This document shows, piece by piece, positions 1-35,539 of a DNA stretch of 35,539 nucleotides (within the stretch, counting starts at the first letter, position 1; the number at the start of each line of letters is the position of its first letter). The notes under the pieces are model-generated. The model was not told the DNA's origin and made no database searches. It worked only from the letters and a program-made list of their open reading frames with translations. Source of the DNA: a virus; IMG/VR virus record IMGVR_UViG_3300037475_000116, positions 1-35,539 of that record, one strand, 5' to 3'. The position numbers and the translations under genes are program-made.

Positions 1-203
1 GGATGCTCAGCAGTTGTATTCTCTATCGCGTAATCATAGAACCCATCAATGTACCCAATCTCTTTAGGCGAGCGTTCCTTCCAACGATTCGTTTGCAAAT
101 CAAAGCACCAAAGAGGCTTTGACTGCTTTTTTCGAGCAGGATCAATGAAGCCGCGCAAATAACCTTGGGGCAAGTAATGGTCCCTGCGATTTGCCGTTTT
201 CAC
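1..203 (-). CDS. DUF4238-like protein, N-terminal part only
   Basis: The gene is cut by the left edge, so only about 67 N-terminal residues are visible. It starts with GTG at 203, preceded seven bases upstream by a strong GGGGGAG ribosome binding site; a stop codon lies further upstream in the same frame, so no other start is likely. The visible protein begins MKTANRRDHYLPQGYLRGF and continues with PLWCFDLQTNRWKERSPKEI. This HY(L/V)P..YL..F, then LW.(Y/F)D pattern is what I remember of the N-terminus of DUF4238, a family of unknown function often found in accessory regions and near phage-defence genes. It lies 117 bp downstream of the AIPR-like gene on the same strand, so the two may be co-transcribed. 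Its function is unknown. Confidence 0.6.
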   Translation of the reverse strand, partial: MKTANRRDHYLPQGYLRGFIDPARKKQSKPLWCFDLQTNRWKERSPKEIGYIDGFYDYAIENTTAEH

Positions 204-235
204 CGTTTGGCTCCCCCATTTTGATCGTTATGGCC

Positions 236-253
236 CGAACCTCTTCAGGTTCG
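236..253 (-). terminator. Short perfect hairpin between two minus-strand genes
   Basis: A 7-bp perfect stem CGAACCT / AGGTTCG closes a CTTC tetraloop, about 70 bp beyond the stop of the AIPR-like gene. No T-tract follows on either strand, so it is a weak terminator candidate and may be only an RNA processing or pausing hairpin. Confidence 0.25.
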
Positions 254-320
254 ATAGCAACCCACGAGTGAGGAACTCGGGGACAGACGTGAATGGCCAG
301 TCTGCCCCCGTATTTCCCAA

Positions 321-1583
321 CTAGCTGCGCTTCGTCGACTTACGCAATTCCGCAAGCTGCGATTCGAGTTCCTGAATCTTTCTTTCAGCTTCTTGAGTAG
401 CGGCTCCGCGCAACGCACTCTCAACGACCAGATAACAACTGGACCAGACGCCAACGTCCTTACCGACCTTGTTGGGATTGTTGGTTGCACGGACTGCTGA
501 GCCAACCACGTTTGCCAGCTGCGGGCCAATTTCCTGAAGAAGCCGATGCATGTCCGTCGCCCACCACGCAGATGTGCGCCCTTTCTGAACTTTCAATCCG
601 GCCCTAAGCGCACTGAGAATGGGGTACTTGTATGCCTCCGGCATCCGATATTTCGCGGTCGAACCTGCAAAATACAGCTCTTCGGGGGCTTGAGTGACAG
701 CAGTCAGCTTGAGGAATCGCCCCCGGATGTCCGCTTCTTCCTCGCGACCTTCGCGGTACCAACTCTGCCAGCGCAGGTGGATTTCGTCCCATAAACCAAG
801 AATGTCAGGCAGAACGGGGTAGAGTTTGCGCAACGCCTTTCCATGCTCCTGGAAGTGACGAAGGCACGCTCTTTTGTCCTTATAGGCGATCAGCGGCTGA
901 GTCGTGCTGTTGAATGCCCCTGTGTCGAATGTGATCAGGTACGAAATGATGTCGCGCACGTCAATGGGCTTTGGCTTACCGGACTCCAATTCCTCGTATT
1001 CGCTCCAGGCGATGAGGTCATAGTACTGATAGGGCTTCAGCACGTCCTTGATGGGCTCGAACTCCTGCCGCAGGTTAGCAAGCGATTCATCGCGGACCTG
1101 GTTTGAAGTGTTGCGCGCCTCGACAACGTCGCTGATCGTCTCGCGGTCGAAGCCGGTGATGAACTCCACGCGGACGTAACGCGGCGCGTCGTCGGCAGTC
1201 AACGCTGCCGCCTCTTCAGTGACGACACGGTAGGTGTGACCACCATCAAGCAATCCATGCTTGGCAGGATCAGAAAGGTGGAGGTTAATGGACTTTGCGC
1301 TGCTGGAATCACCGTTGTACTCCACCTTCGCAGCAGCAATCGCCAGACCGCGATTCATAAACAAGAATTCATCGGCCTTTTCGTCGAACGACTTGCGAAT
1401 GGCGTTCGGGACGCGACCGCGCATCTTCGCTTCCCGGACATTGATCTCACGCCAATGACTCAAGTCGGGCAGGTTTCGAGCATCGATCACGGCCACGTAA
1501 TTCTTGTAGCCCAGTTTGCGCTCGTAAGGGGTTTCGATTCGACGGAGGGAAAAAACAGGGATAGACAACACTGACGGTTTCAT
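321..1583 (-). CDS. AIPR / DGQHR-like protein (possible defence-related)
   Basis: This 420-residue protein starts at ATG 1583, with AAGG five bases upstream; a GTG two codons earlier overlaps that site and is less likely. Residues 74-80 read LFMNRGL, residues 111-119 read LLDGGHTYR, and residues 156-170 contain ARNTSNQVRDESLAN. These three blocks match the order seen in AIPR and related DGQHR proteins: a conserved Asn-Arg/Asn-Gly segment, a (D/N)GG(H/Q)-T/R core, then N-T-N-Q. AIPR was named for abortive-infection phage resistance, and DGQHR relatives include DndB of DNA phosphorothioation systems; the biochemical role is not settled. The last 25 residues form a likely coiled coil (KIQELESQLAELRK). 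The gene faces away from the terminase genes and so is transcribed independently of the structural block. It could be a phage-carried anti-competitor or modification-sensing gene; that is inference. Confidence 0.6.
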   Translation of the reverse strand: MKPSVLSIPVFSLRRIETPYERKLGYKNYVAVIDARNLPDLSHWREINVREAKMRGRVPNAIRKSFDEKADEFLFMNRGLAIAAAKVEYNGDSSSAKSINLHLSDPAKHGLLDGGHTYRVVTEEAAALTADDAPRYVRVEFITGFDRETISDVVEARNTSNQVRDESLANLRQEFEPIKDVLKPYQYYDLIAWSEYEELESGKPKPIDVRDIISYLITFDTGAFNSTTQPLIAYKDKRACLRHFQEHGKALRKLYPVLPDILGLWDEIHLRWQSWYREGREEEADIRGRFLKLTAVTQAPEELYFAGSTAKYRMPEAYKYPILSALRAGLKVQKGRTSAWWATDMHRLLQEIGPQLANVVGSAVRATNNPNKVGKDVGVWSSCYLVVESALRGAATQEAERKIQELESQLAELRKSTKRS

Positions 1584-1651
1584 AGTCACCTTTTCTGCGC
1601 CCAGCCTAGCTGGATCACTATTCCCGAGGACCTACGGCCTGCGGGAGAATC

Positions 1652-1679
1652 GTCCCTGTGGATTATCTCCACAAGGGAC
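1652..1679. promoter_or_regulatory. Imperfect palindrome in the divergent AIPR/terminase intergenic region
   Basis: Between the two divergent genes (1584-1760), GTCCCTGTGG is followed 7 nt later by CCACAAGGGAC. The arms pair perfectly apart from one bulged base. Its position between divergent start codons would suit an operator or a leader hairpin. No convincing sigma70-type promoter is visible next to it. The rest of this 177-bp interval shows nothing else recognisable. Confidence 0.3.
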
Positions 1680-1760
1680 CGCGTTTAGGATACCACGTCT
1701 CCAATCTCCTTATCGTAAACAAGCAAGTACCCGTGTACCGTTCACTTCCATCGAGCCCGT

Positions 1761-2213
1761 ATGAACCAACAACTCACAGACGGAAAACGAGGCCCCGGGA
1801 AGCCGAAGGCCAAAATCGATCCCGAACACGTCAAGGCGCTCGCCAGTGCCGGCTGTACGGTCGAAGAGATCGCCGACTTTCTGAACGTCAACAAGAAAAC
1901 CCTCGAGCGGCGCTTTCTCGGCGTCATGGAAAAGGGCCGGAATACTCGCAACGTCTCGCTTCGCCGCAAGCAGGTCGAACTTGCCATGCGGGGCGACAAG
2001 ACGATGCTGATCTGGCTCGGCAAGCAGTTTCTCGGTCAGTCGGACAAGACGCAACTCAGCGGCAAGGACGACGGTCCGATCAAGCATCAGCATTCGGTGG
2101 CGAATCTGACCGATGAACAACTCGACGCGGAAATCGAAAAGCTCATCGGACCTATCACCAGAACAGCGGGAACAACTGGCGGTTCTGGTTCAGGAGCGCC
2201 AGCGACGCCGTAG
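1761..2213 (+). CDS. terS: Terminase small subunit
   Basis: A 150-residue DNA-binding subunit of the packaging motor that would recognise the packaging site and recruit the large subunit. Residues 31-52 (GCTVEEIADFLNVNKKTLER and following) form a clear helix-turn-helix. The segment MRGDKTMLIWLGKQFLGQSD at residues 76-95 is typical of small terminases of this class. The basic N-terminus (GKRGPGKPKAK) and a low-complexity Gly/Ser/Thr C-terminus are usual. The gene is followed by the large subunit with a long 101-base overlap, which suggests translational coupling. No close Shine-Dalgarno is obvious; the start was chosen as the first ATG before the basic N-terminal segment. It is the first gene of the late block. 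Confidence 0.85.
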   Translation: MNQQLTDGKRGPGKPKAKIDPEHVKALASAGCTVEEIADFLNVNKKTLERRFLGVMEKGRNTRNVSLRRKQVELAMRGDKTMLIWLGKQFLGQSDKTQLSGKDDGPIKHQHSVANLTDEQLDAEIEKLIGPITRTAGTTGGSGSGAPATP

Positions 2214-3699
2214 AGCCGAAGAGGCCGACCGGCTCCGCAACGACTTCGCCGCGTTCGTTCGTGCTTCGTGGTCTGTCGTCGATCCGGCCATGCCGCTAAT
2301 CGACAACTGGCACATCGATGCCATCTCCGAGCATTTGCAGGCGATCGCCGACGAGCAGATTCGGTTCCTGATGATCAACATCGGGCCGGGCTACGCGAAG
2401 TCCGTCATCGCCTCGGTCCAGTTCTCCGCCTGGCTCTGGGCGCGCGATCCGATGGCGAAGGTCATCGCCGCGACCTACGCGAAGGCGCTGACGATCCGCG
2501 ACTCGCTGCGTGTTCGCGACTTGATCGACTCACAGTGGTATCAGGACACGTTCAACCCCGGCTGGCGCGTCAAACGCGAGGAGAAGCAGGGTAAGGCGAA
2601 GGTCATCGACCCGGCCACGAGCGCATGGACGTGGGTCAAGACCAACGAAGACTGGCTCTCGAATTCGGTCAAGGGTGAACGTCGCGCTCTGTCGGTCGGC
2701 GGCGCCGCGACAGGCTTCCGTGCCGATGGGCAAATCTTCGACGACCTGCTCAACGCATCGGACAAACACTCGAAGGCGGCGCGCGATACCGCAACCGAGT
2801 GGGCCATCAAAACGATGTCGTCCCGTTTTAACGACATGCGCAAGGGCTGGCGCGTCGTCATCGGGCAGCGGTTGCATGAGGACGATCCTTACGGTGCGAT
2901 GCTCAACACGGGTGATTACGTTCACCTGAATCTGCCGAGCAAGTTCGAACGCGAACGCAAGTGCTGCGCGTGGTGCATCGAACACGGTACAACGACGCAG
3001 ATCGGATTCACGGACCCGCGCACAGAAGAGGGCGAACTCCTCTTCCCTACTCTGTTCACCGAAAAGGTGATCAAGCAGGCCGAGAAGGACCTCGGCAGCT
3101 ATGACTTCGCCGGGCAGCATCAACAACGTCCGTCGCCTGCTGAGGGCGGCATGTTCAAGCGCACCTACTGGCGCTGGTACACGCGCGAGGAGTTGCCCTA
3201 CATCGAGATGATCGTCATCTCGGTCGATTGCACGTTCAAGAAGGTCGATGACGCTGACTTCGTGGCGATTCACGTTTACGGCGTCTGCGGGGCGCGCTTC
3301 TACCTGCTGGCTCGCCGCCATGAACAGATGGGATTCCGGGCGACGAAAGACGCGATCCGGATCCTGTGGGACGAGTTCAAGCCATCGGCGACCCTGATCG
3401 AAGACAAGGCCAACGGTTCAGCCGTCATCGAGGAGCTGAGCCGCGAAGTCCCGGGCGTGCTGGCGATCAACCCGGAAGGCGGCAAGGTTGCCCGCGCATG
3501 GGCCGCGCAGCCGACCGTCGAGGCCGGGGGCATGTTCCTGCCGGTTGCAGCCGAGCATCAGGCCATTCAGGTCGTTGACGAAGCCGCGGAGTTCCCGAAC
3601 GGCAAGCACGACGATGACGTGGACGCGATGACGCAGTTCCTGAACTGGATCAGGACCAACAACGACTTCTCAACCTGGGCGCGACTGGGCGGCCGCTAG
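2113..3699 (+). CDS. terL: Terminase large subunit (packaging ATPase/nuclease)
   Basis: A 528-residue motor that would drive DNA into the prohead and cut it. The ATPase domain shows a Walker A-like loop GPGYAKS at residues 91-97 and a Walker B-like IFDD at 208-211. The C-terminal RNase H-like nuclease carries acidic residues in VISVDCTF (D372), TLIEDKANG (E430) and KHDDDVDAM (D500-D503), the expected three-carboxylate arrangement. Length is normal for the family. It overlaps the end of the small-subunit gene by 101 bp in another frame; no later ATG or GTG occurs before the conserved N-terminal segment, so the early start is kept, although the first 35 residues are charged and could be dispensable. 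The portal follows after 12 bp. Confidence 0.93.
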   Translation: MNNSTRKSKSSSDLSPEQREQLAVLVQERQRRRRAEEADRLRNDFAAFVRASWSVVDPAMPLIDNWHIDAISEHLQAIADEQIRFLMINIGPGYAKSVIASVQFSAWLWARDPMAKVIAATYAKALTIRDSLRVRDLIDSQWYQDTFNPGWRVKREEKQGKAKVIDPATSAWTWVKTNEDWLSNSVKGERRALSVGGAATGFRADGQIFDDLLNASDKHSKAARDTATEWAIKTMSSRFNDMRKGWRVVIGQRLHEDDPYGAMLNTGDYVHLNLPSKFERERKCCAWCIEHGTTTQIGFTDPRTEEGELLFPTLFTEKVIKQAEKDLGSYDFAGQHQQRPSPAEGGMFKRTYWRWYTREELPYIEMIVISVDCTFKKVDDADFVAIHVYGVCGARFYLLARRHEQMGFRATKDAIRILWDEFKPSATLIEDKANGSAVIEELSREVPGVLAINPEGGKVARAWAAQPTVEAGGMFLPVAAEHQAIQVVDEAAEFPNGKHDDDVDAMTQFLNWIRTNNDFSTWARLGGR

Positions 3700-3711
3700 G
3701 GAGTTTCCCGC

Positions 3712-5190
3712 ATGTCTCGAAAGGTAAGCGTTCGACGCGTGCAGCAGCGCGCCACAGCAGAGAACCGTCGCGCGCTGGATCGTGCTACACGCGATTCGTT
3801 CCAGAACTTCATGCTGGGCCTCGGCATCGGGACGCAAAACCCGACGACGGCGAACTTCTACGGGTTCAACCCGAAGACGCGCGAGCGCACCGAGCTTGAA
3901 TGGGCCTATCGCGGCTCGTTCGTCGCCGGCGTCGCCATCGACGTGATCGCCGACGACATGACTCGCGAGGGCGTCGATCTCGTGGGTGATCTCCGTCCTG
4001 AGCAGATCGAGAAGATCGACGAACGGGCCACGACGCTCAAGATTTGGCCGAAGCTGAATCAGGGCATCAAGTGGGGTCGCCTCTACGGCGGCTCCATCGT
4101 GGTGTTGCTGATCGATGGCCAGGACTACTCGAAGCCTCTGCGGATCGACACCGTGGGGCCCGATCAGTTCAAAGGCCTGCTCGTGCTCGACAGGTGGAAC
4201 GTCTCGCCGACGCTGAATGATCTCGTGACCGACATCGGTCCCGATCTCGGCATGCCGAAGTACTACACCGTCGAGTACAGCGCACCGGCTCTGCGCGGCG
4301 TCAAGATTCATCATTCGCGCTGTCTGCGGCTGATCGGCGACGAACTGCCCTACCAGCAGGCCATCATCGAGCAGATGTGGGGCGCTTCGGTGCTCGAACG
4401 TCCGTTCGACCGCATGAGCGGATTCGATGCCGCGACAACGGGCGCATCGCAACAGGTGCACAAGTCGTACCTGCGCTACTTCAAGGTAGACAAGTACCGC
4501 GACATTCTCGGCGGCACTGGCGGGCCACAGGCTCTGAAAGGCCTGACGGAGATGATCGCGCACATGCGAATGTTCGCGTCGAATGAAGGCATCACCGTCA
4601 TCGACTCGAAGGACGATATGGTGACGGCGCAGGCCAGCACGTTCACTGGCATCGCCGACGTTCTGCTTCAACTCGGCCAGCAACTCTCGGGTAATTTTCA
4701 AATTCCACTGGTGCGGTTGTTCGGACAGTCGCCGGCCGGGTTGAGCGCCACCGGCGAGTCTGACCTGAAGACCTATTACGACGGCATCCGCAAGCGCCAG
4801 GTGCAGGACATGCTGGTCATGGTGACCGTGATCTATCGCCTGATCGCTCAGTCGCTGAAGTTCAAGGTTGGCGACGGGTTCGGTGTGACGTTCCGTTCAC
4901 TGTGGCAGATGACCGAAACCGAAAAGTCCGACATCGCGCAGAAGGACACCAATACCGTGATGGAAGTTCACGGCGCGGGTCTGATCAGCGATCAGGTTGC
5001 TCTTCGCGAGTTGCAATTCAGCGCGCGACGGACAGGACGATGGAAGGCGATCACAGACGAGATCGTGGAAGCTGCTTCAGATGAGGTCGCCCCACCGGGA
5101 GAGGATGTCGTCGAACCGCCTACATCGCCGGAAGATTCTCAGCGATCCGATTCAACTGTGGGTGACACCGCAACCCGGGAGGCCGCCTGA
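3712..5190 (+). CDS. Portal protein (DUF1073 family)
   Basis: A 492-residue protein that should form the dodecameric ring at the capsid vertex, through which DNA passes and to which the neck binds. Family recognition rests on ANFYGFNPKTRERTELEWAY near residue 45-65 followed by GVAIDVIADDMTREGVDL, and on the central IKWGRLYGGSIVVLLIDGQD, all typical of DUF1073 portals. The acidic C-terminal tail (PPGEDVVEPPTSPEDSQRSD) is low-complexity. The end of this tail is present a second time, diverged, at 5406-5479, and the stop codon is followed by inserted reverse-strand genes rather than directly by the head morphogenesis gene. The present C-terminus may therefore be a recombination product. Confidence 0.9.
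   Translation: MSRKVSVRRVQQRATAENRRALDRATRDSFQNFMLGLGIGTQNPTTANFYGFNPKTRERTELEWAYRGSFVAGVAIDVIADDMTREGVDLVGDLRPEQIEKIDERATTLKIWPKLNQGIKWGRLYGGSIVVLLIDGQDYSKPLRIDTVGPDQFKGLLVLDRWNVSPTLNDLVTDIGPDLGMPKYYTVEYSAPALRGVKIHHSRCLRLIGDELPYQQAIIEQMWGASVLERPFDRMSGFDAATTGASQQVHKSYLRYFKVDKYRDILGGTGGPQALKGLTEMIAHMRMFASNEGITVIDSKDDMVTAQASTFTGIADVLLQLGQQLSGNFQIPLVRLFGQSPAGLSATGESDLKTYYDGIRKRQVQDMLVMVTVIYRLIAQSLKFKVGDGFGVTFRSLWQMTETEKSDIAQKDTNTVMEVHGAGLISDQVALRELQFSARRTGRWKAITDEIVEAASDEVAPPGEDVVEPPTSPEDSQRSDSTVGDTATREAA
5089..5161 (+). repeat. Portal 3'-end repeat, copy 1 (inside the portal gene)
   Basis: This 73-bp segment of the portal gene resembles 5406-5479. From 5107 onward the copies align without gaps over 55 bp with 7 differences, at an offset of exactly 318 bp. 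Upstream of that the match continues weakly with a single 1-base indel. Confidence 0.8.
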
Positions 5191-5208
5191 ACGTCTCAAT
5201 TGCGTCTA

Positions 5209-5370
5209 CTACTTTTTGCCCCATTTCTTCTCGATCTCTTTCGCGAGTCTTAGCCCAGTGGATTTGTCTATATATAACCAGATCGCTATCTTTTTGTTTC
5301 GCACCTGTATTTTGCGGACCTTTGTTTCGCCGCTCTGCCGATTCAGAGTAATGTTCTTAGCCTTTGCCAT
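5209..5370 (-). CDS. Small lysine-rich protein inserted after the portal gene
   Basis: A 53-residue basic protein (MAKAKNITLNRQSGETKVRK at the start, EIEKKWGKK at the end) read against the late operon. The ATG at 5370 has an excellent ribosome binding site, AGGAG seven bases upstream; a longer reading from 5463 would run through a poorly protein-like Arg/Leu/Trp stretch. Base composition is clearly more AT-rich than the surrounding phage genes, and Lys/Ile content is high, which suggests recent acquisition. It lies between the two copies of the portal 3' end. I do not recognise a family; the alternation of charged and beta-type residues (IQVRNKKIAIWLYID) could be a small beta-sheet DNA-binding or antitoxin-like fold, but this is a guess. 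Confidence 0.6.
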   Translation of the reverse strand: MAKAKNITLNRQSGETKVRKIQVRNKKIAIWLYIDKSTGLRLAKEIEKKWGKK

Positions 5371-5405
5371 CTTCATTCTCCTACAAGATAAATATCTCCT
5401 ACAGC

Positions 5406-5511
5406 GCGCCAACGGGCGAAGGACGTCATCGAGCCACCTCCATCGCCGCAAGATTCTCAACAATCCGATTCAACTGTGGAGCCTACAGTGGGATCAAACC
5501 AGTACGTGTAA
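5406..5511 (+). pseudogene. Orphan second copy of the portal C-terminal coding end
   Basis: The sequence encodes VIEPPPSPQDSQQSDSTV, matching VVEPPTSPEDSQRSDSTV of the intact portal, and then runs on to its own ending EPTVGSNQYV with a TAA at 5509-5511. Of the 7 base differences in the 55-bp core, 3 are silent and 4 are conservative changes, so this copy evolved under coding constraint, probably in a related phage. It has no start codon, and a 1-base indel lies just upstream of the core. It looks like the tail of a former or foreign portal gene left on the far side of an inserted small gene. Confidence 0.65.
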
Positions 5512-5532
5512 GTGCTTTATGAGGGAGCCGCG

Positions 5533-5613
5533 TTAGCGCCTCAACCGCGAATATCCCCAGCCGCCGCCACCGAGCAGAAAAAGCACTAGTAGAACAACCA
5601 AGATTGTTTCCAT
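5533..5613 (-). CDS. 26-residue single-span membrane peptide (GGGGWGYSR type)
   Basis: The peptide reads METILVVLLVLFLLGGGG followed by WGYSRLRR. It has one hydrophobic helix of about 13 residues, a glycine run, then a short basic tail that should face the cytoplasm. Peptides of this form (hydrophobic stretch, GGGGWGYSR(W/R)R end) are widespread, usually unannotated, in Proteobacteria and Acidobacteria and resemble the DUF3309 group. The ATG at 5613 is preceded by GAGG seven bases upstream. It lies on the reverse strand in the interruption between portal and head morphogenesis genes. Function is unknown; membrane insertion is a safe inference. A role as a holin-like or superinfection peptide is possible but unsupported. 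Confidence 0.65.
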   Translation of the reverse strand: METILVVLLVLFLLGGGGWGYSRLRR

Positions 5614-5724
5614 GTTGTAACCTCACTCGGAAGGCGAAGCGGATCTGCCCTTGTAGCGACTGTCCCACCTCTTCCGTACACATGATCCTAAGAGTGGATC
5701 AGACGGTTGTCTGTTCACATTGGA

Positions 5725-5958
5725 TCACTGTGATTCAAACGCATTGGGCGCTGCGGAGTCGCCTTGGACTTCGAATTGGGCTATGCCGGCTGCGCAATCG
5801 GCTGGCGCTTGCGCTTCGAGTTGGGCCATGGCGCGTCCGAGAGAACGCTGCAATTCGCTCAGGGAAGGGTCGTGCCCGCTGTAGCCGTAATGTTCCAAGA
5901 GAAACGACGTGCTTCGAAGCACGGTGACGAGAATCTCAGACGAGCCGTAGCTATGCAT
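5725..5958 (-). CDS. Small acidic/helical hypothetical protein
   Basis: A 77-residue protein starting MHSYGSSEILVTVLRSTSFL, with a helical middle (DPSLSELQRSLGRAMAQLEA) and a low-complexity Ala/Glu tail. The pattern GHDPS...L.(E/Q)L.(R/K)SL.RA(M/I)A.LE looks like a conserved small helical protein rather than a chance reading frame, but I cannot name its family. An alternative start 20 codons upstream (6018) lacks a ribosome binding site. The chosen ATG has AGGAGAAGG upstream, though at a longer spacing than ideal. It is the third reverse-strand gene in the interruption after the portal gene. The 110 bp between it and the 26-residue peptide gene show nothing clear. Confidence 0.45.
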   Translation of the reverse strand: MHSYGSSEILVTVLRSTSFLLEHYGYSGHDPSLSELQRSLGRAMAQLEAQAPADCAAGIAQFEVQGDSAAPNAFESQ

Positions 5959-6130
5959 ACGAGGACCTGCCTTCTCCTGGAACCTTAGGCTCGGGGCTCG
6001 AGAGAAGCTGTCCCGCATTGCTCAGATTAGCGGGTTGTTTGATGGCGGCACAGGGATAGAAAGGGCTCGTCTGGTGACAGCGGGGAGCCATGAGCTCCGT
6101 ATCTGGCTCTCTATGTAGGTAGTTGTATCT

Positions 6131-6307
6131 ATGGTCTTTATTCGGGCGCGTCTTTGGATCCGCTCGGGTCTCGTTCGCGGCGGCGAGCTCGGCAATTCTG
6201 TCACGGAGGCGGACGTGCCAGATTCGGGCTCAATCTCATCTTCTTATCGACCCCCGAAGGCGGGACGGGGTAAATCCCTGCGACCTTTCGGGGGACCATC
6301 GCGATGA
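6131..6307 (+). CDS. Possible small ORF or remnant of an older portal C-terminus, coupled to the next gene
   Basis: An open frame of 58 codons (from ATG 6131) ends in TGA at 6305-6307, overlapping the ATG of the Mu F-like gene in the ATGA arrangement seen elsewhere in this genome. The second half (NSVTEADVPDSGSISSSYRP) is Ser/Pro/Asp-rich like a portal tail. One reading is that the ancestral portal gene ended here and was coupled to the head gene before the 1-kb interruption arose. No good ribosome binding site precedes the ATG, so it may be a remnant and not a translated gene. The rest of 6019-6303 shows no other supported gene. Confidence 0.3.
   Translation: MVFIRARLWIRSGLVRGGELGNSVTEADVPDSGSISSSYRPPKAGRGKSLRPFGGPSR
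6251..6294 (+). promoter_or_regulatory. Stem-loop that can mask the ribosome binding site of the Mu F-like gene
   Basis: CCCCCGAA(GG) at 6251-6260 can pair with (CC)TTTCGGGGG at 6284-6294. The G-run of the right arm is also the probable Shine-Dalgarno of the gene starting at 6304. When folded it would hide that site unless ribosomes translate through the preceding frame (6131-6307). Confidence 0.35.
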
Positions 6308-7107
6308 TCAGAGACGCATCAACGCCGACTGCGCTTAGACAGTCGTTTCTGAATCTGCGCAAGGCTCGCCGACTCGCTCGCGAACGGTTCCTTGCCGGAC
6401 GCAAGGCAGAACGGTACTACCAGCGACAGCTCGCCCAGGTGGCGCGCCAGATCGGCAACATCGTTCGCGGCATGGCACCGGAAGGGGTCGTCACCGACAT
6501 CGGCGCATTGACGTCCACGCTTCATCGATACGCCGACTTTCTGACGCCGTGGGCCGAATCGGTCGTGAGCCGCATGGTTGCCGACGTGTCGCGACGCGAC
6601 GCAACGGCATGGGAACAACATGCACGCGAGATCGGCCAGACGCTTCGCCGGGAGATCGCAAGTGCCCAAACGGGCGCGGCAATGCGGCAGGCCTTGCGCG
6701 AAAGAGTCGAGGAGATCACATCACTGCCCCGGAAGGCAGCCGAGCGATTGTTCAAGCTCACGACCGAGGCCGTGACGACATCGACGAGGGCCAAGGAGAT
6801 TCAGCAGGAGGTCCTTGCGAGCGGTCGCGTGAGTCTTGCGTCGGCGAAGATGCTCGCCCGAACTGGTGTCTCGACAACGGCCACGGCGATCACCAAGGCG
6901 CGCGCCGAGCACATCGGTTCACCTGGCTACGTGTGGCGCACGTCGAAGGACGGAGCCGTTAGGCCGAGCCATCGCAAGATGGAGGGCAAAGTCGTCGAGT
7001 GGGGCAAACCGCCAACCCTCGATAACTACACGGCGCACTGCGGCGAATTCGCGAACTGCCGCTGCTTTCCCGAGCCGATCATTCCTGATCGATTCGGCAC
7101 CAACTAG
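6304..7107 (+). CDS. Mu gpF-like head morphogenesis protein
   Basis: A 267-residue minor head protein of the SPP1 gp7/Mu gpF type, present in a few copies per capsid and thought to act in head assembly or DNA ejection. The family signature is the C-terminal segment GYVWRTSKDGAVRPSHRKME at residues 208-226 followed by VVEWGKPP and the end motif NCRCFPEPII at 251-260. The N-terminal 180 residues are mostly helical. GGGGGA eight bases upstream supports the ATG at 6304. Normally this gene follows the portal directly; here about 1.1 kb intervenes. Confidence 0.9.
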   Translation: MIRDASTPTALRQSFLNLRKARRLARERFLAGRKAERYYQRQLAQVARQIGNIVRGMAPEGVVTDIGALTSTLHRYADFLTPWAESVVSRMVADVSRRDATAWEQHAREIGQTLRREIASAQTGAAMRQALRERVEEITSLPRKAAERLFKLTTEAVTTSTRAKEIQQEVLASGRVSLASAKMLARTGVSTTATAITKARAEHIGSPGYVWRTSKDGAVRPSHRKMEGKVVEWGKPPTLDNYTAHCGEFANCRCFPEPIIPDRFGTN

Positions 7108-7116
7108 GGAGTCCTG

Positions 7117-8433
7117 ATGCGCTTCAACACGATTCTCAAGCTGGGCCCGAACCGCGAGATGACCAAGGAAGGGTTCACACTCTTCCGCAACGTCTCGGTG
7201 TCGCGCACCGGCGAACAGGTTTACGGTCCCGATGAAGGCACGGGTATCGAACCCGGACCGGACGGGCTTATTCACATCACCCGCACACCCGAAGAGGTGT
7301 TCCGCCAAGAAACACTCGACAGCGGCAACGGGAAATCGCTTGTCATTCTGCATCCGGAGGACGACGTTTCGCCCGAGAACTGGCGCACGCTCACGCATGG
7401 CGTGATGTTCAACATGCGCCGCGGAACGGGAGATCAACGCGACGAATCGGTCTGCGACCTGATGGTCTACACGCCCGAGGCCGTGCATGAGATCGATCTC
7501 AACATGCGCGAGGTTTCCCTTGGCTACGACGCCGATTATTTTCAGACGGCGCCGGGACGCGGAGAACAACGCAATTGCTACATCAACCATGTGGCACTGG
7601 TGCCAGCCGGCCGATGCGGGGCCAGCTGCGCAGTCAGGGACCACGCACACGAGGAGAAGAATCCAATGAAAAGCCGCTTGCAGCGTGTCCTTGATGCACT
7701 CGCCGGAACGAAGGACGACGCCGAACTGCGCCGTGTAATCGACAAGGCGCGCGACGAGGAAGAGGAGTCCGAGAAGGAGCGCGAGAAGAAAGAGCGCGAC
7801 GAGGCCGAGACCAAAGAGAAAGAGATCGAGGCCAAGGACGAGGAATTCAAAAAGGAAGTCCGCGACTCCATCTCCAAACTGACCGACGCGGTTGGCAAAC
7901 TCGTCAAGGACAAGGCCAAGGACGAGGAAGAGGAAGAGGCCAAGGGCAAGAAAAAGAACGAGGACGACGACGAGGACGAGATGGAAGAGGAGACCGGCAC
8001 CGCCGATGCTCGCAAGGCTCGTGACTCGGCTCTGCTCGAAGACTCGTTCAACGACATCAAGGCGAAAGCTGAGATCATCGCCCCCGGCATTCAGATGCCG
8101 ACCTTCGACGCCAAGGCCGATCCAAAGAAGACATTCCGCGATTGCCACTGCGGGCTGCGCCGCAAGGCTCTCCAGCAGGCGACGCAGGACTCCGAGACTG
8201 CTGAGATCGTCAAGACCGTTCGCGGTCGCGCTCTCGACTCCGCCGACATTCTGAAAATGTCCTGCGGTCAGGTCCGGACCATCTTCAACGGCGTCGCCGC
8301 CATGAAGGCGAACCGCAACAACGGACGACTCACCGTCGATGCTGCGCAGACGCAGAACAAGACGCAGGACAACGTGTCGCCGATGGACAAGTTCAAGGCC
8401 GCCTCCAAAGCGCGCTGGTCCGACAAGAAGTAA
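7117..8433 (+). CDS. DUF2213 prohead protease with C-terminal scaffold region
   Basis: A 438-residue capsid maturation protein. Residues 1-170 form the DUF2213 domain, which I regard as a herpesvirus-assemblin-type serine protease: candidate catalytic residues are H79 (LVILHPEDD), S134 (REVSLGYDAD) and H158 (CYINHVALVPAGRCG). Residues 185-300 are extremely charged (Lys/Glu/Asp-rich) and probably coiled, as expected of a scaffold that is removed during maturation. An internal ATG at 7666 with its own ribosome binding site could produce the scaffold separately. The gene follows the Mu F-like gene by 9 bp with a GGAG site, and precedes the cement-like and major capsid genes, the usual order. Confidence 0.85.
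   Translation: MRFNTILKLGPNREMTKEGFTLFRNVSVSRTGEQVYGPDEGTGIEPGPDGLIHITRTPEEVFRQETLDSGNGKSLVILHPEDDVSPENWRTLTHGVMFNMRRGTGDQRDESVCDLMVYTPEAVHEIDLNMREVSLGYDADYFQTAPGRGEQRNCYINHVALVPAGRCGASCAVRDHAHEEKNPMKSRLQRVLDALAGTKDDAELRRVIDKARDEEEESEKEREKKERDEAETKEKEIEAKDEEFKKEVRDSISKLTDAVGKLVKDKAKDEEEEEAKGKKKNEDDDEDEMEEETGTADARKARDSALLEDSFNDIKAKAEIIAPGIQMPTFDAKADPKKTFRDCHCGLRRKALQQATQDSETAEIVKTVRGRALDSADILKMSCGQVRTIFNGVAAMKANRNNGRLTVDAAQTQNKTQDNVSPMDKFKAASKARWSDKK
7666..8433 (+). CDS. Nested scaffold protein from an internal start of the protease gene
   Basis: Codon 184 of the DUF2213 gene is ATG in frame, with GAGGAGAAG ending 6 nt upstream. Translation from here gives 255 residues beginning MKSRLQRVLDALAGTKDDAE, which lack the protease domain and keep the charged coiled region and the C-terminus. 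This copies the lambda C/Nu3 arrangement, where the scaffold is encoded inside the protease gene in the same frame. The start is an inference from the ribosome binding site and from the domain boundary falling exactly here. Confidence 0.5.
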   Translation: MKSRLQRVLDALAGTKDDAELRRVIDKARDEEEESEKEREKKERDEAETKEKEIEAKDEEFKKEVRDSISKLTDAVGKLVKDKAKDEEEEEAKGKKKNEDDDEDEMEEETGTADARKARDSALLEDSFNDIKAKAEIIAPGIQMPTFDAKADPKKTFRDCHCGLRRKALQQATQDSETAEIVKTVRGRALDSADILKMSCGQVRTIFNGVAAMKANRNNGRLTVDAAQTQNKTQDNVSPMDKFKAASKARWSDKK

Positions 8434-8545
8434 ACGCGACGGCAACACGAAGGCGATTCGGTGCACGCGACAAGTCCGCGAGCGCCGGTCGCCGTCGTGT
8501 GCTCCAACCTCACCCACACCCAATTCCAAAACGGGAGACAAATCC

Positions 8546-9457
8546 ATGTTCCTGCTCTGCCTGCCGTACATCGCCGTCGCACTCATGTTCGTGGCGCTGT
8601 ACTTCTTCGTTCGCCGTCATCCTCGTGGGACGACCGGCGAGTTTGTTGGTCGCCATCGCACTCGCGACATCTCGTTCCTGGCTCAGTCCGCCAACGGGTT
8701 CATCGGACGCATCACGCGCTCGACGCCTCTGCCGCGTACCACGCCCGACATGAACGACGCGACGAACCCCGTTGCCTCTTATGGCCTCGCGGTTCTGAAC
8801 ACGATCAACAACACCGTGCGCGGAATCATTGCCACCGATTCCAACCAGATCGGGATCAGCGGTATCGCTGTTGGGAACTTCCCGTTCCAGCCTGCGTCGG
8901 CGACCAACTTCGGCGCTCAGGCTTTGGCTGCGCTAACTGCCGTCGCTCCGAACTCGGTGATGGACACTCTGCGGTCCGGTCTGATGATGGTCTACCTCAA
9001 CTCTGCGCAGGCCCCGACAGCGACTAAGGTCGACAAGGTTTACGTCTGGTGCGCGGCTTCGAGCACGACCCACGTTCAGGGCGGATTCGAGAACGCGGCT
9101 TCCGCAGCGATCGCCAGCGCGATCAAGGGCGGCGGCAACACCGGCAACGGCACCGCCTCGGCGGGTCCGACCATCAACGCCGCAGTCGGCATGAACGGCG
9201 TCTATCAGGTTCGCTTCTCGGACGCGACTCACTTCACCGTGCTCGATCCGAACGGCAAGCAGCTCGCAGACGGACAGACTGCCGTGGCCTACTCTGACGC
9301 CGGTCTCGGCTTCACCATCACCGCGGGTGGCACTGCATTCGTCGCCGGCGACGGCTTCGACATGACCGTGACATTCAACACGATCCCGGTCCCGAACGCC
9401 TACTTCAACGGCCCCGGCGACTCGACGGGAGCGACCGAACTCGCCTTCAACCTGTAA
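8546..9457 (+). CDS. Head decoration/cement protein (gp24-like) with hydrophobic N-terminus
   Basis: A 303-residue protein. From residue 43 it resembles phage structural cement proteins: SFLAQSANGFIGRITRS, then NPVASYGLAVL and ISGIAVGNFPFQ, which fit the family pattern of a conserved YG.AV and G(I/V)AVR.FPFQ. Such proteins decorate and stabilise the capsid surface. It is followed by the major capsid gene, the normal context. The oddity is the N-terminus: MFLLCLPYIAVALMFVAL and following form a strong membrane-type helix of about 22 residues with a basic end (RRHPRG). No ATG or GTG start exists between that helix and the cement domain, so the two parts must be translated together from 8546, which has GGGAG upstream. 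Residues 180-290 include Gly/Ala-rich beta-type sequence. The 112 bp before the gene are non-coding. Confidence 0.65.
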   Translation: MFLLCLPYIAVALMFVALYFFVRRHPRGTTGEFVGRHRTRDISFLAQSANGFIGRITRSTPLPRTTPDMNDATNPVASYGLAVLNTINNTVRGIIATDSNQIGISGIAVGNFPFQPASATNFGAQALAALTAVAPNSVMDTLRSGLMMVYLNSAQAPTATKVDKVYVWCAASSTTHVQGGFENAASAAIASAIKGGGNTGNGTASAGPTINAAVGMNGVYQVRFSDATHFTVLDPNGKQLADGQTAVAYSDAGLGFTITAGGTAFVAGDGFDMTVTFNTIPVPNAYFNGPGDSTGATELAFNL

Positions 9458-9516
9458 TCCGGCAATCAGCCGCACCCGCAGTAAAAATCTCGGCCCAAAA
9501 GGAGCCACCTGAACCC

Positions 9517-10629
9517 ATGATTACCCGCGATAAAGTTCTCGACGGTGCGAATCTGCTTGCGCTGATGGCCGGACAAGACCATCCGGGCGGCAAGTTGCCC
9601 GTTGTTGCAAAAACCCGCGACGGAAAGACGGTCGACACCTCCGGCGCATTCCTGGTCGGCGAGTTGGAACGTCTCGACCAAACGCTGCACCAGCCGCTCA
9701 GCTCGATCTCTTGGGATCGTGACGTGCCGCTGCGCGATGACGTGACGCTGGGCGACGAAGTGACCTCGTTCACTCAGTCCACTTTCGGCACGCCGAGCGG
9801 CCCCGGCAACACAATTGCCATCGGCCAGAAGCGCAGCTTCATCGGCAAGAAGTCAACTGAGATCGCCGAGATGGACATCGACATCGGCAAGGTGACGCTG
9901 CCCCTGATTCCGTGGGGCGAGGGCGTCTCCTACTCACTCGCTGAACTCGCGTCTGCCGCGCAGACCGGCCGTCCGATCGACTCGCAGAAGATCGACGCGC
10001 TCAACCGCGAGCATCAGCTCCAGACCGACGCTCAGGCCTATCTCGGCTGGACGGGCAACAGCACCTTCGGTCTGATCAACTCGAACCAGGTCACACCGAC
10101 GAACTTCCCGAACGGCGCGGCGAATGGCTCCCAGTGGATGCCACACACCGGCTATGTGGGCAAGACGCCGAGCGAGATCCTGACCGATCTCGCGAACCTG
10201 GCCTTCACGCCGTGGGCTGCCTCGGGCTTTGCTCTGCGGCCCAACCGGATTCTGCTCGACCCGCAGAATTTCAACTTCATCAGCGTCACTCCTGCGACGG
10301 CCGCTGGCTCGAAGTCGATCCTACGGTACTTCCTCGAGTCCTACAACGCCGACACGGGTGCCGAGCCACTGCGCATCTTGCCGGTGAAGTGGCTGACCGG
10401 TGCGGGCGTGGGCGGAAACCTGCTTCAGCCCGGCACCACGAACCGCGCGGTTTCCTATCACCGTTACGAGGGTGACTGGAAGCAGGCTCCGGTTCGCTTC
10501 CCGATGACGATGTTGCAGCGCACCCCGGTCCAGTACGACGGCCTGTTCCACAAGCTGTACTACTGGGGCCGTCTGGGCGCCTGCGAATTCGTCTACCCGG
10601 AGACGGTCGCCTACATGGACGGCAACTAA
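9517..10629 (+). CDS. Major capsid protein (DUF2184 type)
   Basis: A 370-residue HK97-fold shell protein. Recognised from RDVPLRDDVTLGDEVTSFTQ near residues 68-90, IDIGKVTLPLIPWGEGVSYS, and the C-terminal VRFPMTMLQRTPVQYDGLFH followed by YWGRLGACEFVYPETVAYMDG, typical of DUF2184. Length fits the family. An AAAGGAG site lies upstream of ATG 9517 at a rather long spacing. It is followed 34 bp after the stop by a strong terminator-like hairpin, which would allow capsid transcripts to accumulate above downstream head-tail messages. Confidence 0.9.
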   Translation: MITRDKVLDGANLLALMAGQDHPGGKLPVVAKTRDGKTVDTSGAFLVGELERLDQTLHQPLSSISWDRDVPLRDDVTLGDEVTSFTQSTFGTPSGPGNTIAIGQKRSFIGKKSTEIAEMDIDIGKVTLPLIPWGEGVSYSLAELASAAQTGRPIDSQKIDALNREHQLQTDAQAYLGWTGNSTFGLINSNQVTPTNFPNGAANGSQWMPHTGYVGKTPSEILTDLANLAFTPWAASGFALRPNRILLDPQNFNFISVTPATAAGSKSILRYFLESYNADTGAEPLRILPVKWLTGAGVGGNLLQPGTTNRAVSYHRYEGDWKQAPVRFPMTMLQRTPVQYDGLFHKLYYWGRLGACEFVYPETVAYMDGN

Positions 10630-10663
10630 GGCCGATCCGCAACCCGGTAGTTGCACAAACCCG

Positions 10664-10696
10664 AAGGGGTCGCTCTCTGAGTGACCCCTTTCTCTC
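10664..10696 (+). terminator. Intrinsic terminator after the major capsid gene
   Basis: An 11-bp stem AAGGGGTCGCT / AGTGACCCCTT (one G-U pair) closes a 5-nt loop and is followed by TCTCTCTT. The pyrimidine tract is mixed, so read-through into the next gene, 14 bp further on, is likely. Confidence 0.6.
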
Positions 10697-10710
10697 TTGG
10701 AGGAGAGCAC

Positions 10711-11058
10711 ATGGAACAAGTCTTGCAGCATGTCGAGAAAGCACCCCTCATCGTCGCACCGCTCCACGCCGCCCCGAGGACGCCCGCAGAGGCGGCAGAG
10801 GGTCATGCAACCGTCACGATGGAATTCCCAAAAGCGGTCCATCTGACTGTCTCGACGAATCACTCGGTCTTCTACCCCGCTGGCATCCACGAGGTCCCCG
10901 ACCATCTGGCCGATCACTGGTATCTGAAGGCGCATCAGGTACGGCCTTACTACAAGCCAGTGCAGATCGCCGCACAGCCGCAAGCGCGCCCCGCGCAACA
11001 GCAGCAGGGCCAACGGCAGCAGCAGCAGAACAACGGCCGCAATCAACGCGCGAAGTAA
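10711..11058 (+). CDS. Small head-associated hypothetical protein
   Basis: A 115-residue protein with a very strong ribosome binding site (GGAGGAG) before ATG 10711. Its middle carries VFYPAGIHEVPDHLADHWYL at residues 53-72. That F.(A/P)G..EVPD.(L/V)A.HWYLKAH pattern recurs in small proteins encoded just after the major capsid gene in many tailed phages, where the function is unknown. The last 30 residues are a Gln/Arg/Ala-rich low-complexity tail (QARPAQQQQGQRQQQQ), likely disordered. It probably belongs to the head or head-tail module. No enzyme motif is visible. Confidence 0.65.
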   Translation: MEQVLQHVEKAPLIVAPLHAAPRTPAEAAEGHATVTMEFPKAVHLTVSTNHSVFYPAGIHEVPDHLADHWYLKAHQVRPYYKPVQIAAQPQARPAQQQQGQRQQQQNNGRNQRAK

Positions 11059-11090
11059 AGCGCCGCACATAGAGGCGGGGAGGAATGAAT

Positions 11091-11324
11091 ATGCCGCAGA
11101 AAGCGACTGAGATGTTCTGGGCATTCGTCTACGCGATCACGATGGCGACGATTCTCAGCGTCATCGGCTTCGTTCTCCCCCGCCCCGAAAACACCACGCA
11201 GGCGATCTTTCGCATTGCGGACGCTCTGGTGACCGGCGCTCTCGGTTTTTTTGCGGGTCGCGCTTCGGTGTTCGCGAGCCAGATCAAGGGTCAACCACCG
11301 CCACCGGGAGACGAGAGCAAATGA
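11091..11324 (+). CDS. Small membrane protein, possible holin-like
   Basis: A 77-residue protein with one clear membrane segment (WAFVYAITMATILSVIGFVL) and a weaker second one (ALVTGALGFFAGRASVF), then a proline/acidic tail (PPPPGDESK). The ATG at 11091 has GGAGG seven bases upstream; an ATG two codons earlier lies too close to that site. The stop TGA overlaps the next ATG (ATGA). Two-span topology and small size would suit a holin, but its position among head genes, far from the endolysin at 28.4 kb, argues for caution. I do not recognise the family. Confidence 0.6.
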   Translation: MPQKATEMFWAFVYAITMATILSVIGFVLPRPENTTQAIFRIADALVTGALGFFAGRASVFASQIKGQPPPPGDESK

Positions 11325-11482
11325 ACTGGTTTCTTGAGTGGCTTTATCGGCGCGGAAAGAAACCCCTCCCTCAATCCCCTGCCCCTCACCTCGTCATTCG
11401 ACTCGACCCGAACAGGCCGTCCGGAACGATGACGCCAACACCCAACCCTATCACCACAACGCCAAGGAGGCGCATCCCATGA
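11321..11482 (+). CDS. Small Pro/Arg-rich protein, overlapping both neighbours
   Basis: A 53-residue frame beginning MNWFLEWLYRRGKKPLPQSP. Its ATG overlaps the stop of the preceding membrane-protein gene, and its own stop TGA at 11480-11482 overlaps the ATG of the following gene, both as ATGA. That double coupling is the best evidence that it is translated, because no independent ribosome binding site is needed. The N-terminus is amphipathic with three Trp/Phe residues; the rest is basic and proline-rich and probably disordered. Family unknown. Confidence 0.5.
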   Translation: MNWFLEWLYRRGKKPLPQSPAPHLVIRLDPNRPSGTMTPTPNPITTTPRRRIP

Positions 11483-11901
11483 TCAGTTTCAATTTCAACA
11501 ATCTTCCGCACGCGCTCGCGACGTTCTTTAAGACCGCCGCGGCGGACGTGAAGAAAGCCATCCCCGTGATTGAGAACGCAATCGAGAAGGCGGAAGGCGA
11601 AAAGACCGTCATCGAGGGCGTCAGCGCCGCCGTCGCGAATGCGGTTCAGCCAGGTGCCGCCGTGCCGGTCGTCACCATCGAGGATGCGGGATTCGCGGTG
11701 CTCGGTTCCATTGACGCTGCGCTCAAGAGCGGCGACGCGGCCGCAGAGCAGAAGTTGCTCGACGCCGGAATCGACGTGAACGCGATCAACGCCGTCAAGG
11801 CGGTCGGCAGCCAGTCGCAGACGTTCTACAAAATCGTCACGTCCGTGCCCAAGGCCATAGTGCCTGTGGGAACGCTTGCATCGAGCATCGCCACCAAGTA
11901 A
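11479..11901 (+). CDS. Helical hypothetical protein
   Basis: A 140-residue protein starting MISFNFNNLPHALATFFKTA at ATG 11479, which has an ideal AAGGAGG site eight bases upstream. The sequence alternates helical, Ala/Val-rich segments with charged faces (AADVKKAIPVIENAIEKAEG); no catalytic motif, Cys pair or membrane span is visible. It is translationally coupled to the 53-residue frame before it. It could be a structural or accessory head protein; similar short Ala-rich helical proteins occur in acidobacterial and other soil phages, but I cannot name a family. Confidence 0.65.
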   Translation: MISFNFNNLPHALATFFKTAAADVKKAIPVIENAIEKAEGEKTVIEGVSAAVANAVQPGAAVPVVTIEDAGFAVLGSIDAALKSGDAAAEQKLLDAGIDVNAINAVKAVGSQSQTFYKIVTSVPKAIVPVGTLASSIATK

Positions 11902-11909
11902 ACGCGAAC

Positions 11910-11931
11910 GGGGCAGCATCACCGCTGCCCC
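11910..11931 (+). terminator. Perfect 8-bp hairpin between two late genes
   Basis: GGGGCAGC and GCTGCCCC pair perfectly around the loop ATCACC, eight bases after a stop codon and 27 bp before the next start. No T-tract follows, so termination is doubtful. The loop's CACC core resembles the early leader hairpins, but the Shine-Dalgarno flank does not. Confidence 0.4.
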
Positions 11932-11958
11932 GGCGCTCTCCGCTCGTGAGGTTTCCCC

Positions 11959-12765
11959 ATGCGTTGCTGGCTCACTCGTCAACTCGCCCAAGCACCATCA
12001 TCCACTCCGCCGATTCCGGCGCGACCGTTCATAGTCGAGGATGTGGCGCGGCATCTTTTTTGGTGCTTCTTCGTCTTCAGCGTTGTGACGATCTTCATGC
12101 TTGCGCCTTTGGTGTATTTCGGCTGCGCCCTGCTGAAGCAGTGGACCGTCGCCGGCGTCGAGGCGACGAAGACGTTCCAGGCGGTGAACCGCAACTGCAA
12201 CGGCGGCAAAGAGGCCTGCGGGACGCTCGCCGATGTGAACCAGACGCTCCACACGATTCGCGGCACCTTCGGCCAGATCGAGACGGCCGCGAAGCACGAG
12301 AACGCGCAACTGACAAAGCTCGACTCTCAGGAGATGACCCTGTTCGACGACGCCCACGGGGTCATGAGTGACGCGCGGGAAACGATCAAAGGGGCGACAG
12401 GTTTGACTCAGGTCGCGTCGGGGGCGATACAGACGACCCAAGATACGATCAGGGGGGCCCAACCCGCTCTAGCGTCTCTGACGACGACCCTAGACGCGTT
12501 CGGGGCACTCGCCCGATCTGCGCAGAGACGAACAGACGACCCGCGCGTTGACGCATTGCTCGATCATCTGCAATCGACTTCGGCCCATATCGACGGGGCG
12601 ACGGGCGACGTGCAGACCGTCTTTGACCGCGTGACGAACCCGCCCAAGTGCAAGGGCCGCGCCTGCGTATTCGTCAAGGCCTTGAACGTCATCTCCGCCG
12701 CGCATGACGTACCGGAATTCGGCTACTGGACCGATCAGCTCATCCAGAGTCTTCGCCACCACTAA
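11959..12765 (+). CDS. Membrane-anchored coiled-coil protein
   Basis: A 268-residue protein with one strong membrane helix at residues 33-59 (LFWCFFVFSVVTIFMLAPLV) and then a long, mostly helical domain rich in Thr/Ala/Gln/Asp with heptad-like spacing (residues 80-215). This is followed by a Cys-containing loop (KCKGRACVF) and a short helical end. Topology and composition resemble methyl-accepting or MlaD-type coiled-coil anchors, but no defining motif of either is present. GTGAGG lies seven bases before the ATG at 11959. It is the last gene before a probable terminator. A role in host-envelope interaction is inferred only from the architecture. Confidence 0.6.
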   Translation: MRCWLTRQLAQAPSSTPPIPARPFIVEDVARHLFWCFFVFSVVTIFMLAPLVYFGCALLKQWTVAGVEATKTFQAVNRNCNGGKEACGTLADVNQTLHTIRGTFGQIETAAKHENAQLTKLDSQEMTLFDDAHGVMSDARETIKGATGLTQVASGAIQTTQDTIRGAQPALASLTTTLDAFGALARSAQRRTDDPRVDALLDHLQSTSAHIDGATGDVQTVFDRVTNPPKCKGRACVFVKALNVISAAHDVPEFGYWTDQLIQSLRHH

Positions 12766-12836
12766 CGTTGGCAGCGCGGTCGCGCTGGCAAAATGCGGGC
12801 CGCCCGTCCTGCTCAGACACTGGCCAACTTCCTCCA

Positions 12837-12878
12837 ACCGGGCTTCGGGGTTTGCCTTCCGGGGTCCGGTCTTTTTTT
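12837..12878 (+). terminator. Probable intrinsic terminator ending the head-accessory operon
   Basis: ACCGG at 12837-12841 pairs with CCGGT at 12866-12870 around a GC-rich interior that can fold further, followed directly by a run of seven T at 12872-12878. The rest of the gene-free stretch 12766-13045 holds another GC-rich inverted repeat just after the stop codon at 12765 (about 12773-12800) and no gene I can support. Confidence 0.55.
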
Positions 12879-13045
12879 CGAAAGAAGTTCGCCAATGAGA
12901 CTGCAAATTGTGAAAACAACCATAAGCTGGCCGGATGAACCGAAGCGCACCCCAGTTATCCGGATGCGAGCGTTGAAGAAGCATCGCACCCGAATGGTTG
13001 GATATCGCATTTAATCCAGAAAACTGGTCGTTAGCTCTTGCGGGG

Positions 13046-13414
13046 TCAAGGGACAAGAGCCTCAATTGTGTCGACATGGATCAGCTTGGTATCCGCGTCG
13101 AGACGGCCGGTAACCTTAACAGTCTTGCCCTCAAAGCTCTGTGCGCGCGAGGAGTCATCCATCTTGTAAATCACCCCGGTTGAATCGCGCAGAACATATT
13201 GTTCGCCGTTTTTTACCACAGTACCGGTGAAGGTTGTGGACTTTGCCGCAGCCGGGTCCGGCACCACCGCGGCAGGTGGAGCTTGAGGTTCCTGGATGGC
13301 CGGTATTCGAGTTGCAGCGTTTGTGGTGACGCTCGATGCCAACGCGGGAACAGCCGTGAGCAAAAGCGCGCAAGTGGAGACACTGAGGAGAATCTGGAGC
13401 TTAGTTGACTTCAT
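13046..13414 (-). CDS. Exported DUF5818-type protein, host-like
   Basis: A 122-residue exported protein read against the late operon. Residues 1-28 are a classical signal peptide (MKSTKLQILLSVSTCALLLT, cleavage expected after PALA). A Pro/Ala-rich linker leads to a domain at 61-120 with TFTGTVVKNGEQYVL, MDDSSRAQSFEGKTVKVTG and LIHVDTIEAL. This pattern (F.G.(I/V)VK...YVL.D...Y.LDD...A..FEGK.VKVTG.LD....IHV..I) is what I know as DUF5818, a small beta-barrel secreted family abundant in Acidobacteria. A GTG three codons upstream is an alternative start. Its neighbours are phage head genes on the other strand, so it is a cargo (moron) gene probably captured from the host. Function unknown. Confidence 0.75.
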   Translation of the reverse strand: MKSTKLQILLSVSTCALLLTAVPALASSVTTNAATRIPAIQEPQAPPAAVVPDPAAAKSTTFTGTVVKNGEQYVLRDSTGVIYKMDDSSRAQSFEGKTVKVTGRLDADTKLIHVDTIEALVP

Positions 13415-13434
13415 GCCATGCACCGATTTCTATC

Positions 13435-13446
13435 CAATGCGCATTG
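13435..13446. promoter_or_regulatory. Perfect 12-bp palindrome upstream of the DUF5818 gene
   Basis: CAATGCGCATTG is a perfect palindrome ending 21 bp before the start codon of the minus-strand DUF5818-type gene, a plausible operator position. No clear -35/-10 pair can be assigned, and nothing else stands out in 13447-13605. Confidence 0.35.
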
Positions 13447-13605
13447 TCCTTTGCTTTCCGCGAACCGGCGCACAAGACAGTTGTTAAGCTACGACGATCG
13501 CATCGGCCTGTCTGAGCAATAACGCTCTACTTGATCACCGCCGTGTGGTCCTTGGAGTGTGACGCGATTGCTTCGAGAAGCACAACGCGCGGCGAAGGAG
13601 ATTTC

Positions 13606-14085
13606 ATGATCGTCTTCAATCAATTCATTCAGGACTACCCCGAATTCACCAATGCAAGCCAGGCCCAGTTCAGTCTGAATCTGAACCGCGCCAGCCAGTT
13701 CATCAACGCCGCGTGGGGACCACTTTCGACCGGCACCGACCCGGCCCAGTACACGCAGGCCGACATCGGGACGGAGCTCGTCATCGCGCACTTTCTTGCA
13801 CGTGCGCAGTTTCGCGCGATGCAGGTTGCCAACGGTGGACCCGCGATAGCGCGCGGCAACGTCTCGGCTGAGTCGGTTGGACCCGGCTCTGTCAGCTACG
13901 ATGTCGCGTCGGCAACCGAAGAGGGCGCCGGTCACTGGAACCAGACCGACTACGGTCGCGAGTACATTCAGATGGCGCGTCTGCTCGGCGCTGGGCCAAC
14001 GCAGGCTTCGCCCAGTCCGAATCAGAACCCGTTGAATGGTCCCGCATGGATCGGGCCGTTCCCGATACCGGGCGGCTTCGGATGA
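13606..14085 (+). CDS. Head-tail connector protein (DUF4054)
   Basis: A 159-residue protein beginning MIVFNQFIQDYPEFTNASQA. The F...YPEF...S.AQ start, the ELVIAHFLARAQ helix, the motif GNVSAESVGPGSVSYDVAS and the TDYGREYIQMARL end match DUF4054, found in myovirus neck regions and probably equivalent to head-tail adaptor proteins that sit on the portal. The start at 13606 has AAGGAG upstream; a longer in-frame reading begins before that site and is not protein-like. Its stop overlaps the next start (ATGA). It opens the second part of the late operon, after the reverse-strand cargo gene. Confidence 0.85.
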   Translation: MIVFNQFIQDYPEFTNASQAQFSLNLNRASQFINAAWGPLSTGTDPAQYTQADIGTELVIAHFLARAQFRAMQVANGGPAIARGNVSAESVGPGSVSYDVASATEEGAGHWNQTDYGREYIQMARLLGAGPTQASPSPNQNPLNGPAWIGPFPIPGGFG

Positions 14086-14660
14086 GCGGCGATATTCATT
14101 TCGGCTTCGACATCACCGCCGACAATCTTCGCGAGTTTGAAGACGCCCTCAAAGAGATGGGCAGTCGCGCAGTGCTGGCGGGTTTCCCGCAGGACAAGGA
14201 ACATGTTCGCGAAGACGAGAACGGCAACCCGGTCCCGATCACGAATGCGGGCATCGCCTACTCAATGGACAAGGGCATGCCAGAGCAGAACGTGCCGGCG
14301 CGTCCCTTCATTGTTCAGGGCGTCGAGTCGGTGCAGGACAAGATCGTGAGCGGCATGGAGACAACCGGACTCGCTGCACTCGACGGCGACGCCCAGGCGG
14401 TCGACGCTGGTTTGAACGCGGTCGGGTTGACTGCGCAGAAGGGCATCCGGATGAAGATCAGGGACGGACCATTCGTCCCTCTCGCCGAATCGACTCTGAA
14501 GGCGCGCGCTCGCATGGGCGGCTCAATCGCGAAAGCAGCGAAAGCCGAACTCGATTCACGGGCAGCCGGTAACGAGGCTGGCACCGACAACGCGAACCCG
14601 CTTAACCTCACCGGCCAGATGAGAAATGCGGTTGAGTTTGTAATTCGGAAAGAGCAATAG
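14082..14660 (+). CDS. Neck/tail completion protein
   Basis: A 192-residue protein coupled by ATGA to the DUF4054 gene. It shows VLAGFPQDKEHVRED near residues 31-45, an ITNAGIAYSMDKGMPEQ segment and the motif VPARPF at residues 71-76. The order (V.(V/A)G(F/I), then (A)..(N/H)E.G, then (V/I)PARPF(M/I)) is characteristic of small tail-completion or head-closure proteins of the HK97 gp10 type. The last third is helical and basic. It would close the head-tail interface. The DUF4054 protein upstream and the connector downstream fit that role. Confidence 0.75.
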   Translation: MSGDIHFGFDITADNLREFEDALKEMGSRAVLAGFPQDKEHVREDENGNPVPITNAGIAYSMDKGMPEQNVPARPFIVQGVESVQDKIVSGMETTGLAALDGDAQAVDAGLNAVGLTAQKGIRMKIRDGPFVPLAESTLKARARMGGSIAKAAKAELDSRAAGNEAGTDNANPLNLTGQMRNAVEFVIRKEQ

Positions 14661-15065
14661 ATGCCGCCTCTCGTCAACATCTCGCTTGCAATCACCAGTC
14701 CGATGTTCGCCGATACCTTCACCGTGATTCGCAGACAGCAAGTGGTGGGGAACAACGGACGCGGCACGTTCAACCCGACGACGTTCCCAAATCTGCATGG
14801 CACCGTGTACCCGTCGAGCAAGAACGATCTCGAACGGTTCCCGAATCTTCAGGTGATGGGCAAGGCTCTGTCGGTCGTCACTCGGTTTGCGCTGCGCGGG
14901 GAGTCAGAAGTCACGGGCACCGATTACGCGCCCGACATCGTGCAGTGGCACGGCGACAACTTCGTGGTCGTGGACCTTCAGGACTTCAGCTCGTGGGGTA
15001 ACGGTTTCATTCTCGCGATCTGCCAGTCGATGGACCTCAAGGACGTACCGCCAACGACGGAGTAG
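14661..15065 (+). CDS. Head-tail joining (connector) protein
   Basis: A 134-residue protein starting immediately after the previous stop. It includes FTVIRRQQVVGNNGRGTFNP, then a segment reading VYPSSKNDLERFPNLQVMGK and FVVVDLQDFSSWGNGFILAI. I recognise this as a conserved myovirus neck protein found between the completion protein and the neck terminator in phages with DUF3383 sheaths; its exact role has not been assigned in what I know. The beta-rich composition suits a ring-forming connector. No catalytic motif is present. Confidence 0.65.
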   Translation: MPPLVNISLAITSPMFADTFTVIRRQQVVGNNGRGTFNPTTFPNLHGTVYPSSKNDLERFPNLQVMGKALSVVTRFALRGESEVTGTDYAPDIVQWHGDNFVVVDLQDFSSWGNGFILAICQSMDLKDVPPTTE

Positions 15066-15068
15066 ACG

Positions 15069-15677
15069 ATGCCGAATGATTCATCCACGGGCGGTTTTCT
15101 TACCGCGTCGAGCGTCAACGGGGATGTGAACGACGATGCCCTGATCGATTTTCTTCAGACGGTCGTCGTCGGCATCACCGGGTTGCCGGGTATGTTGGTG
15201 CGACCTCGCTGGCAGGCTGAACCGCTGAACATTCCCGACCCCGGCACGAACTGGGCAGCCATCGGGCCGGACGAGTCGCGCAACCGCGAATCGTACTCCT
15301 ACCGCAAGAAGGTGGACGCTGAGACGACCCTCGTCGTTCGCAATCGTCTGATCCCGATTCTCTGCTCGTTCTACGGGCCTGCCGCAGAAGCAACAGCCGA
15401 ACTGCTCGCGATGGGGTTCGAGATCCCGCAGAACCGCGAGACGATGCAGCTTGCCGGATTCAATCTGGTGGGCGGCGTCGGCGCTACTGTGATCGCTCCG
15501 GCTCTGATCAAAACGCAGTGGTACCCGAAAGCAGATGTTCCGTTCACGATCCGCCAACAACAGAAATACACCTACGCGGTTCTCGACCTGGTGGGGGCGC
15601 AGGCGACGCTGGAACTCCAGCCGCCCGGTCAGCCGATCATCAGCGAAACGATCAACGTGACCGCGCCACCGGAATAG
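15069..15677 (+). CDS. Phage neck terminator protein (gp12-like)
   Basis: A 202-residue protein of the LIC_12616/gp12-like neck terminator type. Diagnostic parts are MLVRPRWQAEPLNIPDPGTN (residues 42-61), AIGPDESRNRESYSYRK, the Tyr/Arg-rich segment reading TTLVVRNRLIPILCSFYGP, and the C-terminal domain PFTIRQQQKYTYAVLDLVGA. It would terminate the tail tube and sheath where they meet the head. It directly precedes the sheath gene, as in related phages. Confidence 0.8.
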   Translation: MPNDSSTGGFLTASSVNGDVNDDALIDFLQTVVVGITGLPGMLVRPRWQAEPLNIPDPGTNWAAIGPDESRNRESYSYRKKVDAETTLVVRNRLIPILCSFYGPAAEATAELLAMGFEIPQNRETMQLAGFNLVGGVGATVIAPALIKTQWYPKADVPFTIRQQQKYTYAVLDLVGAQATLELQPPGQPIISETINVTAPPE

Positions 15678-15731
15678 CGGCGATCCGCTCGCCACTCACA
15701 ACCCAAACACAATTCACGAGGAGACGACCGG

Positions 15732-17237
15732 ATGCCGAACAACGCATCGCTATCCATTTCTTCGCTCGTTCAGGTGACTGCATCGCTTGCCGCTGCTGCC
15801 ACGCAGGCGCAGAGCACCAAGTCGATGTTGGTTCTTGTCGATGACCCGACCATCGACGTGACGACGCGGATTCAGAACTTCACTTCGGCGCTTGCCGTCG
15901 CGCAACAGTGCGGAGGCAATTCCGTCGCCGCCGCAGCCGCCGCCACATGGTTCGATCAGGTTCCGCAACCGCAATCGCTCAGCCTCGGGCGCTGGGTGCA
16001 GACTGCAAGTCATGGTCAGTTGATCGGTGCGCCGTTGACGCCCGCTCAGCAACTGATCGCAACATGGCAAGCGATCACCGATGGCGGTTTCTCGATCACC
16101 ATCGACGGCGGAGTGGCGCAACATCTGACCGGTCTGAACTTCTCTGGCGCGGCCAATCTGAACGGCGTCGCAGGCGTGATTCAGGCTGTGCTGACCGGCG
16201 CGACCATCGTCTTCAACCCGATTGAGGGCAACTTCGTCGTGACCTCGGACACGACCGGAGCTACATCGACGGTCACATTCGCCGCGGCACCGACCGGGGG
16301 CGGCGTTACGGACATCAGCGCCATGCTCGGGTTGACGAACGCAGCCGGAAGCGGCGCATTCCTCTCGCCCGGTATCGCGGCCGAATCCGCTCTGTCTGCC
16401 GTGACGCTGTTCGATACGAACTTCGGCCAGCAGTTTTACGGGCTTGCCGTCGCGGGTGCCGCCGATGCGGATCACACCGCCATCGCTGTCTTCATCGCCG
16501 CGTCGTCCAACAAGCACTTCTACTGGGTGTCCACGCAGGAGACCGGCGTTCTGGTCGCGAATGACACGACCGACATCGCCTTCTTGCTCAAGCAAGCGAA
16601 CGTCGGCCAGGTCGCAGTCGAGTACAACGGCTCGAGCATTTACTCGGCGATCTCGCTCGCCGGTCTGATGATGACCGTCGATTACGCGGGCTCGAACACG
16701 GTGCGCAATGCCATGTACGGGCAGGAACCGGGCATCACCGGCGACTCCATCAACGCGACGCAGCTCGCGGCGCTGCTCGCCAAGAATGCGAACGGGTTCG
16801 TTCAGTACAACAACGGAACCTCCATCGTGCAGCCGGGCATCTGCTCGAACGGCACATTCATCGATACGGTGATCGGCAAGGACGCGCTGACCATCGACAT
16901 TCAGGCCGATGTCTTCAACCTCTTTCTGACGACGCATGTGCCGCAAGATGACGCGGGCAATCACATGATCAAGGCGGTCATCGAGAAGCGGTTGAGCCAG
17001 TACGCCGCCAACGGCTACATCGCGCCAGGCACGTGGAACGGTCCGCTGTTCGGTTCGCTTCAGAACAACGCGGACGGAACGCCGCCGACGCTTTCGACCG
17101 GCTACTACGTGTTTCAGCCGCCCATCGCGTCGCAACCGGCCAATCAACGCGCACAACGGATCTCGGTTCCATTCCAGATCGCAGTGAACCTCGCAGGCGC
17201 GGTGCAGACGGTCAATGTCCTGATCACTCTCGCCTAA
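15732..17237 (+). CDS. Contractile tail sheath protein (DUF3383)
   Basis: A 501-residue sheath subunit that would surround the tail tube and contract to drive it into the cell. DUF3383 features include the start ASLSISSLVQVTASLAAAA, the segment TATWFDQVPQPQSLSLGRWV near residue 72-91, a glycine/threonine-rich middle domain, and the C-terminal region APGTWNGPLFGSLQNNADGT followed by YYVFQPPIASQ and a final IAVNLAGAVQTVNVLITLA. AGGAGACGACCGG precedes the ATG. Its presence fixes the phage as a myovirus-type particle. Confidence 0.92.
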   Translation: MPNNASLSISSLVQVTASLAAAATQAQSTKSMLVLVDDPTIDVTTRIQNFTSALAVAQQCGGNSVAAAAAATWFDQVPQPQSLSLGRWVQTASHGQLIGAPLTPAQQLIATWQAITDGGFSITIDGGVAQHLTGLNFSGAANLNGVAGVIQAVLTGATIVFNPIEGNFVVTSDTTGATSTVTFAAAPTGGGVTDISAMLGLTNAAGSGAFLSPGIAAESALSAVTLFDTNFGQQFYGLAVAGAADADHTAIAVFIAASSNKHFYWVSTQETGVLVANDTTDIAFLLKQANVGQVAVEYNGSSIYSAISLAGLMMTVDYAGSNTVRNAMYGQEPGITGDSINATQLAALLAKNANGFVQYNNGTSIVQPGICSNGTFIDTVIGKDALTIDIQADVFNLFLTTHVPQDDAGNHMIKAVIEKRLSQYAANGYIAPGTWNGPLFGSLQNNADGTPPTLSTGYYVFQPPIASQPANQRAQRISVPFQIAVNLAGAVQTVNVLITLA

Positions 17238-17280
17238 CCCGTAGCGCCCTTAATTCACTTCGGCTCGAAAGGAGTCACCC

Positions 17281-17721
17281 GTGGTCTATTCGTTTGAAGA
17301 CGTACAGGCAACAATCACCGGGCCGGGCGGGACAATCTCGCTCGGCGCGGGCGCGGGGAATGCGCAGGAAGGCATCTCCGTCGAATTCATCGATGACAAG
17401 GACAACATGCTGATGGGCGCCGATGGGTCCGGCGTTCATTCGCTCCGTGCATCGAACGCGGCGCGCATTCTTGTGCGGCTGCTCAAAACCAGCCCGGTCA
17501 ATGCGGCACTGAATACCCAATACAACTTTCAGCGGCAATCGACGTTGTTCTGGGGTCAGAACATCATCACCGTGACCAATCCGGTCACGGGCGACAACTA
17601 CCACGCGACAGAAGTGGCGTATCAAAAGCACCCATCCGTTACCTGGGCGCAGGATGCCAACTTCAACGAGTGGAGCTTCAACGCCATCAAGTGCGATCCT
17701 GTCCTTGGAGTGGGCTTCTAA
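17281..17721 (+). CDS. Tail tube protein (DUF3277)
   Basis: A 146-residue tube subunit starting with GTG (AAAGGAG eight bases upstream). It begins MVYSFEDVQATITGPGGTIS and shows AGNAQEGISVEFIDDKDNML, typical of DUF3277 tube proteins that stack as hexameric rings inside the sheath. The C-terminal half has the expected beta-rich sequence (NEWSFNAIKCDPVLGVGF). It lies between the sheath and the tail assembly chaperone, the conserved order. Confidence 0.9.
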   Translation: MVYSFEDVQATITGPGGTISLGAGAGNAQEGISVEFIDDKDNMLMGADGSGVHSLRASNAARILVRLLKTSPVNAALNTQYNFQRQSTLFWGQNIITVTNPVTGDNYHATEVAYQKHPSVTWAQDANFNEWSFNAIKCDPVLGVGF

Positions 17722-17723
17722 CC

Positions 17724-18155
17724 ATGAAGACAGAAACAATCAATGGCGTCGAGTATCTAATCGACAAACTCGACGCCTTCGAGCAGATTCACGTGGGGCG
17801 GAAGCTCGCCCCACTGCTCGCGCACGCGTTGCCGGCCTTTCTGTCGATTCAGAACGAGGTCGAAACCGAGCGCGAAGGAATCGAAATTGTTCTCCTTTCG
17901 GGGGCGGGCATTCCGATCGCCGACGTGTTGGCGAAGATGTCCGAAGAGGACGCGAACTACGTCATGCACAGGTGCCTGACACGTTGCCAGCGCAGACAAG
18001 CCAAGGGCTGGGCGAAGGTCTTCGCCAACGGCGTGCTGATGTTTCAGGAGATGGAAGGCGACGACATCATTCGGCTCACCAAGTGCGTCGTTGAGGTATC
18101 GCTGTCTCGTTTTTTTCCTACCGGCCAACCCGCATCCCCGCCAGCGGCGGAGTAA
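17724..18155 (+). CDS. Tail assembly chaperone, short form
   Basis: A 143-residue chaperone starting MKTETINGVEYLIDKLDAFE two bases after the tube gene stop. The opening (F/Y)..DKL.AFEQ.HV.RKLAP(L/V)LA is the usual pattern of myovirus tail assembly chaperones that bind the tape measure protein during tube polymerisation. Its last codons contain a slippery run of seven T (18110-18116). A -1 shift there fuses the protein to the downstream frame ending at 18349, giving about 208 residues. The short form ends in a Pro/Ala tail (PTGQPASPPAAE). The pair corresponds to lambda G and G-T. Confidence 0.85.
   Translation: MKTETINGVEYLIDKLDAFEQIHVGRKLAPLLAHALPAFLSIQNEVETEREGIEIVLLSGAGIPIADVLAKMSEEDANYVMHRCLTRCQRRQAKGWAKVFANGVLMFQEMEGDDIIRLTKCVVEVSLSRFFPTGQPASPPAAE
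18110..18116 (+). promoter_or_regulatory. Programmed -1 ribosomal frameshift site
   Basis: The chaperone frame reads CGT TTT TTT CCT, so the heptamer T-TTT-TTT is a canonical X-XXY-YYZ slippery site in the right phase for a -1 shift. The -1 frame stays open from here to 18349. A small perfect hairpin CCGCC-AGC-GGCGG (18138-18150) lies 21 nt downstream and could assist, though the spacing is longer than usual. Confidence 0.8.
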
Positions 18156-18349
18156 CGTTTACGCCCGTCGCGATGGCTTCGGGCGAGGACTGGGTGATGC
18201 GCCCGGTTCTTCGCGGGCTGTGCCGCTATGAATCTCTAATCGATGGCACTGTCGATCTGTTCGACGTTGCCCGCATGAATGAAGCTCTCGACGTTCACGA
18301 CGAGAACGAGCGGCGCATCAATGAGGCGCTTTCGAAAAAGGAGCAGTGA
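18116..18349 (+). CDS. Tail assembly chaperone frameshift extension (GT-like, DUF6889-like)
   Basis: The -1 frame after the slippery site adds 77 residues: SYRPTRIPASGGVTFTPVAM as linker, then a compact domain with DWVMRPVLRGLCRYESLIDG and LFDVARMNEALDVHDENER. That (M/L)RPVL.G.CRYE(S/D)L.DG..DL.D(V/I)A.MNEALD pattern is a conserved short domain (I recall it as DUF6889) usually found just before the tape measure gene. It could also be translated alone from ATG 18173 (58 residues), but no good ribosome binding site is visible there. Its stop overlaps the tape measure start (TGATG). Fusion by frameshift is the more economical reading. Confidence 0.75.
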   Translation, partial: SYRPTRIPASGGVTFTPVAMASGEDWVMRPVLRGLCRYESLIDGTVDLFDVARMNEALDVHDENERRINEALSKKEQ

Positions 18350-20028
18350 TGGCCGGAAACTCCAGCGTTCTCAAGGAATTTCTCGTCAAGATCGGCTTCA
18401 AGATCGACGAGACGAAGTACCGCGATTTTCAGGAATCGATGCGAGCGACGGCGAAGAATGCCGTCGAGATGTCGAAGACGGCTCTGGCTGCCACGACGGT
18501 CATGGGCGTGGGCCTGAAGGCTGTTGCGCAGCAGATGGAGAATCTGTACTTCGCTACTCGCCGCACCGGGGCAAGTGCGACCGAACTGAAGGAGCTTGGC
18601 TTCGCCGCTGAACAGGTCGGAGTATCGGCAGAACAGGCGCGCGGGGCCGTCGAGGGTCTTGCCGCTGCACGTCGCACGAATCCCGGCCTGAATGGGATCC
18701 TCGGCGGGCTGGGGATCGATCCAAGGCAGACAGACAACGCGAAGGTACTTGTCCAACTGCTCGCGAAGCTGCACGCAATGCCCTACTATCAGGGCGCGCA
18801 GGTCGCCGGGTTGTTCGGCATCAACGAACAGACGTTCGCGATGCTCGAACAGGGTTTGCCGGAGATGCAGAAGTACCTGGCGCTCCGCGAAAAGATGTAC
18901 CGCGCGGCGGGCGTCAGTCCGGATGACGTGTCGAAGCGTTCTCACGAATTCAACACGAATCTCCGCATCCTGGAAGCGTCGCTTGAAACGCTGACGGAGA
19001 TCATCGCCTACCGGCTGATGCCAGCAGGCGAGAAGGTCATCGAATGGCTGACGAGCGTCGTCGGGTGGCTTATACGCGCCGATACCGCCACAGGTGGATG
19101 GTCGTCGCGCATTCTCGGCATCGCGAGCGCTCTCGCCGGTGGCAGTCTCATCAAGGGCGGTCTCGGATTCATCGGCAAATTGCTCGGACGTGGCGGCGCA
19201 ACCGCGGCCGCTGAGGGAGCTGGAGGCGAGACTGCTGCCGCTGCAGGCGGGGGTCTGCTCACCATCACCGGGGGCCTGGTCGCGGCTGCCGTTGGACTCG
19301 CCCTGATCGTGTTCAATCGCGGGATCGCCGAGAAGGTCACGGGCTGGCTCGGTCTGGACCCGAAAGGCCATCAGATCACCGATGCCGTCAAGTCGATGGC
19401 ATCCAAGGTCGGCAATCTCGCCCATAGCGCCGCCCAGCACGTCGCGGCCTACGTCCCGAAAGTGACGGGGGATCTTGCCCGCATGGTTGCAGGGTTCGAG
19501 GGGTATCGCGATCACACGTATCGCGACGTAGCGGGCAACTCGACGGCGTTCTTTGGTCACAAGGTGAGGCCGGGTGAAAACGTCGCGGGCATGGACCCTG
19601 TTGCGATTCTGATGAGTGACCTGACTGCAGCGCTCGCCGCGGTGCACAAGCTGGTCAAGGTGCATCTCGGGCGCAATCAGGAGAACGCGCTCGCCGACTT
19701 CGTATTCAACGTCGGGGCGCAGAAGTTCGCGAACTCGACGATGCTGCGAAAGCTGAACTCGGGCGACTTCGCCGGGGCCACCGATCAGTTCCAGCACTGG
19801 AACCACGCGCTGGTCAACGGTCACATGACGACCCTGAAGGCGCTGACAGATCGCCGCACCGCTGAGGCAAACCTGTTCCGCGCACCGGACAGGCCGATCA
19901 CGATTCAGCAGAAGGCCGACTATCACATCAGCTCGACGGACCCGCAGGGTGCTGCGGATGAAGTGAAGCGTCGGCAGGCCGGACTCAACAGCGACATGGT
20001 GCGCAATCTCGCGGGAGCAGTCCAATGA
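18349..20028 (+). CDS. Tape measure protein fused to a T4-type lysozyme (GH24) domain
   Basis: A 559-residue protein starting at ATG 18349 (AAGGAG upstream). Residues 1-235 are helical tape measure sequence (FKIDETKYRDFQESMRATAK); 255-330 contain Gly/Ala-rich and membrane-type helices (ITGGLVAAAVGLALIVF); 372-512 form a GH24 lysozyme. There E384 (GFEGYRDHTY), D393 and T399 (RDVAGNST) keep the E-x8-D-x5-T spacing of the T4 lysozyme catalytic triad, and NALADFVFNVGAQKFANSTM plus the LKALTDRRTAEANLF end are typical. The lysozyme would open peptidoglycan during DNA entry. A tape measure of this size implies a rather short tail. The stop overlaps the next start (ATGA). Confidence 0.88.
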   Translation: MAGNSSVLKEFLVKIGFKIDETKYRDFQESMRATAKNAVEMSKTALAATTVMGVGLKAVAQQMENLYFATRRTGASATELKELGFAAEQVGVSAEQARGAVEGLAAARRTNPGLNGILGGLGIDPRQTDNAKVLVQLLAKLHAMPYYQGAQVAGLFGINEQTFAMLEQGLPEMQKYLALREKMYRAAGVSPDDVSKRSHEFNTNLRILEASLETLTEIIAYRLMPAGEKVIEWLTSVVGWLIRADTATGGWSSRILGIASALAGGSLIKGGLGFIGKLLGRGGATAAAEGAGGETAAAAGGGLLTITGGLVAAAVGLALIVFNRGIAEKVTGWLGLDPKGHQITDAVKSMASKVGNLAHSAAQHVAAYVPKVTGDLARMVAGFEGYRDHTYRDVAGNSTAFFGHKVRPGENVAGMDPVAILMSDLTAALAAVHKLVKVHLGRNQENALADFVFNVGAQKFANSTMLRKLNSGDFAGATDQFQHWNHALVNGHMTTLKALTDRRTAEANLFRAPDRPITIQQKADYHISSTDPQGAADEVKRRQAGLNSDMVRNLAGAVQ

Positions 20029-20594
20029 GCACACCGGCGAATTCCGTCACGGTCTTTGCGGCGCGTTCGATCAGTTGGGAAACAACGACGCTTCCCTCCG
20101 GGGCCACCTTTCAGGGAGGCGTCCTATTCCCCGATACCGTGATGGAAGAGCGTCACGATGACGACTCGGTGATCACGGAGAACCCCGTCGAGAGCGGATC
20201 GGTCATCAACGATCACGCATACGATCTTCCGCAGGACCTGGAGATCGTCGCGGTCTGGGACCCGGTCAAGCAGGCGAAAGGCCAGCCGGGGTTTCTCGAA
20301 ACTCAGTATCAACAGGTGCTCAATCTCAAGCAGGCGAAGATCCTGCTGAACGTCGTGACGGGCAAGCGTTCGTATCAGAACCTGCTGCTCAAGGGCGTCT
20401 CGGAGATCACCGACAAGGACAGCGAGAACGTCCTGATGTTGCGGCTGACGTTTAAGCAACTGCTCCTGACCTTTACCCAGACGGTCACCATCACACCTGC
20501 CGCGCAGCAAACGCTGCCGCAGAAGACGATGCCGACCATCAACAACGGCAACGCGAGTTTGCTGCCGGGTACGAACTTCAACGCGGGGAGCTAG
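20025..20594 (+). CDS. Baseplate/distal tail (Dit-like) protein
   Basis: A 189-residue baseplate protein coupled to the tape measure gene by ATGA. The segment FPDTVMEERHDDDSVITENP followed by VESGSVINDHAYDLPQDLEI shows the E.H.D...IT..PVE.G..I.DH.Y..P pattern of Dit-like phage tail protein N-terminal domains. The middle (GFLETQYQQVLNLKQAKILL) and ISEITDKDS-like segment are also typical. It would form the ring linking the tube to the hub. The C-terminal 40 residues are low-complexity Pro/Thr/Asn. Confidence 0.8.
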   Translation: MSTPANSVTVFAARSISWETTTLPSGATFQGGVLFPDTVMEERHDDDSVITENPVESGSVINDHAYDLPQDLEIVAVWDPVKQAKGQPGFLETQYQQVLNLKQAKILLNVVTGKRSYQNLLLKGVSEITDKDSENVLMLRLTFKQLLLTFTQTVTITPAAQQTLPQKTMPTINNGNASLLPGTNFNAGS

Positions 20595-21014
20595 ATGGCG
20601 ACACCTTTTCTCATCCCGTTGCAGCAGACCAATCAGGCGTTCCAGATCACGCTTGCGGGGGTCGTCTACACCCTCACGGTGCGGTGGAACGACATGAACG
20701 GCGCATGGACGCTCGACATCGCTGATCAGAATCAGAATCCGATCGTCTCGGGTATTCCGCTCGTGACCGGCGTCGATCTTCTGGCTCCGTATGGGTATCT
20801 GAATTTCGGCGGTCAGTTGATCGTTCAGACGACGAACGACACCGATGCTGTGCCGACGCTGGCGAATCTCGGATCGGCGGGCAATCTCTATTTCGTCGTT
20901 CTGCCGCCGTCATCGCTCGACCAATCAGCGAATCTGGGAAGCACTTCTGAGTTTCGCGGCATACGACCCAATCCTGTTAAGCCGGTTCATCCTTTCGGTG
21001 GTTTTACCTTATGA
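20595..21014 (+). CDS. Baseplate plug protein (Pam3 gp18-like)
   Basis: A 139-residue protein starting directly after the previous stop. It shows FQITLAGVVYTLTVRWNDMN, then WTLDIADQNQNPIVSGIPLV and TGVDLLAPYGYLNFGGQLIV, and ends NLGSAGNLYFVVLPP. These match the small baseplate plug family I know from cyanophage Pam3, whose baseplate is among the simplest of contractile phages. It probably fills the gap between the Dit-like ring and the hub. Its stop overlaps the hub start (ATGA). Confidence 0.75.
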   Translation: MATPFLIPLQQTNQAFQITLAGVVYTLTVRWNDMNGAWTLDIADQNQNPIVSGIPLVTGVDLLAPYGYLNFGGQLIVQTTNDTDAVPTLANLGSAGNLYFVVLPPSSLDQSANLGSTSEFRGIRPNPVKPVHPFGGFTL

Positions 21015-21964
21015 GCACGGCTTCGACACCTTTCAGCGGTCAGTTTCTCCGCTTCGGCCAGCTCGTCGTCTCAAAGGGTGGCCAGGGACTCGATCTCTCG
21101 AATCTGCGCTTTCGCTTCGAAGTGAAGGCGTCCGATGTCGAGACGCCCAACACGCTCGTGGTGAGGGTTTACAACCTCGCAGAGCAGACGGTGAACTCGA
21201 TCGTTCAGGAGTTCGACACCGTTACGCTCACTGCCGGGTTCGTCAATGGCAACAAGGGCAACATCTTTCAGGGCGACATCAAGCAGTTCTATTTCGGCAG
21301 AGAGCGAAACGTCGATAGTTTTCTGGAGATCAGAGCCGGCGACGGCGATCAGGCCTATAACTTCGCGGTCATCAATCAGACGTTCCCGGCAGGCACAACC
21401 GATCAGCAGCAGCTTTCAGCGATCGCCTCTGAGATGGGGTTGCCGGTTGCCAATAGCGCCAGCGGATTCATCTCGACGGGCGGCATTCTTCCGCGCGGCA
21501 AGACTCTGTTCGGCATGGCGCGCATTCACATGGGCGACCTGGTGAAGAAAAACGACTGCCGCTGGTCGATCCAGAACGGCGTCGTGACGCTCGTCCCGAA
21601 CACCGGCTATCTTCCCGGTACCGCCGTCGAGATCAACTCAGCGACGGGCATGATCGGAACCCCGGAGCAGACCGACAACGGCATCATCGTTCGCTGTTTG
21701 TTGAATCCTCTGATCCGGATCGGCCAAGCGGTAAAGATCAACAACCGCGACATCAACCAGACCAACATCAAGAGTCAGTTCTTTCCGAGCTTCACAAGCC
21801 AGTTCTACCCGGCCACGGTTGCCAATGACGGCCTCTACCGCGTTCTGGTCGCCGAGCACTCGGGCGATACGCGCGGCCACGGTGACGACTGGTACACCGA
21901 ACTGACCTGCCTCAACATCGATCCTTCTTCGCCGACGACTCAATCGGTGCTCGCCAACGGGTGA
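21011..21964 (+). CDS. Baseplate hub protein (gp27/gpD-like)
   Basis: A 317-residue hub subunit. The N-terminal region (LSNLRFRFEVKASDVETPNT, then VRVYNLAEQTVNSI) and the AGFVNGNKGNIFQGDIKQFY segment are typical of hub proteins that form a trimer continuing the tube. The middle carries ASEMGLPVANSA-type helix and LFGMARIHMGDLVKKNDCRW, and the C-terminus VANDGLYRVLVAEHSGDTRG with GDDWYTELTCL matches the family. It precedes the spike gene and would hold it. Confidence 0.8.
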   Translation: MSTASTPFSGQFLRFGQLVVSKGGQGLDLSNLRFRFEVKASDVETPNTLVVRVYNLAEQTVNSIVQEFDTVTLTAGFVNGNKGNIFQGDIKQFYFGRERNVDSFLEIRAGDGDQAYNFAVINQTFPAGTTDQQQLSAIASEMGLPVANSASGFISTGGILPRGKTLFGMARIHMGDLVKKNDCRWSIQNGVVTLVPNTGYLPGTAVEINSATGMIGTPEQTDNGIIVRCLLNPLIRIGQAVKINNRDINQTNIKSQFFPSFTSQFYPATVANDGLYRVLVAEHSGDTRGHGDDWYTELTCLNIDPSSPTTQSVLANG

Positions 21965-21967
21965 CCA

Positions 21968-22648
21968 ATGCTTCAACAGGAACGCATCGACGATCATCAG
22001 GAAGCGCTGCGCCTCGCCTTCAACGGCCTCATGCGTTCGGTGTGGTGCGCCATGATCGGCATCGTCACGGATACGAGCAACTTCGTCCAGCACGGCACCG
22101 TCAAGGTGGAGATCGCCATTCAGGCGATGGTGTCTGATGCTAAAGGCGAGCAGACAGCGCAGACAATCAAGCCTCTCGTGGATGTTCCTGTCGTCTTCAT
22201 GGGCGGCGGCAACATGGTGGCCACCTTCCCGATCTCGGTCGGTGACGAGGCCCTGATCATCTTCGCGGATCGCGGCATCGACTTCTGGTTCGCCAGAGGT
22301 GGCGTCCAACGGCCCGCAGAGACGCGCGCTCACTCGCTCTCAGATGGGATCGCCATCGTGGGGCCCCGCTCTCTGGCGCGTTCGCTTGTGAATCTCTCGA
22401 GCACGACCGCGCAATTCCGCACGGTCGATGCCAGCACCTTTGTCGAGATCGCCGGGGGCGGCGTCGTCAACATCGTCGCGCCCGGTGGTCTGAACATCCG
22501 TGGCCCAGTGAACATCACGGGCGACGTGAACGTGACCGGCGAAGTGACGGCGAGCGAAGAAGGCACTTTCAACTCCATTCAGGTTTCGACGCACTTGCAC
22601 GGCGGAGTACAGCCAGGCATGGGCGACACCGGAGTACCGATTCCCTAG
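21968..22648 (+). CDS. Membrane-puncturing spike protein (Gp138 family)
   Basis: A 226-residue central spike. The N-terminal OB-type domain (residues 20-115) includes GIVTDTSNFVQHGTVKVEIA and a segment with GDEALIIFADRGIDFWF. The C-terminal part is a beta-helix-type repeat (GGLNIRGPVNITGDVNVTGE) ending in STHLHGGVQPG with H209 and H211, the His-x-His that binds an iron ion at the spike tip in this family. It would pierce the outer membrane on contraction. The presence of an outer-membrane spike fits a Gram-negative-type (diderm) host such as an acidobacterium. Confidence 0.85.
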   Translation: MLQQERIDDHQEALRLAFNGLMRSVWCAMIGIVTDTSNFVQHGTVKVEIAIQAMVSDAKGEQTAQTIKPLVDVPVVFMGGGNMVATFPISVGDEALIIFADRGIDFWFARGGVQRPAETRAHSLSDGIAIVGPRSLARSLVNLSSTTAQFRTVDASTFVEIAGGGVVNIVAPGGLNIRGPVNITGDVNVTGEVTASEEGTFNSIQVSTHLHGGVQPGMGDTGVPIP

Positions 22649-22657
22649 GAGCAGATC

Positions 22658-23074
22658 ATGCGCGTCAGAGCACAGGATCAGAACGGCGATTACACGTTCG
22701 GATCGGGAAGCGGCAATTTTCTCGTCAACAGCCCGCAAGCTGTCGTTCAATGCGTCGTCACTGCTCTGGAGCTATTTCAGGGCGAGTGGTTCCTCGACAA
22801 AACCGCAGGCATGCCGTGGAAGACAGAAGTCCTCGGCTTCAACACCCAATCGCTCTACGACAACGCGGTCCAGACGGTGATTCGCGGCGTGCAGGGCGTC
22901 ATCGGCATCACTTCGTATCACAGTTCGCTCAACACGGAAACGCGTGAGCTTTCCATTGTGGCCCAGATCGCGACCGCATTCGGAAACGCATCGCTCACGA
23001 CTTCTCTCTTCGCGCCTCCGGAGTTGTCCGGTTACGGCATCGGCGGCTACTCGGAAAACCCATACGGAGAATAA
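22658..23074 (+). CDS. Baseplate wedge protein (gp25-like)
   Basis: A 138-residue protein that belongs to the gpW/gp25 group of wedge proteins. Features are an N-terminal segment with SPQAVVQCVVTALELFQGEW, then FLDKTAGMPWKTEVLGFNTQ and a VRGVQGVI-like helix, with NTETRELSIVAQIATAFG in the C-terminal half. It would bind the sheath's first ring and the J-type protein encoded next. The C-terminal Gly/Tyr stretch is low-complexity. AGGAG precedes the ATG. Confidence 0.8.
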   Translation: MRVRAQDQNGDYTFGSGSGNFLVNSPQAVVQCVVTALELFQGEWFLDKTAGMPWKTEVLGFNTQSLYDNAVQTVIRGVQGVIGITSYHSSLNTETRELSIVAQIATAFGNASLTTSLFAPPELSGYGIGGYSENPYGE

Positions 23075-24262
23075 ATGGCTACTCTGCCTCTACCGACGCT
23101 GGCGGCGCAGATCAGCGCGACCGGAATCAGCGCGCCCGCCTTCGAGAACGTTCTCAACTCGGAGATCGCGACGTATCAGAGCATCTATGGGTCCGACAGC
23201 GTTCTCACACCCGACACGCAGGACGGTCAACTGCTCTCGATTCGCGCCACGGCGATCAACGATCTGAATCAACTCGCCATCGCGGTCTATAACAGCTTCT
23301 CTCCCGACTTCGCGCAAGGCGCTGGCCTTGATGCTCGCGTGCAGATCAACGGGCTGCAGCGCATCTCTCCGACCAACTCGACGGTCCTGCTGAACATTGT
23401 CGGCGTCGTCGGCACGATCATCGAGAATGGGGTCGCCGCCGACACGGCGGGCAATCTCTGGAATCTCCCTGCTCAAGTGACGATTCCGATCAGCGGACTG
23501 ATCGAGGTCACTGCTACTGCGCAAGAGGCCGGAGCGATTGCCGCGCCTGCCGGTACCGTCAATCAGCCGTTCACGATCATCACCGGCTGGCAGTCGTGTA
23601 CGAACCCCGCAGCGGCAACACCTGGCATCGCGGTCGAGATCGATGCGGCTCTGAGACGCAGACAGGCGGCGAGTACTTCCCTGCCCGCGCAGACGCCGCT
23701 TCAGTCCATCGCCGCGGCGGTCGCCAACCTGATCGGCGTCGGACGAATTCTGCCCTACGAGAATCAGAACGCGACGACGGATGCAAACGGCGTGCCGAGC
23801 CATTCGATTGCATTGGTGGTCGAGGGCGGCGACGCGACCCAGATCGCCCAGACCATCGAGCAGAAAAAGGCTCCCGGTACCGGGACGTTCGGCAACACGA
23901 GCATCATCGTCTCTGACCCGGCCGGGGTTCCGATCAATATCAGCTTCTTCGAGTTGACGGAAGTCCCGATCTTCGTCTCGATCACGATCCAGCCGCTTAA
24001 CGGGTTCGTCTCGACGACCGGCACGGCCATCATCAACGCCGTCGTGTCGTTTCTGAACTCTCTTCCGATCGGACAGGAAGTATTTCTGAACTGGCTGCTC
24101 GCAGTTGCAGGGTTGAACGGCAGTGCTCTCGGCCTCACGTTTGCCATTACGTCGCTCGAAATCGGCATCAATGCCGGCTTTCTGACGGCGGCCAACGTAA
24201 CGATTGCATTCAACGCGGCGGCAAGTTGCCAGGCGAGCGACGTGACGCTGGTGGTGCTGTGA
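23075..24262 (+). CDS. Baseplate J-like protein
   Basis: A 395-residue wedge component. It shows the family's early segment FENVLNSEIATYQSIYGSDS, then GAGLDARVQINGLQRISPTN, a beta-rich middle, EIDAALRRRQAASTSLPAQT and ASIAAAVANLIGV-like region, and IALVVEGGDATQIAQTIEQK followed by KAPGTGTFGNTS, characteristic of Mu gp47/P2 J proteins. It starts one codon boundary after the gp25-like gene. With gp25 and DUF2612 it should form the baseplate periphery that triggers sheath contraction. Confidence 0.9.
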   Translation: MATLPLPTLAAQISATGISAPAFENVLNSEIATYQSIYGSDSVLTPDTQDGQLLSIRATAINDLNQLAIAVYNSFSPDFAQGAGLDARVQINGLQRISPTNSTVLLNIVGVVGTIIENGVAADTAGNLWNLPAQVTIPISGLIEVTATAQEAGAIAAPAGTVNQPFTIITGWQSCTNPAAATPGIAVEIDAALRRRQAASTSLPAQTPLQSIAAAVANLIGVGRILPYENQNATTDANGVPSHSIALVVEGGDATQIAQTIEQKKAPGTGTFGNTSIIVSDPAGVPINISFFELTEVPIFVSITIQPLNGFVSTTGTAIINAVVSFLNSLPIGQEVFLNWLLAVAGLNGSALGLTFAITSLEIGINAGFLTAANVTIAFNAAASCQASDVTLVVL

Positions 24263-24269
24263 GGGCGCG

Positions 24270-24941
24270 ATGATCACTGGACCTCCCACGCTTCAGACCT
24301 ATCTCGATCTCGTGACGAACGAGCATCGAGACAAACCCAAATTCATGGCGACCGTCGCGGCGGAGATCCAGCCGTTCGTCGATATTATGGCGACGCTGTT
24401 CTCCATGATCGCCATCTTCAACGTGGATGCTGTCGGGGATCAGCTCGACAAGTTCGCGCAATGGGTCGGCGTCAGCCGCAATCTGTCGGTGCCGCTTGAG
24501 AACGTGTACTTCACATGGGGCGATGGTCCCGGCTGGGGCGAAGGCACATGGCTCGGCCCGAATGATTCTCCGGCAGGCCTCACCGTACTGCCTGATGACG
24601 CGTTCCAGATGCTCGTCAAGCTGGTCATCGCAGAGAACAACTGGGACGGCACCGTGCCCGGGGCCTACGCGATCTGGCGATCCGTCATGGGCCCCGACTT
24701 CGGAATTCTCATTCAGGACAACCAGGACATGACGATGCTGGTCGTCTTCACGAACCAGTTCGTGAGCGTCGTCACCAAGTCGCTGATCGTCGGAGGACAT
24801 TTCAATCTTCGTCCTGCCGGCGTCCGTATCACCGGATTCTTTCAGCCCAGCGTCCCGAATACCCCGGTGTTTGGTTGGGGAGTTGAAAACGACACCATCT
24901 CGGGCTGGGGAACCGGCTGCTGGATCGAACCGCTTATTTAG
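24270..24941 (+). CDS. Baseplate protein (DUF2612)
   Basis: A 223-residue protein of the DUF2612 type, roughly equivalent to P2 gpI, that links the J-like protein to the fibres. Recognised from IFNVDAVGDQLDKFAQWVGV, the Gly/Trp-rich segment TWGDGPGWGEGTWLGPNDSP, LPDDAFQMLVKLVIAENNWD, a YAIWRSVMGPDFGILIQDN region and the FGWGVENDTISGWGTGCW end. GAGGG lies upstream of the ATG. It is the last conserved baseplate gene before the fibre genes. Confidence 0.85.
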   Translation: MITGPPTLQTYLDLVTNEHRDKPKFMATVAAEIQPFVDIMATLFSMIAIFNVDAVGDQLDKFAQWVGVSRNLSVPLENVYFTWGDGPGWGEGTWLGPNDSPAGLTVLPDDAFQMLVKLVIAENNWDGTVPGAYAIWRSVMGPDFGILIQDNQDMTMLVVFTNQFVSVVTKSLIVGGHFNLRPAGVRITGFFQPSVPNTPVFGWGVENDTISGWGTGCWIEPLI

Positions 24942-24953
24942 AGGGGACCACGC

Positions 24954-25535
24954 ATGAGTCTTGAAGTCGATTATCTTCCGGTAGCGACCGCTGCCGGGAA
25001 CAACGCCGATTCGCAGGCCAACTTTGAGGGCTCAGGCTATCAGACGTTGGGCTTCGTGAACGGCATCGCTCAACCATTCCAAGCCAACAAGCTCTGGCGT
25101 CAGTCCAGCATGATCGCGGCCGCGGTGGCGAATTTCATCGCCAACGAACTGAACATCAACGTGCTCGATGACGGCAATCTCGCAAACCTGATCACCAATC
25201 TGACGAACGCCATCATCTCAGCCGCGAAAGGTGGAACGACCGGCGTTGTCAGCATCCCATTCAGCGCAACACCCGTTTTCGATGCGAGCCAAGGAAGCAC
25301 GTTCGAGATCGTGCTCACAGGCGCGGTCACAAGTTCGACGCTGGTAAATGTGACGCCAGGTCAAGCGCTCCGCTTCATCGTGAAAGAGGACGGAGCAGGC
25401 GGGCATCCCTTCGTCGCTCCGGCAAACCTTCCAATGGCAGCAATCAATACCGCTGCTTCAAAGACCAACGTTCAGGCGTTCATCGTGGACAGCGGCAGCA
25501 ATGTCTACGCGGAGACGCCTCTGATCGCGCAGTAG
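24954..25535 (+). CDS. Tail fibre-type structural protein
   Basis: A 193-residue protein beginning MSLEVDYLPVATAAGNNADS, then a segment with GYQTLGFVNGIAQPFQANKL that resembles N-terminal attachment regions of phage fibres. The middle is helical (ASMIAAAVANFIAN-like), and the last 90 residues are Thr/Val/Ala-rich beta sequence (FEIVLTGAVTSSTLVNVTPG). It probably binds the baseplate and may carry or precede the longer fibre proteins encoded next. No receptor-binding fold can be assigned from the sequence. Confidence 0.6.
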   Translation: MSLEVDYLPVATAAGNNADSQANFEGSGYQTLGFVNGIAQPFQANKLWRQSSMIAAAVANFIANELNINVLDDGNLANLITNLTNAIISAAKGGTTGVVSIPFSATPVFDASQGSTFEIVLTGAVTSSTLVNVTPGQALRFIVKEDGAGGHPFVAPANLPMAAINTAASKTNVQAFIVDSGSNVYAETPLIAQ

Positions 25536-25545
25536 GAGACCACCC

Positions 25546-26190
25546 ATGAAGAAGACACTCGCCGCCCTTGGGGCGGCTTTTGTTTTGCTCGCCGTCTTGC
25601 TCTTCGCCCCCATCGTGAAGGTGAAGGGCGCAACGCCCACCAATCTGTTCAGCGTTTTGATCACTCAATCAGAGATCGAATCGACGCCCATCGGCGCGAG
25701 TTCGCCGAGCACTGGCGCGTTCACGTCGCTCAACGCGAGCACTGGCGCGTTCGGGTCCCTCAGCTCCAACGGGGGCACGTTGAACGGAACAATCGGAACC
25801 ACGACGCCGAATCTCGGCTCGTTCACGTCGGTTCTCTCCTCATCGCTGACGCCCGGAAATTGCGTACAGGCCGCGACCGCAGGTTTGCTGGTCACGACCA
25901 CATCACCGTGCCTCGCTTCCCCTACCTTCACGGGCAGTTCTGGCTTCCAGGTGCTGCCGAGCGGATTGATTCTCGAATGGGGAGAGACAACCAACTTCGA
26001 CACCGGCCCCATGACCGTGTCGTTCCCGCTTCAGTTTCCTCACGCCTGTCTGATGCCTCCACAACTCACCGACAACTCTGATGTCAGCACAACATCACGC
26101 ATCTGGCTATCGGGAAACTGCACGGTGACCGGCTTCACGGCGCGCAACGACGGAACCGGTCAAGCCCACTGGTTCGCAATCGGTTTCTAA
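25546..26190 (+). CDS. Tail fibre protein with gp53-like C-terminus and signal-peptide-like start
   Basis: A 214-residue protein. Residues 1-28 (MKKTLAALGAAFVLLAVLLF and following) form a typical signal peptide or membrane anchor, which is unusual for a virion fibre. Residues 45-100 contain short fibre repeats (SPSTGAFTSLNASTGAFGSL). Residues 130-214 match the C-terminal fold of gp53-like fibres: SGLILEWGETTNFDTGPMTV, then FPLQFPHACLMPPQLTDNSD and GQAHWFAIGF. GGAG precedes ATG 25546, and no later start would leave the fibre repeats intact without the leader. It lies between two other fibre-type genes. Confidence 0.7.
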   Translation: MKKTLAALGAAFVLLAVLLFAPIVKVKGATPTNLFSVLITQSEIESTPIGASSPSTGAFTSLNASTGAFGSLSSNGGTLNGTIGTTTPNLGSFTSVLSSSLTPGNCVQAATAGLLVTTTSPCLASPTFTGSSGFQVLPSGLILEWGETTNFDTGPMTVSFPLQFPHACLMPPQLTDNSDVSTTSRIWLSGNCTVTGFTARNDGTGQAHWFAIGF

Positions 26191-26236
26191 AACCTCACCT
26201 TCTCTCGATCTCCAAACCACAACTTGAGGACCAACT

Positions 26237-28381
26237 ATGCGCCGGATCATTCTCGGCAGCGCGCTCGCGATCTGCGCGCTGCTGCCCGCCTTCTCGCAGA
26301 CGACGTGCCCTGCCACTGTCTTCACTCCAAATCTGAATCTGTCCCTGCCCGCTCTCGGAACAAAGAACTGGAACCTCTGCCTCAATCCCAACTTCCAAAT
26401 CATCGACGCGTCAATCGCTCGGCTGCAAAGTCCGTTTCTTGGGCCGTGGTCAGCGAGCACTGTCTACACGAAGGGCGCCTTTGTCAGCTTCAACAACGCC
26501 ATATACATCTCGTCGATCTTTTCGAACTTCAACAACACGCCTGCGGTGGGATCCACGGCCTGGCAGCTTTTCTTCACGACAGACGGCGGTGGGTCTATCA
26601 CAGCGCCGGCGAGCGGATGGCCCGCATGGCTGGTCCCGACCATCTCCAATTCGGTTCTCTCGGTAGCCGCATCTCCGATTCCGAACGATGCGCTGGCCCA
26701 CAGTTCAATCAACATCAACGGCGTCGATATGTCTCTGGGAGGCACCTACACCATCGGCGGCGCCGGAGGTGGTTGCGGTCCTCTGAGTACGGACGCTTCG
26801 TCTACGGACTGCGGAACTGGTAACAGTGTCGGAGCCACCTACACCGGACCTCCTAGCCTTGTTCAGACCTATGGCGACAACCTGAACGGTGGGGCATCTG
26901 GTCAGGACGGGGTGGTGATCGGTCACGACAGCGGCACCAACGCCACCTTAGATCAGACTGTGGTCATTGGCGATTTCGACTATCAGACCAACGACCCCAC
27001 TGCTGGTATGGGTGGTAACGAGTCTGTGTTCATAGGTTCTGCCAACGCATCGTACTTTGGTGGCCCTGGCTCTGGCGTGGGCGCTAATTTCTCGGACTCG
27101 CTGGGCATAGGCGCGCGCAACTACCAACAGTTCAACGGCTCGGCTCACCCGTCCTATAGCACCGTAGTTGCTCTTGGCTTCCAGAACGTCGCCAACGAGA
27201 ACGTCAACGTGGTGCCGGGCAACTTCCGAGACGTGGTTGGAATTGGAGATTCTGCCGCTGCTAGCACTCACAGCCTCACGGATGTGGTTGCGATTGGCGA
27301 TTCGGCATTGGCGGGCGGGAACAGTGCCCCAGGCCCCAGCTATTCGGACGTGGTTGCGATTGGAGACGTTGCCGCATCGCTGCCACCGAACGGCTCCAGC
27401 ACACTGATCGCCATCGGCCTCTGTCCCATGTGCATCGGCGATGTCAACAACGTAACCGGTGCACTCTCCGAGTCCATCGCAATCGGCGACGAAGCGATGG
27501 ACTCGGCAGTAAACACAAATGACCTGATCGCAATCGGTGACGAAGCAATGTTCGGACCTGAGTCCGGGCCGTGCCTCTCTGCTACACCGGCCTTCGGCGG
27601 TGGTTCAGGTTACACAAACGGAGATGTAATCACCGTCGTGTCGTCTGGTGCTTCAGGATGTCAATTCTCGGTCACAACATCGGGAGGTGCGGTTGCATCG
27701 TTGACGCTCGTTTCGGGCGGCGACGGCTACCCGACGAGCAGAAACAATCTGTCCACGACCGGAGGCACAGGCTCGGGTCTGTTCGTCAATATCAAGTCCA
27801 ACGCCTACACCACCGGAAACGATGACATCGCCATCGGCAACTTCGCTGGCGCGGCCTTCAGAAAAGGAAGCGAGAACATCGCGCTCGGTACCAATGCTTG
27901 TGCGGTGAACTACGGCAGCGGCGGGACTCACAACGGTAACAGCACCACGGACGGCAGCGAGAACATCTGCATCGGTGACAGCGCTGGGCAGTCTGTACCC
28001 ACTGTGCTGAATGACATCATCGTGATCGGAGACCACGCTCAGGCATCGACATCCAACTCGGTAGTTATCGGCACGAAGACGACAGCGTTCGACAGCCACT
28101 TCTTCGGAACAATTCACACCGATGCGCAGACCTCACCGACAGCTAGCAGCGGCACGCTTGTCGGGACGAACAACGGCGGGGCCATTTCAGGTCTGTCGGC
28201 GGCCACGTCAGTGACGGTGACATTCGCAGGCGGCGCTGGATTCCAGGTCTGGAACTCCTGCACCGCGAATGCAAGCGCAGCATCGACGCCGGTTGCAGTC
28301 AGCGCAATCAGCCTGACCTCAGTGATGTTCTCTTTCCCGTCTCTGACCGGTTCGCTCTACTTCCACTGCGACGGCAATTAG
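26237..28381 (+). CDS. Long fibre/adhesin-like protein with YadA-type repeats and signal-peptide-like start
   Basis: A 714-residue protein. Residues 1-20 (MRRIILGSALAICALLPAFS) look like a cleavable signal peptide. Residues 30-62 (NLNLSLPALGTKNWNLCLNP) resemble phage fibre N-termini, and 69-112 (LGPWSASTVYTKGAFVSFNN) resemble a small chitin/carbohydrate-binding domain. From about 225 to 612 runs a series of short repeats of the form (V/S)(V/I)AIGD.A, as in the left-handed beta-roll heads of YadA-type trimeric adhesins. One island at 453-520 (GGSGYTNGDVITVVSSG) has a different fibre motif. The C-terminus is a small beta domain. It is the likely receptor-binding fibre. Repetition is visible at DNA level near 27231, 27285 and 27350. 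A terminator follows. Confidence 0.75.
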   Translation: MRRIILGSALAICALLPAFSQTTCPATVFTPNLNLSLPALGTKNWNLCLNPNFQIIDASIARLQSPFLGPWSASTVYTKGAFVSFNNAIYISSIFSNFNNTPAVGSTAWQLFFTTDGGGSITAPASGWPAWLVPTISNSVLSVAASPIPNDALAHSSININGVDMSLGGTYTIGGAGGGCGPLSTDASSTDCGTGNSVGATYTGPPSLVQTYGDNLNGGASGQDGVVIGHDSGTNATLDQTVVIGDFDYQTNDPTAGMGGNESVFIGSANASYFGGPGSGVGANFSDSLGIGARNYQQFNGSAHPSYSTVVALGFQNVANENVNVVPGNFRDVVGIGDSAAASTHSLTDVVAIGDSALAGGNSAPGPSYSDVVAIGDVAASLPPNGSSTLIAIGLCPMCIGDVNNVTGALSESIAIGDEAMDSAVNTNDLIAIGDEAMFGPESGPCLSATPAFGGGSGYTNGDVITVVSSGASGCQFSVTTSGGAVASLTLVSGGDGYPTSRNNLSTTGGTGSGLFVNIKSNAYTTGNDDIAIGNFAGAAFRKGSENIALGTNACAVNYGSGGTHNGNSTTDGSENICIGDSAGQSVPTVLNDIIVIGDHAQASTSNSVVIGTKTTAFDSHFFGTIHTDAQTSPTASSGTLVGTNNGGAISGLSAATSVTVTFAGGAGFQVWNSCTANASAASTPVAVSAISLTSVMFSFPSLTGSLYFHCDGN

Positions 28382-28400
28382 ATCAGCTTCTTTCGAATCG

Positions 28401-28432
28401 GGGCGGCCTTCGGGTCGCCCTTTCTCTTTGTT
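28401..28432 (+). terminator. Strong intrinsic terminator after the fibre genes
   Basis: GGGCGGCC and GGTCGCCC form an 8-bp stem (one G-U pair) closed by a TTCG tetraloop, followed by TTTCTCTTTGTTT. This is the clearest terminator in the window and would end the tail transcript. Confidence 0.8.
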
Positions 28433-28445
28433 TCCGAGGTAATCG

Positions 28446-28919
28446 ATGAGCGTAAACAATCTCACCTACACTGGCGAACGGCTGACCGAATCGTTCGAGA
28501 CGAAACGGAACACCGCCTATGACGACGCGCGGCCGAATTATGTGCTGCAGCCGGGTGATCGCGTCATCGGCACGCTCACAATCGGATACGGCCACACTGG
28601 GCCGGACGTCTACATCGGTCAGACGATCACGGACGACGAATGCGTAGCTCTGCTGGCGCACGACATTGCGCGCTTCGCGGCGTTCGTCAATGCCCAGGTC
28701 AAGATCGTGCTGACGCAGAACGAATTCGACGCGCTGGTGGACTTCTGTTTCAACGTGGGCCCCGGCAATCTTGCGTCATCGACTCTGCTCCGCGACTTGA
28801 ACGCGGGCGACATCACCGGCGCGGCTGCGCAGTTCGACCGCTGGCAATACAGTCACGGCGTGAAGATGGCCGGGCTGCTTCGCCGCCGCGAAGCCGAAAC
28901 GAAGTTGTTCCAATCCTGA
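28446..28919 (+). CDS. Endolysin, T4-type lysozyme (GH24)
   Basis: A 157-residue muramidase for host lysis. Motifs: LTESFETKRNTAYDD with the probable catalytic Glu at E18 and Asp at D27 (E-x8-D kept), then TIGYGHTG at 45-52 with the catalytic Thr. Between D27 and T45 there are 17 residues where the usual spacing is 5, an insertion containing VLQPGDRVIGTL. The later segment VDFCFNVGPGNLASSTLLRD and GLLRRREAETKLFQS are typical. The Gly of the EG motif is replaced by Thr19. There is no signal peptide or membrane anchor, so a holin is needed; none is adjacent. The GAGG site overlaps the terminator's downstream flank, so expression may depend on read-through or on an unseen promoter. Confidence 0.85.
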   Translation: MSVNNLTYTGERLTESFETKRNTAYDDARPNYVLQPGDRVIGTLTIGYGHTGPDVYIGQTITDDECVALLAHDIARFAAFVNAQVKIVLTQNEFDALVDFCFNVGPGNLASSTLLRDLNAGDITGAAAQFDRWQYSHGVKMAGLLRRREAETKLFQS

Positions 28920-28963
28920 TACGGAAACGAAAGGAGGTCGCGGAGAATCGCCAGAGCCATTGA

Positions 28964-28998
28964 AGGCCCCTCAGACTCTTAGGTCTGGGGGGTCTTTT
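28964..28998 (+). terminator. Intrinsic terminator after the endolysin gene
   Basis: AGGCCCCTCAGAC pairs with GTCTGGGGGGTCT over 13 bp (two G-U pairs) around a 6-nt loop, followed by TTTTC. It also overlaps the 3' end of the minus-strand gene at 28979-29206 and may serve both directions. Confidence 0.75.
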
Positions 28999-29206
28999 CT
29001 GCGTCTGGATAGAGTCGTCGCAGAGCATCGAACGGTGCTTCGATCAACAGTCGAACCTCGTGCCGATCTTCAGAGACGAGCACGGTCGAAGTCGTCTCGA
29101 TCCCGGCGAACTTGAACCGTTCGCCGCATTCGTGGCAAGTCGCGCTGAGGGAGATCGCCTCCGGATGGCCGGCGGAATCGCGGAGGATGACGGAGTTCGA
29201 ACGCAT
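28979..29206 (-). CDS. Small hypothetical protein with a CxxC pair
   Basis: A 75-residue protein starting MRSNSVILRDSAGHPEAISL, with ATCHECGERF (C24, C27) and a C-terminal LLIEAPFDALRRLYPDAEKT. The single CxxC could bind metal in a dimer or be structural. No ribosome binding site is visible before ATG 29206, but a good promoter lies just upstream on this strand (29240-29268), which supports a real gene. A frame extending to 29290 would begin upstream of that promoter and is unlikely. It sits between the endolysin and the secreted-protein gene, in the opposite direction. Confidence 0.45.
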   Translation of the reverse strand: MRSNSVILRDSAGHPEAISLSATCHECGERFKFAGIETTSTVLVSEDRHEVRLLIEAPFDALRRLYPDAEKTPQT

Positions 29207-29227
29207 ACGTGGATGGGTGCAGGGAGT

Positions 29228-29239
29228 GGACACCTGTCC
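29228..29239. promoter_or_regulatory. Inverted repeat at the predicted transcription start
   Basis: GGACA-CC-TGTCC is an inverted repeat placed at the expected start of transcription from the minus-strand promoter next to it. A second TGTCCA half-site lies inside the -35 box. This is a plausible operator; the binding protein is unknown. Confidence 0.35.
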
Positions 29240-29268
29240 AGCATAGCGCGTTCTGGTAGACTGTCCAA
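29240..29268 (-). promoter_or_regulatory. Sigma70-type promoter on the minus strand
   Basis: On the minus strand TTGGAC (29268-29263) and TATGCT (29245-29240) are separated by exactly 17 bp. The start codon of the small CxxC gene lies about 34 bp beyond the -10 box. Confidence 0.45.
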
Positions 29269-29293
29269 CGAAGATTTCTCCCGAGGTCAATCG

Positions 29294-29701
29294 ATGCGCT
29301 CTTCCCTCGCCGTGTGTCTTCTCCTGTTCCCCGTCCTGGCGGCAGCTCAGCCGCCCATCAAAGTCACAGCCAAGGCGATCGGGCCGCTACCAGGTGCGGT
29401 CGTGTGCCAGAACATGGCCGCCGTCACCGAGGCATTCGATCTCTACGCCGAACATTGGGAAGAGTCTATACAGGCCGGAGCCACCGGAGGCGCATCGTCA
29501 CGCGTGAACGGATCTCCGCTGCCCGCTCCCAACCTGCAACGGATGGGTTGCGCTTTGGCAAAACCCGGCACAGTGATGACGCTCGAATCTGGCGGCGGTG
29601 TCGGGATCGATCAAATCCCCGTCGTCTCGTTCAGAACGTCGAAGGGTCGTCTCGTTCGCGGGGTCACTCAGTCGAATATGTACGATGCCCCGACTCGCTA
29701 G
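29294..29701 (+). CDS. Secreted hypothetical protein
   Basis: A 135-residue protein whose first 20 residues (MRSSLAVCLLLFPVLAAAQP) are a clear signal peptide with an AAA|Q cleavage site. The mature part shows GAVVCQNMAAVTEAFDLYAE, then NLQRMGCALAKPGTVMTLES and VVSFRTSKGRLVRGVTQSNM; the two Cys could form a disulfide after export. GAGG lies seven bases before ATG 29294. I do not recognise a named family. Export suggests a periplasmic role, for example in superinfection exclusion or lysis control, but this is a guess. It precedes the non-coding early promoter region. Confidence 0.6.
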   Translation: MRSSLAVCLLLFPVLAAAQPPIKVTAKAIGPLPGAVVCQNMAAVTEAFDLYAEHWEESIQAGATGGASSRVNGSPLPAPNLQRMGCALAKPGTVMTLESGGGVGIDQIPVVSFRTSKGRLVRGVTQSNMYDAPTR

Positions 29702-29820
29702 GACGCTTTCAGACGTATTGGGGTATCAGAAACCCCTACGGGCGGCGCCTAGCGTCTCCCTGACGCGGGATCGCACGTCCTGACGCAACCTCTCATATAG
29801 TCCCGATCTGTTCCCCGACT

Positions 29821-29844
29821 CCGCGACACATCTCGCGGAATTTT
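29821..29844 (+). terminator. Terminator-like hairpin, first of a tandem pair
   Basis: CCGCGA and TCGCGG form a perfect 6-bp stem around a 6-nt loop, followed by AATTTTC. It lies in the gene-free stretch 29702-30017. Confidence 0.5.
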
Positions 29845-29847
29845 CTC

Positions 29848-29879
29848 CCTCAAGCCAGCATTGAGGCTTTGCGGTTTTT
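29848..29879 (+). terminator. Second hairpin of the tandem pair
   Basis: CCTCAA and TTGAGG pair around a 7-nt loop; an alternative pairing AAGCC/GGCTT overlaps it. T-rich sequence follows (CTTTGCGGTTTTTC). Two tandem terminators here would insulate the early region from upstream transcription. Confidence 0.45.
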
Positions 29880-29906
29880 CACAGCTTTCCTTTGGAATTC
29901 GTGGTT

Positions 29907-29942
29907 TTGACGTTGACACAAAAACGTGTATTCGTGCATTCT
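29907..29942 (+). promoter_or_regulatory. Candidate early promoter with inverted repeats
   Basis: Two adjacent -35-like boxes, TTGACG (29907-29912) and TTGACA (29913-29918), lie ahead of weak -10 candidates (TATTCG at 29929 or CATTCT at 29937). ACGTT/AACGT and ACAC/GTGT inverted repeats overlap them and could bind a regulator. The region is AT-richer than its surroundings and directly follows the tandem terminators. Confidence 0.4.
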
Positions 29943-29982
29943 AACAATGTCAGTTGCGAGAGACGCAAACGACAAAGATCAA

Positions 29983-30008
29983 CCCGCGACACCAACGCGG
30001 GACTGGAG
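29983..30008 (+). promoter_or_regulatory. Leader stem-loop copy 1 (before the DUF932 gene)
   Basis: Stem CCCGCG / CGCGGG, 6 bp, loop ACACCAA, followed directly by ACTGGAG; 16 nt from stem end to ATG 30018. This is a member of a repeated leader family whose loops have a CACC core. Confidence 0.7.
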
Positions 30009-30017
30009 ATGAGAATC

Positions 30018-30893
30018 ATGAACCTTCGCTACTCACGTTTCGGTGGACACAGCAACCTCAGCAATGGCAATACCGCCCTCACGATGGATCAGCTTCGCTC
30101 CGCTGTTCCCTCTGCCTTCGCTCTCGACAAGCACGACTCGCGCAGCCAGCGTTACACCTACATCCCCACGGTCAACGTAATCGAGGGTCTGATGGGCGAG
30201 GGATTCCAGCCGTTCAAGGCGATCCAAGGCAAGAGCCGCGTCGAAGGCAAGCAGGAGTTCACGAAGCACCTGATTCGCTTCCGCCACGCCGATCACTCGC
30301 TCGCCACCGTGGGCGACTCCGCTCCCGAGGTCATTCTGATCAACTCGCACGACGGCACGTCCTCGTACAAGCTGATCGCCGGAATCTTCCGCATGGTCTG
30401 CTCGAATGGCCTGATCGTCGCCGACTCGACCGTTGGCTCCCTGAGCGTGCCGCACAAAGGCGACATCGTTTCGCAAGTGATCGAGGGTTCCTTCGAGATC
30501 ATCGGCAACTCCAACCGCGCTCTCGAAACGACCCGCGAGTGGCAGAACCTGCAACTGACTGCTGGCGAGCAGAACGCGTTCGCCGAAGCCGCTCACGAAC
30601 TGCGCTTCTCCGACGCAGAGGGCGAAGTAAAGACGCCGATCACGCCCGCGCAACTACTCAACCCGCGCCGCAACGCCGACAACGGCAACGACCTCTGGCG
30701 CACCTTCAACCGCGTTCAAGAGAACGTGATCAGAGGCGGAATCAGCGCATGGGGCCGCGACGCTGAGAACCGCGTGCGCCGCGTCACGACCCGCGAAGTC
30801 CGCGGCATCGATCAGGACGTGAAGCTCAACCGCGCGATGTGGATGCTCACCGAGAAAATGGCCGAACTGAAAGGAGTCGGGGCCGCCGCGTAA
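30018..30893 (+). CDS. DUF932 (phage/plasmid-like) protein
   Basis: A 291-residue protein of the DUF932 type, common in phages and plasmids, with unknown function often suggested to involve nucleic acid. Features: YIPTVNVIEGLMGEGFQPFK (residues 51-70), KHLIRFRHADHSLATVGDSA, then VILINSHDGTSSYKLIAGIF and RMVCSNGLIVADSTVGSLSV, which together match the family core. The C-terminal third contains NDLWRTFNRVQENVIRGGIS and a helical end. ATG 30018 lies nine bases after GGAG; an ATG nine bases earlier abuts that site and is rejected. It is the first gene of the early-type block and is preceded by leader stem-loop copy 1. Confidence 0.85.
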   Translation: MNLRYSRFGGHSNLSNGNTALTMDQLRSAVPSAFALDKHDSRSQRYTYIPTVNVIEGLMGEGFQPFKAIQGKSRVEGKQEFTKHLIRFRHADHSLATVGDSAPEVILINSHDGTSSYKLIAGIFRMVCSNGLIVADSTVGSLSVPHKGDIVSQVIEGSFEIIGNSNRALETTREWQNLQLTAGEQNAFAEAAHELRFSDAEGEVKTPITPAQLLNPRRNADNGNDLWRTFNRVQENVIRGGISAWGRDAENRVRRVTTREVRGIDQDVKLNRAMWMLTEKMAELKGVGAAA

Positions 30894-30962
30894 CGAGCCA
30901 CGAGGGGCGCGACTCGACAACGCGCACCGCTTCCCCGCCCTCGACACAATCGACCAACCGCA

Positions 30963-30985
30963 CCCGACGCCATTCGGGACAGGAG
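30963..30985 (+). promoter_or_regulatory. Leader stem-loop copy 2
   Basis: Stem CCCGA / TCGGG, 5 bp, loop CGCCAT, followed by ACAGGAG; 16 nt from stem end to ATG 30995. It is the shortest stem of the family. Confidence 0.55.
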
Positions 30986-30994
30986 AACACCGCC

Positions 30995-31150
30995 ATGACT
31001 CCGACCCCTTCGATTAAGCGCCAACTGACCATCGCCGCCAAGTTCACCGAGCCGCAGATGAAGTTCAACATGATCCGCCAGGTTTTTGCCCGCCACATGC
31101 CGAGTGAGCAGGCAAAGCACGCCACTCGTGCACATCTGGCGACGCGCTAG
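30995..31150 (+). CDS. Small basic hypothetical protein
   Basis: A 51-residue basic, mainly helical protein (MTPTPSIKRQLTIAAKFTEP, then MKFNMIRQVFARHMPSEQAK). The ATG has AGGAG nine bases upstream and is preceded by leader stem-loop copy 2, which supports genuine translation. No domain is recognised. It could be a small nucleic-acid-binding or regulator-type protein, judged only from charge and size. The following 206 bp before the next gene contain another leader-like hairpin and no gene I can support. Confidence 0.6.
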   Translation: MTPTPSIKRQLTIAAKFTEPQMKFNMIRQVFARHMPSEQAKHATRAHLATR

Positions 31151-31182
31151 ACATCTCCAGAATCCCGCAACCCTCAACCCGA

Positions 31183-31212
31183 GCCGCGCCGGTCAATGCG
31201 CGGCAGAGGAGG
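31183..31212 (+). promoter_or_regulatory. Leader-like stem-loop, divergent copy without a clear gene
   Basis: Stem GCCGCGC / GCGCGGC, 7 bp, loop CGGTCAAT, followed by AGAGGAGG. The upstream flank GCAACCCTCAACCC matches the flanks of copies 4 and 5. No start codon lies at the usual 13-16 nt distance, so the gene it served may have decayed. Confidence 0.45.
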
Positions 31213-31323
31213 CCGAAACAATTCGATGGTGCCAAGGGTAAGCCTTCACGCGGCGGCACTGAGCAGTCACCGATTACCCCGTCCAATCCGAACATCGCGC
31301 CGGCGACCCCCGGCAACAGCATC

Positions 31324-31350
31324 GCTCGTCACACCGGACGGGCTCTGGAG
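31324..31350 (+). promoter_or_regulatory. Leader stem-loop copy 3
   Basis: Stem GCTCGTC / GACGGGC, 7 bp with one G-U pair, loop ACACCG, followed by TCTGGAG; 13 nt from stem end to ATG 31357. Confidence 0.65.
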
Positions 31351-31356
31351 ATCATC

Positions 31357-31902
31357 ATGACGAACAACACCCTGAAGTCGACCATCGAAGCCATCATCGC
31401 CAGCAGCGCCCTCGTCGTCGTCACACTGGACGGCACGTTCAACTCGATCACCGGCGCGCCCGTACTGTCACCCCGCACCCGCCCCGATCAGCGGAACAAG
31501 TTTCTGAAAGACTTCTGCGAGCGCGTCAACCCGACCGAGGCGAAGGAAGCCGAATACACGCTGAAGAATCAGATCGAGGAAGCAGTGAAGCTCGGGGTCA
31601 AGGCATTCGGCGAGGGTGACTTCAGCGCTGCAATCAAGTACGCGAACCAAGCAACCTCTCTGACCGAGCAGCTTGATCAGCCCCGCGTCTACTACACCAT
31701 CAAGCCGAACGTCGATCTCCGCACCGTCGCCGAGAAGCGCGCCGCGAAGAAGGCAGAGAACGCTGAGAAGAAAGCCGCAAAGCAGGCAGAGAAGGAAGCC
31801 GCTGCCGCCGCCAAGATGGCCGATAAGGTCGAGCATGCGCAGCCGACGACGCAGATCAGCGAAGCCCCGAAGAGCGGCAAGAGCACGAAGAAAGCCGCGT
31901 AG
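31357..31902 (+). CDS. Hypothetical early protein with Ala/Lys-rich tail
   Basis: A 181-residue protein. The N-terminal part (IEAIIASSALVVVTLDGTFN) is a hydrophobic beta/helix segment; the centre (KNQIEEAVKLGVKAFGEGDF, then SAAIKYANQATSLTEQLDQP) resembles one helical hairpin of a TPR-like unit. Residues 122-165 are a long Ala/Lys/Glu coiled region (KRAAKKAENAEKKAAKQAEK) like a histone-H1-type tail, suggesting DNA or RNA binding or a flexible linker. The frame stays open upstream of the ATG for about 55 codons, but leader stem-loop copy 3 and GGAG position the start at 31357. Family unknown. Confidence 0.65.
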   Translation: MTNNTLKSTIEAIIASSALVVVTLDGTFNSITGAPVLSPRTRPDQRNKFLKDFCERVNPTEAKEAEYTLKNQIEEAVKLGVKAFGEGDFSAAIKYANQATSLTEQLDQPRVYYTIKPNVDLRTVAEKRAAKKAENAEKKAAKQAEKEAAAAAKMADKVEHAQPTTQISEAPKSGKSTKKAA

Positions 31903-31929
31903 TCCACTCTCAACCGCAACCACTGAACA

Positions 31930-31965
31930 GCGGCGCGTCTCACCAGCGCGCCGCACTGGAGAACA
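31930..31965 (+). promoter_or_regulatory. Leader stem-loop copy 4
   Basis: Stem GCGGCGCG / CGCGCCGC, 8 bp perfect, loop TCTCACCAG, followed by ACTGGAGAACA; 13 nt from stem end to ATG 31968. Confidence 0.75.
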
Positions 31966-31967
31966 CA

Positions 31968-32681
31968 ATGACGAGCCTCACCGAGAAACTGCAAAAACTG
32001 ATCGCTCACGAAAAGAGCGCCCGCGCCATCGGCAATCTGCAAGAGGCCGAGGCCTTCGCCGCCAAGATCGCCGAACTCCTGTTCCGGCACAACCTCAGCA
32101 TGAGCGATGTCGAGATCAAGCAGCAGGAACGCGACGAGCCAATTGCCCGCGAACGCGTATCGATGGGCGGGAAACGTGCCGCGTGGATGGAGATTCTGGC
32201 ATCGGCGGTATCGACGGCATGCTTCTGCAAATGGCTGATTGTGCCCGGTGGCGACACTCAGGTGTTCGTGGGCCGCACGTCAGACCGCGAGGCAGCCGCG
32301 TCGATGTATCGGCACCTCGTCGGGTGCGCCACCTCGATCTGCAACATGGAGAAGCGTTCGCTGCGCGACCGCAACCCGCACACCGATCTCCGTCAGCGCC
32401 AGCAGTACGCCTCAGAGTGGGGCAAGGCGTTCCTGCTCGGCTTCGCGACGACGGTGGCCACGCGCCTCAGGGCGACGCGTCAGCAGCTCACCAACGAATC
32501 GGGCGGCACCGCTCTCGTGCTGCGCAAGGACGCCGCGCTGCAACAGTGGTGGGCGCAGCAGAACTTCAAGGGCCACGCCCGTTCGATCACGGTCAAGACG
32601 AAAAGCCAGGACGGATTCGCAACAGGCATTCGTGCCGGCCACGCCGTCTCGCTAAAGGCCCGAACCGCACTCAACGCGTAA
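31968..32681 (+). CDS. DUF2786/DUF7168 protein
   Basis: A 237-residue protein. Residues 1-45 (LQKLIAHEKSARAIGNLQEA, then ELLFRHNLSMSDVE) match DUF2786, a helical N-terminal domain common in phage and bacterial proteins of unknown function. Residues 60-190 carry WMEILASAVSTACFCKWLIV, FVGRTSDREAAASMYRHLVG and YASEWGKAFLLGFATTVATR, which fit the companion DUF7168 domain. The C-terminal part is basic. It is often encoded near DUF932 and single-strand-DNA-related genes in phage early regions. Preceded by leader stem-loop copy 4. Confidence 0.8.
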   Translation: MTSLTEKLQKLIAHEKSARAIGNLQEAEAFAAKIAELLFRHNLSMSDVEIKQQERDEPIARERVSMGGKRAAWMEILASAVSTACFCKWLIVPGGDTQVFVGRTSDREAAASMYRHLVGCATSICNMEKRSLRDRNPHTDLRQRQQYASEWGKAFLLGFATTVATRLRATRQQLTNESGGTALVLRKDAALQQWWAQQNFKGHARSITVKTKSQDGFATGIRAGHAVSLKARTALNA

Positions 32682-32704
32682 ACCCTCAACCACAACCCTC
32701 AACA

Positions 32705-32738
32705 GCGGGCCGCTCACCACGGCCCGCACTGGAGAACA
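32705..32738 (+). promoter_or_regulatory. Leader stem-loop copy 5
   Basis: Stem GCGGGCCG / CGGCCCGC, 8 bp perfect, loop CTCACCA, followed by ACTGGAGAACA; 13 nt from stem end to ATG 32741. Compared with copy 4, three stem positions differ and each is compensated on the other arm. Confidence 0.75.
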
Positions 32739-32740
32739 GC

Positions 32741-32839
32741 ATGTTACACGTTCAATTCTTCGTCGGAGCCCCGATCGGCATGAGCATCATGGCGGTTCAC
32801 GTCAGTCAGCGCCTTCTGAAAGCGGGAACGACGCCATGA
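32741..32839 (+). CDS. 32-residue hydrophobic microprotein
   Basis: The peptide reads MLHVQFFVGAPIGMSIMAVH followed by VSQRLLKAGTTP. Support comes from leader stem-loop copy 5 and its GGAG site upstream and from an ATGA overlap with the next small gene. The first 20 residues are hydrophobic enough for weak membrane association, and the end is basic. No known family. Confidence 0.45.
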   Translation: MLHVQFFVGAPIGMSIMAVHVSQRLLKAGTTP

Positions 32840-32940
32840 CCTCGACCGATCTCGATGCCCTCAAGTGGGTACTCATTCGAGCGGCGATCGCCGCCGCCCT
32901 GATCGTCTTCGGCATCGCCCTCGGAAAATGGGGCTGCTAG
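32836..32940 (+). CDS. 34-residue single-span membrane peptide
   Basis: After a polar start (MTSTDLDALKWVLIR) comes a membrane helix (AAIAAALIVFGIALG), then KWGC. It is translationally coupled by ATGA to the preceding microprotein. Size and topology would fit a small regulatory membrane peptide or a minimal holin, but there is no motif to decide. Confidence 0.45.
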   Translation: MTSTDLDALKWVLIRAAIAAALIVFGIALGKWGC

Positions 32941-33084
32941 CCGGGGACCAAATCATGATTATGTGCGGTACAATCGACTTCGACCGTGGGTCGCTCTCCA
33001 GTGGCCCATGGTTCGTTCCCCGGGGTGGTGCTCGGGGCATGGCTCGGATACGTCAAGTCCGGGCCGGTGTCACGAAGGAGGACC

Positions 33085-33288
33085 ATGACGGTCTGGACCG
33101 ACAAGCTGGACATGAGCACCATCCCCAGTGACGTGTTGTACGCCGAGGTCGGCCGTCGCCGCGTCGCTGGGCGCGACCCAGAGAACGCCGGGCGGCCACC
33201 GATCATGCGCGCCTGTAGGTGGTGCAAGGAGAAATTCGGCGCTCGCGAGATGAGACAGCACACCCCGAACTGCCCCAAACGGAAGTAG
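33085..33288 (+). CDS. Small zinc-finger protein
   Basis: A 67-residue protein with AAGGAGG just before ATG 33085. It begins MTVWTDKLDMSTIPSDVLYA. The C-terminal half carries RACRWCKEKFGAREMRQHTP and then NCPKRK: C44, C47, H59 and C63 form a C-x2-C-x11-H-x3-C metal site resembling short C2HC fingers used for nucleic-acid or protein binding. The basic end supports nucleic-acid contact. It probably acts as a small early regulator; the target is unknown. The 144 bp before it hold overlapping short frames that cannot be ranked. Confidence 0.65.
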   Translation: MTVWTDKLDMSTIPSDVLYAEVGRRRVAGRDPENAGRPPIMRACRWCKEKFGAREMRQHTPNCPKRK

Positions 33289-33292
33289 AAGC

Positions 33293-33502
33293 ATGACTCA
33301 GAACCTGTATTACGAGCCGAAGGGAACCGTTCACTTCAACATCAAATACAAGGGCGGCGCTTTGCTCAATCGCGCGGCAGCGCGCGATCTCAAAGCAGCC
33401 CTCCCTTCAAACATCGAGTGGGTCTGGATCGTCGAAGCCAATCGATTCGCTACGACCGATGAGATTCGCCAGCTTTGCAGCGGCACCTGGGCAAGCAAAT
33501 GA
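33293..33502 (+). CDS. Small hypothetical protein
   Basis: A 69-residue protein beginning MTQNLYYEPKGTVHFNIKYK, with ARDLKAALPSNIEWVWIVEA and a short helical end. The mixture of beta N-terminus and helical middle suggests a compact fold; no motif is recognised. It starts five bases after the zinc-finger gene, and its stop overlaps the next start (ATGA), so the three small genes form one coupled unit. Function unknown. Confidence 0.6.
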   Translation: MTQNLYYEPKGTVHFNIKYKGGALLNRAAARDLKAALPSNIEWVWIVEANRFATTDEIRQLCSGTWASK

Positions 33503-33675
33503 GGCGCGCAAGGCCGGACCCGACGAAGTTCGATCTCACCTATCCGTGCCCGGTCTGCGGGTACAAGATCCCGCCGCGCGAGATTCTTCACGTCGATGGA
33601 CAGAACATTCGTTGCCCGCAGTGCGGCAAGAACGTCCCCTACCTCCCAGCTGAGAACTGCCCAAAGACTTCTTGA
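33499..33675 (+). CDS. Small zinc-ribbon protein
   Basis: A 58-residue protein coupled by ATGA to the preceding gene. It contains YPCPVCGYKIPPREILHVDG and NIRCPQCGKNVPYLPAE: C17/C20 and C39/C42 make a four-cysteine zinc ribbon with the usual CPxCG knuckles. Such ribbons in phage early regions commonly bind nucleic acid or RNA polymerase. It is the last plus-strand gene before the converging DGQHR gene, 47 bp away. Confidence 0.7.
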   Translation: MRRARPDPTKFDLTYPCPVCGYKIPPREILHVDGQNIRCPQCGKNVPYLPAENCPKTS

Positions 33676-33722
33676 GAGATCGACCGCGCGTTGCTGACGT
33701 TCTGAGCCGTCCTCACCGTTGC

Positions 33723-35539
33723 CTAGTCGTTTGTACTTGCTCCAGCACTATTCTCAACGGCTACCTCTGTCTCCTCTTCTTCTCCCTCACTAACCGGAGT
33801 CACTACATTGGCGAGTTCGGTGGTTAGTCTCTCTTGCTCTTCATTTGGTAATTGAGCTCCATGCAAGGCTTCCAGAGCAACGAAGTACTCTTTCATCGCC
33901 TGCTTGGAGACTTTTTCTTTGATCCTCGGCTTCACCGCAGATGGGTCGATTCCTTGGTCCCGGCAGTACCGATCCAGATCACGCCTGTAGAGGGCATTCA
34001 ATACGTCAACCCTACAGGCCGCGACGTACTCGTCGACGATCTGCTGGAGTTTCGGGTCCGCGCTCTTCCAGAGCTCGAGCAAAATGTATCTGAATTTTGT
34101 CCATTCGTCCGGTTTGAGCTCCCTCTGGATGACAATCCGTCGGAGAGTGTAGTTGCTCTCGACAATCTTCATCGATTCAGAACCAAAGCTGCCCGATACG
34201 GATCCTGAGAAAGCCAACAAAAGTCGCTTCGTTTCAGATTCAGTCTTCGGCTGAAAGAAGCCGTTTAGCCCTGCCAGATATTCCGTAAATAGCTCTGTCT
34301 CCTTGTCACTACCCTCCAACCTGGCGTCGCCGTTATATTTTTCCATCGTCGTGAAAAAAGAGAGAAATAAAGCTGTCTGGAAAGCTTGTGTTGTGAAGAC
34401 AGTTCGGTATAAAGTGTTTATCGCCGTAACGATGACCGGCACGACTTTGGATTGTGGTATTGCAGACAACAGCTTCCTTGTTCGATTCTCCCCAAATTGT
34501 CTTTGATATTGTTCCAAGCGATCCTTTGTGGTCTTAAATTCCTTTAGCAGCGACGCCAGCTCCGGCGGATATTCTCCGGACGGGTACCGTTCCGCCAGGT
34601 CACTCTCAAGTTGCTCGAGGTAAGTTTCGAAAACGCGGAGGTGTCCCTGGCCCTCAAACAACATCGAATGACATTGCATGTCATGAACGTTCATCCTTAA
34701 CTGGACTTCTAGATCGAATGCCGCCTTACACATGCAATCGTAAGGAGCGAAGTTCTGGAAGCCCTGAAGCAGCAGTCCACGATATCGCTTCTCAAAGGAT
34801 CCCAACAATATTTGCAGCGCGTCCGAAGAGAACGCACGCCGGGTGGTATTTGCGGCAACTTCTTCGCCGAGGAGATTACGTCCATCAAGCCGGCGGTAGA
34901 GCTCGTCAAGGCTCTTGATATTCCCAAACCTTTGGGAAGGCAAATAGAGGTTTGTGGGCGCAGACCCAAGGAACAAGGCACGCTCAAGCAGGAAGTGGAG
35001 ATGCATGACGCCCGAAAGCGCTACCGTTGAGGTGAGAACAGTCTTGTCCTCTTCAGCGTCAAGTTCGAAGTTCCACAACCTGAGCCCTGTGGTCGAGTTC
35101 GGGTCCTGCTGCTTGACCGAGTCGAGTACGTGCCGTTCGAAGTGCGCGATCAGGTCATAGTCATCCAGGAGGATATTGCGAGATGTCGTCACAGGCCTGG
35201 CATTTTTATTTAGAGCAAGGAAGACGGAACGGCTAGCTTTGGTTACCGTCGTGGACGAATGATTGGATTCAGTCAGCGTTGGAAACGTGCAAACTACAAT
35301 CGGGAGGGAAATCTCCTTTAGATTTAAACCTTCCAAGCTCTTCTTGGACCAACGCTTATAGTAGTTTTCGTAGCGTTGAGTGTCACCCTCCCAGCCTTTA
35401 ATATTCCTATAGAGTGCCAGCAACGCCATTGCGCGATGTTGCCCATCCACGATGACCAAACGGCACTTGTTTGTGTTGACTCTCAACTTTGCATGGTCAA
35501 ATTCCTGCAGCTTTCCGCTAATCTCAAACTGCTCAAATT
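33723..35539 (-). CDS. DGQHR-domain protein (DndB-like), N-terminus beyond the window
   Basis: The visible part is 604 residues; the frame remains open to the right edge, so the true start lies outside. Near the visible N-terminus CRLVIVDGQHRAMALLALYR contains the DGQHR motif, followed by EISLPIVVCTFPTLTE and FLALNKNARPVTTSRNILLD, the order known for DGQHR proteins such as DndB, which regulates DNA phosphorothioation genes, and for related genes in defence islands. The remaining 400 residues are mainly helical with no further motif I recognise, and end in an acidic tail (EGEEEETEVAVEN). Base composition is clearly more AT-rich than the phage genes, suggesting separate origin. It converges on the early block. 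A role in defence, modification sensing or counter-defence is inference. Confidence 0.7.
   Translation of the reverse strand, partial: FEQFEISGKLQEFDHAKLRVNTNKCRLVIVDGQHRAMALLALYRNIKGWEGDTQRYENYYKRWSKKSLEGLNLKEISLPIVVCTFPTLTESNHSSTTVTKASRSVFLALNKNARPVTTSRNILLDDYDLIAHFERHVLDSVKQQDPNSTTGLRLWNFELDAEEDKTVLTSTVALSGVMHLHFLLERALFLGSAPTNLYLPSQRFGNIKSLDELYRRLDGRNLLGEEVAANTTRRAFSSDALQILLGSFEKRYRGLLLQGFQNFAPYDCMCKAAFDLEVQLRMNVHDMQCHSMLFEGQGHLRVFETYLEQLESDLAERYPSGEYPPELASLLKEFKTTKDRLEQYQRQFGENRTRKLLSAIPQSKVVPVIVTAINTLYRTVFTTQAFQTALFLSFFTTMEKYNGDARLEGSDKETELFTEYLAGLNGFFQPKTESETKRLLLAFSGSVSGSFGSESMKIVESNYTLRRIVIQRELKPDEWTKFRYILLELWKSADPKLQQIVDEYVAACRVDVLNALYRRDLDRYCRDQGIDPSAVKPRIKEKVSKQAMKEYFVALEALHGAQLPNEEQERLTTELANVVTPVSEGEEEETEVAVENSAGASTND

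Follow-up and report, generated by a model that had tools for sequence, protein, structure and literature searches.

In the early region of the phage studied here, RNA structures at the boundaries between genes appear to organise the transcript, with leader hairpins in front of the genes, a cut by a ribozyme and release of a Shine-Dalgarno (SD) sequence; we put the probability of this reading at roughly 60%. The window (the whole stretch of DNA that was analysed) corresponds to the linear IMG/VR record IMGVR_UViG_3300037475_000116, which is 35.5 kb long and comes from a tailed phage; no tRNAs were found in it. Following the endolysin gene, the region from 30018 to 33672, presumably early in view of its position and gene content, contains the DUF932, 51-aa, 181-aa and DUF7168 genes, together with genes for small, probably zinc-binding, proteins (Table 1). 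In the proposed arrangement, this region would form one operon, with five leader hairpins exactly 3 nt before the SDs of five genes. A ribozyme between the 30018-to-31150 and 31357-to-32839 parts would cut the transcript between positions 31227 and 31228, leaving an upstream product that retains hairpin 6 near its 3' end and a downstream product that begins with a 5'-OH ribozyme fold and carries gene 31357 onward. Before the cut, an anti-SD would sequester the SD of gene 31357, which cleavage would then free. Both the cleavage and the gain in translation that it would bring are predictions from sequence, as is the stabilisation of RNA ends by the hairpins.

Table 1. Features of the window, with changes seen in the related contig L246
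Feature	Position	Strand	Remarks
AIPR gene	321-1589		window end
Terminase gene	2113
Portal gene	3712
Major head protein gene	9517
Tail genes
Endolysin gene	28446
Leader hairpin 1, CCCGCG-ACACCAA-CGCGGG	29983-30001	+	precedes gene 30018; identical in L246
DUF932 early gene	30018-30893	+	PF06067, E=1.1e-48
Leader hairpin 2, CCCGA-CGCCAT-TCGGG	30963-30978	+	precedes gene 30995; absent from L246
51-aa early gene	30995-31150	+	ORF with SD; no family match
Anti-SD CATCTCCAGA	31152-31161	+	in uncleaved RNA, predicted partner of the SD of gene 31357
Hairpin 6, GCCGCGC-CGGTCAAT-GCGCGGC	31183-31204	+	without gene; compensatory C-G to U-A in L246
Small hairpin CGAA-ACAA-TTCG	31214-31225	+	ends 2 nt before cleavage site; weak, 3 bp in L246
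Minimal HDV-like ribozyme candidate	31228-31279	+	cleavage expected between 31227 and 31228; putative catalytic C31270
Leader hairpin 4, GCTCGTC-ACACCG-GACGGGC	31324-31343	+	precedes gene 31357
SD region TCTGGAGAT of gene 31357	31344-31352	+	complementary to anti-SD positions 31153-31161
181-aa early gene	31357-31902	+	75% identity to L246; no family match
Leader hairpin 5, GCGGCGCGT-CTCACCA-GCGCGCCGC	31930-31954	+	precedes gene 31968; two compensated pairs in L246 (G-C/C-G to C-G/G-C)
DUF7168 early gene	31968-32681	+	PF23771, E=6.6e-13
Leader hairpin, GCGGGCCG-CTCACCA-CGGCCCGC	32705-32727	+	precedes gene 32741; C-G to U-G wobble in L246; z-score -3.3
32-aa early ORF	32741-32839	+	81% identity to L246; TTG start in L246
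Weakly DndB-like gene	33723-35486		window end

A sequence-only reading of the window had described a family of six stem-loops, and all six are present where it had placed them, with the loops as quoted. The stems, 5 to 9 bp long, have a different sequence in each copy. From stem to GGAG, within an SD of the form (A/T)C(T/A)GGAGA, the distance is 3 nt in all six hairpins, and from stem to ATG it is 16, 16, 13, 13 and 13 nt in the five with genes, which bears out the claim of a fixed placement before early start codons. The loops are indeed mostly CACC-like (CACC occurs in four of the six), and the upstream flank said to be shared by three copies was recovered as CTCAAC before three hairpins. 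With a strict definition of the unit (stem length plus G-C pairs of at least 10, GGAG within 4 nt and a start codon thereafter), four hairpin-SD-start units were counted in 29901-32760, whereas 1,000 dinucleotide shuffles gave 0.073 on average and never more than one.

The sole close relative found was contig IMGVR_UViG_3300049985_000021 (L246), whose DUF932 protein is 92% identical to that of the window. The claim of covarying stems, drawn originally from the paralogous copies, holds between these two orthologous genomes as well: seven stem substitutions make up three full compensations (one in the stem at 31183 and two in that at 31930) plus one wobble (at 32705), and no pair is broken. Random placement of the stem substitutions equalled the observed pairing in 18 of 300,000 cases, in a comparison that rests on two members of one lineage and is not a deep test of covariation. 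L246 lacks hairpin 2 and its gene, and the borders of the missing segment nearly coincide with two stop codons, as if hairpin, ribosome-binding site (RBS) and gene behaved like a single cassette.

The hairpin family is known from a single phage lineage, represented by these two genomes. No comparable array was seen outside the lineage in 7.3 Mb of other phage DNA, in which rare loci carried two or three scattered hairpin matches with a loop and flank different from those in the window. Searches with DUF932, DUF7168, the 181-aa protein, the terminase and a tail protein did not find the family beyond the two genomes; two DNA-pattern scans of IMG/VR (among the matches listed) and a covariance model (R2) run over 29 whole records found it only in the L246 contig, and it was absent from the available parts of relatives with ~45% identity in DUF932 or 68-77% identity in the terminase. 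Among GTDB genomes, the DUF932 search gave no match and the terminase search only distant ones (30-33%). An element in another contig (L248), CGCGCG-ACTT-CGCGCG-ACTGGAGA, was set aside as a chance occurrence, being one isolated copy near the contig end, 10 kb from the terminase. Further copies before early genes are thus present in one close relative but in none of the other relatives searched. Nothing in the window matched Rfam at the gathering threshold, in agreement with the proposal that the leader RNA is an undescribed one.

As to what the leader hairpins do, several functions were ruled out. Insulation or occlusion of the SD does not fit, since shuffling the hairpins left predicted SD accessibility unchanged; a loop-SD pseudoknot is precluded by geometry, with 2 to 3 nt being too short to span a stem of 6 to 9 bp; intrinsic terminators would require a U-run, which is absent after the stems; and the stems are too short for RNase III sites. 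Because predicted access to the SD does not depend on them, an end-protecting or boundary role is favoured: most likely, the hairpins persist as RNA folds despite drift in the sequence of their stems, acting in cis at the RBS to protect the message and to mark segment ends. The main rival to this role is a loop-binding protein or RNA, for which the hairpins would serve as operators controlling all five genes, the ribozyme then being a separate feature. The CACC core in four of six loops while stems vary, the constant 3-nt spacing to the SD, the small zinc-binding proteins encoded nearby and the precedent of the T4 gene 43 operator hairpin (PMC3014915) all speak for such an operator, but the loops vary in both sequence and length (CGCCAT, AGACCG, CGGTCAAT), descent of the copies from one another would by itself preserve some loop similarity, no candidate for the binding protein emerged and hairpin 1, unchanged between the genomes, is uninformative; on balance, we regard this alternative as unlikely, if not negligible. 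What stands of the original leader RNA claim is therefore a repeated, structure-conserved element at a fixed distance before early starts; one regulator for all copies is a weaker suggestion, the loop core being loosely conserved and the family confined to a single lineage in the searches made. Of the roles then proposed (translation, stability or processing), processing is the best-supported theme, by virtue of the ribozyme candidate at 31228-31279.

That candidate changes the view of the sixth hairpin, which had been described as having no clear gene. No gene was found indeed (the reading frame of an ORF at 31226, after the hairpin, is not conserved), but the hairpin is not simply an orphan copy, as it sits 23 nt before the expected cleavage site. 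The 52 nt that follow this site are identical in L246 save for two bases and can be folded as a minimal HDV-like ribozyme. P1 (GGUGCC/GGCACU, 6 bp, the same in L246) starts at the cleavage site with G1 and is closed by a G.U pair; J1/2 is AA; P2 (GGGUAA/UUACCC) crosses P1 to form a pseudoknot and is stacked on P3 (GCC/GGC, 3 bp), with L3 reading UUCACGC and P1.1 UC/GA. J4/2 is CCGA, with the putative catalytic C31270 in first place, and agrees with CYRA, the form seen in almost every family member, while P4 is absent, P1' and P2' being joined by a 13-nt linker without a stem. Downstream, the ATG of gene 31357 lies 77 nt past the ribozyme end, with another hairpin in between. The Rfam model for the CPEB3 ribozyme (RF00622) gave a weak match of 15.9 bits against a gathering score of 35 bits, below threshold in both genomes. 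A strict descriptor, written with the window sequence in view, picked out 31228-31279 alone in 7.4 Mb; a relaxed one returned 65 distinct cores, spread over all four bases at the catalytic position.

Support from other phages came from a scan of IMG/VR for the core P3-L3-P3'-N5-UGA, which returned 60 loci. P1 was present in 19 of 61 core matches, and P2 was present in all 19 of those; the linker before P2' is 13 nt in most of these. An alignment of 19 rows, among them rows picked for pairing, shows P1 and P2 base-paired throughout, with a variety of base pairs; P2, paired in 95 of 95 cells, covaries across the family. Since this set was partly chosen for pairing, the cleaner evidence lies in the co-occurrence of P1 and P2 and in a profile made with 11 ribozymes from other phages, the window lineage being left out, which recovered 31228-31279 at an E value of 1.7e-9 and nothing else in the window. 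A ribozyme covariance model (R3) separated full-length members (at least 35 bits) from chance core matches (at most 18.6 bits). Run over 46 IMG/VR records that had not been selected for ribozymes and over four phage records, it returned no full-length match (one partial match, 20.2 bits); the four phage records, three of named jumbo phages and one short, were without any match. INPHARED, searched with the window ribozyme DNA, likewise gave none. Among the family loci, a hairpin usually sits directly against the cut (mean score of 12.9 versus 6.3 when shuffled, with a maximum of 10.3 in 300), and an SD and ATG follow within ~25 nt after the ribozyme in most loci. From its sequence, we place 31228-31279 among the minimal HDV-like ribozymes as a new member and predict that it cleaves itself.

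The anti-SD and the SD of gene 31357 lie on opposite sides of the cut. In fold predictions, which exclude the ribozyme pseudoknot, their pairing has a probability of 1.00 in the window and 0.96-0.98 in L246, and the predicted openness of the SD rises upon cutting from 0.00 to 0.44 (from 0.02 to 0.59 in L246). For either genome, 2 of 200 dinucleotide shuffles of the upstream part were equally closed; an SD lock beyond chance was not seen at the other four genes of the region. Because the ribozyme is transcribed before the SD, cleavage may precede the formation of any lock; with the two partners separated by the cut, processing is favoured and release of the SD of gene 31357 is a plausible consequence. 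It is also conceivable that the element has the architecture of a ribozyme but is inactive or decayed, the anti-SD pairing being coincidental. The missing P4, a P1 of 6 bp and a J1/2 of only 2 nt could be taken that way, as could the ~1% of shuffles that lock the SD equally well. However, minimal HDV-like ribozymes without P4 cleave in vitro (PMC10879173), and neither genome has lost any position that the family conserves, the catalytic C included; the two differ only at two bases in a stretch that is variable across the family. This alternative is, in our judgement, improbable.

Quasi-palindrome correction can yield paired substitutions in short inverted repeats, but DNA-level template switching between the arms, instead of selection on RNA, is a very improbable reason for the upkeep of the stems, considering their fixed orientation, their 3-nt spacing to the SD, their confinement to the leaders of one operon and the C-G to U-G wobble, which would not remain after such copying.

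The organisation proposed for the window has an extended counterpart in an apparently unrelated phage. Contig IMGVR_UViG_3300036791_001402 (L455; 64 kb) carries seven ribozymes, all on one strand and in a stretch of 3.9 kb, each in a unit with the order stop codon, hairpin, AU, cut, ribozyme, SD and ATG, seven in a row. In each unit, the cut comes 16-29 nt after the end of an open frame, and a hairpin lies in or near the gap between stop codon and cut (one is weak by the abutting-hairpin score, and that of the seventh unit, at 9597, was read by eye). The ATG lies 12-17 nt past the ribozyme and is preceded by GGAAAAGAG or another purine run like it, and the gap from hairpin to cut is 1-4 nt, versus 23 nt after hairpin 6 in the window. 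Among six downstream proteins scanned, one is a member of the GP88 family; no family was identified for the other five. We tentatively propose, giving it somewhat less than an even chance, that some phages split polycistronic transcripts into single-gene messages by means of serial cassettes that each combine a 3' hairpin with a minimal HDV-like ribozyme and an RBS, and that the window holds a one-ribozyme version, in which cleavage would unlock the next SD while the other boundaries keep hairpin and RBS only.

Each of these components has relatives among known systems. Phages are known to carry minimal HDV-like ribozymes that lack P4; those tested are active in vitro, and those located away from tRNAs have had no assigned role (Kienbeck et al. 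2024, PMC10879173). The window element resembles these minimal HDV-like/theta ribozymes in its nested double pseudoknot (P1, P2, P3 and P1.1), the catalytic C in J4/2, the lack of P4 and its occurrence in a tailed phage, in noncoding sequence and in the sense of the neighbouring genes. Unlike them, it lies between early protein genes, with a hairpin upstream, an RBS downstream and no adjacent tRNA; tRNA-associated theta ribozymes cleave at most 5 nt from a tRNA 3' end, and the window contains no tRNA. Hairpins and operon arrays are not mentioned in the available portion of that account of phage ribozymes. The CPEB3 ribozyme (RF00622) shares the P1/P3 layout and the L3 letters UUCACG but is mammalian and intronic and has P4. 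Among leader elements, the SAS/ESAS of cluster K mycobacteriophages (PMC3203893) likewise combine a repeated element with an SD at many non-structural gene starts, about half having an inverted repeat just upstream. The arms of ESAS are conserved in sequence, however, and its authors argue against RNA hairpins, whereas in the window the arms vary and pairing is kept; the sequence-conserved 17-bp inverted repeats and 13-bp GGGATAGGAGCCC of cluster K ESAS are lacking from the window hairpins. The translational operators of T4 genes 43 and 32 (PMC3014915) also place a hairpin or pseudoknot upstream of a phage RBS, but they serve single autoregulated genes with known binding proteins and do not form an operon-wide repeated family.

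What is new here is the presence of a minimal HDV-like ribozyme at operon boundaries together with a hairpin and an RBS, and its seven-fold array. Judging from the array in L455, some phages may divide their messages into pieces of one gene each with no enzyme involved, which gives the phage HDV-like ribozymes that are not associated with tRNAs a testable role, namely, enzyme-free cutting of operon transcripts with protected ends and, in the window, release of a sequestered SD. The leader hairpins, for their part, indicate that most genes of an early operon in a phage can be marked by leader RNAs whose structure is conserved, a level of organisation that is invisible to gene annotation alone.

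Each of the seven ribozymes proposed in the contig of another phage (IMGVR_UViG_3300036791_001402) is intergenic, with units ordered stop-hairpin-AU/ribozyme-SD-ATG. For the tRNA-like sequence before the L410 core, ARAGORN returned no call; the core itself has a long linker, leaving room for a possible P4 stem.

Features in the window and in other contigs
Feature	Sequence	Position	Strand	Remark
Seven consecutive minimal HDV-like ribozymes (candidates, by sequence)	IMGVR_UViG_3300036791_001402 (L485)	9545-13409	minus	
Same ribozyme core	L410	about 6830-6899		directly 3' of tRNA-like sequence
Two ribozyme candidates	L465	4845 and 5803		nine tRNA genes further downstream in same contig stretch
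AIPR-family gene (PF10592)	window	321-1589	minus	
Tail tape-measure-like protein	window	18346-20028		C-terminal endolysin-like domain; PHROG matches
Segment with hairpin 2 and its 51-aa gene	window	30894-31148		absent from L246
11-bp hairpin	window	32984-33011		within conserved non-coding leader of zinc-finger gene 33085
Weakly DndB-like gene	window	33723-35486	minus	

Between the window and L246, the sole near relative found, the zinc-finger leader hairpin shows three one-sided changes, with every pair retained; its loop, TCTCCA, complements the SD (TGGAGA) of the window's other leaders. The gap in L246 at hairpin 2 has both its edges very nearly at stop codons, like a cassette. The right end of L246 carries different genes (methylase-like and helicase-like, as judged by eye), and the AIPR-family and weakly DndB-like genes, one per window end, are possibly defence cargo.
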